Assembly: GCF_002356355.1 (NCBI RefSeq)
Contig: NZ_AP018052.1
Location: 1,612,001-1,676,000, forward strand
DNA from: Thiohalobacter thiocyanaticus
GTDB taxonomy: Bacteria > Pseudomonadota > Gammaproteobacteria > Thiohalobacterales > Thiohalobacteraceae
DNA: 64,000 nt
Direction of reading: 5' to 3'
How positions within the stretch are numbered: the first letter of the stretch is position 1; every line of letters starts with the position of its first letter. A model generated the notes under the pieces. It searched no databases and was not told the DNA's origin. It worked only from the letters and a program-made list of their open reading frames with translations. The translations under genes were made by a program, and so were the position numbers. Positions 1 through 64,000 of this stretch are shown in pieces.

Positions 1-294
1 CGGGGAGATCAGGGTGGCGTCGTCGCCCGCCAGCGGCCGGGCGTCGGGACGCAGGGCGCGGGTGAAGAAGGCGTTGAAGCTGGGATAGGCGTACGGGTCG
101 GGCTGGACCGCGTCCCGGATGTCGATGCGGAAGTGATGCCGCATGCGGTTGATGATCAGGTTCTTCACCCAGGGCGTGCGCACCCGGGTCAGGCGTAGCA
201 TCAGCCGTGACAGCGCGTGGTGCGGCAGCAGGTACTGGGGCAGGGCGCGCAGATGGTCCCAGGCGCCGGCCTGACGGTCGATGTCCCTGGCCAT
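1..294 (-). CDS. psd: Phosphatidylserine decarboxylase, N-terminal part (cut by window edge)
   Basis: Only the first 98 codons lie in the window; the rest runs off the left edge. The protein begins MARDIDRQAGAWDHL and continues with a stretch on LPQYLLPHHALSRLM, then YPSFNAFFTRALRPDARPL, which is the typical N-terminal region of proenzyme phosphatidylserine decarboxylase. The enzyme makes phosphatidylethanolamine at the inner membrane using a self-generated pyruvoyl group; the cleavage site is outside the window. The ATG overlaps the TGA of the copper chaperone gene upstream (TGATG), which implies translational coupling. Identity rests on the N-terminal pattern only. Confidence 0.85.
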   Translation of the reverse strand, partial: MARDIDRQAGAWDHLRALPQYLLPHHALSRLMLRLTRVRTPWVKNLIINRMRHHFRIDIRDAVQPDPYAYPSFNAFFTRALRPDARPLAGDDATLISP

Positions 295-761
295 CAGTCG
301 TGATGATGGTGCGTGTGGTCGGCGTCCCGGCCGCCCGGCAGGCGGACCGTGGCACGGACATTCAGGACCTGGCCCGCCGCATCGTGCAGACTCAACTCCA
401 CCGGGTCACCGGGCTGCAGCGGGGCGAGCGGATCGAACAGCATCAGGTGGTAGCCCCCCGGGGTCAGTTCCAGCCGGCCGCCGGCCGGTACCCGCAGCGC
501 CTCCTGCGGGATCATGCGTGCCATGCCATCCTCGATCCGGCTCAGGTGCAGTTCCACCCGCGCGAAGGCCGGGCTGGTGACGCGCACGATCTCGCGCTCG
601 CGGGCGCCGCTGTTGTACAGGGTCATGTAGCCGGCCATGACCCGTGCCGTGGGCGGCCCGGCGCGAACCCACGGATCCTCCACCCGCAGTTGATCGGCCT
701 GGACGGCGGCGACAGGGGCCAGCAGGCACAGCAGAACCAGGGAGTGCAGCAGCGACTTCAT
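294..761 (-). CDS. Periplasmic copper chaperone PCu(A)C family
   Basis: A 155-residue protein with a signal peptide at about residues 1-22 (cleavage near VQA/DQ). The mature part has the PCu(A)C pattern: methionines in the RVMAGYM segment, a histidine in VELHLS, further methionines around GMARM, and a late H-x-M in GGYHLM. The tail ends in a histidine cluster, HTHHHHD, probably an extra metal site. The family carries Cu(I) in the periplasm and helps load the CuA centre of cytochrome c oxidase. Its ATG overlaps the stop of the SCO1 gene (ATGA) and its stop overlaps the psd start, so the three genes look like one transcript. Confidence 0.9.
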   Translation of the reverse strand: MKSLLHSLVLLCLLAPVAAVQADQLRVEDPWVRAGPPTARVMAGYMTLYNSGAREREIVRVTSPAFARVELHLSRIEDGMARMIPQEALRVPAGGRLELTPGGYHLMLFDPLAPLQPGDPVELSLHDAAGQVLNVRATVRLPGGRDADHTHHHHD

Positions 762-1420
762 GAACTTTCCTTGAAATAACGGGCCAACTCGCGGTAGTCC
801 GCAGCCATGGTGTCGGGGTTGTGCGGCGATGTGAAAATCGCCTCCAGCCGACCGTCGGGATTGAGCAGCAGGATCGAGGCCGTGTGATCGACCAGATAAT
901 TGTCCGGATTGTCGGGGTTGGGCACCTTCACCGCCAGGCTGCTGAGTTGGCTGCTGAGCTGGTCAAGCTGGTCCTGCGGGCCGGTCACCCCGATGAAGTC
1001 GGGATTGAAGTAGGGCACGAAGCGGGCCAGCTGTGCCGGCGTGTCGCGCTCGGGGTCGGCGGTCACGAACACCACCTGCGGCGGTTCCACGGCCGGTTCG
1101 GCGGCCGCCACCGCTTCCAGTGTGCGTTTCAGGTCCAGCATGGCGGTGGGGCAGACATCCGGGCAGTGGGTATAGCCGAAGAAGACGAAACTCCACTGGC
1201 CCTGGAAGCGTGCCAGGGTAAAGGGCCGTTCATGATGATCGATCAGCGCAAAGTCCGCGATCGGCCGCGGCTGCGGCAGGCGGGTGACCTGGTCGCTGAG
1301 CCGGGGCGGGGCGGGCGGCGCGAACTGCTGCCAGCCCAGGTACAGGCCGCCGGCCAGCACGGCCAGGAGCAGCAACAGGAACAGCGGGCGGTGGTGCAGT
1401 GCAGGATTGGAGTCGGACAT
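758..1420 (-). CDS. SCO1/SenC family copper-binding thioredoxin-like protein
   Basis: A 220-residue membrane-anchored protein with a single N-terminal transmembrane segment (about residues 12-29) and a thioredoxin-fold domain behind it. The copper site is complete: C86 and C90 in THCPDVCP, and H179 in LVDHTAS. SCO proteins deliver copper to, or reduce, the CuA site of cytochrome oxidase. I chose the ATG at 1420 rather than upstream in-frame codons because it directly precedes the hydrophobic anchor; the extra N-terminus would be unlike the family. The gene overlaps the PCu(A)C gene by 4 bases, and it is divergent from prmB. Confidence 0.92.
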   Translation of the reverse strand: MSDSNPALHHRPLFLLLLLAVLAGGLYLGWQQFAPPAPPRLSDQVTRLPQPRPIADFALIDHHERPFTLARFQGQWSFVFFGYTHCPDVCPTAMLDLKRTLEAVAAAEPAVEPPQVVFVTADPERDTPAQLARFVPYFNPDFIGVTGPQDQLDQLSSQLSSLAVKVPNPDNPDNYLVDHTASILLLNPDGRLEAIFTSPHNPDTMAADYRELARYFKESS

Positions 1421-1526
1421 GGCAGGAATTATCCCACAGCGGCCCCAAAAGGGAACAGGCGCAGTGAGAAATGCCGTTCGCCATGGGGTATCATCGCGGC
1501 CTGATCGAGACACCGGGAGGTCCGGC

Positions 1527-2456
1527 ATGGACAACGCCGAATCCATTATCACCACCCTCACCCGGGTGCGTGACTACATCCGCTGGGCTGCCAGCCGCTT
1601 CGAGGAGCACGAGTTGTGCTTCGGCCACGGGACCGACAACGCCCTGGACGAGGCCGCCTACCTGGTGCTCAACGCCCTGCGGCTGCCGCCTGACCTGCCG
1701 CCGGCCTACCTGGATGCGGTGCTGGCGGAGGATGAGCGCCACCGGGTCCTGGAGCTGCTGCGCAAGCGTTACCTCGAACGCATCCCGGTGCCCTACCTGG
1801 TGGAGCAGGCCTGGTTCGCCGGCCTGTCCTTCCACGTCGACGAACGGGTACTGATTCCGCGCTCACCCATCGCCGAGTTGATCGAGACCGGTTTCGAGCC
1901 CTGGATTCCGGCCGAGTCGGTCGAACGGGTCCTGGACCTGTGCACCGGCAGCGGCTGCATTGCCATCGCCAGCGCCCATTACCTCGAGGATGCCCGGGTC
2001 GATGCCGCCGACCTGTCGGCCGAGGCACTCGAGGTCGCGCGCATCAACGTCGAACGCCATCACCTGCAGGACCGCGTGCGGGTGATCCAGTCCGACCTCT
2101 TCGCCGCCCTGGAGGGCGAGGTCTACGATGTCATCGTCAGCAACCCCCCCTATGTGGATGCCGAGGAGATGGCCGGCCTGCCGCTGGAATACCGCCACGA
2201 GCCGGCCCTGGGCCTGAGCGGCGGCGAGACCGGTCTGGACCTGGTGCTGCGGATCCTGCGCGAGGCGCGCCGGCACCTGACCGACCAGGGCATCCTGATC
2301 GTCGAGGTCGGCAACAGCGAACCGGCGCTGATCGAGATCCTGCCGCAGGTCCCCTTCACCTGGCTGGAATTCGAACGCGGCGGCCAGGGCGTGTTCCTGC
2401 TCGACGCCGCCCAGTTGCAGGCGCACCAGGCCGACTTCGACGCGCTGGTTTCCTGA
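1527..2456 (+). CDS. prmB: Ribosomal protein L3 N5-glutamine methyltransferase
   Basis: A 309-residue class I SAM-dependent methyltransferase. The SAM loop reads DLCTGSGCI at residues 137-145 and the glutamine-methylating signature NPPY is at 206-209. Length and the N-terminal helical domain (ALDEAAYLVLNALRLP) fit PrmB better than its relative PrmC, although the two share the same catalytic motif. PrmB methylates a glutamine of ribosomal protein L3. The start is the ATG at 1527; an in-frame extension upstream overlaps the divergent SCO1 gene and is not needed. A hexamer TATCAT near 1488 could be its -10 element. Confidence 0.9.
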   Translation: MDNAESIITTLTRVRDYIRWAASRFEEHELCFGHGTDNALDEAAYLVLNALRLPPDLPPAYLDAVLAEDERHRVLELLRKRYLERIPVPYLVEQAWFAGLSFHVDERVLIPRSPIAELIETGFEPWIPAESVERVLDLCTGSGCIAIASAHYLEDARVDAADLSAEALEVARINVERHHLQDRVRVIQSDLFAALEGEVYDVIVSNPPYVDAEEMAGLPLEYRHEPALGLSGGETGLDLVLRILREARRHLTDQGILIVEVGNSEPALIEILPQVPFTWLEFERGGQGVFLLDAAQLQAHQADFDALVS

Positions 2457-2464
2457 GGTTCGGT

Positions 2465-2700
2465 GGTGGGAACGCAGAGGACGCAAAGGCGCAGAGACGC
2501 CAAGGTTATTAAAGTAACTCCGATCAATTCGTCATTGCGAGGCGCACAGCGCCGTGGCAATCTCCAACCGCCTGATTCATCGGTACGAGATTGCAGCGCT
2601 GCGCTCGCAATGACATGAAAAAGCCGGATGGGTGTGTGTTTTTCATGATTATTCAGTCTTTGCGCCTCCGCGCCTTTGCGCCCTCTGCGTTCTTGCCACC
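2465..2700. repeat. Nested palindromic repeat (AACGCAGAGG family with CATTGCGAG family inside)
   Basis: The outer arms are at 2465-2505 and 2658-2700 and carry AACGCAGAGGACGCAAAGG and its reverse complement with a few mismatches. Inside sits a second palindrome of another family, with arms at about 2531-2565 (GTCATTGCGAGG) and 2587-2614 (CTCGCAATGAC). This fills the space between prmB and hemN and contains no plausible gene. Confidence 0.85.
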
Positions 2701-2718
2701 TACGTCAGGCGCCCGCAT

Positions 2719-2761
2719 TTGATCAAGGTCATCCCACACCGCAACCGGGATCGTCTACACT
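2719..2761 (+). promoter_or_regulatory. Possible FNR-type site and -10 element for hemN
   Basis: TTGAT-caag-GTCAT at 2719-2732 matches the FNR/Anr consensus TTGAT-N4-ATCAA at 8 of 10 positions. A -10-like TACACT lies at 2756-2761. The site centre (2725.5) is about 41-42 bases before the transcription start predicted by that -10, the spacing of a class II FNR-activated promoter. It stands before an oxygen-independent haem gene, a common FNR target. Both elements are imperfect. Confidence 0.38.
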
Positions 2762-2768
2762 TGCCGCC

Positions 2769-4157
2769 ATGGAACAGACACTCGAATTCGACTCCGAACT
2801 GATCCGCCGCTACGACACCAGCGGGCCGCGCTATACCTCCTACCCGACGGCGGTGCAGTTCACCGAGGCCTTTACCGAGGCCGATTTCAAACGCTGGGCG
2901 GTGGCGACCAATGCCGAGCGGCCGAAGCCGCCGTTGTCGCTGTATTTCCACATCCCCTTCTGCGACACGGTCTGCTTCTACTGCGCCTGCAACAAGATCA
3001 TCACCAAGAACCGCAAACACGCGGTGCCCTATCTGGAGCACCTGTTCCGGGAAATCGCCCTGCAGGGGGCGCTGTTCGATGCTGATCGCCCGGTGCAGCA
3101 GCTGCACTGGGGCGGGGGTACGCCCACTTTCATCAGCCATGAGCAGATGCGCGACCTGATGCGCGCCACCGGCGAGCACTTCCGGCTGCTGGACGACGAC
3201 AGCGGCGAGTACTCCATCGAGATCGATCCGCGCGAGGCCGACGCCGAGACCATCGGCGTGCTGCGCGAGCTGGGTTTCAATCGCATCAGCCTGGGGGTGC
3301 AGGACTTCGATCCGACGGTGCAGAAGGCGGTCAACCGCATCCAGAGCGAGGCCGAGACCCGCGCCGTGCTGGAGGCCGCGCGCGCCGAGGGCTTCCGCTC
3401 CACCAGCGTGGACCTGATCTACGGCCTGCCGCACCAGAGCGTGGCGAGCTTCGCCGCCACCCTGGACAAGGTCATCGACATGGACCCGGCGCGGCTGTCG
3501 GTGTTCAACTACGCCCACCTGCCGGAGATGTTCAAGACCCAGCGCCAGATCAATGCCGGGGATCTGCCCTCGTCCGAGGAGAAGCTCGCCATCCTGGGTC
3601 ACACCATCGAGCGGCTGGGGCAGGCGGGGTATGTCTTCATCGGCATGGATCATTTCGCCAAACCGGATGACGAGCTGGCCGTGGCCCAGCGCAACGGTAC
3701 CCTCTACCGCAACTTCCAGGGCTATTCCACCCATGCCGAGTGCGACCTGGTGGCCATGGGGGCGACCTCCATCAGCATGATCGGCGACAGCTACAGCCAG
3801 AACCTGAAGGACCTGGAGGCGTACGCCGCGCGCATCGACGCCGGTCACCTGCCGGTGTTCCGCGGGGTGGAGCTGGACGCCGACGACAAGCTGCGTCGGG
3901 CCGTGATCACCCAACTGATCTGCCACTTCGAACTGGAGTTCGCCGCGGTGGAACGCGACCACGGCATCGATTTCCGCGACTACTTCGCGGCGGAGCTGGA
4001 AGGCATGGGGGATTTTGTCCGCGACGGCCTGATCGAACTGGATGCGGCCGCTATCCGGGTCCTGCCGCGCGGCCGCCTGCTCATCCGCAACATCTGCATG
4101 CAGTTCGACCGCTACCTGCGCGAAAGCCGCGGCGGGCGCTATTCCAAAGTGATCTGA
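2769..4157 (+). CDS. hemN: Oxygen-independent coproporphyrinogen III oxidase (dehydrogenase)
   Basis: A 462-residue radical SAM enzyme. The [4Fe-4S] cluster motif is C65-x3-C69-x2-C72 (FCDTVCFYC) with a following C74, as in true HemN, and the glycine-rich SAM segment HWGGGTPTF follows. The opening, YDTSGPRYTSYPTAVQF, is typical of HemN rather than the shorter HemW. It converts coproporphyrinogen III to protoporphyrinogen IX without oxygen, in the cytoplasm. The start chosen at 2769 matches the family N-terminus. No Shine-Dalgarno sequence is visible in front, and a -10-like hexamer ends only 7 bases upstream, so the message may be leaderless (inference). Confidence 0.95.
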   Translation: MEQTLEFDSELIRRYDTSGPRYTSYPTAVQFTEAFTEADFKRWAVATNAERPKPPLSLYFHIPFCDTVCFYCACNKIITKNRKHAVPYLEHLFREIALQGALFDADRPVQQLHWGGGTPTFISHEQMRDLMRATGEHFRLLDDDSGEYSIEIDPREADAETIGVLRELGFNRISLGVQDFDPTVQKAVNRIQSEAETRAVLEAARAEGFRSTSVDLIYGLPHQSVASFAATLDKVIDMDPARLSVFNYAHLPEMFKTQRQINAGDLPSSEEKLAILGHTIERLGQAGYVFIGMDHFAKPDDELAVAQRNGTLYRNFQGYSTHAECDLVAMGATSISMIGDSYSQNLKDLEAYAARIDAGHLPVFRGVELDADDKLRRAVITQLICHFELEFAAVERDHGIDFRDYFAAELEGMGDFVRDGLIELDAAAIRVLPRGRLLIRNICMQFDRYLRESRGGRYSKVI

Positions 4158-4170
4158 ACCATCCCGTCTC

Positions 4171-4289
4171 GATGGGTTGCGCTACGCTCCACCCATCCTA
4201 CGGGTGGCATCTGCGTAGGATGGGTGGAGGCGCTTGCGCCGCAACCCATCACATGGACGGGTTGCGATGCGCTCCACCCATCCTACGGT
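4171..4289. repeat. Three alternating copies of the GGATGGGTGGAG repeat
   Basis: Copies lie at 4171-4202, 4214-4250 (inverted) and 4258-4289. Each pairs a GATGGGTTGCG half with a CCACCCATCCTACG half. They lie between the convergent hemN and the small reverse-strand gene at 4309. The same family recurs at 33234 and 45163. Confidence 0.85.
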
Positions 4290-4308
4290 GCTGCCCCGAC
4301 CTGCAGGT

Positions 4309-4509
4309 TCAGTCCGCCAGCCGGTACACCACCCCCGCCGGTGACATCACCTCGCCACGGCTCAGCTGGTCCAGCGGGTAGCCGTCATCGACATAGCGGG
4401 CGAGCCGGTCGAATACAAAGCGGCCTTCCGGCGCATCGATCAATGCAAAGATGGGCTCGCCCATGTAACTGCCGATACGCTCGCCGTAGTGCGCATGCTT
4501 GTAGGTCAC
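4309..4509 (-). CDS. Small conserved-looking protein of unknown function (66 aa)
   Basis: Reading begins at a GTG (4509) preceded by GAGGGAGG, a strong ribosome binding site with 6 bases spacing; an ATG further up (4554) has none. The product starts [21 protein letters not shown] and continues with a compact acidic and aromatic sequence ([20 protein letters not shown]). There is no signal peptide, membrane segment or motif I recognise. The convincing ribosome site and coding-like composition support a real gene; its function is unknown. It stands alone between two repeat clusters. Confidence 0.6.
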
Positions 4510-4599
4510 TGTGTGCCTCCCTCGAATCGGTGGGTCATCTTGTTTTTGTTGCATATGGGCTATCGACCCGGTTGCGGGTGGCTTTAGAGTAAACCCCCT

Positions 4600-4724
4600 T
4601 GATGGCCACGAATCCCACGAACAGGAACTGACTGTAAATGCCCAGTGCTTGAGTCGCAGGGGAGTTGCCCGGGCATTTCCCCGTCACATTTTTCGTGGAT
4701 TTCGTGGGTTTCGTGGCCGGAATG
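4600..4724. repeat. Palindromic repeat of the CCACGAA family
   Basis: The left arm, GGCCACGAATCCCACGAA, begins near 4604. The right arm at 4687-4724 carries TTCGTGGATTTCGTGGG and TTCGTGGCC. About 65 bases of loop lie between them. The element fills the gap upstream of aroC, and no gene is visible in it. Confidence 0.75.
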
Positions 4725-4783
4725 GATTGCCTGCTCATTCAAAACCCGAGACGCCGCCCGCACTTGCCGTTACAATAACCGCC

Positions 4784-5887
4784 ATGTCCGGAAACAGCAT
4801 TGGCAAACTCTTCACCGTCACCAGCTTCGGCGAGAGCCATGGGCCCGCGCTGGGCGCCATCGTGGACGGCTGTCCGCCCGGGCTGGAACTGTCCGAGGCC
4901 GACCTGCAGCATGATCTGGACCGGCGCAAGCCCGGTACCTCGCGCCACACCACCCAGCGTCGCGAGGCCGATGCGGTGCGCATCCTCTCCGGGGTGTTCG
5001 AGGGCAGGACCACGGGCACGCCCATCGGCCTGCTGATCGAGAACACCGATCAGCGGTCCAAGGACTACTCCGGCATCATGGACCGGTTCCGTCCGGGGCA
5101 TGCCGACTACACCTACCAGCAGAAGTACGGCATCCGCGACTACCGCGGCGGCGGCCGTTCCTCTGCCCGCGAGACCGCCATGCGGGTGGCGGCCGGCGGC
5201 ATCGCCAAGCGCTACCTGCGCAGCCGCTACGGCATCGAGATCCGCGGCCATCTCAGTCAGCTGGGCGAGAATGTTCCGCGCGCCTTCGACTGGAACGCTG
5301 TCGAGACCAATCCCTTCTTCTGGCCCGATGCGGACATGGTGCCGGAGTTGGAGGCCTACATGGATGCCCTGCGCAAGTCAGGGGATTCAGTGGGGGCCAA
5401 GGTCACGGTGGTGGCCGCCAACGTCCCGCCCGGCCTGGGCGAACCGGTGTTCGACCGGCTGGACGCCGATATCGCCCATGCCCTGATGAGCATCAATGCC
5501 GTCAAGGGCGTGGAGATCGGCGCGGGCTTCGCCAGCGTGGCGCAGAAGGGCACCGAACATCGCGACGAGATCACCCCCGAGGGGTTTCTCAGCAACCACG
5601 CCGGCGGCGTGCTGGGCGGGATTTCCTCCGGCCAGGACATCGTCGCCAGCATTGCATTGAAGCCCACTTCCAGTCTGCGTCTGCCGGGCCGGTCAGTGAA
5701 TGTGCACGGCGAGCCGATCGAGGTGGTGACCACCGGCCGTCACGATCCCTGCGTGGGTATCCGCGCCACCCCGATTGCCGAGGCCATGCTGGCGATCGTG
5801 CTCATGGATCACGCCCTGCGCCACCGGGCCCAGAATGCCGACGTGACCTCGGAGACGCCGCGCATTCCGGCCGGTCGGAGCGAGTGA
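4784..5887 (+). CDS. aroC: Chorismate synthase
   Basis: A 367-residue protein matching chorismate synthase throughout: the opening [18 protein letters not shown], the internal [14 protein letters not shown] and [16 protein letters not shown] segments, and the late [19 protein letters not shown]. It performs the last step of the shikimate pathway, turning EPSP into chorismate with reduced FMN, in the cytoplasm. The ATG at 4784 corresponds to the usual N-terminus (MSGNSIGK). No Shine-Dalgarno is evident, and a -10-like TACAAT at 4771-4776 ends 7 bases upstream. The response regulator gene follows after 19 bases and is probably co-transcribed. Confidence 0.97.
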
Positions 5888-5906
5888 GACCGCCGCGGGC
5901 GCGTTG

Positions 5907-6293
5907 ATGGATCCCCAGTCCCTGCAGCGCATCCTCTACGTGGAGGACGAGCCCGACATCCAGGCCGTGGCCCGGCTGGCGCTGGAGCAGGTCGGCGGTT
6001 TCCAGGTCGAAGTGTGCAGCAGTGGAGACGAGGCGCTGGCGCGTGCTGCGGCCTGGGGGCCGGACCTGATCCTGCTCGACGTGATGCTGCCCGGCATGGA
6101 CGGTCCGGAAACCCTGCGCCGGCTGCGCGAGCAGCCCGACACCCGCGATATCCCGGTGGCGTTCATGACCGCGCGGGTACAGGCGCGGGAACTGGAGCAC
6201 TACCGCAGCCTGGGCGCGATCGGTCTGCTGCCCAAGCCTTTCGACCCCATGACCCTGGCCGACCAGCTCCGCACACTCTGGATCGAGGCCTGA
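5907..6293 (+). CDS. Single-domain response regulator (CheY-like receiver)
   Basis: A 128-residue receiver domain with no output domain. The phosphorylation site is D58 in LILLDVMLPGMDG, the acidic pocket is in VEDEPD near residues 12-17, the conserved threonine is T88 (FMTAR), and the lysine is K110 (LLPKPFDP). All key residues are present, so it should accept phosphate from a histidine kinase or phosphotransfer protein. No kinase gene is nearby, so its partner is unknown. The start is the ATG at 5907; a TTG directly before it is also in frame. Confidence 0.9.
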   Translation: MDPQSLQRILYVEDEPDIQAVARLALEQVGGFQVEVCSSGDEALARAAAWGPDLILLDVMLPGMDGPETLRRLREQPDTRDIPVAFMTARVQARELEHYRSLGAIGLLPKPFDPMTLADQLRTLWIEA

Positions 6294-6375
6294 TTTCCGG
6301 CCCCCTGCGACGGGGGGTGTTTTGGGTATAATGCCCGTCCATGCCCGTCAGCCCACCACAGGACCGCAGTCGCCA

Positions 6376-7542
6376 GTGACGCCACGGACCGGACACTACT
6401 GGCAGCTCTCCAGCTTCTACCTGTTCTACTTCGCCTCGCTGGGCGCGCTGGTGCCCTACTGGGGGCTGTATCTGAAGTCGCTCGGCTTCAGCGCCACCGA
6501 GATCGGTGAACTGATGGCCATCCTCATGGCCACCAAGCTGATCGCACCCAACATCTGGGGCTGGATCGCCGACCACACCGGCCGGCGCATGGGCATCATC
6601 CGCACGGCCTCGCTTGTGTCCATCGTCTGCTTTGCCGGCATATTTCTGGGGTCGTCCTTCCAGTGGCTGGCGCTGGTGATGATCGCCTTCAGCTTCTTCT
6701 GGAACGCCTCGCTGCCGCAGTTCGAGGCGGTGACCCTGTCACACCTGGGGGCGGCCTCCCACCGTTACAGCATGATCCGGTTGTGGGGGTCGGTCGGCTT
6801 CATCCTGAGCGTGGTCCTGCTCGGCCGGCTGCTCGACAGCCAGGGGATCGGGATCATGCCGCTGGTGGTGATGGGGCTGTTCGTGGCGATCTGGCTGTCC
6901 AGCCTGGTCACGCGCGACGCCAGCGGTCGAACCCATGCCGATGAATCCACCAGCCTGCGGCGGATTCTCAAGCGCGGTGACGTACTCGCCCTGCTGGTGA
7001 TCTGCTTTCTCATGCAGGCCAGCCACGGGCCCTATTACACCTTCTTCACCCTCTACCTGGAGGACTACGGCTACAGCCGCAGCGTAATCGGCCAGCTGTG
7101 GGCGCTGGGGGTGATCGCCGAGATCGGGGTGTTCCTGATGATTCATCGCTGGCTGCCGCGCATCGGTGCCTGGCGGCTGCTGTTCGTCGGCCTGCAGTTG
7201 ACCACACTGCGCTGGCTCCTGATCGCCTTCTTCCCCGAGCGACTCGGCATCATCCTGTTCGCCCAGACCCTGCATGCGGCCAGCTTCGGCCTCTACCATG
7301 CCGTGGCGATCCATCTGATTCACCAGTACTTCACCGGCCGCAGTCAGGGTCGCGGCCAGGCCCTGTACAGCAGTCTCAGCTTCGGTGCCGGCGGGGCGGT
7401 GGGGAGCCTGGCCGCAGGCTATCTGTGGGACGGGGTCAGCGCCCAGTCCACCTATATCGCCGCCGCCGGCATGAGCCTGCTGGCGGTGCTGATCAGCTAT
7501 GCCGTACTGCGCACCACCTGGCGCGAGGCGGACATCACCTGA
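6376..7542 (+). CDS. MFS transporter, HcaT/MFS_1-like family
   Basis: An inner-membrane protein of about 388 residues with roughly twelve hydrophobic segments. The opening, HYWQLSSFYLFYFASLGA followed by LVPYWGLYLKSLGFS, is characteristic of the phenylpropionate-permease-like (HcaT) branch of the major facilitator superfamily. The substrate cannot be read from sequence. The start is uncertain: GTG at 6376 gives the family-like N-terminus, while an ATG at 6331 adds 15 residues. A perfect TATAAT at 6327-6332 overlaps that ATG, which favours the GTG if the hexamer is a promoter. Confidence 0.85.
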   Translation: MTPRTGHYWQLSSFYLFYFASLGALVPYWGLYLKSLGFSATEIGELMAILMATKLIAPNIWGWIADHTGRRMGIIRTASLVSIVCFAGIFLGSSFQWLALVMIAFSFFWNASLPQFEAVTLSHLGAASHRYSMIRLWGSVGFILSVVLLGRLLDSQGIGIMPLVVMGLFVAIWLSSLVTRDASGRTHADESTSLRRILKRGDVLALLVICFLMQASHGPYYTFFTLYLEDYGYSRSVIGQLWALGVIAEIGVFLMIHRWLPRIGAWRLLFVGLQLTTLRWLLIAFFPERLGIILFAQTLHAASFGLYHAVAIHLIHQYFTGRSQGRGQALYSSLSFGAGGAVGSLAAGYLWDGVSAQSTYIAAAGMSLLAVLISYAVLRTTWREADIT

Positions 7543-7586
7543 GCGACTGGAGTCAGCAGCGGATACTCATGGGTAAAAATGACCGT

Positions 7587-7733
7587 GTCATTGCGAGCGT
7601 AGCGAAGCAATCTCGTTCGGAAGCAGTAAACCGACGGAGATTATTCGCTGCGCTCACCCCTTCGGGGCCGCCCTACGGGCGTTCTTCGCTCGCAAGCTCG
7701 CTTGTGCCGCGGCGCTGCGCGCCTCGCAACGAC
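7587..7733. repeat. Composite CATTGCGAG-family palindrome
   Basis: The left arm, GTCATTGCGAGCGTAGCGAAG, begins at 7587, and the right end at about 7718-7733 carries CGCGCCTCGCAACGAC. Between them is a GC-rich insert containing TTCGGGGCCGCCCTACGGG. A closely similar insert ends the window near 63950-64000. It separates the convergent MFS and aldolase genes and probably forms hairpins that could end both transcripts. Confidence 0.75.
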
Positions 7734-7760
7734 GAAAAATATACTCTCGTTTAAGACTCG

Positions 7761-8813
7761 TCACGCGATCGTGACTTCATCCGACAGATACACGTCCTGG
7801 ATGGCGTTGAGCAGCTTCACCCCCTCGGCCACCGGTTTCTGAAAGGCCTTGCGCCCGGAGATCAGGCCCATGCCGCCGGCCCGCTTGTTGATCACGGCGG
7901 TACGCACGGCCTGGTGCAGATCGTCCTTGCCGGAGGGGCCGCCGGAGTTGATCATGCCCACCCGGCCCATGTAGCAGTTGGCTACCTGGTAGCGCACCAG
8001 GTCGATGGGGTGTTCGCTGGTCAGTTCGTCATAGACCTTCGGGTGGGTCTTGCCGAAGTCCAGCGCCGTGTAGCCGCCGTTGCCCAGGGCCTGCTTCTGC
8101 TTGATGATGTCGGCCTCGATGGTCGCCGCCAAGTGATTGGCCTGGCCGGTGAGGTCGGCCGCGGTGTGGTAGTCGGTACCCTCGTGCTTGAAGGCGCTGT
8201 TGCGCAGGTAGGCCCAGAGCACGCACACCAGGCCCAGTTCGTGGGCATGGGCGAAGGCTTCGCTCACCTCCAGGATCTGGCGCCGGGATTCCTCCGAACC
8301 GAAGTACACCGTGGCGCCCACCGCCACCGCGCCCAGTTCGAAGGCCTGGTCGACCTGGGCGAACAGGGTCTGATCGTACTGATTCGGATAGCTGAGCAGT
8401 TCGTTGTGGTTGAGCTTCACGATGAAGGGGATTTTGTGGGCGTATTTCCTGGCCACCGCGCCCAGCACACCGAGCGTGGAGGCCACACCGTTGCAGCCGC
8501 CCTCGATGGCCAGTTCGACGATGTGCTCCGGGTCGAAGAAGTCCGGGTTGGGGGCAAATGAGGCGCCGGCCGAGTGCTCCACGCCCTGGTCCACCGGCAG
8601 CAGCGACAGGTAGCCGGTGCCGCCCAGGCGACCCTGATTGAACAGGCTCTGCAGGTTGCGCAGCACGCGCGGGTTGCGGTCGCTGAGGCTGACGATGCGG
8701 TCGACAAAATCCGGTCCCGGGACATGCAGCCGCTCGCGCGGGATGCCGGTGCAGCGGTAGGCAAGCAGGGATTCGGCCTCTTCGGCCAGGATGTCCTGGA
8801 TATTCGTGCTCAT
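7761..8813 (-). CDS. fbaB: Class I fructose-bisphosphate aldolase (FbaB/DhnA type)
   Basis: A 350-residue protein of the archaeal-type class I aldolase family. Recognisable parts are [16 protein letters not shown], the [15 protein letters not shown] segment, [16 protein letters not shown], and EADIIKQKQ, which probably holds the Schiff-base lysine. The enzyme cleaves or forms fructose-1,6-bisphosphate without a metal, in glycolysis or gluconeogenesis. AAGGAGG stands 7 bases before the ATG, the strongest ribosome site in this region and in keeping with high expression. It is transcribed alone, convergent with the MFS gene. Confidence 0.93.
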
Positions 8814-8910
8814 CTCGATCCTCCTTGTCGGCGCGTGCAGTCACAGTACTGTGGCATGCCCTGGCGCCGGTTGTCGCTGACGTGGATCAATCACGGCGGC
8901 CGCACGGATT

Positions 8911-11370
8911 TCAGGACGACGGCCGCCCGGTGTCTGCCCGCAGCGGACTGACCAGCCGATGCAGATCCTCCAGGGGTACCGGTCGGGAGAAATGATACCC
9001 CTGGGCGTAGTCGATCCCGATCTCCTGCAGCCGTTTCAGAATATCGGCGTTTTCCACGAATTCGGCGATGGTCTGCTGACCGAGCAGGTGACCGATATCG
9101 TTGATGGAGCGGACCATGGCGTAATCGATCGGGTCCGAGGCGATGTTCTGAATGAAGATGCCATCGATCTTCAGGAAATCCACCGGCAGGGTCTTGAGAT
9201 AGCCGAAGGAGGACATGCCGGTGCCGAAGTCATCCAGTGCGAAACGGCAGCCGATCGCCTGCATGCGCGCCATGAATTCCTGGGCGACGATGAGATTGCC
9301 GATGGCGGTGGTCTCGGTGATCTCGAAGCAGAGCTTGCTGCCGTCCATGCCGCACTCGCCGAACAGCTGGAGCACGAAATCGGCGAAGCCGCTGTCATTG
9401 AGGGTTTCGCCCGACAGGTTGACCGATACCACTCCGACCTGCCCCAGGATTTCGGGATGGCGGGCGAACCAGTGACAGGTGCGGGAGACCACCCAGCGGT
9501 CCACCGTGGGCATCAGGTTGTAACGTTCGGCGGCGGGGATGAAGGCCGAGGGCGGGATCAACCGCCCGGTTTCGTCCTGCAGTCGTACCAGTATTTCCAG
9601 ATGCTGCCCGGCGTCCCGGGCGTTGATCGGCTCGATGGTCTGGAAATACAGTGCCAGGCGGTCCTCGGCAATGGCCTGGTTGATGCGGCTGATCCAGTTC
9701 ACCTCGCCGTAGTGTTGGTTGAGCAGGGAATCGTTTTCGTCATAGCGGTAGATACGGTTGCGGCCGTTGTGCTTGGCGGCATAGCAGGCTGCGTCGGCCA
9801 GGCTCAGCAGCTTCTGCTGATTCAGGTTGTCGGCTGTGATGGGCGCCAGTCCGATACTCGTTGTGATATTGAAACGCTGGTTGTCCCAGATGAATATGAA
9901 GCTTTCGATGGCGCGGCGGATTTTTTCGGCGATGGGCTCGGCTTCCGCCAGGCTGCAGTCGGCGAGGATGATGGTGAACTCGTCCCCGCCGAGCCGGGCC
10001 AGGATGTCGTGGCGGCGGATTTCCCCGGAGAGAATGTGGCCCACGCGGCGCAGCAGTTCATCGCCGGCGGTATGGCCGCAGGTGTCGTTGACCAGCTTGA
10101 ACTGATCCAGATCCAGGAACAGCAGGGCGTGTTCCTTGTGGTCCAGTTTGGCGCTGTTGATGAACTCCTGCAGCTGGCGGTTGAACTCGACCCGGTTGCG
10201 CAGTCCGGTCAGGTCGTCATGGCTTGCCTTGTACAGCAGTTCCTGCTGCAGGATCTGCTCACGGGTGACGTCGTGGGCGACGATGATCAGACCGTTGATG
10301 TTCCCCGCAGCGTCGCGGATCGGGGCGGCGGACTGTTCGATGAAGATGCGCTCGCCCTGGCGGTTGACGATCGGCTGCTCGCTGCGGGGCATGACGGCAC
10401 CGCCCTTCAGACACTGGGCCTCGAGCAGTTCCCATAGCTGTCTCTGGTCCTGTTCGCCATGATAGATCTCGCCGATATGCTGACCCTGGACTTGGTCCTG
10501 ATGCCAGCCCAGCAGGGCCTCGCCGGCCGGGTTGAGATACTCCACCCGGCCGGCGTTGTCGGTGGTGATTACGGCATCGCCGATGGAATGAAGCATGGTC
10601 TCCAGATGGGTTTTCTGCCGGTCCAGTTGCTCGAGGGCATCCCGCAGCCGGTCATAACTGTTCCTGAGGTCGGACTGCATGTCCTGGAAGGTCGAGGCCA
10701 GTTCGCCGATCTCATTCTTCTGGGTGGTGATGCTGGCGGGTATCGGCTTCAGGTCGTTCAGCGAACTGGAAGCGATGGTCCGGGTCAGGACGTGGATCGG
10801 ATCGGTGGTGCGTCGGGCGATGGCATACAGTGCCAGACCGAACAGCAGCAGCGCGACCAGCAGCGGTGCCAGCAGGTTGCTGGCGAGATTGGGCAGCAGT
10901 GCCAGGCCGTGACTCTGGTAATAGGCGACATGGGCCGTTCCGAGAAAGCCTGCACCGAGTTCGATCGGCTGGACGATCTCGGTGACGGAACGTTCGTCGT
11001 AGCGGGTCTCGATCTGCTGCATTGCGGCCGGCCGCTGCAGCGTGATGCGTTTGCCGACGAAACTGAAATTGGTATGCGCCAGGATCAGGCCGCCGTCATT
11101 GGCGATATAGGCGTAGGCGTAATCGTCGCCCGGAATGGCGGCATGGACCCAGTTCTCCAGCAGGGTGTAGTCGCGGGTCAGGATGGCGTCCATGCTGCCG
11201 CTGGCCAGGGTGCGGGCGTGCGAGGCGGCCTGCAGTGCCCGGAAGGATTCGATGGTGCGGTTGGATTCCGTGATCACGGCTGCGGTCAGCCCGGCCGCAA
11301 TCACCAGCAGGAGCAGGGCGATCGGGGTAATGAGCCTGAGAAACAGGTTGTAGCGGTATTTCTGCGTCAC
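8911..11370 (-). CDS. Membrane GGDEF/EAL c-di-GMP protein with PAS and HAMP domains
   Basis: An 819-residue protein. Order: transmembrane segment (about 11-33), periplasmic sensor region (34-155), second transmembrane segment (165-186), HAMP linker, PAS (about 255-370), GGDEF (380-540), EAL (560-810). The cyclase motif is intact (GGDEF 461-465) with an inhibitory I-site RRHD at 452-455. The EAL signature reads EIL at 592-594, but the other phosphodiesterase residues (VNLSG, FEITET, LDDFGTG, LKIDG, IAEFVE) are present, so both activities are possible. Its ATG overlaps the stop of the PhnD-like gene (ATGA), suggesting that binding protein feeds its sensor domain. A paralogue is at 42706. Confidence 0.95.
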   Translation of the reverse strand: MTQKYRYNLFLRLITPIALLLLVIAAGLTAAVITESNRTIESFRALQAASHARTLASGSMDAILTRDYTLLENWVHAAIPGDDYAYAYIANDGGLILAHTNFSFVGKRITLQRPAAMQQIETRYDERSVTEIVQPIELGAGFLGTAHVAYYQSHGLALLPNLASNLLAPLLVALLLFGLALYAIARRTTDPIHVLTRTIASSSLNDLKPIPASITTQKNEIGELASTFQDMQSDLRNSYDRLRDALEQLDRQKTHLETMLHSIGDAVITTDNAGRVEYLNPAGEALLGWHQDQVQGQHIGEIYHGEQDQRQLWELLEAQCLKGGAVMPRSEQPIVNRQGERIFIEQSAAPIRDAAGNINGLIIVAHDVTREQILQQELLYKASHDDLTGLRNRVEFNRQLQEFINSAKLDHKEHALLFLDLDQFKLVNDTCGHTAGDELLRRVGHILSGEIRRHDILARLGGDEFTIILADCSLAEAEPIAEKIRRAIESFIFIWDNQRFNITTSIGLAPITADNLNQQKLLSLADAACYAAKHNGRNRIYRYDENDSLLNQHYGEVNWISRINQAIAEDRLALYFQTIEPINARDAGQHLEILVRLQDETGRLIPPSAFIPAAERYNLMPTVDRWVVSRTCHWFARHPEILGQVGVVSVNLSGETLNDSGFADFVLQLFGECGMDGSKLCFEITETTAIGNLIVAQEFMARMQAIGCRFALDDFGTGMSSFGYLKTLPVDFLKIDGIFIQNIASDPIDYAMVRSINDIGHLLGQQTIAEFVENADILKRLQEIGIDYAQGYHFSRPVPLEDLHRLVSPLRADTGRPSS

Positions 11371-12212
11371 GGTGCCGGCGTGTACTGCATCAGGTTGCGG
11401 GTCAGCGTTTCGAGCGCCGGGTCGTACTCGATGAAATCCCGTACCTTGATGTCAGCCAGCGGTTGCAGGGCGGCGCGCCCTGACTCGGTCTGGGAGAGTT
11501 TCAGCAGCGCGCGGCGCCAGGCCTCGATGGGTTCCGGCCCGAGCCGGGTGGAAGCCGCGACCAGCGGCTCCGGGAAGGGGCGGGTGCTGTCGATGATGCT
11601 CAGTTCCTTGAAATTGAGTTTGTGCTCCAGAATCTTGTAACTGACTGCGCACATGGTGGTGGCGGCGGCATCACCCAGCAGGACCGCATAGACGGATTTC
11701 TTGAGATCGCCGGTGAATACCAGATCCAGGTCGGTGTGGATGTCCATCCCGAAATCCCTCAGATAGGCGCGCGGCGCCAGGTAGGCGCCGGCCCCGAGCG
11801 GGCTGATCAGCGCCAGTTTGCGCCCGCGCAGATCGTCCACATTGCGGATGCCGCTGTCAGCGCGGACGATGAAGCTGCCCTGGCTGGTGGTCATCCCGTC
11901 GAGGTTGCGCATCTGGGCCACGGCAGCGAGCTTGCCCTTGCCCTTGAGCAGGTAGAACAGATAGGAATTGAGATAGACGAAATCGATCTCGTTGTGCCCA
12001 AGCAGCTTTTCCACCTGATCGATGCCCTTGGGGAAGACGAGCTCGATCTCCGCATCAAGTTCCTGCGACAGGTGTTGGCGCAGGGGTTCCCAGACCGCAT
12101 GCAGGCGCGAAGGGGAGGCGGGGTTGACGATGGCCAACTGGTAGCCGGGGGCTGCCGCCGCCGGTCGGCAGGCCAGCATGGCCAGGCCGAGCACAATGAG
12201 CAGAAAACGCAT
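11367..12212 (-). CDS. PhnD-like periplasmic phosphate/phosphonate-type binding protein
   Basis: About 281 residues with an N-terminal signal peptide (MRFLLIVLGLAML, cleavage near AAAA/PGY). The mature part is a type 2 periplasmic binding fold of the PhnD/PtxB class: YQLAIVNPASPSRL, then EIDFVYLNSYLF, SQGSFIVRADSGI and LALISPLGAGAYLAP. The gene is not next to a transporter; it overlaps a GGDEF/EAL membrane protein by 4 bases, so it more likely acts as a ligand-sensing partner than in uptake (inference). The start at 12212 has GAGG 9 bases upstream; ATGs at 12227 and 12245 lack such a site. The ligand is unknown. Confidence 0.85.
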   Translation of the reverse strand: MRFLLIVLGLAMLACRPAAAAPGYQLAIVNPASPSRLHAVWEPLRQHLSQELDAEIELVFPKGIDQVEKLLGHNEIDFVYLNSYLFYLLKGKGKLAAVAQMRNLDGMTTSQGSFIVRADSGIRNVDDLRGRKLALISPLGAGAYLAPRAYLRDFGMDIHTDLDLVFTGDLKKSVYAVLLGDAAATTMCAVSYKILEHKLNFKELSIIDSTRPFPEPLVAASTRLGPEPIEAWRRALLKLSQTESGRAALQPLADIKVRDFIEYDPALETLTRNLMQYTPAP

Positions 12213-12285
12213 ACCTGTGAACCTCATGGGCAGCTGAACACACAACCATGCAAGTCAGTATAGCCCCCGTCACGCTGAGGCGTGA

Positions 12286-13167
12286 TCAGGGGTCGCGGTG
12301 ACGGCTGACGGCCGCGCGCATGGCCCGCGCGGCATTGGACAGGGTACGCTCACGATGGTGAATGATGCCCAGCCGTCGATGCGGAGCCAGTCCTGGGACC
12401 GTCAGGGCACTGAGCTGGTCGTCCAGCATGCTGTCCGGCAGCAGGCTCCAGCCCAGCCCGACCGCCACCAGCATCTTGATGGTCTCCAGGTAGTTAGTCG
12501 ACAGTTCGGCCTCAATCCTGAGACCGCGGCGGGCGAATCCGGATTCGATGATCTGGCGAGTGAAGGTTTCCGGGCCCGGCAGGATCGCCGGGGTTGCCGC
12601 CAGCCGGGCCATGTCCACCCGGTCCCGGCCGGTCAGAGGATGGTCACGACCGACCACCACCGACAGGGGATCGTCCCAGACCGGCTCCAGGGCCAGTGCA
12701 GGCGGCGGTTCGACCGGGAGCGTGACCACGCCCAGTTCCAGTTCGCCGCTGACCACGGCCGCACACACCGCCTCCGAGTCGAGGAAACGCAGTTCCAGCC
12801 GCACCTCCGGGTAGTGCTCGATGAACTCGCGCAGTACCGGCGGCAGGCGGTGCAGACCGATGTGATGGCTGGTGCCGAGGTAGAGTCGCCCCTCGACCCG
12901 GCCGGAGAGGTTGGCGATGGCGCGCTGGCTGTCCTCGATATCGAGCAGAATGCGCCGGGCGCGCGGCAGCAGGGCCTCGCCGGCCTCGGACAGCAGCACC
13001 CGGTGGCCGATGCGGTCGAACAGCCGCACCTTCATCGCTGCTTCCAGGGCGGCGACGCGCTTGCTCACCGCCGGCTGAGTCAGGTGCAGTTCGGCCGCCG
13101 CCGCGGAGAAGGATTCATGTTCTGCCACGGCCAGAAAGGCGCGCAGACCGGCGATATCCAGTGACAT
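12286..13167 (-). CDS. LysR-type transcriptional regulator, divergent from leuC
   Basis: A 293-residue LysR family regulator. The N-terminal winged helix-turn-helix spans about residues 3-62 (LRAFLAVAEHESFSAAAAEL then LTQPAVSKRVAALE), followed by a periplasmic-binding-like effector domain. It is transcribed away from leuC across a 93-base gap, the usual layout for a LysR protein controlling its neighbour; Pseudomonas has a LysR gene at the same place. It probably regulates the leu genes or itself, but the effector is not known. No clear ribosome binding site precedes the ATG. Confidence 0.92.
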   Translation of the reverse strand: MSLDIAGLRAFLAVAEHESFSAAAAELHLTQPAVSKRVAALEAAMKVRLFDRIGHRVLLSEAGEALLPRARRILLDIEDSQRAIANLSGRVEGRLYLGTSHHIGLHRLPPVLREFIEHYPEVRLELRFLDSEAVCAAVVSGELELGVVTLPVEPPPALALEPVWDDPLSVVVGRDHPLTGRDRVDMARLAATPAILPGPETFTRQIIESGFARRGLRIEAELSTNYLETIKMLVAVGLGWSLLPDSMLDDQLSALTVPGLAPHRRLGIIHHRERTLSNAARAMRAAVSRHRDP

Positions 13168-13173
13168 ATATTA

Positions 13174-13188
13174 ATTCCAAATAGGAAT
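13174..13188. promoter_or_regulatory. Palindromic operator candidate in the LysR/leuC gap
   Basis: ATTCC-AAATA-GGAAT is a perfect 5+5 inverted repeat and contains the LysR-type T-N11-A pattern (T13175 to A13187). It lies 6 bases upstream of the LysR start codon and about 25 bases before the leuC -35 element. Confidence 0.55.
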
Positions 13189-13210
13189 AGTTTACATGAA
13201 TAATATGAAT

Positions 13211-13239
13211 TTGTGTTATCTCATATTCCTGCCTAGACT
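13211..13239 (+). promoter_or_regulatory. Probable leuC promoter
   Basis: TTGTGT (13211-13216) and TAGACT (13234-13239) are separated by 17 bases, the optimal sigma-70 spacing. The -35 is weak, as expected for a promoter that needs an activator. It predicts a transcript start near 13246, 15 bases before the leuC ATG. Confidence 0.5.
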
Positions 13240-13260
13240 CGGCCTCATCACAGGAGAAAG

Positions 13261-14667
13261 ATGGCCATGACAGGCAAGACAGTCTACGACAAGCTCTGGG
13301 ATGCGCATGTGGTGCGGCAGGACGCGGATGGCACGGCGCTCCTCTATATCGATCGCCACCTCATTCACGAAGTCACCTCGCCGCAGGCGTTCGAAGGCCT
13401 GCGGTTGGCCGGGCGCAAACCCTGGCGTACCGGCTCGGTGCTGGCGGTGCCGGATCACAATGTCCCGACCACCAACCGCAGCGGCGGCATCAGTGACCCG
13501 GTCTCGCGCATCCAGGTCGAGACCCTGGACAGCAACTGCGCCGAATACGGCATCCGGGAATTCCGCATGAACGACCCGCGCCAGGGCATCGTCCATGTGA
13601 TCGGGCCGGAGCAGGGCGCGACCCTGCCGGGCATGACCGTGGTCTGCGGCGATTCGCACACCTCCACCCACGGTGCCTTCGGTGCCCTGGCCTTCGGCAT
13701 CGGCACCTCGGAGGTCGAGCATGTGCTGGCCACCCAGTGCCTGATCCAGACCAAGGCGAAGAACCTGCTGATCCGCGTCGACGGCCGGCTGCCAGCCGGG
13801 GTGACCGCCAAGGACGTCGTGCTGGCCATCATCGGCCGCATCGGCACCGCCGGCGGCACCGGCCACACCATTGAGTTCGGCGGCGAGGCCATCCACAGCC
13901 TGTCGGTCGAGGGCCGCATGACGGTATGCAACATGGCCATCGAGGCCGGTGCCCGCGCCGGGCTGGTGTCGGTGGACGATGCCACCATCGACTACATGCG
14001 CGGGCGCACCTTTGCGCCGAAGGGCGAGTTGTGGGACCGGGCCGTGGCGGCCTGGCGCGAGTTGGTCTCGGACGAGGACGCTGTATTCGATCAGACCCTG
14101 GTGCTGGATGCCGCCGGGCTGGTGCCGCAGGTTACCTGGGGCACCTCGCCCGAGATGGTGGTCGGCATCGACGCCGTGGTGCCGGACCCGGCGCAGGCCG
14201 ACAGTGCGGTCAAGCGCAGCGGCATGGAAAAGGCCCTGGTCTACATGGATCTCAAGCCGGGCACCCCGATCCAGGATATTCAACTCGACCGCGTCTTCAT
14301 CGGTTCCTGCACCAACTCCCGCATCGAGGACCTGCGCGAGGCCGCCGCTGCCATCCGCGGCGGCAAGGTGGCCGCCAACATCAAGCAGGCGCTGGTGGTG
14401 CCGGGCTCCGGGTTGGTCAAGCAGCAGGCCGAGGCCGAGGGGCTGGACAAGGTATTCCTCGAGGCCGGCTTCGAATGGCGCGAGCCGGGCTGCTCCATGT
14501 GCCTGGCAATGAACGCCGACCGGCTGGAGCCGGGCGAGCGCTGCGCCTCGACCTCCAACCGCAACTTCGAGGGCCGCCAGGGCCAGGGCGGACGCACCCA
14601 CCTGGTCAGCCCGGCCATGGCCGCGGCCGCGGCGGTGCACGGGCACTTCGTGGATATCCGGACATGA
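13261..14667 (+). CDS. leuC: 3-isopropylmalate dehydratase, large subunit
   Basis: A 468-residue aconitase-family protein. The three [4Fe-4S] cysteines are C350 (FIGSCTNSR), C411 and C414 (GCSMCLAMN). With LeuD it isomerises 2-isopropylmalate to 3-isopropylmalate in leucine synthesis. AGGAGA stands just before the first ATG; a second in-frame ATG at 13267 would give the more usual [11 protein letters not shown] start with better ribosome spacing, so either is possible. It is first in leuC-leuD-leuB-asd, but each junction of that series is about 140 bases and holds a palindromic repeat. Confidence 0.97.
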
Positions 14668-14671
14668 GATC

Positions 14672-14788
14672 AAGAGCGCCACGGAATACACGGAATACAC
14701 GGACAATTGCTTAACCGGCGCACGCGCTACGCGCGGCGCCGGAGAACAAAACTTTTTCCGTGCATTCCGTGTATTCCGTGGCGCTCTT
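14672..14788. repeat. CACGGAATACACGGA palindrome, copy 1 (leuC/leuD junction)
   Basis: Arms of 32 bases at 14672-14703 and 14757-14788 are complementary with one mismatch; they start with AAGAGCGCCACGGAATACAC. A core hairpin lies at 14715-14742 (CCGGCGC...GCGCCGG). The element starts 5 bases after the leuC stop and ends 18 bases before leuD. Confidence 0.92.
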
Positions 14789-14806
14789 ATAAAGAGGTTT
14801 GGCACC

Positions 14807-15448
14807 ATGGAAAAATTCGAAACACTGACCGCGATCGCCGCGCCGCTGGACCGCTCCAACGTGGACACGGACGCGATCATCCCCAAGCAGTTCCTGAAGT
14901 CGATCAAGCGCACCGGCTTCGGGCCGAACCTGTTCGACGAGTGGCGCTATCTGGATCACGGCGAGCCCGGAAAGGACAACAGCAACCGGCCGCTGAATCC
15001 GGACTTCGTCCTCAATCAGGACAGATACAAGGGTGCGCGCATCCTGCTGGCGCGGGAGAACTTCGGCTGCGGCTCCTCGCGCGAGCACGCGGTCTGGGCG
15101 CTGCTGGACTACGGCTTCCGGGTGGTGATCGCGCCCAGCTACGCCGACATCTTCTTTAACAACTGCTTCAAGAACGGCATCCTGCCCATCATCCTGCCGG
15201 GGGAGACCGTGGACCGGCTGTTCCGCGAGACCGAGGCGCAGCCGGGCTACGAGTTGACCGTGGATCTGGCCGGGCAGAAGGTGATCACCCCGAACGGGGA
15301 TGAATTCGGCTTCGAGGTCGATGCCTTCCGCAAGCACTGCCTGCTGGAGGGTCTGGACGACATCGGCCTGACCCTGCAGCATGCCGACGAGATCTGCGCC
15401 TATGAAGAGCGGCGCAGACAGGAGGCGCCCTGGTTGTTTCAATCATAA
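14807..15448 (+). CDS. leuD: 3-isopropylmalate dehydratase, small subunit
   Basis: A 213-residue swivel-domain partner of LeuC. The opening holds [18 protein letters not shown] and the active-site loop [15 protein letters not shown]; both are family hallmarks, and the length is normal. It completes the LeuCD heterodimer in the leucine pathway. AGAGG precedes the ATG. The TAA stop codon (15446-15448) overlaps the first bases of the next palindromic repeat. Confidence 0.97.
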
Positions 15449-15557
15449 GAGCGCCACGGAATACACGGAAAACACGGACAATTGCCTGCCGGCGCGCGCG
15501 CTATGCGCGGCGCCGGAGAACAAAATCTCTGTCCGTGCTTTCCGTGTTTTCCGTGGC
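15447..15557. repeat. CACGGAATACACGGA palindrome, copy 2 (leuD/leuB junction)
   Basis: The left arm at 15447-15478 starts inside the leuD stop codon and has the same AAGAGCGCCACGGAATACAC beginning as copy 1. The right arm is at 15532-15557. The inner 26 bases pair with two mismatches. The core hairpin is at 15489-15516 (CCGGCGC...GCGCCGG). Confidence 0.92.
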
Positions 15558-15590
15558 CATTACGAACGTGGCCAACACAGGAAATAGATC

Positions 15591-16664
15591 ATGAAGAAAC
15601 TGCTGGTACTGCCGGGCGACGGCATCGGCCCGGAGATCGTCGCCGAGGCGATGAAGGTCATCGACCATCTCAGGACCGCCGCCGGGCTGGAACTTGAGAT
15701 CGAGGAAGGGCTGGTCGGCGGCGCGGCCTATGAGGCCGCCGGCACGCCGCTGCCCGATGCGACCCTGGACAGGGCGAAAGCCGCCGACGCCATCCTGCTG
15801 GGCGCGGTCGGCGGGCCCAGGTGGGAGCCGCTGGAGATCGCCCTGCGCCCGGAGAAGGGCCTGCTGGGGCTGCGCGCCGGGCTGGGACTGTTCGCCAACC
15901 TGCGCCCGGCCATCCTGTATCCCCAGCTGGCCGAGGCCTCCAGCCTCAGGCCCGAGGTGGTCGCCGGACTGGACATCATGATCGTGCGCGAGCTGACCGG
16001 CGGCATCTACTTCGGCCAGCCGCGCGGCGTGCGTGAACTGGAGAACGGCGAGCGCGAGGGCTTCAATACCCTGGTCTATTCCGAGTCCGAGATCCGGCGC
16101 ATCGCCCGGGTGGCCTTCGATATCGCCGCCAAACGTGCCGGCCGGGTCTGTTCCGTGGACAAGGCCAATGTGCTCGAGTGCACAGAATTGTGGCGTGAAG
16201 TGGTGACGGCGGAGGCTGCCGGCCGGCCCGACATTGAACTCTCCCACATGTATGTCGACAATGCCGCCATGCAGCTGGTGCGGGCGCCCAAGCAGTTCGA
16301 CGTCATCGTCACCACCAACATGTTCGGCGATATCCTCTCCGATGAGGCGGCCATGCTGACCGGTTCCATCGGCATGCTGCCCTCGGCCTCGCTCAACGAG
16401 CAGGGCCAGGGCATGTACGAGCCGATCCACGGTTCGGCGCCGGATATCGCCGGTCAGAATATCGCCAATCCGCTGGCGACCATCCTGTCGGTGGCCATGA
16501 TGCTGCGCTTCAGCCTGGACCGGGGCGATCTGGCTGATGCCATCGAGACCGCCGTGGGCCGGGTGCTGGACCAGGGCCTGCGCACCGCCGACATCATACA
16601 GGACGGCAAGCAGCAGGTGGGCACGGCCGAGATGGGCGATGCCGTGGTTGCGGAGTTGAATTGA
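15591..16664 (+). CDS. leuB: 3-isopropylmalate dehydrogenase
   Basis: A 357-residue isocitrate/isopropylmalate dehydrogenase family protein. It begins [17 protein letters not shown]. It carries the substrate segment [13 protein letters not shown] and [14 protein letters not shown], and the metal/NAD region [14 protein letters not shown] with [14 protein letters not shown]. It oxidatively decarboxylates 3-isopropylmalate with NAD+ to give the precursor of leucine. AGGAAATAGATC before the ATG supplies a ribosome site. Its position follows leuCD as in Pseudomonas. Confidence 0.97.
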
Positions 16665-16673
16665 ATACAAACA

Positions 16674-16785
16674 ATAGCCACGGAATACACGGAAAACACG
16701 GACGATTGTTTGCCGGCGCACGCGCTGCGCGCGGCGCCGGAGAACAAAAACATTTTTCCGTGCTTTCCGTGTATTCCGTGGCTAT
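16674..16785. repeat. CACGGAATACACGGA palindrome, copy 3 (leuB/asd junction)
   Basis: Arms of 29 bases at 16674-16702 and 16757-16785 pair with a single mismatch. The terminal bases are ATAGCCACGG rather than AAGAGCGCCACGG. The core hairpin with CCGGCGC and GCGCCGG is at about 16713-16740. Confidence 0.92.
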
Positions 16786-16808
16786 CAGGTATTTTTAGGA
16801 GTCAGAAC

Positions 16809-17831
<1,023 letters not shown>

Positions 17832-17956
17832 GCTATAGTGGGGCGGACTCAAGAAATTCCGAGAAAGAACGACTAGTTGCAGGATATTTCTCCACAAACA
17901 CCAAAACGACGGGATCCAGCACAGGACGGGTCCTCGGGCACATGAGAGGAAGCAAA

Positions 17957-20458
17957 ATGGTTAGGAAAACGGCCTTAGTCACGGCCATGCTGGGCGCCTT
18001 CGCCAGTCATGCCTACGCCCTGGGACTGGGTGAAATCAAGCTAAACTCCGCCCTGCATCAGCCTCTGGACGCCGAGATCACCCTGTTGTCGGCCACGCCG
18101 GAGGAGGTCGATCAACTCAAGGTCCGGCTGGCTTCGCCCGAGGCCTATGCACAGGCCGGGGTCGAACGCATCTACCTGCACACCCGGCTGAAGTTCGCTG
18201 TCACCACCCGGCCCGACGGCACCGCCGTGATCAAGGTCACCAGTCAGGAGCCGGTGCGCGAGCCCTACCTCGATTTCATGGTGCAGGCCAGTTGGGCCAG
18301 CGGACAGCTGGTGCGCGAGTACACCATGCTGATCGATCCGCCCGCACTTATGCCCGCCGAGGCCCCGGCGCCGGCAGCCACCGCGCCGACCACTGCCCGC
18401 CAGGCCGTCCCGGCGCCGGCGCCTTCCCGGCCTGCCGACTCAGGCCGCCGGGAAGCGATCTTCACCGGTTCCGAGTACGGACCGGTGCAGCGCAACGACA
18501 CTTTGTGGAACATCGCCGAGAAGGTACGTCCCGATGCCGGGGTGAGCATGCAGCAGACCATGCTCGGCCTGGTGCGTGCCAACCCGGAGGCTTTCCAGCA
18601 CGGCAACGTCAACAGTCTCAAGGCCGGACATGTTCTGCGCGTACCGTCGCGGGAGGAGTTTACCTCCATCAGCCAGGCCGAGGCCCGGACCGAGGTCAGC
18701 CGGCATCACCGGCTGTGGCGCGAGGGTCGCAGTGACGAGACAGCCGCCGCACCGGCCGTCGGCAAGGTCGAGCGCGAGGCACCGGCCGCGGAAACAGCGG
18801 AGCCGGCGGTGTCCGCCGACGAGGCCGGCCCGGCCGCGACCGCAGGCGCTGATGCCCAACTCAAGCTGGTCACTCCCGATGCAGCCGATGCCGCCGCCGC
18901 TGCCGACGGTGCCGGGGGCGAGGCAGGCGCGGGCACCGAAGTGGAGCAGGTGCGTACGGAACTGGCACTGGCCGTGGAGGAACTCGAAGCTCAGCGTCAG
19001 CAGAACCAGGACCTCAATGAGCGGCTGGCCGACCTGGAGCAGCAGATCGCCCAATTGCATCGTCTGGTCCAGCTCAGTGATGACGAACTGGCCCGGATGC
19101 AGGGCTCGCTGGCCGGCGAAGAGGCAGTTGCCGCTGACGCGGGAGAGGAATCCCCCGTGCCTGCGCAGGAACAGATGACGGATGAAACCGCGGCTGCCGC
19201 GGCGCCGGATGAACTGGTCGCCGGGACCGAGCCGGTGGAACCCGCGCCGGCTGACGCGGCACCGGAGGCCCAGGCCGAACCCGCGCCGCCCGCCCTGCAG
19301 GAGGATATCCGCCAGCCCGCCCCGGCCCCGGCCGAAGAAGGCCTGCTCAGCCGTTTCCTGACCAATCCTCTGTGGCAGGCCGGCGCCGGTGCCGTTGCCC
19401 TGCTGCTGTTGATCCTGGCCTGGCTCGGGGCACGCAAGCGCCGCATGGCCACAACCGAGTTCAAGGAAAGCATTCTGGCCGAGCCCGGGGATAAGGGCGG
19501 CGCGGGAAGTGCATCCGCGGCGACTGCCGTCGGTGCCGCTGCCGGCGGAGCCGAGGCGGCGGCGGCCGAGCCGCAGGAAGAGGCGCCGGCGCCGGCGGCC
19601 TCCGGGGGGCCGCAGTCTGACTCCTCGCTGTTCACGGATTTTTCCGTCAGCGATATGGGTACCCTGCAGAACGAGGCCGAGGCCGATCCCATCGCCGAGG
19701 CGGACGTCTACCTTGCCTACGGCCGCTACCAGCAGGCCGAGGAACTGATCCGGGGTGCGCTGGACAACGATCCCGACAACGCCGACTACCGGCTCAAGCT
19801 GCTGGAAGTCTTCCATGCCGCCCGGAACCAGAGTGCCTTCGATACCGAGGCCGAGGCCTTGCTGGCCCGGTTGGAGAACCAGGAGGATCCCGCCTGGCAG
19901 CGGGTGGTGGAGATGGGACGCGAACTCAACCCCGGCAACAGCCTGTATCTGGCAGGCGGCGGTGCGGTCGAGGCGCCCGCGCCAGCCGAGCCGGAACTGA
20001 CCGACCTCGGTGGTATGGACACGAGCGATACCGGCCTGGACGAAGCCGGGACGGCCACTGCCGAATCCGAGGCGGGAGCCGAGGAGGACAACTCGCTCGA
20101 TTTCGATCTGGGCGAGTTGGAGAGCTTCGCTCCCGGAGACAGGGCTGAAACGGAAGGAGTCGAACCTGCCGAGGAGAAGGTGCCGGGTCTGGCCGACGAT
20201 GACGAAAACATGCTTGAGTTCGATCTCAGCGAGACTGACGAGGCGGCCGCGCCGGTCGGTGAAGCCGAGGAGGAAGTCGAAGTCGGCGAGGGTGAACTGC
20301 AGGCCGGCGATGAGGTCTCCACCAAGCTCGACCTTGCCCGTGCCTATATCGAGATGGGCGATCCGGAAGGTGCACGCAGCATCCTGGAAGAAGTTATGGA
20401 AGAGGGCAACCAGGCCCAGAAGTCCGAGGCGGAGACACTGATGAAGGAAGTCGTCTGA
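17957..20458 (+). CDS. fimV: FimV-type polar hub protein
   Basis: An 833-residue acidic protein. Order: signal peptide (1-22), conserved FimV N-terminal domain opening LGLGEIKLNSALHQPLDA, LysM peptidoglycan-binding domain (about 175-230, RNDTLWNIAEKV), Ala/Glu/Pro-rich linker, coiled coil (328-384), single transmembrane segment (473-491), TPR-like region (about 580-660), acidic linker, and the C-terminal FimV domain ending TLMKEVV. FimV anchors at the cell pole and organises type IV pili and cyclic-nucleotide signalling in Pseudomonas. GAGAGGA lies 5 bases before the ATG at 17957, preferred over an ATG at 17942. A strong terminator follows. Confidence 0.94.
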   Translation: MVRKTALVTAMLGAFASHAYALGLGEIKLNSALHQPLDAEITLLSATPEEVDQLKVRLASPEAYAQAGVERIYLHTRLKFAVTTRPDGTAVIKVTSQEPVREPYLDFMVQASWASGQLVREYTMLIDPPALMPAEAPAPAATAPTTARQAVPAPAPSRPADSGRREAIFTGSEYGPVQRNDTLWNIAEKVRPDAGVSMQQTMLGLVRANPEAFQHGNVNSLKAGHVLRVPSREEFTSISQAEARTEVSRHHRLWREGRSDETAAAPAVGKVEREAPAAETAEPAVSADEAGPAATAGADAQLKLVTPDAADAAAAADGAGGEAGAGTEVEQVRTELALAVEELEAQRQQNQDLNERLADLEQQIAQLHRLVQLSDDELARMQGSLAGEEAVAADAGEESPVPAQEQMTDETAAAAAPDELVAGTEPVEPAPADAAPEAQAEPAPPALQEDIRQPAPAPAEEGLLSRFLTNPLWQAGAGAVALLLLILAWLGARKRRMATTEFKESILAEPGDKGGAGSASAATAVGAAAGGAEAAAAEPQEEAPAPAASGGPQSDSSLFTDFSVSDMGTLQNEAEADPIAEADVYLAYGRYQQAEELIRGALDNDPDNADYRLKLLEVFHAARNQSAFDTEAEALLARLENQEDPAWQRVVEMGRELNPGNSLYLAGGGAVEAPAPAEPELTDLGGMDTSDTGLDEAGTATAESEAGAEEDNSLDFDLGELESFAPGDRAETEGVEPAEEKVPGLADDDENMLEFDLSETDEAAAPVGEAEEEVEVGEGELQAGDEVSTKLDLARAYIEMGDPEGARSILEEVMEEGNQAQKSEAETLMKEVV

Positions 20459-20484
20459 CGCCGACGGCGGGTCACTGTAGATAG

Positions 20485-20517
20485 CAAAGCCCGGCACCCG
20501 CCGGGCTTTGTTCTTTT
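20485..20517 (+). terminator. Rho-independent terminator after fimV
   Basis: A perfect 10-bp stem (20485-20494 with 20501-20510, CAAAGCCCGG) and a 6-base loop are followed by TTCTTTT. Confidence 0.93.
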
Positions 20518-20646
20518 CCAGCCTCTGCAGCCGGACTGCACCGGCGGCGGAGCGGAAATTGTGATGCCGCCCCTTGCATTCCCCGGCAACAGCTACGAAA
20601 CTCTGCGCGCTTCACCCCATAAATGAATAAACAAGGAGAGTCACCC

Positions 20647-20859
20647 ATGAACAGTAAGAATATGCTCAGCGTGCTGATGATCGCCCTCGGCCTGAGCCTG
20701 GCCGGCTGCGGCGAGAGCCAGGGTCCGGCGGAACAGGCCGGTGAGAAGATCGACGAGTCCATGGAAGCCACCACTGAAAAGCTCAAGGAAGCCGGCGAGG
20801 AAATGGGCGATGCCATGGAAGAGGCCGGCGACAAGGTGGAAGAAGCCACCGAAAACTGA
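20647..20859 (+). CDS. Small lipoprotein with charged helical body (70 aa)
   Basis: A short lipoprotein: the signal peptide ends in the lipobox LAGC, so the mature protein begins at a lipidated cysteine near residue 22. The remaining 48 residues are almost entirely charged and alanine-rich and repeat a pattern like EKIDESMEATTEKLKEAGEE, predicting one long amphipathic helix or coiled coil. AAGGAGAG precedes the ATG at 20647. Flanking terminators make it a single-gene unit. Such proteins are common in gammaproteobacterial envelopes, but I know no function. Confidence 0.8.
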   Translation: MNSKNMLSVLMIALGLSLAGCGESQGPAEQAGEKIDESMEATTEKLKEAGEEMGDAMEEAGDKVEEATEN

Positions 20860-20881
20860 CGGGCTTTGTTTGCCGATTTCC

Positions 20882-20905
20882 AAACCCGGCCCCGGCCGGG
20901 TTTTT
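20882..20905 (+). terminator. Rho-independent terminator after the small lipoprotein
   Basis: AAACCCGGCC and GGCCGGGTTT form a 10-bp stem with a two-base centre, or 9 bp with a 4-base loop, followed by further T residues. Confidence 0.85.
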
Positions 20906-20972
20906 CATGCCGGGATCAGTGGCTGTCGGCTTTGGCTGGCGTGCATCCCGATGCCGCGTATGACCTGACAAC

Positions 20973-21365
20973 CTATGAGAATGTATCGAGTGCGGCCTGC
21001 ATGTCTTTTTCCTCCACCGGCAATGTCAGCACCGCATGCAGCGTAAACAGTTCGGCCAGCCGCGGTACATACTGCGCCTCCGGCTTTTCCACCAGTACGA
21101 TCACTTTCGCCTCCGGAGCATATTTCTGCAGGCTGTACAGAAAGACATCCAGGTTGCAGACATTGACGCCTGCGTAGTTGTTGCCGTAGCCGTAGAAGAA
21201 CTCCGCCACGACCCAGTCGGGCGGGTTCTTCTTCAGTTCGTTGATCGCCTTGCGCTGGGAATTGAGCTTTATCTGCGCGATCCCGAGACGGCGATACAGC
21301 TGCGAGAAGTCCGGGTGCGCCGGCGACTCGATAATGGAATAGAGGACTTCTCTGCCGGCGGTCAT
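20973..21365 (-). CDS. Unknown protein following a methyltransferase (about 130 aa)
   Basis: Starts at the ATG at 21365, 5 bases after the stop of the methyltransferase gene, so the two are surely co-transcribed. The product begins MTAGREVLYSIIESPAHPDF and contains a long basic helix (RKAINELKKNPPDWVVAE), then FFYGYGNNYAGVNVCNLDVF and an alternating strand/helix end (EAKVIVLVEKPE; HAVLTLPVEEKD). This could be a small Rossmann-like or receiver-like alpha/beta fold, but I do not recognise a family. There is no signal peptide or membrane segment. The partnership with the methyltransferase is the main clue to its role. Confidence 0.7.
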   Translation of the reverse strand: MTAGREVLYSIIESPAHPDFSQLYRRLGIAQIKLNSQRKAINELKKNPPDWVVAEFFYGYGNNYAGVNVCNLDVFLYSLQKYAPEAKVIVLVEKPEAQYVPRLAELFTLHAVLTLPVEEKDMQAALDTFS

Positions 21366-21370
21366 CGGTC

Positions 21371-22132
21371 TCAGGGCCTGCGACGCAGGACCCAGATCTC
21401 CAGCAGCGACCACTCCTCACCGGGGTAGTTCTCCTGCTCCAGCGGCGACATGCGGCGGTGGCGGGTGGCCATGCTGCCGACGAACTCCAGGCGCTCCAGC
21501 AACAGGCGCTTGGTCTCGTCCGCCTTGTCCAGGCTGAAGGGATTGAGGAAGTTGACCAGCATGTAGCCCTCACGCGGAGCGCGGGCGAAGGCGTCGATCA
21601 GCGCCTTGATGACATCGGTTTCGAGATAGACCAGCGAGGCGGTGGAGATCACCACGTCGGCGTTTTCCATCGCCGCATCCACCGCCTGTTTCGCCTCGGC
21701 GGAAGGGGCGTTGAGATCGGCGACCACGGTGTCGTCGAACAGGCCGCAACTCTGGCCGTAGGCCATGGCGTTGCCGGAGATGTCGATGCCGGTGGTATGG
21801 GCCGGGAAGCGGCGCTCGGCCTCGATCCTCCGGCAGGCGTCGGTGTCACGCCAGTTGTGGCGGATGGCCTCGTAGTCCATGCCGTAGACGGTGGCCATGG
21901 TGGTGTTGCCGAAGCAGGCGCACAGGTCGACATAGCGCACCGTCTCGCCGCGGCCGGCCTTTTCCTGCACCCAGGGCAGGATCAGACGGTCGAACATCCG
22001 GCGGTTGAAGTCGTCCGAGATATAGTCCAGCGCATCCAGAATGCGCTCCTTGAAGGGAACGGGGGTCTCGGCAACGTAGATATCGTCAAAATGCTGTTTC
22101 TTCTCGTCGGTCTTGATCTTCGACTGGCTCAT
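21371..22132 (-). CDS. SAM-dependent methyltransferase-like protein of unknown target
   Basis: A 253-residue protein with a class I methyltransferase layout: a strand and loop at YVDLCACFGNTTMATVYG, an acidic second motif in TTGIDISGNAMAYG, the VVADLN segment, and ADVVISTASLVYLE, which fits motif IV. The glycine-rich motif I is unusual (DLCACFGNTT rather than DLGCGxG). The start at 22132 begins MSQSKIKTDEKKQHFDDIYV. A small orphan gene follows 5 bases after the stop. The substrate is not predictable; it could be a protein or a small molecule. Confidence 0.75.
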   Translation of the reverse strand: MSQSKIKTDEKKQHFDDIYVAETPVPFKERILDALDYISDDFNRRMFDRLILPWVQEKAGRGETVRYVDLCACFGNTTMATVYGMDYEAIRHNWRDTDACRRIEAERRFPAHTTGIDISGNAMAYGQSCGLFDDTVVADLNAPSAEAKQAVDAAMENADVVISTASLVYLETDVIKALIDAFARAPREGYMLVNFLNPFSLDKADETKRLLLERLEFVGSMATRHRRMSPLEQENYPGEEWSLLEIWVLRRRP

Positions 22133-22240
22133 GCTTCGTCTCAGTTGCTTCGGAATAGCGTGATCTTCCCGATCCTGCGGCTGGAAATCAACCTGGGGGA
22201 ATAATGGCCCAGGGAGGGTCGGTGCGGGTAGAATTCCTTC

Positions 22241-22951
22241 ATGTCCATCGCCTCCCCGTCCCCTGCCATCCGTATTCTGTCGTTGCTGGCATTCGCTGCC
22301 GGGCTGGCGCATGCCCGCGGGCCGGCGCTGCTGCTGGGTCTGGCCGGCCTGGCGGCGTTCGTGCTGCTGTCCTGGCCGGCGCGCGGTTCGCTGCGCATCC
22401 CCGGGGCCGGACAGGCGCTGCGACGGCTGCGCTGGCTGCTGCTCGCACTGGTGTTCGTCTACGGCTGGCTCACACCGGGTGAGGCGCTGATCCCGGTACT
22501 GGGGACCTTGTCGCCGAGTTGGCAGGGACTGGCCGCAGGTGGGGTGCGGGCGGTGATTCTGCTGGGGATGGTGCTGGCGGTCTATCTGCTGCTCACCACG
22601 ACGCCGCGGGAACAGCTGTTGACCGGGCTGGCCTGGCTCACCCGGCCGCTGCAGCGCCTCGGGCTGGATGCCCGCCGGCTGAATGTGCGCATCGTGCTCA
22701 CCCTGCAGCGGGTGCCGCAGGCGCAGGAGCTGATCCGGACATGGCAGGCGGAACTGCCGCCTCTGCGCCAGTGGCGTGCCTTCGCCGCGGCGCTGCCGGG
22801 TCTGTGGCAGCGGGTGCTGAAGGCGGCGGAAAATGACCCGCCGGTGGCGCTGGAGATCCCGGTGCAGGCGCGCCCGGCCTGGTGGGAATGGGCCTGGCCG
22901 GCCGGGATCGCGCTGGTCATGCTCATGCCCTGGTGGGTCGGAGTGGAATGA
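22241..22951 (+). CDS. CbiQ/EcfT-like transmembrane protein
   Basis: A 236-residue membrane protein with about five hydrophobic segments and a cytoplasmic amphipathic part reading TRPLQRLGLDARRLNVRIVL, which resembles the coupling region of energy-coupling-factor transporter T components. No ATPase or substrate-binding S component is next to it, so it may work with a dispersed system or be a divergent family member. The ATG at 22241 is 108 bases from the divergent methyltransferase. A purine-rich GGGAGGG at 22213 is too far away to be a normal ribosome site. The family call is moderate. Confidence 0.6.
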   Translation: MSIASPSPAIRILSLLAFAAGLAHARGPALLLGLAGLAAFVLLSWPARGSLRIPGAGQALRRLRWLLLALVFVYGWLTPGEALIPVLGTLSPSWQGLAAGGVRAVILLGMVLAVYLLLTTTPREQLLTGLAWLTRPLQRLGLDARRLNVRIVLTLQRVPQAQELIRTWQAELPPLRQWRAFAAALPGLWQRVLKAAENDPPVALEIPVQARPAWWEWAWPAGIALVMLMPWWVGVE

Positions 22952-23029
22952 ATGGCATGAGCGCCCTCAAGCCTCTGGTTGCATTTTCCCGCCCCGGTTC
23001 GCAGACAGCGCCACAGGGACTTCTCTGTG

Positions 23030-23059
23030 TCTCTGCGCCTTTGCGTTCTCCGCGTTCCC
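23030..23059. repeat. Half copy of the AACGCAGAGG repeat family
   Basis: A single arm reads TCTCTGCGCCTTTGCGTTCT, followed by CCGCGTTCCC. No partner arm is found between the upstream gene and truA, so this looks like a decayed or solo element in the 133-base gap. Confidence 0.55.
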
Positions 23060-23084
23060 GTCGCTGCCGTGGAGAGAAACCCTG

Positions 23085-23864
23085 ATGCGCATCGCCCTGG
23101 GCATCGAATACGACGGCAGCGCCTTCAACGGCTGGCAGCGCCAGAGCCACGCCCCCAGCGTACAGGCCGCGCTGGAACAGGCCCTGTCGAAGGTGGCGGA
23201 TCATCCGGTGAGCGTGGTCTGTGCCGGGCGTACCGACACCGGTGTGCATGCCACTGCCCAGGTCGTGCACTTCGATACCCATGCCGGGCGCAGTATGCGC
23301 TCCTGGCTGCTGGGCGGTAATTCCAATCTGCCGCCGGAGGTCGCGATCACCTGGGTGCGGCCGATCAGCGAGGATTTCCACGCCCGGTTCAGGGCCACGG
23401 CACGCCAGTACCGCTACCTCATCCTCAACCGCGGTCATCGCCCGGCCCTGCTGCGTAAGCGGGTGTGCTGGGAGCATCGTCCATTGGATGTCGAGGCCAT
23501 GCAGGCCGCCGCCCGTCCGCTGCTGGGCGAGCACGATTTCTCCGCCTTCCGGGCCCTGGCCTGCCAGGCCAGACACCCGGTGCGTACCCTGCACCGGCTG
23601 GAGTTGCAGCGCCGGGGCGACCTGATCCTGCTCGACATCGAGGCCAATGCCTTCCTGCACCATATGGTGCGCAACATCGCCGGCAGCCTGATTGCGGTGG
23701 GTCGGGGCGAGCAGCCGGTGGACTGGCTGGCCGGACTGCTGGCCGGCCGCGACCGCTCGCGCAGCGGCATCACGGCGCCGGCCGGTGGGTTGTATTTCGT
23801 CAAGGTGGCATATCCATCGGAGTTCGCTCTGCCCGGGGAGGCGGTGCTGCCGGACATAGGCTGA
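23085..23864 (+). CDS. truA: tRNA pseudouridine(38-40) synthase
   Basis: A 259-residue protein beginning MRIALGIEYDGSAFNGWQRQ. The catalytic aspartate is D51 in CAGRTDTGVHA, and the family segments QYRYLILNR and NAFLHHMVRNIAGSL are present. It isomerises uridines 38-40 in the anticodon arm of several tRNAs. GGAGAG precedes the ATG by 8 bases. Its place between fimV and trpF matches the Pseudomonas order, with the EcfT-like gene as an extra. Confidence 0.96.
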   Translation: MRIALGIEYDGSAFNGWQRQSHAPSVQAALEQALSKVADHPVSVVCAGRTDTGVHATAQVVHFDTHAGRSMRSWLLGGNSNLPPEVAITWVRPISEDFHARFRATARQYRYLILNRGHRPALLRKRVCWEHRPLDVEAMQAAARPLLGEHDFSAFRALACQARHPVRTLHRLELQRRGDLILLDIEANAFLHHMVRNIAGSLIAVGRGEQPVDWLAGLLAGRDRSRSGITAPAGGLYFVKVAYPSEFALPGEAVLPDIG

Positions 23865-23976
23865 TCCGACCCACATCTGAATGCTTTCGTGCCTGCGGGC
23901 TGCAAAAAGCTGCAATTCCCCTGCAGTTGTGACAGGATTGCGGGTTTCACCCCAGCGAGAATCCGGTAGCCTGTGC

Positions 23977-24603
23977 ATGCGCGTGCGCGTTAAAATCTGC
24001 GGTATCACCCGGTCCGACGACGGTGTGGCCGCTGCGGCCGCCGGCGCCGATGCCATCGGGCTGGTGTTCTATGAGCGCAGCCCGCGCGCGGTTGACATCG
24101 AGCAGGCCCGGGCTGTCATCGCGGCGCTGCCGCCATTCGTGTGCAAGGTGGGGTTGTTCGTGGATGCCGCTGCCGAGACGGTGCGTGCACACCTCGAGGC
24201 ACTGCCGCTGGACCTGCTGCAGTTCCACGGCGACGAAACGCCGGAGTTCTGTGATGGCCTGGGGCATCCCTACATCAAGGCCCTGCGCATGCACCCGGAG
24301 ATGGATGTGGCTGCGGCGATGCAGGCCTGGCGCGGGGCCGCCGGCATTCTGCTGGATGCCTGGCACCCGGCCGTGCCGGGCGGCAGCGGCGAGCGCTTCG
24401 ACTGGGCCCGCATTCCGCCCGAGCGGCCGCGACCGCTGATCCTGGCCGGGGGGCTGGATGCCGGCAATGTGGAGCAGGCCGTGCGCAGCACCCGTCCCTA
24501 TGCCGTGGATGTCAGCAGCGGCGTGGAGCAGGACAAGGGGATCAAAGATCCGGCGAAGATCGCCGCCTTCATCCAAGGAGTCAACCGTGTCAACACCGAC
24601 TGA
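23977..24603 (+). CDS. trpF: Phosphoribosylanthranilate isomerase
   Basis: A 208-residue TIM-barrel enzyme. The opening [10 protein letters not shown] carries the catalytic cysteine; [11 protein letters not shown] holds the second conserved region; and the phosphate-binding end reads [12 protein letters not shown] and [17 protein letters not shown]. It converts phosphoribosylanthranilate to CdRP in tryptophan synthesis. The start at 23977 was chosen because it gives the family N-terminus. Its last 17 bases overlap trpB, which begins at an upstream GTG inside trpF. Confidence 0.96.
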
Positions 24604-25816
24604 GGCCATGGCGCCGCTGCACTTCACCGACCTGCCCGATGCCAACGGGCACTTCGGGCCCTATGGCGGGCGCTTCGTTGCCGAGACCCTGATGGAGCCC
24701 ATCGAGGAGTTGCGCCAGGCCTACGAAACGCTGAAGAGCGATCCCGATTTCCAGGCCGAACTGGACCGCGACCTGCATTACTATGTCGGCCGGCCCTCGC
24801 CGCTGTATCACGCCGAGCGCTGGAGCCGGCACCTGGGCGGGGCGCAGATCTACCTCAAGCGCGAGGATCTCAACCACACCGGCGCGCACAAGATCAACAA
24901 CACCGTCGGCCAGGCCCTGCTGGCCCGCCACATGGGCAAGACCCGCATCATCGGCGAGACCGGCGCCGGCCAGCACGGCGTGGCCACCGCCACCGTCGCC
25001 GCGCGGCTGGGCATGGAATGCGTCATCTACATGGGCGCCGAGGACATGAAGCGCCAGTCCAGCAACGTCTACCGCATGCGCCTGCTGGGTGCCGAGGTGG
25101 TGGGCGTGGAATCCGGCTCGAAGACCCTCAAGGATGCACTCAACGAGGCCATGCGCGACTGGGTCACCAATGTCGACAACACCTTCTATATCATCGGCAC
25201 CGTCGCCGGGCCGCATCCCTATCCGGCCATGGTGCGCGACTTCCAGGCCGTGATCGGCCGTGAGGCGCGCCAACAGATCCAGGCGCAGGCCGGCCGGCTG
25301 CCGGATGCCCTGATCGCCTGCGTCGGCGGCGGCTCCAACGCCATCGGGCTGTTCCATCCCTTCCTCGATGACAGGGACGTGGCCCTGTACGGGGTCGAGG
25401 GCGGCGGCGACGGCTTAGACTCCGGTCGCCATGCCGCGCCCCTGTGCGCCGGCCGTCCGGGCGTGCTGCACGGCAACCGCACCTACCTGATGGAAGACAA
25501 CGACGGCCTGATCACCGAAACCCATTCCATCTCCGCCGGCCTGGACTACCCCGGTGTGGGCCCCGAGCATGCCTGGCTCAAGGACAGCGGCCGTGCCCGT
25601 TATGTGGCCGTCACCGACAGCGAGGCGCTGCAGGGCTTCCACGATCTGACCCGCATGGAAGGCATCATCCCGGCGCTGGAATCCAGTCATGCCCTGGCCT
25701 ATGCCACCAAGCTGGCGCCGACCATGGCGCAGGACCAGATCATCATCGTCAATCTGTCCGGGCGCGGTGACAAGGACATACACACCGTCGCGGCGCACGA
25801 GGGGATCGAGGTATGA
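24587..25816 (+). CDS. trpB: Tryptophan synthase beta chain
   Basis: A 409-residue PLP enzyme. The PLP lysine is K102 in [11 protein letters not shown]; the glutamate region GETGAGQHG and the phosphate loop [10 protein letters not shown] are intact. It condenses indole with serine to give tryptophan. I chose the GTG at 24587 ([13 protein letters not shown]) because AAGGAG stands 6 bases upstream, while the internal ATG at 24608 has no ribosome site. This start lies inside trpF, coupling the two genes; the stop overlaps trpA (ATGA). Confidence 0.96.
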
Positions 25817-26640
25817 GCCGCATCGAGGGCCGCTTCGAGGCGTTGCGCCAGACCGGCAGGAAGGCGCTGATCCCCTATATCACCGCCGGTGACCCCGACC
25901 CCGACAGCACCGTGCCGTTGATGCATGCCATGGTCGAGGCCGGCGCCGACATCATCGAACTGGGCGTCCCCTTTTCCGACCCCATGGCCGACGGGCCGGT
26001 CATTCAGGCCGCCTGCGAGCGGGCGTTGAAGCATCATGTGAGCCTGCGCCGGGTACTGGAAATGGTGGCCGGGTTCCGCCGTGACAACGACGAGACCCCG
26101 GTGCTGCTGATGGGCTATCTCAATCCCATCGAGGCCATGGGCTACGCCGGCTTCGCCGCCGCCGCGCAGCAGGCGGGGGTGGACGGGGTGCTGACCGTGG
26201 ATCTGCCGCCGGAGGAGGCGGGGGAACTGGCCGGCGAACTCAAGGGCCATGGCATCGATCCCATCTTCCTGCTCTCGCCCACCACCACCGATGCGCGCGT
26301 GGCGCGCATCGCCGAGCAGGCCAGCGGTTTTCTGTACTATGTCTCGTTCAAGGGCGTGACCGGTGCCACCCGGCTGGACGTGGACGCGGTGGCCGAGAAG
26401 GTCGGCCATCTCAAATCCATCGCAGCGCTGCCCATCGGGGTGGGTTTCGGCATCCGCGATGCCGAATCGGCCGCACGGGTGAGTCGGGCCGCGGATGCCG
26501 TAATCGTCGGCAGTGCGCTGGTGCGCCACATCGCCGAGGCGAGCGGGCATCCCGAGGTCATCAGGGAGAAGGTGGCCGAAGAACTGCGCGCCATGCGCGC
26601 TGCCATGGACGCTACGCAGCCGGCTGCTGCCGTCTCGTGA
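25813..26640 (+). CDS. trpA: Tryptophan synthase alpha chain
   Basis: A 275-residue TIM barrel. The catalytic glutamate is in [17 protein letters not shown], and that segment also holds the catalytic aspartate; the phosphate site is [11 protein letters not shown]. It splits indoleglycerol phosphate and channels indole to TrpB. The ATG overlaps the trpB stop by 4 bases. In Pseudomonas trpBA sits elsewhere under TrpI control; here it lies inside the trpF-accD block, as in many other proteobacteria. Confidence 0.96.
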
Positions 26641-26714
26641 AGCCGGGGATTGCGTGACCCCGCCGGTCCCGGGCGCCGTCCGCACCTCTGACAACTGGAT
26701 ATCGAGAGTTATAC

Positions 26715-27575
26715 ATGAGCTGGTTCGAGAAACTGATGCCCACGCGCATCCGCACCGAAGGCGGTAACAAGCGTACCGTGCCGGAAGGGCTGTGGACCAA
26801 GTGTGACGCCTGCAGTTCGGTGATCTACCGTGCCGAGCTGGAGCGCAACCTGGAGGTCTGCCCCAAGTGCGGCCATCACATGCGCATCCGTGCCCGCCGC
26901 CGGCTGCAGACCTTCCTGGACGAGGCCGGGCGCGAGGAGTTGTTTGCCGGCATCGAACCCGTCGATATCCTGAAATTCCGTGACAGCAAGAAGTACCGCG
27001 ATCGGCTCAACCAGGCGCAGAAATCCACTGGTGAGTCCGATGCGCTGATCGTCATGCAGGGTCAGGTGCAGGGGCTGCCGTTGGTCGCCAGCGCCTTCGA
27101 CTTCGCCTTCATGGGCGGTTCCATGGGTTCGGTGGTGGGCGAGCGCTTCGTGCGCGCCGTGAACCACTGCCTGGACAACGAACTGCCGCTGGTGTGCTTC
27201 TCCGCCAGCGGCGGCGCCCGCATGCAGGAGGCACTGTTCTCACTGATGCAGATGGCCAAGACCAGTGCCGCGCTGGGACGCATGCGGCAGGCCGGACTGC
27301 CCTTCATCTCGGTGCTGACCGACCCGACCATGGGCGGCGTGTCCGCCAGCCTGGCCATGCTGGGCGACGTGCACATTGCCGAACCCAATGCGCTGATCGG
27401 CTTCGCCGGCCCGCGCGTGATCGAGCAGACCGTGCGCGAGACCCTGCCGGAAGGCTTTCAGCGCAGCGAATTCCTGCTGGAGCATGGGGCGATCGACATG
27501 ATCGTTGACCGGCGCGAGATGCGCGACAGGGTCGCCCGGTTACTGGCCATCTTTATGCATCGCAGTGCATCCTAG
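26715..27575 (+). CDS. accD: Acetyl-CoA carboxylase carboxyltransferase subunit beta
   Basis: A 286-residue protein. An N-terminal C4 zinc ribbon uses C30, C33, C49 and C52 (CDAC...CPKC). The crotonase-fold carboxyltransferase domain follows, with [24 protein letters not shown] and [13 protein letters not shown]. With AccA it transfers the carboxyl group from biotin to acetyl-CoA, the first step of fatty acid synthesis. It starts [12 protein letters not shown], usual for the family. It follows trpA after 74 bases, a conserved association. Confidence 0.97.
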
Positions 27576-27618
27576 AATCTCCTGCATCAGCCGCTTCCAC
27601 CCCTGAATGAAAGTCTTA

Positions 27619-27700
27619 CGTCATTGCGAGGCGCGTAGCGACGTGGCAATCCCGCAACGGATGAGGCGGTGTTACGAGATTGCCGCGCTGCGCTCAAGCC
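27619..27700. repeat. CATTGCGAG palindrome with truncated right arm
   Basis: The left arm, CGTCATTGCGAGGCGCGTAG, runs to 27651. The right arm, ACGAGATTGCCGCGCTGCGC, at 27675-27694 ends in TCAAGCC instead of the expected TCGCAATGAC, so the distal part has been lost. It lies between accD and folC. Confidence 0.75.
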
Positions 27701-27752
27701 AGCCCCCAGAGCTCCATTACGGGTACCCCACCCTCCGGGGCCAGGCACCGCA

Positions 27753-29030
27753 GTGACGCGCTTCGACTCCCTCGCCGACTGGCTGCGCTGGCAGGAGACC
27801 CTGCACCCCCGCGAGATCGAACTCGGACTCGACCGGGTGCGCGCCGTGGCCGATCGCCTGGACCTGCTGCAACCGGCATGTCCGGTGGTTACCGTGGGCG
27901 GGACCAACGGCAAGGGCTCGACGCTGGCATATCTCGAGGCCATCTACAGTCACGCCGGTTATCGCACCGGGCTCTATACCTCGCCTCACCTGATCCGCTA
28001 CAACGAACGTATCCGCATTGAACAATGCGAGGCCGCGGATGCCGACATCATGGCCGCGTTCGCGGCCGTCGATGCGGCGCGTGGCGACATCAGCCTGACC
28101 TATTTCGAGTTCGGCACCCTGGCCGCGCTGTGGCTGTTCGCGCGGGCACAGGTCGATGTCACGCTGCTGGAAGTCGGCCTCGGCGGGCGCCTGGATGCGG
28201 TCAATATCCTGGACGCCGATGTCGCTGTCGTCACCTCCATCGGTCTGGATCACATGGACTGGCTGGGCGAGACACGCGACCTGATCGCACGCGAGAAGGC
28301 CGGCATTTTCCGCGTTGGCCGTCCTGCGATCTGCGGCGACCCCGACCCGCCAGCCGATCTGGCCGCGGCCGCGGCCGAGCGTGGTGCTCACTGGTATGCC
28401 CTGGACCGGGCCTTCGGCAGCCGCCGCTCCCGCGACGGTTACTGGGATTGGTGGTCGCTGCAGTGCACCTGGCAGGAACTGCCGCTGCCGGCGCTGGGCG
28501 GGGGCGTGCAGCTGCACAATGCCGCTGCCGCGCTCATGGCCGTGGAATGCCTGCAGTCGCGACTGCCGGTAGCGCGTGCGGCCATTGCCGGGGGGCTGGC
28601 TACGGCCGTACTGGCCGGCCGCTGCCAGCACCTGACGCAGGACGGCATCGAGCTGGTGCTGGACGTGGCGCATAACGCCGAGGCCGCAGCGGCGCTGGCG
28701 GACTGGCTGGCGGTGCATCCGGCCGCAGGCCGTACCCGGGCGGTCTATGCCGGACTCGCGGACAAGGATGTACGCAGCGTGCTTGCGCCTTTGTTGCCGG
28801 GGGTGGATTGCTGGTATGTTGGCAGTCTGTCCGGGTCACGGGCCCGTCACGCCGACAGTGTACTGCCGCTGCTGGTGGAGGCCGACGCGGCGGCCGCCGG
28901 CTATGATGACGTGGCTGCAGCCTGGCACGCGGCGCGGGCCGACAGCCGGCCGGACGACCGGATCCTGGTATTCGGTTCCTTCCTGACCGTGGGGGAGGTA
29001 CTGAAGCTGCTTGAATCATTGAAGGGGTAA
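27753..29030 (+). CDS. folC: Bifunctional folylpolyglutamate / dihydrofolate synthase
   Basis: A 425-residue Mur-ligase-family protein. The ATP loop is VGGTNGKGSTLAYLE (about 48-61), followed by GLYTSPHLIRYNERI, the LEVGLGGRLDAVN motif and the SIGLDHMDWLG segment. It adds glutamate to dihydropteroate and folates. The best start is the GTG at 27753; no ATG lies in a suitable place and there is no clear ribosome site. It sits in the conserved accD-folC-dedD-cvpA-purF series, and the SPOR gene follows after 3 bases. Confidence 0.95.
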   Translation: MTRFDSLADWLRWQETLHPREIELGLDRVRAVADRLDLLQPACPVVTVGGTNGKGSTLAYLEAIYSHAGYRTGLYTSPHLIRYNERIRIEQCEAADADIMAAFAAVDAARGDISLTYFEFGTLAALWLFARAQVDVTLLEVGLGGRLDAVNILDADVAVVTSIGLDHMDWLGETRDLIAREKAGIFRVGRPAICGDPDPPADLAAAAAERGAHWYALDRAFGSRRSRDGYWDWWSLQCTWQELPLPALGGGVQLHNAAAALMAVECLQSRLPVARAAIAGGLATAVLAGRCQHLTQDGIELVLDVAHNAEAAAALADWLAVHPAAGRTRAVYAGLADKDVRSVLAPLLPGVDCWYVGSLSGSRARHADSVLPLLVEADAAAAGYDDVAAAWHAARADSRPDDRILVFGSFLTVGEVLKLLESLKG

Positions 29031-29033
29031 GGC

Positions 29034-29654
29034 ATGGATGAAAAACTCAAACAGCGTCTGGTGGGCGCGGCGGTCATCGTGGCGCTGGCGGCCATCTTCA
29101 TCCCGATGATCCTGGAAGGACCGGATGACGGCATGGGGCCGATCGGCAGTAATCTGCCGCCGGCACCGGAATACAAGGTCAAGGACCGGCTGGAGCCGCT
29201 GGTGCTGCCGCCGCCGCCGGCCGAATCCGATTCCGCGTCCGCAGCAGCCGAGGTCCCGGAGGCGCCCCTGCCCGAGACCGCTGCGCCCGCACCGGTCGAG
29301 CCGGAACCTGAGCCGACGCCTGAACCCGAGCCAGCGCCCGAACCCGAGCCAGCGCCCGAACCCGCGCCTGCGGCCGAGCCGTCGCCGGCCCCGTCGTCCG
29401 CCGCCGCATCGACGCCGGCCAGCGGCTGGGTGGTGCAGGTGGCCAGTTTCAGTCAGCAGGCCAATGCCGAACGGCTGCGGGATCAACTGCAGGCCAGGGG
29501 GTACAAGGCCTTTGTCGAGTCGGCCAGTACCGGTGCGGGTACCACCTGGCGGGTGCGGGTCGGCCCGGTGTCGGAGCGCCCCGCCGCCGAGAAACTCCAG
29601 GGCGAAATTGCCAAGGTCTTTGATCTGAAAGGACTGGTCGCAGAATACCCCTGA
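29034..29654 (+). CDS. dedD: SPOR-domain cell division protein (DedD-like)
   Basis: A 206-residue protein with a short cytoplasmic start, one transmembrane segment (about 10-27), a proline/glutamate/alanine linker (55-128), and a C-terminal SPOR domain opening WVVQVASFSQQANAERLRDQ. SPOR domains bind denuded peptidoglycan at the division septum. The linker is coded by an 18-bp tandem repeat. The gene begins 3 bases after folC and precedes cvpA, the standard gammaproteobacterial arrangement. Confidence 0.92.
   Translation: MDEKLKQRLVGAAVIVALAAIFIPMILEGPDDGMGPIGSNLPPAPEYKVKDRLEPLVLPPPPAESDSASAAAEVPEAPLPETAAPAPVEPEPEPTPEPEPAPEPEPAPEPAPAAEPSPAPSSAAASTPASGWVVQVASFSQQANAERLRDQLQARGYKAFVESASTGAGTTWRVRVGPVSERPAAEKLQGEIAKVFDLKGLVAEYP
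29304..29375 (+). repeat. 18-bp tandem repeat in the dedD linker
   Basis: Four consecutive 18-bp units; the second (29322-29339) and third (29340-29357) are identical, GAACCCGAGCCAGCGCCC. The first and fourth are degenerate. They encode a repeated EPEPAP motif and are open to copy-number change. Confidence 0.85.
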
Positions 29655-29751
29655 TTTGCTAGAATGCGCGGATGCGAACAGCGGTTCCTGAGCGCCGGCG
29701 GTCCCGCCGCCCGGCACAATCCGGTATTTGCCTGAGGCGGGGTGACAGCCG

Positions 29752-30243
29752 GTGCTGACCTGGGTGGATGTGGTCATGCTGGTGGTGGTCGCCGTGTCGG
29801 CCGGCATCAGCCTGTGGCGCGGCTTTGTCAGAGAGGCCATGTCGCTGGCCGTGTGGGTGGCCGCCATCTGGATCGCGCTGGCCTTTGCCCCCGAGTTCTC
29901 CGGCTGGCTGACGCGCTGGGTGGATACGCCTTCCATCCGCCATGCCCTGGCCTTCGTCGCCCTGCTGGTGATCGTGCTGCTGCTGGGCGCGCTGGTCAGC
30001 TACCTGGTCAGCCAGCTGGTGAAGAAGACCGGCCTGTCCGGCACCGACCGCATGCTCGGCGTCGTGTTCGGCGTGGTGCGCGGCGTGGTGATCGTCGCCG
30101 TGCTGGTGCTGCTGGGTGGGCTGACCATGCTGCCGCAGGATCCCTGGTGGAACGACTCGGTACTGATGCCGCATGCCGAGACCCTGGCCCTGTGGCTGCG
30201 ACAGTTCCTGCCGCCGGACATCGCCGACAACATTCAGTTCTGA
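29752..30243 (+). CDS. cvpA: CvpA family membrane protein
   Basis: A 163-residue inner-membrane protein with four hydrophobic segments. The opening WVDVVMLVVVAVSAGISLWR followed by GFVREAMSLAVW is the CvpA signature. The family is needed for colicin V production in E. coli and affects the envelope; its biochemical role is unsettled. Translation starts at a GTG (29752). It is 14 bases upstream of purF and clearly shares its transcript. Confidence 0.93.
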   Translation: MLTWVDVVMLVVVAVSAGISLWRGFVREAMSLAVWVAAIWIALAFAPEFSGWLTRWVDTPSIRHALAFVALLVIVLLLGALVSYLVSQLVKKTGLSGTDRMLGVVFGVVRGVVIVAVLVLLGGLTMLPQDPWWNDSVLMPHAETLALWLRQFLPPDIADNIQF

Positions 30244-30257
30244 GGTGAGAGCGTCAC

Positions 30258-31772
<1,515 letters not shown>

Positions 31773-31805
31773 AATGCGGGGACAGTACGGAATGACGCTT
31801 GCTAG

Positions 31806-31893
31806 GTCATCATTGCGAGCGAAGCGTGGCAATCTCGTACAGCAGAATCAACCGGTTGGAGATTGCCACGTCACTTCGTTCCTCGCAATGACG
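31806..31893. repeat. CATTGCGAG palindrome between purF and metZ
   Basis: The left arm at 31806-31837 (GTCATCATTGCGAGCGAAGC) pairs with the right arm at 31859-31893 (GAGATTGCCACGTCACTTCG and CCTCGCAATGACG). Confidence 0.85.
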
Positions 31894-31918
31894 AGCGTTA
31901 TCTGGCTTGAGTAAGCGC

Positions 31919-31993
31919 GTAGGTCGGGTTAGCCCGATAGGGCGTAACCCGACGCAGACATATGTCGGGTTACGCTGCGCTAACCCGACCTAC
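31919..31993. repeat. GTCGGGTTACGC inverted repeat pair upstream of metZ
   Basis: GTAGGTCGGGTTAGCCCGAT begins at 31919 and its inverted partner, TGCGCTAACCCGACCTAC, ends at 31993. Another form of this family occurs at 36734. The right arm ends 26 bases before the metZ ATG. Confidence 0.85.
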
Positions 31994-32018
31994 GGATGTG
32001 ATCTTGCAGGGCACGCCC

Positions 32019-33236
32019 ATGAACAATAATGACAACGACAAGGATAAGGATAAGGACAGGGATTACGGCCTGGCCACACTGGCGGTGCGTGCCGGCCAGG
32101 TGCGCACGCCGGAGGGCGAGCATGCCGAAGCCATCTTTCCGACCTCCAGCTACGTCTTCGGCAGCGCCCGCGAGGCCGCGGCCCGCTTCGCCGGGGAGGA
32201 GCCGGGCAACATCTACTCGCGTTTCACCAATCCCACGGTGCGCACCTTCCAGGATCGGCTGGCGGCCATGGAGGGCGGGGAGGCCTGTGTGGCGACGGCC
32301 TCGGGCATGGCGGCCATCCTGGCCACTTGTCTCGGTCTGCTGCGGGCCGGCGATCACATCGTCTCCTCGCGCAGCATCTTCGGCACCACCACGGTGTTGT
32401 TCAACAATTATCTGGCCCGCTGCGGCATCGAGACGAGCTATGTCGAACTCTCGGACAACGCCGCCTGGGAGGCCGCCATCCGGCCCGAGACCCGGATGCT
32501 GTTTCTGGAGACGCCCTCCAACCCGCTCACTGAACTGGGGGACGTGCGTGCGCTGGCCGACATCGCCCATGCCCATGATTGCCTGCTGGTAGTGGACAAC
32601 TGCTTCTGCACGCCCATTCTGCAGCGCCCGCTCGATCAGGGCGCGGACATCGTCATTCATTCGGCCACCAAGTACCTGGATGGTCAGGGTCGCTGCATCG
32701 GCGGTGCCGTGGTGGGCGATGCCGAGCGGGTGGGGCAGGAGGTGTTCGGGTTTCTGCGCACCGCCGGGCCGACCATGAGCCCGTTCAACGCCTGGGTGTT
32801 CCTGAAGGGGCTGGAGACGCTCAAGGTGAGGATGCAGGCCCACTGCGCCAATGCCGCTGAGTTGGCGCGCTGGCTGGAGACACATCCGGCCATCGAACGG
32901 GTCTACTATCCGGGGTTGGAATCCCATCCCCAGCACGCGCTGGCGCGCGCGCAGCAGCAGGACTTCGGCGGCATCGTGAGCTTCGATGTGAAGGGTGGTC
33001 GCGAGGCGGCCTGGCAGGTGATCGATGCCACCGAGTTGCTGTCCATCACCGCCAACCTGGGCGACACCAAGTCCACCATCACCCATCCGGCGACCACCAC
33101 CCACGGCCGTCTCACCCCCGAGGCGCGGCATGACGCCGGCATCGGCGACGGTCTGATCCGGGTGGCAGTGGGGCTGGAGGAGATCGCCGACATCCAGGCC
33201 GATCTGGCCCGCGGGCTGGATGCAGTGGCCGGGTAG
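32019..33236 (+). CDS. metZ: O-succinylhomoserine sulfhydrylase
   Basis: A 405-residue PLP enzyme of the Cys/Met metabolism family. The PLP lysine is in HSATKYLDGQGR, with the SGMAAILATCLGLL and SRFTNPTVRTFQ segments. Position next to purF and overall sequence fit MetZ, which makes homocysteine directly from O-succinylhomoserine and sulfide; metB-like activity cannot be excluded. The N-terminus is odd: MNNNDNDKDKDKDRD, coded by a small AAGGATAAGGAT-type repeat. The stop codon TAG is the first three bases of a GGATGGGTGGAG repeat. Confidence 0.93.
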   Translation: MNNNDNDKDKDKDRDYGLATLAVRAGQVRTPEGEHAEAIFPTSSYVFGSAREAAARFAGEEPGNIYSRFTNPTVRTFQDRLAAMEGGEACVATASGMAAILATCLGLLRAGDHIVSSRSIFGTTTVLFNNYLARCGIETSYVELSDNAAWEAAIRPETRMLFLETPSNPLTELGDVRALADIAHAHDCLLVVDNCFCTPILQRPLDQGADIVIHSATKYLDGQGRCIGGAVVGDAERVGQEVFGFLRTAGPTMSPFNAWVFLKGLETLKVRMQAHCANAAELARWLETHPAIERVYYPGLESHPQHALARAQQQDFGGIVSFDVKGGREAAWQVIDATELLSITANLGDTKSTITHPATTTHGRLTPEARHDAGIGDGLIRVAVGLEEIADIQADLARGLDAVAG

Positions 33237-33316
33237 GATGGGTGGAGGCGCGCAGCGTCGTAACCCATCGTCATGACGGATTGTGATGGGTTGCGCTTCG
33301 CTTCACCCATCCTACG
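33234..33316. repeat. GGATGGGTGGAG palindrome starting at the metZ stop codon
   Basis: The left arm, TAGGATGGGTGGAGGCGCGC, begins with the metZ TAG. The right arm, ending CACCCATCCTACG at 33316, is its inverted partner, with GTAACCCATC and GATGGGTTGC forming the inner stem. Confidence 0.88.
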
Positions 33317-33347
33317 CTAAGCGTTTCAGACCGATCTGTGAAGTCGA

Positions 33348-33707
33348 TCAGCCCTTGCCGTTGCCGTTTCCGTTGGCCCGGGTGATCTTGCCCACACCCC
33401 AGTGCTTGATGTCGTTGTAGGAGAAGGGGGTGTCGGGTTGCAGCCGGGCGCCCGGGATGACGTATTCGATATTGACCGTGCAACTGCCTTCCTCGATGTT
33501 GCACATGGGATCGCCGGTATAGCGCGGGAGCACCAGCAACTGGTCGATCCGCTCGCCGTTCAACTCCAGCGGGGCGGCCGGCTCCAGCAGATAATAGAAG
33601 GCGCCGTTGCCGCCGCGCAGCGTGCCGACGCCGGACAGTGGCATGGGGTTGGTGCCGGTGTAATCGTAGGGTTCATACACTTCGAGCCGATGTTCCTGCG
33701 CTGCCAT
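33348..33707 (-). CDS. Unknown soluble protein (119 aa)
   Basis: The ATG at 33707 is preceded by GGGGAGG, a strong ribosome site. The product reads MAAQEHRLEVYEPYDYTGTN and then a beta-rich sequence with two cysteines (DPMCNIEEGSCTVNIEYV) and a Gly/Asn tail NGNGNGKG. No signal peptide or membrane segment is seen. I do not recognise a family. It is a single gene, divergent from the glycerate kinase across an AT-rich gap. Confidence 0.6.
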   Translation of the reverse strand: MAAQEHRLEVYEPYDYTGTNPMPLSGVGTLRGGNGAFYYLLEPAAPLELNGERIDQLLVLPRYTGDPMCNIEEGSCTVNIEYVIPGARLQPDTPFSYNDIKHWGVGKITRANGNGNGKG

Positions 33708-33810
33708 GGCCCTGCCTCCCCGTGATCCGATTTTTCTGCAGATTGCACCAGGCCGGTGCGGCTGTCAAAGCGCTTCGACAGGGGGCGGTGGCAGCGCGGA
33801 TTCAATTCCT

Positions 33811-33843
33811 TTAAAGTACTTTAATAATATTTTTTAAAATATT
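33811..33843. promoter_or_regulatory. Paired AT-rich palindromes before the glycerate kinase
   Basis: TTAAAGTACTTTAA (33811-33824) is a perfect 14-bp palindrome. AATATTTT-TT-AAAATATT (33826-33843) is a perfect 8+8 inverted repeat directly beside it. Such AT-rich sequence stands out sharply here and suggests a promoter/operator region. The second palindrome overlaps the TTG start codon proposed for the next gene. Confidence 0.5.
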
Positions 33844-35098
33844 GAATAAAAGGGATAAAGATATCAGAACGCATTTGCTCGAATGCTACCGGGCCGGGCT
33901 GGAGCGGGTCTGCGGCGAGGGCGTAACACGGCGCTGGCTGGACGGGTTCGAGGCGACGGCCCCGGTGCGGCTGGTGGCGATCGGCAAGGCCGCCGAGGCC
34001 ATGCTGGACGGCGCGGTGGCGGCCCTGGGTGGGCGTCTGGCCGCGGCCCTGTCCATTACCAAACATGGCTACAGCGGCAGCGGGCACTGCGCCGATCCGC
34101 GCATCGAATGCCGCGAGGCCGGCCATCCGCTGCCCGATGCCGCCAGTCTGGCGGCGGGCGCGCGGCTGCTGACCTTCATTGCCGAGGCGCCGGCCGAACA
34201 GACGTGGGTGTTCCTGATTTCAGGCGGCACCTCCAGCCTGGTCGAAGTGCCGGCCGCCGGTGTGAGCCTGGAGGATCTGGTGGCGCTCAATGACTGGCTG
34301 CTGGGCAGCGGCCTGGACATCACGGCCATGAACCGGGTGCGCGCATCCGTTTCCCGGATCAAGGGCGGCCGACTGGCCGCCCATCTGCGCGGGCGGCGCG
34401 TGGCCTGCGGCCTGATCAGTGACGTGCCGGACGACGACCCGGCCAGCATCGGCTCGGGCCTGCTGGTGCCGCCGCCGGCCGCGGGTATGAGGCTGGAGGA
34501 CATCGCGCTGCCGGAGGCGCTGCGCGGCCGGTTGCCGGCCACGCCGCCGGCCATGGCCGGGGAGGGGGATTTCGCCGGCATTGACTGCCGCATCCTGGCT
34601 CGGTTGGACGCTGCGCTGGCGGCGGTGGTCGAGACTGCCCGGGGGCAGGGACTGCCGGTACATCGGCATTCCGAACGTCTGAGGGGGGAGGCCGCCGACA
34701 CCGGCCGCCGCCTGGCGCGGGAACTGTGTTCAGGGCCGCCGGGGCTGCATGTCTGGGGCGGCGAGACCAGGGTCCGACTGCCGGCCTCACCGGGGGCGGG
34801 TGGACGCAACCAGCACCTGGCCCTGGCGGCGGCGCTCGAACTGGCCGGCCATCCCGACTGCCTGCTGCTGGCCGCGGGCACCGACGGCAGCGACGGGCCG
34901 ACTGACGCCGCCGGCGCGCTGGTCGATGGCTGGACGGTCGAGCGGGGTGAAATCGAGGGCCTGGATGCGCACGCGGCCCTGACCGCCGCCGATGCCGGCA
35001 CCTTTCTGCAGGCCAGCGGCGATCTGATCGTCACCGGCCCCACCGGGACCAACGTCATGGACCTGGTGATCGGTTGGAAGGGGGCCGCCGCCGGCTGA
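33842..35098 (+). CDS. Glycerate 2-kinase (GckA/TtuD, MOFRL family)
   Basis: About 418 residues. Family landmarks are VRLVAIGKAAEAMLDGA, LSITKHGYSG, EAGHPLPDAASLAAG, LISGGTSSLVEVPA, and the C-terminal MOFRL region LLAAGTDGSDGPTDAAGAL with GTNVMDLVIG. It phosphorylates glycerate to 2-phosphoglycerate. The start is a problem: no ATG is available. TTG at 33842 gives the expected length but lacks a ribosome site and lies in an AT palindrome; TTG at 33875 is the alternative. Either the message is leaderless or the true start is unusual. Confidence 0.85.
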   Translation: MNKRDKDIRTHLLECYRAGLERVCGEGVTRRWLDGFEATAPVRLVAIGKAAEAMLDGAVAALGGRLAAALSITKHGYSGSGHCADPRIECREAGHPLPDAASLAAGARLLTFIAEAPAEQTWVFLISGGTSSLVEVPAAGVSLEDLVALNDWLLGSGLDITAMNRVRASVSRIKGGRLAAHLRGRRVACGLISDVPDDDPASIGSGLLVPPPAAGMRLEDIALPEALRGRLPATPPAMAGEGDFAGIDCRILARLDAALAAVVETARGQGLPVHRHSERLRGEAADTGRRLARELCSGPPGLHVWGGETRVRLPASPGAGGRNQHLALAAALELAGHPDCLLLAAGTDGSDGPTDAAGALVDGWTVERGEIEGLDAHAALTAADAGTFLQASGDLIVTGPTGTNVMDLVIGWKGAAAG

Positions 35099-35178
35099 CT
35101 CATCAGTGCGTGCCGCAGCAATTCGCGTCGCCGCCCCGGAGGGGTCCGCGTCGTGACGGATTGCACCCTGCTTGTTGA

Positions 35179-35184
35179 TATAAT
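35179..35184 (+). promoter_or_regulatory. -10 element directly before the DUF455 gene
   Basis: A perfect TATAAT ends 6 bases before the ATG, which predicts transcription starting at or next to the start codon. No convincing -35 at standard spacing is seen. Confidence 0.35.
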
Positions 35185-35190
35185 GCCGGC

Positions 35191-36006
35191 ATGCCCGATG
35201 CCTGTCTGATCACCGCCGCCCGCGCCTGTCTGGCCGAGTCCGATCCCGCCGCCAAGTGCCGTCTGAGCCGGGACGCCTTCGACGCCCTGCAGGCCGGCCG
35301 CCTGGCCGTGGAGCCGGCGGCGGCGGGACAGGCGCAGGATGCACCCGGTCGGCCCTCGCGACCCGAACTGGTGCCGCCGCGCGACCTGCCGCGGCGTCGG
35401 CTGGGCAGTCCCGAAGGCCAGGCCGCCCTCGTGCATGCCATCGCCCACATCGAGTTCAATGCCATCAACCTGGCCTGGGACGCGGTGGCCCGCTTTGCCG
35501 GCATGCCACCGGATTATTACCGTGACTGGGCCCGGGTCGCCGCCGAGGAGGCATACCATTTCGGTCTGCTGCGCGAGCGGCTGCAGGAACTGGGGTATGA
35601 CTATGGCGATTTTCCGGCCCACAACGGCCTCTGGTCCATGGCGCTGGCAACCGCGCACGACGTGCTGGTGCGCATGGCGCTGGTGCCGAGGGTGCTGGAG
35701 GCGCGCGGGCTGGATGTCACGCCCGGCATGATGCAGCGCCTGCGCGAGGCCGGCGACGAACGCACCGTGGCGCTGCTGGAAATCATTTTGCACGACGAGA
35801 TCGGGCATGTTGAAATCGGTACCCGCTGGTACCGTTACTGCTGCGCCCGGTGCGGGGTCGAGCCCGAGGCCCGGTTCCAGGCCCTGATCCGTGAATACAT
35901 CCCCGGCGGGGTGCGCGGCCCCTTTCATCTCGAGGCGCGCCGGCAGGCCGGTTTCAGCGACACGGAACTGGCCGGGCTGGAGGCGCTGGACAGGATCTTC
36001 ACATGA
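35191..36006 (+). CDS. DUF455 ferritin-like protein
   Basis: A 271-residue protein of the DUF455 family (PF04305). The helical core carries likely di-iron ligands: a glutamate in AHIEFNAINLAWD, an E-x2-H in AAEEAYHFGLL and another in HDEIGHVEIG. The spacing is that of a ferritin/MiaE-like four-helix bundle. The function of the family is not established; some members are linked to oxidation or rRNA/tRNA modification. The stop overlaps the ATG of a secreted protein (ATGA), so the two are translationally coupled. Confidence 0.85.
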   Translation: MPDACLITAARACLAESDPAAKCRLSRDAFDALQAGRLAVEPAAAGQAQDAPGRPSRPELVPPRDLPRRRLGSPEGQAALVHAIAHIEFNAINLAWDAVARFAGMPPDYYRDWARVAAEEAYHFGLLRERLQELGYDYGDFPAHNGLWSMALATAHDVLVRMALVPRVLEARGLDVTPGMMQRLREAGDERTVALLEIILHDEIGHVEIGTRWYRYCCARCGVEPEARFQALIREYIPGGVRGPFHLEARRQAGFSDTELAGLEALDRIFT

Positions 36007-36701
36007 AACGAACTGTATTTCTCTGTGGCATGCTCGCCGGTCTTCTGTGGCAGCTCCCGGCCGGCGCCGGGACCACTCACAACGCCACCATTCTGCACTA
36101 CCAGGAAAGCGAGCAGGGCATTGCGCCCTATCCGGTGCGCATCCTGGTCACCCCGGCCTTTCTGCGTCTGGACGACGGTGAGGATGGGGGTAATTTCCTG
36201 CTGGTCGACCGCGCGGCGGGCGTGCTCCACAACGTCAATCATCAGAGCCGGAATATCCTGACCATCGCCGACAGCGAGATCACGGCGGTCGAGGGTTCGC
36301 CGCAGATCGAGGTGCGGGTCCGCAAGGATGCCGAGGCGCCGAGCATCGGCGGCGAGTCGGTCAGCCGGGTCGATGTCATCGCCGACAATGAACTGTGCAT
36401 GACCGCCCATGTGGTGCCGGCCCTGCTGCCCGATGTCACCGCCGCGCTGCGCCAGTACCAGCAGATCCTGGCCGCGCGTCAGTTCCGCGACCTGGAGCTG
36501 ACGCCCGAGTCCATGCGCAGCCCCTGTTTCTATGCCAACTATGTGCACGGCGCGACCCGCTACCTGGACGAGGGCCTGCCGGTACAGTGGGCGCATGAGG
36601 GCGGGCGGACCCAGGTGCTGGTCAACTACGAACAGGACCGGACCGTCCCGGCTTCATTGTTTACACTGCCCGAAGATTACCAGCGGGTGGAGTTGGAATG
36701 A
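36003..36701 (+). CDS. Secreted protein of unknown function
   Basis: A 232-residue protein with a signal peptide (MKRTVFLCGMLAGLLWQLPA, cleavage near GAG/TTH). The mature part is beta-rich: ATILHYQESEQGIAPYPVRI, a DRAAGVLHNVNHQSRNILTI segment like strands of an OmpA-neighbour or lipocalin-like barrel, and two cysteines (ELCMTAH, RSPCFYANY) that could form a disulfide. I do not recognise a family. It overlaps the DUF455 gene by 4 bases, so whatever it does in the periplasm is probably tied to that iron protein. Confidence 0.75.
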   Translation: MKRTVFLCGMLAGLLWQLPAGAGTTHNATILHYQESEQGIAPYPVRILVTPAFLRLDDGEDGGNFLLVDRAAGVLHNVNHQSRNILTIADSEITAVEGSPQIEVRVRKDAEAPSIGGESVSRVDVIADNELCMTAHVVPALLPDVTAALRQYQQILAARQFRDLELTPESMRSPCFYANYVHGATRYLDEGLPVQWAHEGGRTQVLVNYEQDRTVPASLFTLPEDYQRVELE

Positions 36702-36733
36702 CTCTGACTGCTCCTGCGGCTCTGTCCGACGCT

Positions 36734-36785
36734 GGTCGGGTTGGCGCAGCGTAACCCGACGGGTCGCAATGGTGCCGGGTTACGC
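36734..36785. repeat. GTCGGGTTACGC repeat, degenerate copy
   Basis: GGTCGGGTTGGCGCAGCGTA with AACCCGAC (36734-36760) forms one palindrome; a further half, CCGGGTTACGC, ends at 36785. It lies between two convergent genes. Confidence 0.65.
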
Positions 36786-36812
36786 ATTTCAGGCTTACGC
36801 CTGCCTGCGTCA

Positions 36813-37520
36813 CTACAGATCACGCAGCGCCGCCAGCCCCTCCCGGCTGCCGCGATGGCCGGGATCCAGCGCCAGCGCCCGCTCGTAGGCCGCCTTTGCC
36901 CGGCGCAGCGACGCCACATCCCGCTGTTCATGGCCGGTCTTGTGATGAATCAGTCCCTGCAGGTAGAAGGCATAGGCATTGCCTGAATCGTATTCGAGCG
37001 CGGCCTCCAGCACCTTCAGGGCGCCGTCCCGATCGCCGTTGCGCTCCAATCGATGGGCCCAGCGATTGTACTGACCGCTGGCGGCCTCGCGGATGGCCTG
37101 GGCGAAGCGGGCCGGCGACCACTCCCCGGAGCGTTTGAAGGGGGAGAGCTTCACCGGCCTTTCCCCGCTGGCCGGCACCAGCACATGGAAGGATGGGAAT
37201 CCCGACCCGCCATACTGCCTGAACAGCTTGTTCTCGCTCGCCCCCTTTTCCGGCTCCAGTTCCACCTTCTGCATCCCCGACAGGGTGCTGCGCACCTCGC
37301 CCTCGCGCAGATAGCGCGTATTCAGCTTGCGGCACCAGCCGCACCAGTCGGCATGGAAATACACCACCAGCGGCGCGCTGGAGCGCTCGGCAGCAGCGTG
37401 CGCCCGCGAATGCCCCAGGTAGCCATGGCGCCAGTCGGACCAGGAGGGGGGTTGGGCAATTGCTGAATTGGCGATCAGAAGCAGAAAGACCAGGGCCATG
37501 TATTTGTTTGTGATTTTCAT
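36813..37520 (-). CDS. Periplasmic thioredoxin-like protein with TPR tail
   Basis: About 235 residues. A signal peptide or anchor (MALVFLLLIANSAIA) precedes a thioredoxin-like domain with the redox pair C60-G-W-C63 in YFHADWCGWCRKL; the cis-proline region is GSGFPSFHVLV. A TPR-like helix pair follows (GALKVLEAALEYDSGNAYAFY and RAKAAYERALALDPGHRGSR). It resembles DUF255/thiol-disulfide proteins of the envelope. The start may be 37520 or 37499; neither has a good ribosome site. It stands next to lpxH, transcribed in the same direction. Confidence 0.8.
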   Translation of the reverse strand: MKITNKYMALVFLLLIANSAIAQPPSWSDWRHGYLGHSRAHAAAERSSAPLVVYFHADWCGWCRKLNTRYLREGEVRSTLSGMQKVELEPEKGASENKLFRQYGGSGFPSFHVLVPASGERPVKLSPFKRSGEWSPARFAQAIREAASGQYNRWAHRLERNGDRDGALKVLEAALEYDSGNAYAFYLQGLIHHKTGHEQRDVASLRRAKAAYERALALDPGHRGSREGLAALRDL

Positions 37521-37598
37521 GGGCAAGGGTGTGTGCTTTATTGTTAATTGAACGCAGCCGTGCGTCCGCATCGTGGTTCTGTGTGCCTGAAACAGCGG

Positions 37599-38324
37599 TT
37601 ATTCAAACAAAGTCAGCAGTTCCCGGCCTGCCGGAGAAGCCTTCAATACGCTGCCCTGGTCATACCAGTCGCCCAGCACGATGCGCCGGGCAGGGCGGCC
37701 GTCGAGCTCGAATTCGTGCACGGCGGGACGGTGGGTGTGGCCGTGGATCAGGGTCTGCACGCCGGCCTCGCGCATGGCCGTGATGACGGCCTCCGGATTG
37801 ACGTCCATGATCTCGGGCCGCTTGGCGGCGGTCTGTTCGCGGCTGGTCTCGCGCAGACCGGCGGCCATGCGGCGGCGCTCGGCCAGGGGCAGGGCCAGGA
37901 ATTGCCGCTGCCAGTCGGGATCGCGCACCTGGCGGCGGAACGCCTGGTATTCCAGGTCATCGGTGCAGAGGGTGTCCCCGTGCATCAGCAGGGTCGGGGT
38001 GCCGTAGAGGTCGATGCGGGCGGGGTCGTCGATGAGCCGGGCGCCGCAGCCTTCGGCGAAGGCGGGGCCGAGCAGGAAGTCACGGTTGCCGTGCATGATG
38101 TTCAGCACGATGCCGCGTTCGCTCACCAAGCGCAGCCGGTCGCTGATCGCCTGACAGGCCGCTGCGTCCTCGTCGTCGCCGATCCAGGCCTCGAACAGAT
38201 CGCCGAGGATATACAGGGCCTCGGTCTGGCTGGCGTCCAGTGCGTCCAGAAAGCGGGTGAACAGCGCCAGGATCTCCGGGCGCTGCGGATCCAGATGCAG
38301 GTCGGAGATGAACAGGGTGTTCAT
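37599..38324 (-). CDS. lpxH: UDP-2,3-diacylglucosamine pyrophosphatase
   Basis: A 241-residue metallophosphoesterase. The metal-binding motifs appear in order: FISDLHLD (about 6-12), GDLFEAWIGDD, HGNRDFLLG, and GHTHRPAVHEF. It hydrolyses UDP-diacylglucosamine to lipid X in lipid A synthesis, on the inner face of the inner membrane. Length and motif set are normal. The cyclophilin gene lies just upstream in the same direction, as in Pseudomonas (lpxH-ppiB). Confidence 0.95.
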   Translation of the reverse strand: MNTLFISDLHLDPQRPEILALFTRFLDALDASQTEALYILGDLFEAWIGDDEDAAACQAISDRLRLVSERGIVLNIMHGNRDFLLGPAFAEGCGARLIDDPARIDLYGTPTLLMHGDTLCTDDLEYQAFRRQVRDPDWQRQFLALPLAERRRMAAGLRETSREQTAAKRPEIMDVNPEAVITAMREAGVQTLIHGHTHRPAVHEFELDGRPARRIVLGDWYDQGSVLKASPAGRELLTLFE

Positions 38325-38366
38325 GTGGGAGAGGGGAGCGGCCGCCGCACGGCGGCCGCGTGGAGC

Positions 38367-38954
38367 CTATTCCTCGACGGTGACCTTCTCGATCACCACG
38401 TCTTCCTGCGGCACGTCCTGGTGACCGCCCTTGCTGCCGGTGGCGACCTGCTCGATGGCATGCACCACGTCCAGGCCCTCGGTCACTCTGCCGAACACGC
38501 AGTAGCCCCAGCCCTGCGGCGTGGGCGAGGTGAAGTTGAGGAAGTCGTTGTCCTTCACATTGATGAAGAACTGTGCCGAGGCCGAATGCGGGTCCGGGGT
38601 GCGGGCCATGGCGATGGCGCCCTCGACGTTCTTCAGGCCGTTGTCGGCCTCGTTCTTGATCGGGGGACGGGTCTGCTTCTGGGTCATGCCGGGCTCGAAG
38701 CCGCCGCCCTGGATCATGAAACCGGGGATGACGCGGTGGAAGATGGTGCCGTCGTAGAAGCCGGCACGGGCGTATTCCAGGAAGTTCTCCACGGTCACGG
38801 GGGCCTTGTCGGCGTCGAGTTCGAGGACGATGTCGCCCATGGTGGTCTGCATGCGTACGGTCACGGGTTCGGCTCCTTGGTCGGGTGCGGCGTGAAGGTT
38901 GAAGCCGGCGAGCAGCAGCAGGGCCGGCCAGAATCGGAACAGTCGTTTCAGCAT
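38367..38954 (-). CDS. Periplasmic cyclophilin-type peptidyl-prolyl isomerase
   Basis: A 195-residue protein with a signal peptide ([20 protein letters not shown], cleavage near HAA) and a cyclophilin domain containing [18 protein letters not shown], the conserved [14 protein letters not shown] and [14 protein letters not shown]. The active-site Arg and Phe/Gln residues are present. It speeds proline isomerisation during folding outside the cytoplasm. The signal peptide makes it PpiA-like, although its position beside lpxH is that of cytoplasmic PpiB in Pseudomonas. The start chosen is 38954. Confidence 0.92.
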
Positions 38955-39135
38955 GATGGCGTGCTCGTTGCGGCGGTTGGAAGGGGGATGATAACGGCTT
39001 TCCCGGCGGGGCAAAACCCGGAACAGCCAGGGAGGCCTGCGGAAACGGACCCGTGGCGGGGCTAGATTACTGGTGCCGGTCGGGGAACCGGGTATCTGGC
39101 ACCTGGAACCTCATATGGGCTATGATTCCGGCCGC

Positions 39136-40611
39136 ATGAGCCAGCCCGCCGTCAAAACCCGTTTTGCCCCGAGCCCCACGGGGGAGATGCACCTGGGCAA
39201 CGCCCGCACCGCCCTGTTCAATGCGCTCTATGCCCGACATCACGGGGGTGTTTTCCTGCTGCGCATCGAGGACACGGACCGCGAGCGCAGTCGTTCCGAG
39301 CACAGCGAACAGCTGCAGCGTGATCTGCGCTGGCTGGGCCTGGACTGGCAGGAAGGGCCGGGGGTGGAAGGCGGGGCCGGGCCCTATGTCCAGTCCGAGC
39401 GGGCGGGGATCTATGAGCATTATTATGACCGGCTGATTGCGGCCGATCTGGCCTACCCCTGCTATTGCAGCGAACAGGAGCTTGCCATCGCGCGCAAGGC
39501 GCAGCAGGCCGCCGGCCAGCCGCCGCGCTACCCCGGTACCTGCGCCCGGCTCAGTGCCGACGAACGCGCGCGCCGCGCGGGGGAGGGCAGGCGGCCGACC
39601 CTGCGCTTCCGGGTGCCGCCGGGTCAGACCATCGAATTCAATGACAGTGTGCGGGGAGCGCAGCGCTTTCGCAGCGAGGAGATCGGGGATTTCATCATCC
39701 GCCGGGCCGACGGCAGCGCGGCCTTCTTCTTCAGCAATGCCATCGATGATGCCCTGATGGGGGTGACGCATGTGCTGCGCGGCGAGGATCATCTGACCAA
39801 CACGCCGCGCCAGCTCATGCTCCTGAACGTGCTGGAGCTGCCGGCACCGGCCTATGGCCACATCGCCATGATCGTGGGCGAGGACGGCGCGCCCCTGTCC
39901 AAGCGCCACGGCAGCCAGAGCCTGCGCCAGCTGCGCGAGACCGGCTACCTGCCCGAGGCCCTGTGCAATCACCTGGCCCGGCTCGGACATACCTATGAGC
40001 AGGATGGGTATCTGAGCCTCGATGAACTGGCGGCGGGTTTTGCGCTGGAACGCCTGGGCCGGGCCCCGGCCCGGCACGATCCGCAGCAGCTGCTGCACTG
40101 GCAGAAGGAGGCCATCCAGCACGCGACCGATGCCGAGCTGTGGGAATGGCTGCAGACGCACCGTTTCCTGCACGGCAGGACGTTGGGCGATTTCGTGCCG
40201 CAGGAGCAGACCATCGCCTTCGTGCAGGCGATCCGCGACAATATCGAGATGCCGGTCGATGCCTTTGTCTGGGCCGCGAATCTGTTCGCCGAAACGGACA
40301 AATATGATCCGGATGCGCAGCAGGTCATCGAGGCCGCGGGACGCGGTTTCTTCGCGGCCGCCGACGCCGAGATCAACGCCGGCCATGAGGATTTCAGAAC
40401 CTACAGCAAGGCCGTGGGCCAGGCGGCCGGGGTGAAGGGCAAACAGCTGTTCATGCCGCTGCGCGCGGCGATGACCGGCGAACTGTATGACCCCGAACAT
40501 GGCGGCGTCTGGCGCAACGGCCCCGAACTTGGCCGGCTGTGGGAGCTGCTGGGCAAGCCCCGCATCCAGCGCCGCCTGCGCCGGGCCGCGGCCCTGTGCA
40601 ATCACGACTGA
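39136..40611 (+). CDS. gltX: Glutamyl-tRNA synthetase
   Basis: A 491-residue class I synthetase. The HIGH-type motif is in [20 protein letters not shown] and the KMSKS-type loop is [13 protein letters not shown] cysteine set CYC...C ([18 protein letters not shown]) recalls the zinc site of bacterial GluRS. The catalytic domain and the helical anticodon-binding end fit bacterial GluRS, not GlnRS. It lies upstream of cysS where Pseudomonas has glnS, so it may be one of two GluRS forms or non-discriminating. A TATGAT hexamer ends 9 bases before the ATG and no ribosome site is seen. Confidence 0.93.
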
Positions 40612-40633
40612 CACCGGAGCGACAGGAACCAGC

Positions 40634-42019
40634 ATGCTGCAGATCTACAACAGCCTGACCCGAGAGAAAGAGGTCTTCACGCCCATCGAGCCCGGCAGGG
40701 TGCGCATGTATGTCTGCGGTATGACCGTCTACGACTACTGTCATCTGGGCCACGCCCGGGTGCTGGTGGTGTTCGATGTGATCGCGCGTTATCTGCGCGA
40801 ACTGGGCTTTGAGCTGACCTATGTGCGCAACATCACCGACATCGACGACAAGATCATCCAGCGGGCCAACGACAAGGGTGAGACCATTCAGGATCTCACC
40901 GGGCGCTTCATCGACGCCATGCACGAGGACAGTGCCGCCCTCGGCGTGCTCCCGCCCGATCATGAGCCGCGCGCAACCACGTCGATGCAGGGCATCATCG
41001 ACATGATCACCACCCTGGTCGAGAAGGGCTATGCCTATCAGGCCGGCAACGGCGACGTCTACTATGATGTCAGCCGGTTCGAGACCTACGGCCGCCTGTC
41101 CGGCGAGAAGCCTGACTCGCTGCGTGCCGGTGCCCGCATCGACGTCGAAGAGGCCAAGGCCGATCCGCTGGACTTCGTGCTGTGGAAGGCGGCCAAGCCG
41201 GACGAACCGAGCTGGGACTCGCCCTGGGGACCGGGCCGGCCGGGCTGGCACATCGAATGTTCGGCCATGTCCACCGAGTGCCTGGGTGCGCATTTCGATA
41301 TCCATGGCGGCGGCATGGATCTCAAGTTCCCGCATCACGAGAACGAGATCGCCCAGTCCGAGGCGGCGACCGGCTGCCACTTCGTCAACTACTGGATCCA
41401 CAACGGCTTCGTGCAGGTCGACGAGGAGAAGATGTCCAAGTCGCTGGGCAACTTCTTCACCGTGCGCGAGGTGCTGTCACAGTTCCAGGCCGAGGTGGTG
41501 CGATTCTTCATCCTCAGCAGCCACTACCGCAGTCCGCTGAACTACACCGAGGACAATCTGCACAAGGCCCGGGGCGCCCTGGACCGGCTGTATACCGCCC
41601 TGCGCGGCGTCAGCCCGGCCGGCGGGCCGGGCGCACAGGCAGTGGCGGATTTTCGTGCCCGTATGGACGACGATTTCAACACCCCCGAGGCCATCGCCCA
41701 GCTGTTCGAACTGGCGCGTGAGCTCAATCGGGCCAAGCGCGAGGCCCCCGAACGCGCCGCCGTGCTGGCTGCCACCCTGCGTCACCTGGGCGGGGTGATC
41801 GGTCTGCTGCAGGCCGATCCGGAGGACTACCTGCGCGGGGCCGGCGCGACGGGGGAGGACGAACTGGATGCCGGGCAGATCGAGGCACTGATCGAGCAGC
41901 GCCGCCGGGCCCGGGCGGAGAAGGACTGGGCCGAATCCGACCGCATCCGAGATGAACTCAAGGCCCGGGGTGTGCTGCTCGAGGATGGCCCTGAAGGCAC
42001 CAGCTGGCGCCGCGCCTGA
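40634..42019 (+). CDS. cysS: Cysteinyl-tRNA synthetase
   Basis: A 461-residue class I synthetase. The zinc-binding cysteine and HIGH motif are in [23 protein letters not shown] (here cited in part), the second zinc site is [10 protein letters not shown] with [15 protein letters not shown], and the KMSKS loop is [11 protein letters not shown]. It charges tRNA-Cys. The ATG at 40634 has AGGA 7 bases upstream. It follows gltX by 22 bases, so the two synthetases share a transcript. Confidence 0.97.
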
Positions 42020-42131
42020 TCCGGGCGGCGATTGCCACGACAGTGTCCGGTTGCGCGCTCCCCGCCCCCGTTCTGATTTAGACCCGTTCCATCAAGATTT
42101 CCCGGCCCCCGCCGCTATACAAAGATAGAAG

Positions 42132-42154
42132 CTTTATACCAAAAAAACATAAAG
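42132..42154. promoter_or_regulatory. CTTTAT-N11-ATAAAG palindrome upstream of the membrane protein
   Basis: A 6+6 inverted repeat around an A-rich centre sits in an AT-rich patch of the 190-base gap after cysS, 56 bases before the next start codon. It may be an operator for the two-gene unit that follows. Confidence 0.35.
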
Positions 42155-42209
42155 TTACATTCACAGGGCCCAGCCGGGAATCGGCCGGGCATTGAGCAGG
42201 CGGAGGCAC

Positions 42210-42608
42210 ATGACCGATCGAAGCTATCGTGCACTGCTGGGCACGCTGCTGCTGGTGGCGCTGTACTTCGAGTTCCAGGGGCTGATCCTGGCGCTCATCG
42301 TGGTGATGCTGCTGGAAGGGGTGACCAACCTGCGGCTGCCGCTGGTGCTGGGGCGCCTGGCCGGCAATGACGGCAGCGGCGCGTCCGAGTGCGATGACTT
42401 CGCGGCCAGCCAGCATCGCTGCCGGCTGCCCTTCGATGCCGAGCGGGCCTGGCGCATCGTGGTCTCGCTGTTCCTGATCCTGTCGGTTTTCGTGTTCGCC
42501 GAAATGCTGTGGTTCTTTCCCTGGTTCATGGGATTCGCCATCCTGGGGGCGGGGATCAGCGGGGTGTGTCCGGTGCTGATTTCGCTCAAATACGCGGGTT
42601 TTCGTTGA
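42210..42608 (+). CDS. Small inner-membrane protein of unknown function (132 aa)
   Basis: Four hydrophobic stretches are visible: ALLGTLLLVALYFEFQGLIL, LALIVVMLLEG, WRIVVSLFLILSVFVFAEML and FMGFAILGAGISGVCPVLI. Between them a polar loop (GNDGSGASECDDFAASQHRC) carries two cysteines. CGGAGG precedes the ATG at 42210, confirming the start. No family is recognised. It stands 97 bases before a GGDEF/EAL gene in the same direction and may be its partner. Confidence 0.75.
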   Translation: MTDRSYRALLGTLLLVALYFEFQGLILALIVVMLLEGVTNLRLPLVLGRLAGNDGSGASECDDFAASQHRCRLPFDAERAWRIVVSLFLILSVFVFAEMLWFFPWFMGFAILGAGISGVCPVLISLKYAGFR

Positions 42609-42705
42609 GCCGTCTGCCGCTGTCCGCTTCGCTGTACAGGTCCGCGCCCACCCGGCTTTCCGGAGCGCAGTCGTGCCCACGATCTGAGAGGCCGCGATAG
42701 AGACC

Positions 42706-45129
42706 ATGCAGGATACGACTCAACAACTGCGCGCGCGCCTTCCCACCAAGATTACCGGTATCGTGTTCTGGGGCACGGTCTTTGTCGGCCTGATTCTGAC
42801 CCTGTTCCAGATGCGCACGCTGGAGGAGAACATCCGCGGTCGCCATGCCCTGCAGAGCAACCGCTTCACCGAGGCGGTGGCCGACCTGCTGGTCCGGCAG
42901 GAGGCGGCTTCGCCGGAGGTCTTGTCACCCCGCATCGATACGCTGATCGATGCGCACGGCCTGCTGGGTGCCGAGATCGTTCTGGAGAACCGGCTGCTGC
43001 GGTTCGGCCGCATCAGCGGCGAGTCCCACTACCATGAACAGACCCTGCAGACCCCGGACGGCATCCCCGTCAGCAGCGGATTGCAGCGTGTGGTGATGTA
43101 CCTGCCGTCGGTCGAGGCCGAGGTCGCACGCCTGCGCAAGGAACTGCTCATCACCATGGGCGTTCTGTTCTCCGCCTTCGGCTTCATCCTCCAGTGGATA
43201 CTCCAGCGTCTGCTGACTCAGCCCTTCCTCGGCATGGTGACCACGGCCCAGCGCTTCACCGTCGGCGACGAGCAGGCACGCTTCGACGAGACCCGTCAGG
43301 ACGAGTTCGGTTTTCTCGGCAAGTTCTTCAACAAGGCGCTGGATTACCTGCTGGTGCAGCAGGACGAACTCAAGGATGCGCTGGCGCGGGTGCGCGAGTC
43401 GGAATCGGCCCTGTACCACGAAAAGGAGCGGGTCGAGGTCACGCTGCATTCCATCGGCGATGCCGTGATCACCACCGACGAGGCCGGCTGCATCGAGTAT
43501 CTGAATCCGGTGGCCGAGCGTCTGACCGGCTACCAGTTGCACGAGGTGCAGGGCAAGGTGCTCAGCGAAATCATGCAGCTGATCAATGAGAACACCCGCC
43601 AACCGGTGGAAAACCCCGTGGATCAGTGCCTGAAGTGCGGCGAGATCCTGGAGTTGGCCGATCATACCGTGCTGGTGCGTGCCGACGGCGAGGAGGTGGC
43701 GATTGCCGACTCTGCAGCCCCGATCCGTGACCGCAGTGGCGGGATCATCGGCGCGGTGATGGTGTTCCACGACGTCGGCCATGCCCGCAAGCTGGCGCGC
43801 CAGCTGTCCTATCAGGCCACTCACGATGCGCTGACCGGTCTGTACAACCGCCGCGAGTTCGAGCAGCGGTTGAAGGAGGCCATCGAGGAGTCGCGTCTGC
43901 GCGGGGACGAGCACGCTTTGTGCTACCTCGATCTCGATCAGTTCAAGCTGGTCAACGACACCTGCGGCCATATCGCCGGCGATGAGCTGCTGCGCCAGAT
44001 CGCCGTCCTGCTGCAATCACGCATCCGCGATGCCGACATTCTCGCCCGTCTCGGCGGCGATGAATTCGGCGTACTGCTGATGCACTGTACGCTGGAACAG
44101 GCACGGCGGGTTGCCGAGGATCTGCGCAAGACGGTGCGCGACTTCCGTTTCGTGCATGAGGAACACAGCTTCGAGATCGGGGTGAGCATCGGCGTGGTCA
44201 CGGTCAATGCCTCGATTCACAACATGACCGAGATCTACAGTGCTGCCGATGTTGCCTGTTATGCCGCCAAGGACAGCGGCCGCAACCGCATCCACGTCTA
44301 CAAGCCCGACGACCACGAACTCAAGCGCCGTCAGGGCGAGATGCGCTGGGTGGCCCGCATTCGCAAGGCCATCGAGGAAGACCGTTTCGTGCTCTATTCC
44401 CAGGTCATCGAGCCGGTCAGCGATCCCTCGTTGCCGGTGCATTACGAGATCCTGCTGCGCATCTGCGACGAAAGCGGCGAGGAGGTTCCGCCCATGGCCT
44501 TCATTCCCGCCGCCGAGCGCTACAACATGATGCCCGAGGTCGACCGCTGGGTGATCGACCGGGTGCTGGATACCGCCGCGACCATTGAGCGCGGACCGCT
44601 GCGCGAGGCGGTCTGGACCATCAATATCTCGGGTCGTTCGCTGGGTGAGGATGAATTCCTGCGCTATCTGCTTCGCCGCATCGCCGACTCCCCCGTGCCC
44701 GCCAGCCGTTTCTGCTTCGAGATCACCGAGACCGCGGCCATCGCCAATCTGCGCCGGGCCGCGCGCTTCATCAAGCAACTCAAGACGCTGGGCTGCCGCT
44801 TCGCGCTGGATGATTTCGGCAGCGGACTGAGTTCGTTCGCCTATCTCAAGAACCTGGAAGTGGATTACCTGAAGATCGACGGCAGCTTCGTGCGCGATAT
44901 GGTGGAGGATCCCATCGATCATGCCATGGTCGAGGCCATCAACAATGTCGGCCATGTAATGAACATCCAGACCATTGCCGAGTTCGTCGAGAACGACGCC
45001 ATCCGTGCATCGCTGCAGGCGCTGGGTGTGAATTATGCGCAGGGCTATGGTATCGGCCGGCCGCGGCCCCTGGACGAATTGCTGGCCTCGCGCGGGCTCA
45101 GCCAGGTGGCGGCACGCGACTGCGGCTGA
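42706..45129 (+). CDS. Membrane GGDEF/EAL c-di-GMP protein with PAS domain
   Basis: An 807-residue protein. Order: transmembrane segment (about 18-35), periplasmic sensor (36-145), second transmembrane segment (147-168), HAMP-like linker (170-225), PAS (about 240-360), GGDEF (370-535), EAL (545-795). The cyclase motif GGDEF is at 450-454 with an I-site RDAD at 441-444. The EAL signature reads EIL at 581-583; the other catalytic segments (NISG, FEITET, LDDFGSG, LKIDG, IAEFVE) are intact. It is clearly a paralogue of the protein at 8911, sharing LHSIGDAVITTD and LDQFKLVNDTCGH, but with a different sensor. Confidence 0.95.
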   Translation: MQDTTQQLRARLPTKITGIVFWGTVFVGLILTLFQMRTLEENIRGRHALQSNRFTEAVADLLVRQEAASPEVLSPRIDTLIDAHGLLGAEIVLENRLLRFGRISGESHYHEQTLQTPDGIPVSSGLQRVVMYLPSVEAEVARLRKELLITMGVLFSAFGFILQWILQRLLTQPFLGMVTTAQRFTVGDEQARFDETRQDEFGFLGKFFNKALDYLLVQQDELKDALARVRESESALYHEKERVEVTLHSIGDAVITTDEAGCIEYLNPVAERLTGYQLHEVQGKVLSEIMQLINENTRQPVENPVDQCLKCGEILELADHTVLVRADGEEVAIADSAAPIRDRSGGIIGAVMVFHDVGHARKLARQLSYQATHDALTGLYNRREFEQRLKEAIEESRLRGDEHALCYLDLDQFKLVNDTCGHIAGDELLRQIAVLLQSRIRDADILARLGGDEFGVLLMHCTLEQARRVAEDLRKTVRDFRFVHEEHSFEIGVSIGVVTVNASIHNMTEIYSAADVACYAAKDSGRNRIHVYKPDDHELKRRQGEMRWVARIRKAIEEDRFVLYSQVIEPVSDPSLPVHYEILLRICDESGEEVPPMAFIPAAERYNMMPEVDRWVIDRVLDTAATIERGPLREAVWTINISGRSLGEDEFLRYLLRRIADSPVPASRFCFEITETAAIANLRRAARFIKQLKTLGCRFALDDFGSGLSSFAYLKNLEVDYLKIDGSFVRDMVEDPIDHAMVEAINNVGHVMNIQTIAEFVENDAIRASLQALGVNYAQGYGIGRPRPLDELLASRGLSQVAARDCG

Positions 45130-45162
45130 ATCTGCGCGGCGCTCATCTTCACGTCGGGTACC

Positions 45163-45262
45163 GATGGGTTACGCTGCGCTTCACCCATCCTACAAAACCT
45201 GCGACGTAACCCATCTTCATGCCGGTTAACGATGGGGTGCACTACGCTCCACCCATCCTACG
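45163..45262. repeat. Two copies of the GGATGGGTGGAG repeat family
   Basis: Direct copies at 45163-45193 (GATGGGTTACGCTGCGCTTC and on) and 45231-45262 (GATGGGGTGCACTACGCTCC and on) lie between the convergent GGDEF/EAL and folD genes, with an inverted half, GACGTAACCCATC, between them. Confidence 0.85.
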
Positions 45263-45281
45263 GCGGTGAAGGAGAAACAAC

Positions 45282-46142
45282 TCAGTCGCTGTCGTGGAAC
45301 CGCTCGGCGGCGAGCAGGGTGTTCTGCAGCAGGGTGGCGACGGTCATCGGCCCCACGCCGCCCGGCACCGGGGTGATCCAGGCGGCGCGTTCGCAGGCCG
45401 CATCGAAGGTGACATCGCCGATCAGTTTGCCGTCCTCGGTGCGGTTGATGCCCACATCGATCACGGTCGCCCCCGGCTTGATCCATTCCCCCTGTACCAG
45501 CCCCGGCTTGCCCACGGCCACCACCAGGATGTCGGCCTGGCCGACGTGCCAGTCCAGGTGCTGCGTGAAGCGGTGACAGGTGGTGACGGTGCAGCCCGCC
45601 AGCAGCAGTTCCAGCCCCATCGGCCGACCCACGTGGTTGGATGCGCCCACCACCACGGCCCGACGGCCATAGAAACCCTCATTGATCTCGCGCAGCAGGG
45701 TCATCACGCCATAGGGTGTGCAGGGCCGCATGATGGGGATGCGCAGGGCCAGGCGGCCGAGGTTGTAGGGGTGGAAGCCGTCGACATCCTTGTCCGGGCG
45801 GATGCGCTCGACCACGGTCTCGGTGTCGATGTGCGGGGGCAGGGGCAGCTGGACCAGGATGCCGTCGATCTCGGGATCGGCGTTCAGGCGGTCGATCAGG
45901 GCCAGCAACTCGGCCTCGGTGGTCGACTCCGGCAGGTCGTGGCCCTGGGACAGCACGCCGGCCTCCTCGCAGGCCCGGCGCTTGTTGCGCACGTAGACCT
46001 GGGAGGCCGGGTCGGTGCCGACCAGCACCACGGCCAGGCCCGGGCGGCGCTTGCCGGCGGCCAGTCGGGCATCGATCCGCGACTTGATGTCGCCGCGAAC
46101 GCTTGCCGCAATCGCCTTGCCGTCGATCAACTGCGCAGCCAT
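45282..46142 (-). CDS. folD: Methylenetetrahydrofolate dehydrogenase / cyclohydrolase
   Basis: A 286-residue bifunctional enzyme. Landmarks are the lysine region [54 protein letters not shown] for NADP binding, and [16 protein letters not shown]. It interconverts methylene-, methenyl- and formyl-tetrahydrofolate. The start at 46142 ([12 protein letters not shown]) is the family N-terminus. In Pseudomonas folD also lies between cysS and a tRNA cluster; here about 3.3 kb including a GGDEF/EAL gene has been placed between them. Confidence 0.96.
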
Positions 46143-46240
46143 CGGTGTGTCCTTGTTCAACCAGCCGGGAAAGCCGGGCATTCTCGCACGCGCTCGCGCG
46201 TGCCATCAAGGCAGAGTCCTGCCCTGGCGCGGTCGGCGAA

Positions 46241-46270
46241 TTGACGCCAATGGTGGGGGCGGCGTATTAT
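46241..46270 (+). promoter_or_regulatory. Promoter of the tRNA cluster
   Basis: TTGACG (46241-46246), an 18-base spacer and TATTAT (46265-46270) are followed by a GC-rich CTGCGCCC discriminator, a mark of stringently controlled stable-RNA promoters. The predicted start is near 46277. Confidence 0.7.
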
Positions 46271-46357
46271 CTGCGCCCTTGCCCCGGCCGGGATTCAGTC
46301 AGTGGAGGCAGGCCCGCCGGGCCGGACTCGCGATACAGGCCGGGAGAGCCGGCTTAC

Positions 46358-46434
46358 CGGGGTATAGCGCAGTCTGGTAGCGCGCCTGCTTTGGGAGCAG
46401 GATGTCGGGGGTTCAAATCCCTCTACCCCGACCA
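46358..46434 (+). tRNA. tRNA-Pro (TGG)
   Basis: The cloverleaf folds with a 7-bp acceptor (CGGGGTA/TACCCCG), an anticodon stem CCTGC/GCAGG with loop TTTGGGA, and a T arm containing GGTTCAAATCC. CCA is encoded. Confidence 0.97.
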
Positions 46435-46439
46435 ACAGC

Positions 46440-46516
46440 GCCCCGGTAGCTCAGTCGGATAGAGCAAGGGCCTTCTAAGCCCTAGGTCGGGGGTTCGATT
46501 CCCTCCCGGGGTACCA
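46440..46516 (+). tRNA. tRNA-Arg (TCT)
   Basis: The acceptor GCCCCGG pairs with CCGGGGT (G-T at the first position). The anticodon stem GGGCC/GGCCC-type arm has anticodon TCT in CTTCTAA. The T arm contains GGTTCGATTCC. CCA is encoded. It lies 5 bases after tRNA-Pro. Confidence 0.95.
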
Positions 46517-46580
46517 TCTGCCACACCCGTGTGGTGGTGCAGGGCCGCCGATCCCGTTGTCGGACCGGGGCCAGATCAAT

Positions 46581-46657
46581 GGTGGGCGTAGCTCAGTTGG
46601 TAGAGCACAGGATTGTGACTCCTGCGGTCGTGGGTTCAACTCCCATCGTCCACCCCA
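46581..46657 (+). tRNA. tRNA-His (GTG)
   Basis: Given with the extra G at position -1 (46581), which pairs with C73, the histidine identity element. The acceptor is GTGGGCG/CGTCCAC, the anticodon loop is TTGTGAC, and CCA is encoded. Confidence 0.97.
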
Positions 46658-46751
46658 ATATCAGACCGGCCGATACCGGCCGGAACGATTAAAAAGTTCA
46701 TTGAAAGACTGGTCGGGGCGCGTGCGCGCCGGTATAATTCCAGCGGAATTT

Positions 46752-46827
46752 GGGCCGTTAGCTCAGTTGGTAGAGCAGGTGACTCTTAATCACTTGGTCC
46801 GGGGTTCGAGTCCCTGACGGCCCACCA
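46752..46827 (+). tRNA. tRNA-Lys (CTT)
   Basis: Acceptor GGGCCGT/ACGGCCC, anticodon loop CTCTTAA with anticodon CTT, T arm GGTTCGAGTCC, CCA encoded. A TATAAT at 46733-46738 lies just upstream and may give it a separate promoter. Confidence 0.97.
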
Positions 46828-46900
46828 TTTTCCCTTCCCCCGACACGCAGCGTGTCGTCCCGCACGGAAATTTTTCGTATTCTCATCAATATTTATAGGG

Positions 46901-46929
46901 TTCGCGCGGCCTGCCCGGCACGCTATAAT
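46901..46929 (+). promoter_or_regulatory. Candidate promoter for tRNA-Leu
   Basis: A perfect TATAAT (46924-46929) is followed by GC-rich CCGCGG. The -35 position (TTCGCG, 17-base spacer) is poor, but a strongly AT-rich stretch (46868-46898) lies immediately upstream and could act as an UP element. Confidence 0.45.
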
Positions 46930-46977
46930 CCGCGGTCTGAGGGTAACAGTTCCGGGATCCGTTCCGGGGCTGTCTGC

Positions 46978-47062
46978 GCGAAAGTGGCGGAACTGGTAGA
47001 CGCGCTGGATTTAGGTTCCAGTGGGGTAACCCGTGAGAGTTCGAGTCTCTCCTTTCGCACCA
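46978..47062 (+). tRNA. tRNA-Leu (TAG)
   Basis: An 85-base class II tRNA with a long variable arm. The acceptor is GCGAAAG/CTTTCGC, the anticodon stem CTGGA/TCCAG, the loop TTTAGGT, and CCA is encoded. Confidence 0.97.
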
Positions 47063-47176
47063 GATGGGCGGAACGTGACGTCCCGCAAAGAAGGCAGGCT
47101 CGCAGAGCCGGGATCTGAGAGACACTGCCCCCGGTCCGGTACGGCCCGGGAGGCAGGTTGATAATAGAGGTAAAAA

Positions 47177-48484
47177 ATGCAGGTTTCAGTCGAGAATTCA
47201 GGGCCGCTCGAACGGCGGATGAAGGTTGAGGTGCCGGCCGAGCGGCTGGATCAGGAGATCGAGAGTCGCCTCAAGTCGCTGGCACGGACGGCACGCATCT
47301 CCGGTTTCCGCCCCGGCAAGGTGCCGTTCAAGGTGGTGCGCCAGCGCTACGGCCGTCAGGTGCAGATGGAGGTGGCCAGCGAGTTGATGAACTCCAGCTA
47401 CCAGGAGGCCCTGAACCAGGAGGGGCTGCGTCCGGCCGGCGGGCCGCGCATCGAACCCGGCGAGATCGAGCCGGGCCGGAACCTGGAATTCACCGCTGTG
47501 TTCGAGGTCTATCCCGAGGTTGAACTGGCCTCGCTCGAGGGGGTGGAGATCGAGAAACCGGCCACCGAGATCAACGCTGCCGACGTCGACGCGATGCTGG
47601 ACAAGCTGCGCCGTCAGCGCGCGACCTGGGAGCCGGTCGAGCGCGCCGCCGGGCAGGGCGACCAGGTGGTGATCGATTTCAGGGGGACCCTGGACGGCGA
47701 GCCGTTCGAGGGCGGCGAGGGCAGCGACATGACGATCGAGATCGGCTCCGGCCGCATGATCGCCGGATTCGAGGACGGACTCGTCGGCCTCAAGCCGGGC
47801 GAGGAGAAGCAGCTCGATCTGACCTTCCCCGAGGATTACCACAGCGAGGCGCTCGCCGGGAAGGCGGTCAGCTTCGACGTCAAGGTCAAGCAGGTTTCGG
47901 CGCAGAAGCTGCCCGAGATCGATGAGGACTTCGCCGCTACGCTTGGTGTGACCGAGGGCGGGGTCGAGGGCCTGCGTGAGGAAGTGCGCAAGAACATGGA
48001 GCGCGAACTGGAGAATGCCCGCAAGGCGGTGCTCAAGGATCGGGCCTTCGAGGCGCTGATCGAGAAGAACCCGATCGAGGTGCCCGCCGCGCTGATCGAG
48101 GAGGAGACCGACCGCCTGGCACAGGACATGCAGATGCAATTGGGCCAGCAGGGCCAGAATTTCAACCTGCCGCGCGAACTGTTCCAGGACAAGGCCAAAC
48201 GCCGGGTGCTGCTGGGCCTGCTCATCGGCGAGGTGGTCAAGGCCAACAACATCCAGGTCGATCAGGACCGGATGCGCAGCCTGATCGAGACCATCGCCGC
48301 CGGCTACGAGGACCCCCAGGAGGTCATCCAGTGGTACTACGGCAACCAGGAGGCCATGTCCAGCGCCCAGACCCTGGTGCTTGAGGAGCAGGTCATGGAC
48401 TGGATCCTGGAGCAGGCGAAAGTCGTTGAAAAGCCTTATTCTTTCGAGGAACTGATCGAACTCAGACAGGCTGCGAACAGCTAA
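47177..48484 (+). CDS. tig: Trigger factor
   Basis: A 435-residue ribosome-bound chaperone. The N-terminal ribosome-docking signature is in [18 protein letters not shown]; the FKBP-type isomerase domain (about 150-245) includes [20 protein letters not shown] and [16 protein letters not shown]; the helical C-terminal domain completes it. It binds nascent chains at the tunnel exit. AGAGG precedes the ATG. It heads the tig-clpP-clpX-lon protein quality-control block and is only 14 bases from clpP. Confidence 0.97.
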
Positions 48485-48498
48485 AGGAAATCTTCCAC

Positions 48499-49137
48499 AT
48501 GACCGATACGACTATGAACGGCGGCGCCCAGCATGCACGGGCGCTGAATCTGGTGCCGATGGTGATCGAGCAGACGGCGCGGGGGGAACGCGCCTATGAC
48601 ATCTACTCGCGTCTGCTCAAGGAGCGGGTGGTCTTCATCGTCGGCCCGGTCGAGGACTACATGGCCAACGTGGTGGTCGCACAGCTGCTGTTTCTGGAAT
48701 CGGAAAACCCCGACAAGGATATCCACATTTATATCAATTCTCCGGGTGGTTCGGTCTCGGCGGGCTTGGCGATCTACGACACCATGCAGTTCATCAAGAA
48801 CGATGTCAGCACCATGTGCATCGGCCAGGCGGCCAGCATGGGCGCGGTGCTGCTGGCCGGCGGCGCCAAGGGCAAGCGCTACTGCCTGCCGCATTCCCGG
48901 GTCATGATCCACCAGCCGCTGGGCGGCTTCCAGGGGCAGGCCAGCGACATCGATATTCATGCCCGCGAGATCCTGCTGGTGCGCGAGCGTCTGAACAGCA
49001 TCCTGGCCGACCATACCGGCCAGCCGATCGAGCAGATCCAGCAGGATACCGACCGGGACCGCTTCATGAGCGCCGAACAGGCCCGTGACTACGGCCTGAT
49101 CGACGAAGTGCTGGAGCGCCGTGCCAGCGAGGACTGA
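48499..49137 (+). CDS. clpP: ATP-dependent Clp protease proteolytic subunit
   Basis: A 212-residue serine peptidase. The catalytic serine is S113 in [14 protein letters not shown], the histidine is H138 in [12 protein letters not shown], and the aspartate is in [11 protein letters not shown]. The first residues probably form a propeptide. It makes the double-ring proteolytic chamber that works with ClpX and ClpA. It is co-transcribed with tig, and clpX follows after 116 bases. Confidence 0.98.
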
Positions 49138-49253
49138 GGCAGCGGAAAAACCCTGAACTGGCGCAGGGATTGCTTGTCATACCGGGCAAGAAGGTGTTGA
49201 ATGGTCCCTGTGAGATGCACTGAACGACGCCGTGGGCGTATAGAGGGTCGAAT

Positions 49254-50525
49254 ATGAGCAACGATCGAACCGGCAAGGGGGATGATGGCAAGCTGCTGTA
49301 CTGTTCCTTCTGCGGGAAGAGTCAGCATGAAGTGCGCAAGCTGATTGCCGGGCCGTCCGTCTTCATCTGCGACGAATGTGTCGAGCTGTGCAACGACATC
49401 ATTCGCGAGGAGATGCAGGAGAAATCCACGACGGGCGGCAGCAAGCTGCCCAAGCCCAAGGAGATCGATGAGGTCCTCGACGAGTACGTCATCGGTCAGG
49501 AACGGGCCAAGAAGGTGCTCTCGGTCGCCGTCTACAACCATTACAAGCGCATGGAGGCCCGCCAGCGCAAGGACGAGGTGGAACTGTCCAAGAGCAACAT
49601 CCTGCTCATCGGTCCCACCGGTTCGGGCAAGACCCTGCTTGCCGAGACCCTGGCGCGCCTGCTCAACGTCCCCTTCACCATCGCCGATGCCACCACGCTC
49701 ACCGAGGCGGGCTATGTCGGCGAGGATGTCGAGAACATCATTCAGAAGCTGCTGCAGAAGTGCGACTACGACGTGGACAAGGCCCAGACCGGCATCGTCT
49801 ACATCGACGAGATCGACAAGATCTCACGCAAGTCTGACAATCCGTCCATCACTCGCGACGTCTCGGGCGAGGGTGTGCAGCAGGCCCTGCTGAAGCTGAT
49901 CGAGGGCACCATCGCCTCGGTGCCGCCCCAGGGCGGACGCAAGCATCCGCAGCAGGAGTTCCTGCAGGTCGACACCGGCAACATCCTGTTCATCTGCGGC
50001 GGCGCCTTCGCCGGCCTGGACAAGGTGATCCGGGACCGTTCCGAGAAGGGCGGCATCGGCTTTTCCGCCACGGTCAAGAGCAAGGACACCCGTCGCAACG
50101 TCGGCGAGATCCTCTCCGACGTGGAACCGGAGGATCTGATCCACTACGGCCTGATCCCGGAATTCGTCGGTCGTCTGCCGGTGGTGGCCACCCTGGAGGA
50201 ACTGGACGAGGACGCGTTGATCCGCATCCTGACCGAGCCCAAGAACGCCATCACCAAGCAGTACCACAAGCTGTTTGACATGGAAGGCGTGGAGATCGAG
50301 TTCCGTGAGGATGCCCTGCGGGCCGTGGCGCGCAAGGCCATGGAGCGCAAGACCGGTGCCCGCGGTCTGCGCACCATCCTGGAGAGCGTGCTGCTCGATA
50401 TCATGTACGACCTGCCGTCGATGGAAAACGTCAGCAAGGTCGTCATCGACGAGAGCGTCATCACCGGTGACTCCGAGCCCTACATCGTCTACGACTCCTC
50501 CGAGCAGCGCGCGGTCTCCGACTGA
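49254..50525 (+). CDS. clpX: ATP-dependent Clp protease ATP-binding subunit ClpX
   Basis: A 423-residue AAA+ unfoldase. An N-terminal C4 zinc domain uses [10 protein letters not shown] and [10 protein letters not shown]. Walker A is [16 protein letters not shown], Walker B is [11 protein letters not shown], and the pore loop lies in the GYVGEDVE segment. It recognises tagged substrates and feeds them to ClpP. The start ATG is at 49254. A hairpin without a clear T-run follows. Confidence 0.98.
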
Positions 50526-50541
50526 GACCGCCTGACCCTTG

Positions 50542-50567
50542 CGCGGTGCCGGGCTTCCGGCGCCGCG
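50542..50567 (+). terminator. Stem-loop after clpX (weak terminator)
   Basis: CGCGGTGCCGG and CCGGCGCCGCG pair with one G-T wobble around a GCTT loop. No T tract follows, so it may stabilise the 3' end rather than end transcription. Confidence 0.4.
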
Positions 50568-50594
50568 TCATTCACCCGCAGTCACCAGGGCACG

Positions 50595-50623
50595 TCTGAA
50601 AGTGGCTCAAAAGGCACACATTT
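50595..50623 (+). promoter_or_regulatory. Possible heat-shock (sigma-32) promoter for lon
   Basis: TCTGAAA (50595-50601), a 14-base spacer and ACACATTT (50616-50623) match the sigma-32 consensus CTTGAAA / CCCCATnT at 5 of 7 positions in each box. lon is heat-inducible in other proteobacteria. The gap before lon is about 280 bases and otherwise shows no gene. Confidence 0.3.
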
Positions 50624-50809
50624 TCGACTCTGCCGCTGCCCCATCCGGGGCCAATCACCCATTTCCCTGTCTGGCGCGAATATTGCGTAATTCCCTGTGA
50701 GCGCCGGGATTGAATACATCCCCCGCCGGCCGCATATTGATCCAGACGGCCAGGAAGGCCACCCGGGCAAAGGGACGTGACGACACACTCCGATGAGAGG
50801 AACTCCAGC

Positions 50810-53257
<2,448 letters not shown>

Positions 53258-53283
53258 CTCCGGTAGATAAGTCAATGTAAAAC

Positions 53284-53320
53284 GAAGCGCGTTGTCTTTT
53301 TGACGACGCGCTTCTCTTTT
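53284..53320 (+). terminator. Rho-independent terminator after lon
   Basis: A 13-bp stem (53284-53296 with 53302-53314, one T-G wobble), a TTTTT loop, and a TCTTTT tail. Confidence 0.9.
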
Positions 53321-53370
53321 GCGCCTGCACAACAGACCGAACGCCGCAGCGGAAAACGGGAATACCTTTA

Positions 53371-53399
53371 TTGACAGTTCCGAAGCGGCCTTGTATAAA
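53371..53399 (+). promoter_or_regulatory. hupB: Strong promoter for hupB
   Basis: A perfect TTGACA (53371-53376), a 17-base spacer and TATAAA (53394-53399). The predicted start near 53406 leaves a leader of about 315 bases, most of it the palindrome at 53487-53649. Confidence 0.85.
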
Positions 53400-53486
53400 A
53401 GCCGCGTGCCACGATATTTGTAATCTCATATCGACTATATCCGACTCCGGCATATCCGATTACGGATTGCGAGTCTAAGTCCGGAT

Positions 53487-53649
53487 TTCTTACCGCGGAT
53501 CGTCGCGAGGGCGTCGATGCAGTTGTAGATGCAGGGCGCACGCAGTGCAGGACGGCGCCGGCGTAGCTGACACTACGTCAAGCCGGCTGGAGCGAGTACG
53601 CGCTGCAGATACAACTGCATCGGCGGTCGCAGTAGATTAGCGGTGAGAA
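53487..53649. repeat. 163-bp imperfect palindrome in the hupB leader
   Basis: The outermost arms, TTCTTACCGC (53487-53496) and GCGGTGAGAA (53640-53649), pair; a perfect 13-bp inner stem is at 53515-53527 and 53610-53622 (CGATGCAGTTGTA). The centre has further short hairpins, e.g. CGTAG...CTACG. The core GATGCAGGGCGCACGC (53528-53543) recurs with one change downstream of hupB at 54044-54059. Confidence 0.85.
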
Positions 53650-53720
53650 ATGCGGGCTAAAACTGGCCGCTCTCGATTTCTTTCTCATCACATCCCAAAT
53701 CCAAGGGGGAATGGTAGATT

Positions 53721-53993
53721 ATGAATAAAGCTGAACTGATTGACGCCGTTGCCGATGCCGCGAACCTGTCCAAGGCCGATGCCACCCGCGCGGTTGATGC
53801 CGTGCTGGATTCCGTGACAGGTGCCCTGAAGAAGGGGGAGCAGGTCAGCCTGGTCGGCTTCGGTACCTTCGAGGTTCGCGAGCGCGCCGCCCGCCAGGGC
53901 CGCAATCCGCAGACCGGCGCGACCATCCAGATTGCCGCCTCCAAGGCGCCCGCATTCAAGGCTGGAAAAGCGCTGAAGGATGCCGTAAACTAA
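53721..53993 (+). CDS. hupB: DNA-binding protein HU-beta
   Basis: A 90-residue histone-like protein matching HU along its whole length: [20 protein letters not shown], the dimer-core [20 protein letters not shown], the arm [19 protein letters not shown], and the end [11 protein letters not shown]. It bends and compacts DNA as a dimer. The gene has its own strong promoter and lies between lon and two tRNA genes, the standard Pseudomonas-like site. AGGGGGAATGGTAGATT before the ATG contains a ribosome site. Confidence 0.98.
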
Positions 53994-54002
53994 GCACTTC
54001 GT

Positions 54003-54248
54003 TTCGCCCTATTTTGCATTCTCAGCGACACGAGAAACGGCGAGATGCAAGGCGCACGCGCGCCGGAAGGGGATCCCCTTTCAAGTGTGTGCAACGCAGC
54101 AGATGGCCGTTTCTCGTGTCGCCCGAAGGGAGCCCTCCCAATCAACCAAGGCTGTGTTACAGCCCTTGGAAAGGGATGAGCCATTCCCTGCGGACTGTGC
54201 CTTGCCTTGGTTGATTGGGAGGGCTCTGAGAAAGCAAAATAGGGCGAA
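54003..54248. repeat. 246-bp three-arm palindromic element between hupB and tRNA-Val
   Basis: Closing stem: 54003-54025 pairs with 54226-54248 in 22 of 23 positions (TTCGCCCTATTTTGC...). Inside are two separate hairpins: a perfect 17-bp stem 54025-54041 with 54106-54122 (GCGACACGAGAAACGGC), and a perfect 22-bp stem 54131-54152 with 54204-54225 (AGCCCTCCCAATCAACC...). No credible reading frame uses it. Confidence 0.93.
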
Positions 54249-54270
54249 CCGGAGTGCCATCTGCTTTTGA

Positions 54271-54346
54271 GGGTGCTTAGCTCAGCCGGGAGAGCATCGC
54301 CCTTACAAGGCGAGGGTCGGGGGTTCGATCCCCTCAGCACCCACCA
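54271..54346 (+). tRNA. tRNA-Val (TAC)
   Basis: Acceptor GGGTGCT/AGCACCC, anticodon TAC in CTTACAA, T arm GGTTCGATCCC, CCA encoded. It begins 22 bases after the three-arm palindrome. Confidence 0.97.
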
Positions 54347-54352
54347 AACTGC

Positions 54353-54429
54353 GGACCGGTAGTTCAGCTGGTTAGAATGCCGGCCTGTCACGCCGGAGGT
54401 CGCGGGTTCGAGTCCCGTCCGGTCCGCCA
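54353..54429 (+). tRNA. tRNA-Asp (GTC)
   Basis: Acceptor GGACCGG/CCGGTCC with G73, anticodon loop CTGTCAC (anticodon GTC), T arm GGTTCGAGTCC, CCA encoded. It is 6 bases from tRNA-Val, so both are cut from one transcript. Confidence 0.97.
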
Positions 54430-54437
54430 CTACATCG

Positions 54438-54467
54438 AAGGGCGCCTTGCGAGGCGCCCTTTTTGTT
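54438..54467 (+). terminator. Rho-independent terminator after tRNA-Asp
   Basis: A perfect 10-bp stem AAGGGCGCCT/AGGCGCCCTT with loop TGCG, running into TTTTTGTTTGT. Confidence 0.93.
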
Positions 54468-54518
54468 TGTACAGTTGCCCACTTCGTGTGCCGCTTTATA
54501 AGCCTGAAAATCATTGAT

Positions 54519-54823
54519 GGCCACGGAATACACGGAAAGCACGGAAATACAAGGGCAGAAACTTAGATAGCGGCTCTGTCTGGCCCGCTGCATGTCGTTC
54601 CGGCGCAGACCGGAAAAACGCGTAGCGTGTTGAACGCCCGCAGCGAGTAATCCAGAAACCGACGTGGTTGGATTCCCTCTTTCACGGACGACGTAGAGGC
54701 CTGATCGCAGCGATTTATACTGCCCTTTGCGCAAACCAGTATGGTTCCACCTCCATGCCGGCTTTGACGCCAGGGGCATGACGGAGTGCTAATTTTTTCA
54801 GTGTTTTCCGTGTATTCCGTGGC
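54519..54823. repeat. CACGGAATACACGGA palindrome, copy 4, with enlarged interior
   Basis: The left arm at 54519-54545 (GGCCACGGAATACACGGAAA) and the right arm at 54799-54823 (TTTTCCGTGTATTCCGTGGC) belong to the leu-operon family. About 250 bases separate them instead of about 50, and that interior lacks the CCGGCGC core. No plausible gene is seen in the interior on either strand. Confidence 0.8.
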
Positions 54824-54861
54824 TATTATGTTTTTTTGGATAATCAATCCGGGAATACATC

Positions 54862-56781
54862 ATGCTGCAAGCCATTCGCGACCGCGTTACCGGCATCATC
54901 GCCTGGGTCATCGTCGGCCTGATCTCCGTCACCTTTGCCCTGTGGGGGGTGGACTCCTATCTGCGCGGCGGTGCCCAGACCTACGCGGCCAAGGTCAATG
55001 ATACCGAGATCAGCACCGACCAGTACCGTCTGGGGCTGCGCCAGCAGGCCAATCGCATGCAGGCCATGCTGGGCGAACGCTTCGATCGTGCCATCCTGAG
55101 TACCCCGGAGTTCAAGCGTGCCGTGCTCGACCGCCTGGTCGAGGAGGAACTGCTGCTGCAGGCTGCCGATGATTACGGCCTGAGCATCAGTGACAGCTAT
55201 CTTGCCGCCCGCATCCATGCCGACAGCAGCTTCCAGGTCGACGGCGAATTCGATCCCGAACGCTACAAGAACCTGTTGTCCCAGCAGGGCATGTCGCCAT
55301 CGCTGTACGAGCACCAGCTGCGCCGCTCGCTGCTGATCAACCAACTGGTCAACAGTGTCTCCACCTCCAGCATCGTCACGGATGCGGCCGTCACCCAGGG
55401 GCTGCGCCTGCAGAACCAGATGCGCGAGATTGCCTTCCTGCGCCTGTCGCTGGCACCGCGGCTCGAGCAGGTCGAGGTCAGCGAGGAGGCGATTGCCGCC
55501 TATTACGAGAACAACAGCGGGCAGTTCGTGGAACCGCAACGGGTTCGATTGAGCTATATCGAACTCACGCTGGAAGGTCTGCGTGAGGAGATCAGTATCG
55601 ACGAGACCCGTCTGCGCGAACTGTACGAGGCAGAAAAGGAACGTCTTGCCGGCGACGAACAGCTGCGTGCGCGGCATATCCTGATCGAACTGCCCGAGGA
55701 TGCCGGCGCGGCAGCCGAGGCCGCGGCGCGCGACCGTGCCCGTGCCATCCGTCAGCAGCTGCAGGAAGGCGCCGATTTTGCCGAACTGGCCAGGGCCGAA
55801 TCCGACGATCCCGGTTCCGCCGCCCAGGGCGGGGATCTGGGTTTCTTCAGCCGCGGCTTCATGGTGCCCGAGTTCGAGACGGCGGCCTTTGCGCTGGAAC
55901 CGGGTCAGATCAGCGAACCGGTACGCACGCCCTTCGGTTTTCACGTCATCGAGGTGACCGACGTGCGTGCCAAGGAGGTGCCGGGCTTCGAGGAAATGCG
56001 CGATGAACTGTACCGTCGCGCCACCCAGGACGAGGCCGAGCAGCGCTTCTATGACATCGCCGACCGGCTGTCGCAGCTGACCTTCGAGATTCCGGATTCA
56101 CTGCAGCCTGCCGCCGACGAACTGGGCCTGGAGATCCGGACCAGCGACTGGATCACCGAGACCGGTGGCGCCGGTATCGGGCAGTACGAGCAGGTGCTGG
56201 CTGCCGCCTTCAGCGAGGACGTGCTGGATCAGCGCAACAACAGCCAGCCGCTGGAGGTCGAACCCAATCATGTGCTGGTGGTGCGGGTGGCCGAACACCA
56301 GCCGTCGCAGCCGCAGCCGCTGGAAGCGGTCAGGGATGATATCCGTCAGCGCCTGGCGCGCGAGCAGGCCGCCGAGCAGCTGCAGGAGCGGGGCGAGGCC
56401 CTGCTGGGGCAGCTGGAAGGCGGCGAGGCCGATCTGGAGTCTCTGGCCTCGCAGCCGGATGTCGACCTGGAGACGCCGGGCGCGATCCGGCGTGGCGATC
56501 CCCGGGTGGATCCGACTATTGCCGCCCGGGCCTTCAAGCTGCCGCGCCATGCCGACGGCAGCGTGACCCGCGAGGGATTCGCCGACAGCAGCGGCAACTA
56601 TATCGTGCTGGAGTTGCGGGACGTGCAGGAGCCCGACCTGCAGGCGGTGGGCGCAAACGAGCGTCAGGGATTCCGGCGTAATCTGCTGCAGCTGTACGGC
56701 TCGGTCGAGGCCCAGGCGCTGGTCGAGCAGCTCAAGGCCGGGGCCGAGATCGAACTCAACGAGCAGCTGATCGAAGACTGA
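54862..56781 (+). CDS. ppiD: Periplasmic folding chaperone PpiD (SurA N / parvulin family)
   Basis: A 639-residue membrane-anchored chaperone. Order: transmembrane anchor (about 12-34, [18 protein letters not shown]), SurA-like N-terminal helical domain, parvulin domain (about 265-365, [12 protein letters not shown] to [11 protein letters not shown]), and C-terminal helices. It faces the periplasm and helps proteins leaving the Sec translocon. AGGAUAAUCAA-like sequence before the ATG is only a weak ribosome site. Its place after hupB and tRNAs is conserved. Confidence 0.95.
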
Positions 56782-56789
56782 TCGCCTGA

Positions 56790-58085
56790 ATGCCGACCCG
56801 CCTCGCCCTGCACTGGCAGATCCTCATCGCCCTGATCCTGGCGGTGATCGCCGGGCAGCTCAGCGGCACGGAGGCCGGCATCGCCGGCGTCAGCTTCTAC
56901 GCCGTCTATGATTTTCTGGGCACGCTGTTTCTCAATGCCCTGAAGATGCTGATCGTGCCGCTGATCATGGCCTCGATCATCTCCGGCATCGCCGGAGTGG
57001 GGCAGGGCGGCAGCCTCGGCCGGCTCGGCGGCCGCACCCTCCTGTACTATCTCGCCTCCAGCCTGATCGCCATCCTCATCGGCCTGGCCCTGGTCAATCT
57101 CATCACTCCCGGGATCGTCGACGGCGAACCGGCACGCGACATCATCGGCCTGCAGGCCGCGGATGCAGAACTGGAGCAGGTGACCGGCAGGGGTGCCGGG
57201 GATATTGCCGATGTATTCCTGCGCATGGTCCCACCCAACGTCATCGATGCCGCCACCAACAACGGCCAGATGCTGGGTGTGATCTTCTTCAGCCTGCTGT
57301 TCGGGTATTTCATGGCCCGCATCGAGGAGCCCTATGCCGAGAGCCTGTATACCTTCTGGCAGGGCGTCTATGAGGTGATGATGCGCATCACCGACCTGGT
57401 GATGCGCTTTGCCCCGATCGGGGTGTTCGCCCTGGTGGCCCGGGTCATGGCCGATACCGGTCTGGGGGCCTTCGTGCCGCTGCTCAGCTTCGCCCTGACC
57501 GTACTGGCGGCGCTGGCGCTGCATGCCTTCGTGGCCCTGCCGCTGATCCTGATGCTCATTGCCCGAGTGCGCCCGGGCCGGCACTACCGGGCCGTGGCGC
57601 CGGCCATGCTGACCGCCTTCTCCACCGCTTCCTCCTCGGCCACCCTGCCCATTACCATGGAGTGCGTGCAGGACAATGCGAAGGTCTCACGGCGGACCAG
57701 CAGCTTCGTGCTGCCGCTGGGCGCGACCGTGAACATGGACGGCACCGCCCTCTATGAATGCGTCGCCGCCATCTTCATTGCCCAGGCCTACGGACTGGAT
57801 CTGAGTTTCGCCCAGCAGTTCACCATTGTGGTGATCGCGCTGCTGACCTCGGTCGGTGTGGCCGGCATCCCCGCCGCCAGCCTGGTCGCCATCACCATCA
57901 TCCTCGCCGCCATCGGCCTGCCGGCCGAGGCCATCGGCCTGATCCTGGCCGTGGACCGCATCCTGGATATGTGCCGCACCAGCGTGAACGTGTTCAGCGA
58001 TTCCTGCGCCGCGGTGGTGATCGGCCGGCTGGAAGGGGAGGAGGGGATTCTTGCGGATGAGGACGGTCAGGCACGGCGGGCATAA
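56790..58085 (+). CDS. Dicarboxylate/amino acid:cation symporter (DAACS family)
   Basis: A 431-residue transporter of the glutamate/dicarboxylate type. Hallmarks are LKMLIVPLIMASIISGIAG, the serine-rich re-entrant loop AFSTASSSATLPITMEC, the sodium-site segment GATVNMDGTALYE, and DRILDMCRTSVNVFSDSCAA. It takes up acidic amino acids or C4-dicarboxylates with cations; the substrate is not settled by sequence. It begins 8 bases after ppiD and is probably co-transcribed. Its TAA stop overlaps the AACGCAGAGG repeat that follows. Confidence 0.94.
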   Translation: MPTRLALHWQILIALILAVIAGQLSGTEAGIAGVSFYAVYDFLGTLFLNALKMLIVPLIMASIISGIAGVGQGGSLGRLGGRTLLYYLASSLIAILIGLALVNLITPGIVDGEPARDIIGLQAADAELEQVTGRGAGDIADVFLRMVPPNVIDAATNNGQMLGVIFFSLLFGYFMARIEEPYAESLYTFWQGVYEVMMRITDLVMRFAPIGVFALVARVMADTGLGAFVPLLSFALTVLAALALHAFVALPLILMLIARVRPGRHYRAVAPAMLTAFSTASSSATLPITMECVQDNAKVSRRTSSFVLPLGATVNMDGTALYECVAAIFIAQAYGLDLSFAQQFTIVVIALLTSVGVAGIPAASLVAITIILAAIGLPAEAIGLILAVDRILDMCRTSVNVFSDSCAAVVIGRLEGEEGILADEDGQARRA

Positions 58086-58292
58086 CGCAGAGGACGCGGA
58101 GGCGCAAAGATAAAATGCCGTTAAGGAAACTCTGAAAATTACTCTTTCCGTCATTCCCGCGAAGGCGGGAATCCAGTATTGCGCAGGATAGTCAGACGCT
58201 GGATCCCCGCCTTCGCGGGGATGACGCAGCTGAAGCAAGTACCTTTATCTTTGAAAAACTCTGCGCCTTCGCGTCTCTGCGTCCTCTGCGTT
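58084..58292. repeat. Nested palindrome (AACGCAGAGG outside, ATTCCC-N8-GGGAAT inside)
   Basis: The outer arms, AACGCAGAGGACGCGGAGG (from 58084) and GTCCTCTGCGTT (to 58292), belong to the family at 2465. Inside, CGTCATTCCCGCGAAGGCGG at 58149-58176 pairs with its inverted partner at 58199-58226. The inner unit contains ATTCCC-N8-GGGAAT (58153-58172), the pattern of the neisserial dRS3 repeat. Confidence 0.85.
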
Positions 58293-58317
58293 GAAGCCGC
58301 AATCGTTCACAACCCCT

Positions 58318-59103
58318 CTATTCCATCTCCGGCGCGCCGACGATGTTGTAGCCGCCGTCGACATAGGTGATCTCGCCGGTGATGCCGCTGGCCAGGTCCG
58401 AGCACAGGAAGGCGGCGGCGTTGCCGACTTCCTCGATGCTGACATTGCGCCGCAGCGGGGCGTTCTGCTCGCCATACTCCAGCAGCTTGCGGAAGTTGCC
58501 GATGCCGGAGGCGGCCAGGGTGCGGATCGGGCCGGCCGAGACGGCATTCACCCGGGTGCCTTCCGGGCCCAGGCTGTAGGCCAGAAAGCGCACGTTGGCC
58601 TCCAGGCTGGCCTTGGCCAGACCCATGACGTTGTAGCTGGGCATGGCGCGCACCGCCCCCAGGTAGCTCAGGGTGAGCAGGGCGCCGTTGCGGCCGGCCA
58701 TCAGCGGACGCGCCGCCTTGGCCAGGGCGGCGAAGCTGTAGGAACTGATGTCATGGGCGGTGGCAAAGTTGTCGCGGGTCACGCTGTCGACGAAGCTGCC
58801 TTCCAGCGCCTCCTTGGGGGCAAAGGCCACGGAATGGACCAGGATATCCAGGCCGTCCCAGCGCTTGCCCAGTTCGGTGAAGACCTTGTCGATCTGCTCA
58901 TCCGAACTCACGTCCAGCGGCAGGGTGATGTCCGAGCCCAGTTCGCCAGCCATTTTCTCGACCCGGCCCTGGAGCTTTTCGTTCTGGTAGGTAAAGGCCA
59001 GTTCCGCGCCTTCACGCTGCATGGCCTGGGCGATGCCCCAGGCGATGGAGCGGTTGCTGGCCAGGCCGACGATGAGTGCGCGTTTTCCGGCGAGAAATCC
59101 CAT
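58318..59103 (-). CDS. fabI: Enoyl-[acyl-carrier-protein] reductase (NADH)
   Basis: A 261-residue short-chain dehydrogenase-like reductase. The NADH site is [19 protein letters not shown], and the catalytic tyrosine and lysine are in [15 protein letters not shown] (Y-x6-K, FabI type rather than Y-x3-K). [14 protein letters not shown] is the substrate loop. It reduces the enoyl intermediate in each round of fatty acid elongation and is the classical triclosan target. It is divergent from the peptide transporter genes, as in Pseudomonas. Confidence 0.96.
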
Positions 59104-59221
59104 AACCCTGTCCTTCGTATGTCCATGTGGGAAACCCGGTAAGGTACCGAAAAACGCCGGTCACGGAAAGGGCGGTCATGCCGGAGGCAAAATCGCTTGC
59201 TGCATCCGGTTGGCACATCGC

Positions 59222-59227
59222 TATAAT
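59222..59227 (+). promoter_or_regulatory. -10 element directly before the binding-protein gene
   Basis: A perfect TATAAT ends 8 bases before the ATG; a TTGCTG lies upstream at 59197 with a long 19-base spacer. Transcription would begin almost at the start codon. Confidence 0.4.
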
Positions 59228-59235
59228 GCAAGTCC

Positions 59236-61425
59236 ATGACAATACCGATAAAACAGCTCGGTGGCCTGCTCGCACTCTGCTGGCTGCTACTGTCCGGCTG
59301 CGATGAGCAGCCCTGGAACAGTCCCTATCCCGCCGGCGAGCAGGCCGAGAACATTCTCTACTCTTCCTTCGAGGAACGTCCCAAGCACCTGGACCCGGCC
59401 CGTTCCTACAGTTCCAACGAGGTGGTGTTCCTGGGCCAGATCTATGAGCCGCCGCTGCAGTACCACTATCTCAAGCGTCCCTACGAGCTGATCCCGCGCT
59501 CGGCCGAGACCGTTCCCGAACCCGTGTATCTGGATGCTGCAGGCAATGAGTTGCCCGCGGATGCGCCGGCCGGGGACGTGGCCTACAGTGAATACCGCAT
59601 CAGAATCCGGCCGGGGATACGCTATCAACCGCACCCGGCCTTTGCCGCAAATGAGGCAGGCGAGTACCTCTACCATGAACTGAGCCCGGGCGAGATGGAA
59701 GGCCGTCACGCCCTGCAGGATTTCCCGCATACCGGGAGCCGGGAACTGGTGGCGTCGGATTTCGTCTACCAGATCAAGCGCCTTGCCCACCCGGCGCTGC
59801 ATTCGCCGATCCTGGGCCTGATGAGCGAGTACATCGTGGGTCTGGCCGACTATGCCGACACCTTGGGGCGGGTCTGGAATGAACTCAAGCAGAGCAACGG
59901 GAACAATGACGGTCTCTATCTCGACCTGCGCGAACATCCGCTGCCGGGAGTCGAGGCCATCGACCGCTATACCTATCGCATCCGCATCAAGGGACGCTAT
60001 CCGCAGATGGTCTACTGGCTGGCCATGCCCTTCTTTGCGCCGGTGCCGTGGGAGGTGGACTATTTCTTCTCCCAGCCCGGTATGAAGTCACGCAACCTGA
60101 CACTCGACTGGTATCCGGTGGGCACCGGCCCCTACCGCCTGACCGTGAACAACCCGAACCTGGAAATGGTGCTGGAGCGCAATCCCAATTTCCGCGGCGA
60201 GACCTATCCTGCCGAGGGCGAGCCCGGCGACCGCGAGGCGGGGCTGCTGCAGGACACCGGCAAGCCCATTCCCTTCATCGATAAGGCAGTGTTCAAGCTG
60301 GAGAAGGAACAGATTCCCTACTGGAACAAGTTCCTGCAGGGATATTACGACAGTTCCGGCATCAGTTCCGACAGTTTCGACCAGGCCATCAAGGTGGGCG
60401 AGGGCGGCGAGGTCGGGCTTACGCAGGACATGCAGGAAAAGGGCATCAGGCTGCAGACTGCGGTGGCTACTTCCATCTTCTACATGGGCTTCAACATGCT
60501 CGATCCGGTGGTGGGCGGTGACAGCGAACGCGCCCGCAAACTGCGCCGCGCCATTGCCATCGCCATGGATTACGAGGAGTTCATTTCCATCTTCCTCAAT
60601 GGCCGCGGCGTACCGGCGCAGGGGCCGATCCCACCGGGGATTTTCGGCCATCGTGACGGCGAGGCCGGCATCAATCCCCATGTCTATGACTGGATCGACG
60701 GCGAGCCGCAGCGCAGACCGATCGAGGCGGCCAGACGCCTGCTGGCCGAGGCCGGCTATCCCGGAGGGCGCGACGCCGAAACCGGCAGCCCACTGGTGCT
60801 GTATTTCGACACCACCGGCGGCGGGCCGGACGACAAGGCGCGCATGGACTGGCTGCGCAAGCAGTTCGATAAACTTGATATTCAGCTGGTGATCCGCGCC
60901 ACCGACTACAACCGCTTCCAGGACAAGATGCGCAACGGCACGGCGCAGATCTTCCAGTGGGGCTGGAATGCCGATTACCCGGATCCGGAGAACTTCCTGT
61001 TCCTGCTCTATGGCGAGAACAGCAAGGCGGAGAAGAACGGCGAGAATGCGGCCAATTACCGCAACGGGGAATTCGACCGGCTGTTCGAACGGATGAAGAA
61101 CATGGACAATGGTCCGCAGCGTCAGGCGCTGATCGACGAGATGCTGGCCATTGCCCGCCGTGACGGTCCCTGGCTCTGGGGCTTTTATCCCAAGAGCTTC
61201 AGTCTGCATCATGCCTGGCTGAAGAACAACAAACCCAATCTGATGGCGCGCAACACACTCAAGTACAAGCGTATTGACACCGAACTGCGCCAGCGTCTGC
61301 GACGGGAGTGGAACTCGCCGATGCTGTGGCCGCTGGTATTGGCTGGCATCCTGCTCGTGGCGGCAACCGTGCCGGCTGTGATCGGCTACCGCCGGCGCAT
61401 GTACATGCGCGGAAGGCAGGACTGA
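59236..61425 (+). CDS. Peptide ABC transporter substrate-binding lipoprotein with C-terminal membrane anchor
   Basis: A 729-residue SBP family 5 (Opp/Dpp-type) protein. The N-terminus is a lipoprotein signal with lipobox LSGC near residues 19-22. The body has family segments (HLDPARSYSSNEVVFLGQIYE in part, WYPVGTGPYRL, GWNADYPDPENFL). It is longer than usual and ends in a second membrane segment, WPLVLAGILLVAATVPAVIG, followed by a basic tail. It would therefore be anchored at both ends. Its stop overlaps the first permease (TGATG). The substrate is probably an oligopeptide (inference). Confidence 0.9.
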   Translation: MTIPIKQLGGLLALCWLLLSGCDEQPWNSPYPAGEQAENILYSSFEERPKHLDPARSYSSNEVVFLGQIYEPPLQYHYLKRPYELIPRSAETVPEPVYLDAAGNELPADAPAGDVAYSEYRIRIRPGIRYQPHPAFAANEAGEYLYHELSPGEMEGRHALQDFPHTGSRELVASDFVYQIKRLAHPALHSPILGLMSEYIVGLADYADTLGRVWNELKQSNGNNDGLYLDLREHPLPGVEAIDRYTYRIRIKGRYPQMVYWLAMPFFAPVPWEVDYFFSQPGMKSRNLTLDWYPVGTGPYRLTVNNPNLEMVLERNPNFRGETYPAEGEPGDREAGLLQDTGKPIPFIDKAVFKLEKEQIPYWNKFLQGYYDSSGISSDSFDQAIKVGEGGEVGLTQDMQEKGIRLQTAVATSIFYMGFNMLDPVVGGDSERARKLRRAIAIAMDYEEFISIFLNGRGVPAQGPIPPGIFGHRDGEAGINPHVYDWIDGEPQRRPIEAARRLLAEAGYPGGRDAETGSPLVLYFDTTGGGPDDKARMDWLRKQFDKLDIQLVIRATDYNRFQDKMRNGTAQIFQWGWNADYPDPENFLFLLYGENSKAEKNGENAANYRNGEFDRLFERMKNMDNGPQRQALIDEMLAIARRDGPWLWGFYPKSFSLHHAWLKNNKPNLMARNTLKYKRIDTELRQRLRREWNSPMLWPLVLAGILLVAATVPAVIGYRRRMYMRGRQD

Positions 61426-62402
61426 TGCTGGCCTACATCTTCCGCCGCGTCCTCTACGCCCTGCCGATATTGATCGGGGTCAACCTGATCACCTTCGCCC
61501 TGTTCTTCGTGGTCAACACCCCCGACGACATGGCGCGCATGCACCTGGGCATGAAGCGGGTCACGCCTGAGGCGATCGAATCCTGGAAGGCCGAACACGG
61601 CTATGACCGGCCGCTGCTGTACAATGCGGCGGCGGACGGGGTCGATAGCCTGACCGATACCATCTTCTTTGAGAAGTCGGTCAAGCTGTTCGCTTTCCAG
61701 TTCGGTCAGTCCGACAGCGGCCGTGACATCGGCCATGATATCCGCCAGCGCATGTGGCCGAGCCTGCTGATCGCCCTGCCGACCCTGCTGATCGGGCTGG
61801 CGGTCTATCTGAGCTTCGCGCTGCTGCTGGCCTTTTTCCGCGGCAGCTACATCGACATCGGCGGCGTGGTGTTGTGCATTGTCCTGATGTCGATCTCGGC
61901 GCTGTTCTATATCATCGGCGGTCAGTATCTGGTGGGCAAGATGCTGCACCTGGTGCCGATTTCCGGTTTCGATACCGGCTGGCAGGCGCTCAAGTTCACC
62001 ATTCTCCCGGTGCTGATCGGCGTGGTCGCCGCCATCGGCAGCAATGGCCGCTTCTACCGTGCCATCTTCCTGGAGGAACTGGGCCGCGACTATGTCCGTA
62101 CGGCGCGCGCCAAGGGCACCAGCGAGCCGCGCCTGATGTTCCGCCACGTGCTCAAGAACGCCATGATCCCGGTGCTGACCAACATCGTGGTCATCCTGCC
62201 GCTGCTGTTCATGGGCAGTCTGATCATGGAGTCCTTCTTCGGTATCCCGGGCCTGGGCAGCTACACCATCGATGCCATCCAGAATCAGGATTTCGCCATC
62301 GTGCGTTCCATGGTCTTCCTAGGCTCGGTGCTCTACATCCTCGGCCTGCTGCTGACCGATATCTCCTACACCCTGGTCGACCCGAGGATACGCCTGTCAT
62401 GA
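61425..62402 (+). CDS. Peptide ABC transporter permease (DppB/OppB type)
   Basis: A 325-residue permease that opens MLAYIFRRVLYALPILIGVN, the DppB-type start. About six membrane segments follow, and the EAA loop reads DYVRTARAKGTSEPRLMFRH, where the ATPase docks. A long periplasmic loop after the first segment (about 35-110) is normal for the type. The gene overlaps the binding-protein gene at one base (TGATG) and the next permease by 4 bases. Confidence 0.94.
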   Translation: MLAYIFRRVLYALPILIGVNLITFALFFVVNTPDDMARMHLGMKRVTPEAIESWKAEHGYDRPLLYNAAADGVDSLTDTIFFEKSVKLFAFQFGQSDSGRDIGHDIRQRMWPSLLIALPTLLIGLAVYLSFALLLAFFRGSYIDIGGVVLCIVLMSISALFYIIGGQYLVGKMLHLVPISGFDTGWQALKFTILPVLIGVVAAIGSNGRFYRAIFLEELGRDYVRTARAKGTSEPRLMFRHVLKNAMIPVLTNIVVILPLLFMGSLIMESFFGIPGLGSYTIDAIQNQDFAIVRSMVFLGSVLYILGLLLTDISYTLVDPRIRLS

Positions 62403-63811
62403 AGCCGGTGATCCTCTGGACCGATGCGCTGATCTGGCTGCTGGTGGCGGTCATCGTCTTCACGGGTCTCTACATGCGCCGCAAGCCCCACCTGCGCGAG
62501 CCCTGGCAGCGGGTGATCCGCAGCCGCATGGGCATGTCCGCGCTGGTGGTGCTGTTGGCCTTCGTTCTGATCGGGCTGCTGGACTCGCTGCATTTCCGCG
62601 AGGCCCTTCCGGACCAGGCGGCGGGCGAGGAGGTGCATTATTCCGGCGAGGTGCTGAGCCTGTTCGACAAACTGGTCGGACCGCTGCGTACCCAGGTGGA
62701 GAAGACCTATTCGGCGCCGTTCTCGGCCTGGCTGTACATGAAGGAGATGATCGAGCGCCCCGACGGCAGCCAGGTCCGGGATTACCCGCGGCTGGAATAT
62801 GGCGCGGCGCACCTGGCCGACCCGGTAAACGAGCGGGGACCGGACATCGCCCGCCGTCTCGGGCTGGCCACGCTGCAGACCCTGGCTGGCATGGGGCTGG
62901 TGCTGCTCATCACCTCCGCCCTGGTGGCCAGGCGCTACCGGCAGGGACTGGGCCCGGCACTGGGCAGAAGCCTGCGCGGCGGCACGGCGCTGCCGCTGCC
63001 CACACTCCTGCTGACCCTGGGTGCGCTGCTCTGGCTGTTGTTCGCCAGCATCAACCTGGCCGGGGCCTACCACGTTTTCGGCACTGACAAGGTGGGGCAG
63101 GATGTCTTCTATCAGGCCCTGAAAAGCGTCCGCACCGGATTGGTCATCGGTACCCTGACCACTCTCATCATGCTGCCCTTCGCCGTCCTGCTCGGGATCA
63201 TGGCCGGCTATTTCCGCGGCTGGGTGGATGATGTCATCCAGTATCTCTACACCACGCTGAATTCCATCCCCGGGGTGCTGCTGATCGCCGCCGCGGTGCT
63301 GATGATGCAGGTCTACATGGATACCCATCCGGAGTTGTTCGAGACCATGGCCGAGCGGGCCGACCTGCGACTGCTGTTCCTGTGCATCATACTCGGCGTG
63401 ACCAGTTGGACCGGTCTGTGCCGCATGCTGCGCGGAGAAACCCTGAAACTGCGCGAATTGGACTATATCCAGGCCGCCACCGCCTTCGGCGTGCCGAATT
63501 TCGTGGTCATCCTGCGCCACATCCTGCCCAATGTGATGCACATCGTGCTGATCGCCGTGGTGCTGGACTTCAGCGGCCTGGTGCTGGCCGAGGCGGTACT
63601 GTCCTATGTCGGCGTCGGCGTGGATCCGACCATGAACAGCTGGGGCAACATGATCAACCGCGCCCGCCTGGAGATGGCGCGCGAACCCATGGTCTGGTGG
63701 TCGCTGTTGGCCGCCTTCATTTTCATGTTCACCCTGGTGCTGGCGGCGAACCTGTTTTCCGATGTGGTCCGCGATGCCTTCGACCCGCGGCTGCGGGAGC
63801 AGCGTGGGTGA
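62399..63811 (+). CDS. Peptide ABC transporter permease (DppC/OppC type), enlarged
   Basis: A 470-residue permease, much longer than the usual 280-300. An N-terminal hydrophobic segment (ALIWLLVAVIVFTGLYM) and a second at about 45-62 are followed by a large polar region (65-155) and additional membrane segments before the standard part, which has FGTDKVGQDVFYQALKSVRT and the EAA loop ELDYIQAATAFGVPNFVVIL. No ATPase gene follows before the window ends; one is expected beyond 64 kb or elsewhere. Confidence 0.92.
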   Translation: MKPVILWTDALIWLLVAVIVFTGLYMRRKPHLREPWQRVIRSRMGMSALVVLLAFVLIGLLDSLHFREALPDQAAGEEVHYSGEVLSLFDKLVGPLRTQVEKTYSAPFSAWLYMKEMIERPDGSQVRDYPRLEYGAAHLADPVNERGPDIARRLGLATLQTLAGMGLVLLITSALVARRYRQGLGPALGRSLRGGTALPLPTLLLTLGALLWLLFASINLAGAYHVFGTDKVGQDVFYQALKSVRTGLVIGTLTTLIMLPFAVLLGIMAGYFRGWVDDVIQYLYTTLNSIPGVLLIAAAVLMMQVYMDTHPELFETMAERADLRLLFLCIILGVTSWTGLCRMLRGETLKLRELDYIQAATAFGVPNFVVILRHILPNVMHIVLIAVVLDFSGLVLAEAVLSYVGVGVDPTMNSWGNMINRARLEMAREPMVWWSLLAAFIFMFTLVLAANLFSDVVRDAFDPRLREQRG

Positions 63812-63898
63812 TGTCCGGGGCCTGGTGACGGGAACGCAATGGGCACGAAGGAAACAAAGACACTGCTTTACTTGATTTCATCGCAAAATTCACGAAGC

Positions 63899-64000
63899 CG
63901 TCATTCCCGCGCAGGCGGGAATCCAGATGCCGCTGCGGTTACTGGATTACTCGCTTCGCTCGCCCTTCGGGCCGCCCTGCGGGCGTTCAACGCGCTCCGC
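63899..64000. repeat. ATTCCC-N8-GGGAAT element and GC-rich insert at the window end
   Basis: CGTCATTCCCGCGCAGGCGG at 63899 begins the same unit as at 58149. It is followed by CTCGCTTCGCTCGCCCTTCG and GGCCGCCCTGCGGGCGTTC, which closely match the insert of the 7587 element. The partner arm, if any, lies outside the window. Confidence 0.75.

What the first reader, a model, noticed from the sequence alone, without database searches (positions are those of the whole stretch)
54003..54248. Three-arm palindromic element downstream of hupB
A 23-bp closing stem (22/23 paired) encloses two independent perfect hairpins of 17 and 22 bp, giving a Y-shaped fold of 246 bases. This is far beyond a terminator and resembles no Rfam class I can name. 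It sits between hupB and tRNA-Val. It could be a structured RNA, a non-autonomous mobile element or a cruciform-forming DNA site.
Basis: seen in the sequence. Interest (0 to 1): 0.72.

Follow-up and report, generated by a model that had tools for sequence, protein, structure and literature searches.

The report
Three-armed TA-inserting mobile DNA palindrome
The odd Y-shaped palindrome after the hupB gene is one copy of a large, apparently uncatalogued family of tiny gene-less mobile elements, spread through many proteobacteria and probably related to the ERIC repeats of enteric bacteria, whose arms differ from copy to copy yet always stay self-complementary.

Summary
The fold is real (53994-54257 including an outer extension; z -15.8) and is a non-autonomous mobile element, not an isolated accident. 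Thiohalobacter thiocyanaticus has a clean empty site: the element entered the CTAG of the hupB stop codon. Relatives have the same 3-arm plan: a ~31-bp terminal stem ending in TA, two head-to-head hairpins 14-15 nt apart, a small GNA hairpin (UNCG on the other strand) between them, and a conserved ~55-nt module at each apex. All three stems vary between copies but stay paired within a copy (outer stem 26.3/28 paired, against 7.7/28 when halves are swapped). A covariance model of the hairpin finds it in 27 of 150 genomes of the phylum. A nested insertion shows duplication of TA. No Rfam family matches. Terminal repeats of some members match those of E. coli ERIC at 21 of 27 positions (0 of 20,000 shuffles as good), so ERIC is the likely best-known relative. 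Best reading: a MITE moved in trans by an unidentified TA-specific (Tc1/mariner-IS630-like) transposase, with an inner fold under strong selection, probably as folded single-stranded DNA. The transposase and the role of the apex module remain unknown. A second, single-hairpin element lies upstream of hupB (53476-53659).

The parts
53991..54260 (.). whole inserted stretch relative to T. thiocyanaticus (3-arm element; target CTAG = hupB stop codon)
   Evidence: alignment of the window with the G002 orthologous locus; relatives have a 10-16 nt spacer here
53994..54025 (+). left strand of the outer stem / terminal inverted repeat (32 nt, 91% complementary to 54226-54257)
54226..54257 (+). right strand of the outer stem / terminal inverted repeat
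54029..54118 (+). hairpin 1 (module in sense orientation, GCAAGGCGC...TCAAG...GCAACGCAGC)
   Evidence: CM R1 73.4 bits
54123..54129 (+). mini-hairpin CC-GNA-GG within the spacer GCCCGNAGGGAGC (UNCG tetraloop on the other strand)
   Evidence: sequence
54133..54223 (-). hairpin 2 (same module, opposite orientation)
   Evidence: CM R1 83.6 bits
53476..53659 (.). second, single-hairpin element (184 bp, TA...TA ends) inserted upstream of hupB; divergent module at 53513-53624
   Evidence: empty site in G002; R1 23.2 bits, E 0.003
53371..53399 (+). sigma-70-like TTGACA-N17-TATAAA upstream of the single-hairpin element, consistent with transcription of both insertions in the hupB mRNA (inference)
53721..53993 (+). 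hupB; its stop codon is TAA here and TAG (CTAG) in G002, G003, G007 and G009

Best explanation
It is a non-autonomous transposable element (a foldback MITE) of about 264 bp. Shown: copies are dispersed, some identical; orthologous and nested empty sites exist; insertion duplicates TA in one lineage, with CTAG often the target for the GTGT/GTAC-ended types; the ~31-bp terminal repeats and the two inner hairpins keep their pairing while their sequence changes; two copies of one apical module sit head to head. Inferred: a TA-specific DDE transposase of the Tc1/mariner-IS630 kind, supplied in trans, cuts at the terminal repeats. Also inferred: the inner hairpins are displayed when the DNA is single-stranded or extruded as a cruciform, where a protein reads the conserved unpaired letters of the apex on the module-sense strand. 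Copies that lose pairing stop spreading, which is why arms drift mainly by compensated changes. At this site the element entered the TA of the hupB stop codon, kept the gene intact and separated hupB from the tRNA-Val/tRNA-Asp genes.
For: Copies: 7 modules in this genome, 46 in T. thiocyanaticus, 79 in G003. Identical pair L023/L024 at different loci with CTAG ends. 22 copies of the terminal repeat, each paired with its inverse, in G003. Empty site at hupB in G002, and a 10-16 nt spacer in relatives. Nested insertion L135: flanks joined with one TA match unoccupied repeats over 54 nt. TA at both ends in 76 of 121 elements and at one end in 25 more. Covariation: 451 double-change cells against 147 +/- 10 shuffled, 27 of 30 pairs; outer stems 26.3/28 own against 7.7/28 swapped, arms 13.3/15 against 4.3/15. 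G.T over A.C in arms 108:18, module-sense strand. IS630-type gene L147 in G003 is followed by a sequence like the terminal repeat of the type E elements.
Against: No autonomous element with these ends was found. PF13358 (IS630 catalytic domain) is absent from this genome, G001, G002 and G009, and from 7 of 12 other carriers. In 1.4 Mb of held DNA no gene lies between matching ends. The end of L147 could be a MITE remnant. The right TA of the window copy is missing. IS630-type transposition is not known to need internal hairpins, so the transposase does not explain the conserved core. The wobble asymmetry is concentrated near the module and the copies are related, so it is weaker than its count suggests.
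Confidence: 0.72

Rival explanations
1. A structured RNA: the element is transcribed (here in the hupB mRNA) and the folded RNA acts, for example as an RNase III/E processing site, a stabiliser, or a ligand of an RNA-binding protein; mobility only spreads it.
For: Covariation with G.U tolerance and a UNCG-type loop on one strand look like an RNA. The element lies downstream of hupB and its promoter-like sequence. Correia and ERIC transcripts are cleaved by RNases (PMC10969869).
Against: The two modules are head to head, so any transcript shows one in sense and one in antisense. No Rfam match. No expression data are available.
Confidence: 0.25
2. Pairing is kept not by selection but by intrastrand templated repair (template switching at palindromes), so the arms are homogenised automatically in a passive MITE.
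For: Long, near-perfect, copy-specific arms in all three stems.
Against: Unpaired apex letters, junction letters and the 14-15 nt spacing are conserved too, which templated repair does not explain. G003 sister copies that differ at few sites show uncompensated changes.
Confidence: 0.15
3. The hairpins are targets of an HUH/Y1 transposase (REP-RAYT-like) rather than cargo of a DDE MITE.
For: Folded single-strand recognition fits the wobble asymmetry. Y1_Tnp genes occur in 16 of 17 genomes tested.
Against: Y1 genes are also found in genomes without the module, and only 2 of 30 Y1 loci have a module hit nearby, one of them weak. Terminal repeats with TA duplication point to a DDE enzyme.
Confidence: 0.08

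Closest known systems
ERIC / IRU (enterobacterial repetitive intergenic consensus, 127 bp)
   Same: TA ends; terminal repeats up to 21/27 identical to those of 3-arm elements in another genome; AAGGC...AACGC ring of the hairpin aligned by R1 at the same place, but only 10.6 bits; dispersed and intergenic.
   Different: One hairpin, about half the length, different apex; no 3-arm junction; the R1 score alone is not significant.
Correia/NEMIS and RUP elements (TA-target MITEs; RUP linked to IS630-Spn1, PMC2229807)
   Same: Short, gene-less, terminal repeats, TA target, transcripts that fold.
   Different: Not described with a pair of inner hairpins sharing a module; known from Neisseria and pneumococcus. 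Sequences not compared here.
CIR repeats of Caulobacter/Brucella (two long hairpin arms with a linker; PMC2229807)
   Same: Two-arm fold.
   Different: Described without the closing terminal stem; GANTC motif. Sequences not compared here.
REP / REPIN with RAYT (PMC3116915, PMC3733652)
   Same: Inverted pairs of small hairpins, dispersed, intergenic.
   Different: REPs are 20-40 bp with GTAG or CGTC tags; here ~90-nt arms, terminal repeats and TA duplication.
Pseudomonas fluorescens R200 / R178 repeats (PMC2718517)
   Same: R200 is 320 bp, intergenic, 47 copies in SBW25; 3-arm elements exist in ~6-Mb genomes that may be Pseudomonas.
   Different: Identity not tested: SBW25 is not in the collections used.

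Membership tests
[quoted passage not shown]
[quoted passage not shown]
[quoted passage not shown]
   TA: nested empty sites; TA at both ends in 76/121; right TA lost in the window copy
[quoted passage not shown]
   none found; L147 suggestive
IS630/Tc1-mariner derived | TA target | tested here: met
IS630/Tc1-mariner derived | related transposase in the same genome | tested here: not met
   no PF13358 in G000
ERIC | ERIC-like terminal repeats | tested here: inconclusive
   met for L371-L373 (20-21/27); other end types at most 15/27, and the window copy's ends were not among the matches
ERIC | 127-bp single-hairpin body | tested here: not met
   two hairpins, ~264 bp
known Rfam RNA family | score above gathering threshold | tested here: not met
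REP/RAYT system | 20-40 bp palindrome with GTAG or CGTC tag next to a RAYT gene | tested here: not met
   size and ends differ; no consistent Y1 linkage
intrinsic terminator | short GC hairpin followed by a T run | tested here: not met
   264-bp three-arm structure, no T run after it

The most novel reading that the evidence does not exclude
A previously unrecognised superfamily of mobile elements across Pseudomonadota, with ERIC as its best-known single-hairpin offshoot, whose movement depends on a folded single-stranded DNA cloverleaf: a conserved apex is read by an unknown protein while all stem sequences are free to drift.
Probability: 0.4. Interest if true: 0.85.

Novelty: new variant of a known kind. 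Interest (0 to 1): 0.72.

Why it matters
ERIC has been used for typing for decades, but how it moves and why it keeps its shape is not settled in the sources read here. A related group in which the fold demonstrably covaries, with twin modules and fresh copies in culturable bacteria (T. thiocyanaticus, Microbulbifer), makes the question testable. The covariance model also gives a way to annotate many repeats that are apparently blank in proteobacterial genomes.

Tried and rejected
Rfam at gathering and lax thresholds: nothing. Viral contigs and phages: no match; plasmids: one partial Azotobacter match. IS630 as resident mobiliser: absent from most carriers. RAYT linkage: not specific. Search for gene-bearing versions with the same ends: none. 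Intergenic preference by joined-flank reading frames: fewer spanning frames of 250 aa or more than at random points (54% against 78%), but in GC-rich DNA this is too crude to claim more. A first helix-3 wobble script matched nothing and its rewrite was biased by selection (53:4), so only the unbiased arm count is used.

Full report
WHAT IS THERE. The window lies in a 3.23-Mb single-contig genome (G000), consistent with Thiohalobacter sp. COW1 (3.23 Mb, PMC7892661). The inverted repeats are as reported, with an outer extension to 53994-54257. The fold is far outside chance (z -15.8 RNA, -14.2 DNA). The junction is four-way rather than three-way: between the arms sits GCCCGNAGGGAGC, a GNA mini-hairpin on this strand and a UNCG loop on the other.

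COPIES. BLAST finds a second copy and partial ones in this genome and many in the genus and family. Most show two hairpins 14-15 nt apart inside a long stem. Both hairpins carry one ~55-nt module, GCAAGGCGC-N5-CGC(A/C)GG-stem-loop-TCAAG-N5-GCAACGC-NGC, head to head. A covariance model (R1) counts 7 modules in G000, 46 in T. thiocyanaticus (G002, identified by its 3,056,480-base contig), 79 in G003 and 13 in G009. A strict pattern hits 14 of 369 genomes of the class with no control hits. The inner spacing is 19-21 nt in 79 of 80. Across the phylum R1 hits 27 of 150 genomes, 19 of 92 genera, at E <= 1e-6. Members with the same plan occur in AT-rich and 6-Mb genomes.

STRUCTURE UNDER CONSTRAINT. 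In 50 modules, 90.4% of cells pair and 451 show compensated double changes against 147 +/- 10 after shuffling; slid controls collapse. Among 39 non-redundant outer stems the two strands match at 26.3/28 within an element but 7.7/28 between elements; hairpin arms give 13.3/15 against 4.3/15. Mismatches in arms on the module-sense strand are mostly G.T (108) rather than A.C (18), as expected if the folded sense strand is what is read; the excess is concentrated next to the apex and copies are related, so this is support, not proof.

MOBILITY. G003 has 22 near-identical copies whose 31-bp terminal repeat is always paired with its inverse and almost always flanked by TA. One of them (L135) sits inside the terminal repeat of another element type; joined flanks with a single TA match unoccupied repeats without a gap. 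Two identical copies in G002 sit at different loci bounded by CTAG. TA is present at both ends in 76 of 121 elements. At hupB the orthologous spacer is 10-16 nt in relatives; alignment with G002 shows a clean insertion at the CTAG of the hupB stop codon, with the right TA not present in this copy. A second, single-hairpin element (184 bp, TA ends, divergent module, R1 23.2 bits) was inserted 61 bp upstream of hupB, below a TTGACA-N17-TATAAA sequence, so hupB is bracketed by two insertions.

MOBILISER. TA targets point to a Tc1/mariner-IS630-type enzyme. In G003 an IS630-type gene (L147) is followed by a sequence resembling the ends of one element type. But the IS630 catalytic domain is absent from G000, G001, G002, G009 and most other carriers tested, and no gene-bearing version was seen. 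The enzyme is therefore unidentified. Y1/RAYT genes are present almost everywhere and not specifically linked.

RELATION TO KNOWN FAMILIES. Nothing in Rfam. The terminal repeats of 3-arm elements L371-L373 match the end of E. coli ERIC (fetched) at 20-21 of 27 positions (0 of 20,000 shuffles reach 21). R1 aligns to ERIC at the expected place but weakly (10.6 bits, E 0.06). I treat ERIC as the likely best-known relative, not as a proven member. RUP and Correia/NEMIS share TA targets and folding transcripts (PMC2229807). R200 of P. fluorescens (320 bp, 47 copies; PMC2718517) may be a member but was not tested. Ten literature searches in an open-access library found no description of this family; subscription papers were not searched.

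VERDICT. A new variant of a known kind (TA-target MITE) with an unusual, strongly constrained three-arm fold. The mobile nature and the covariation are shown; the transposase and the reason for the fold are inferred or open.

Noticed in passing
53476-53659: Single-hairpin TA-ended element upstream of hupB, absent from T. thiocyanaticus; its longer apex recalls ERIC.
   Followed up: partly
14680-14780, 15455-15555, 16679-16780, 54522-54821: Another palindromic repeat family, CACGGAATACACGGAAA in inverted pairs, 14 matches in the window.
   Followed up: no
58149-58226: Inverted repeat ATTCCCGCGAAGGCGGGAATCCAG with a 22-nt loop; similar sequence seen in L110.
   Followed up: no
2462-2700: Long inverted repeat of GAACGCAGAGGACGCAAAGGCGCAGAGACGCC type (43-nt arms).
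   Followed up: no
L017, L019, L051: The same ~24-bp stretch (CAAGGCGCCTACTGTTGGTGC) interrupts one arm of hairpin 2 in three copies of T. thiocyanaticus.
   Followed up: no
L125, L128, L133 (G003): A different insertion sequence end (GTGTTAACA...) abuts the element's end and replaces its TA.
   Followed up: partly
L095, L109, L117 (G294); L103, L114, L375 (G373): Single-module elements with other terminal repeats (for example TACTTCTCGCGATCAAGAATACCCC in G373), useful for testing orientation against transcription.
   Followed up: partly
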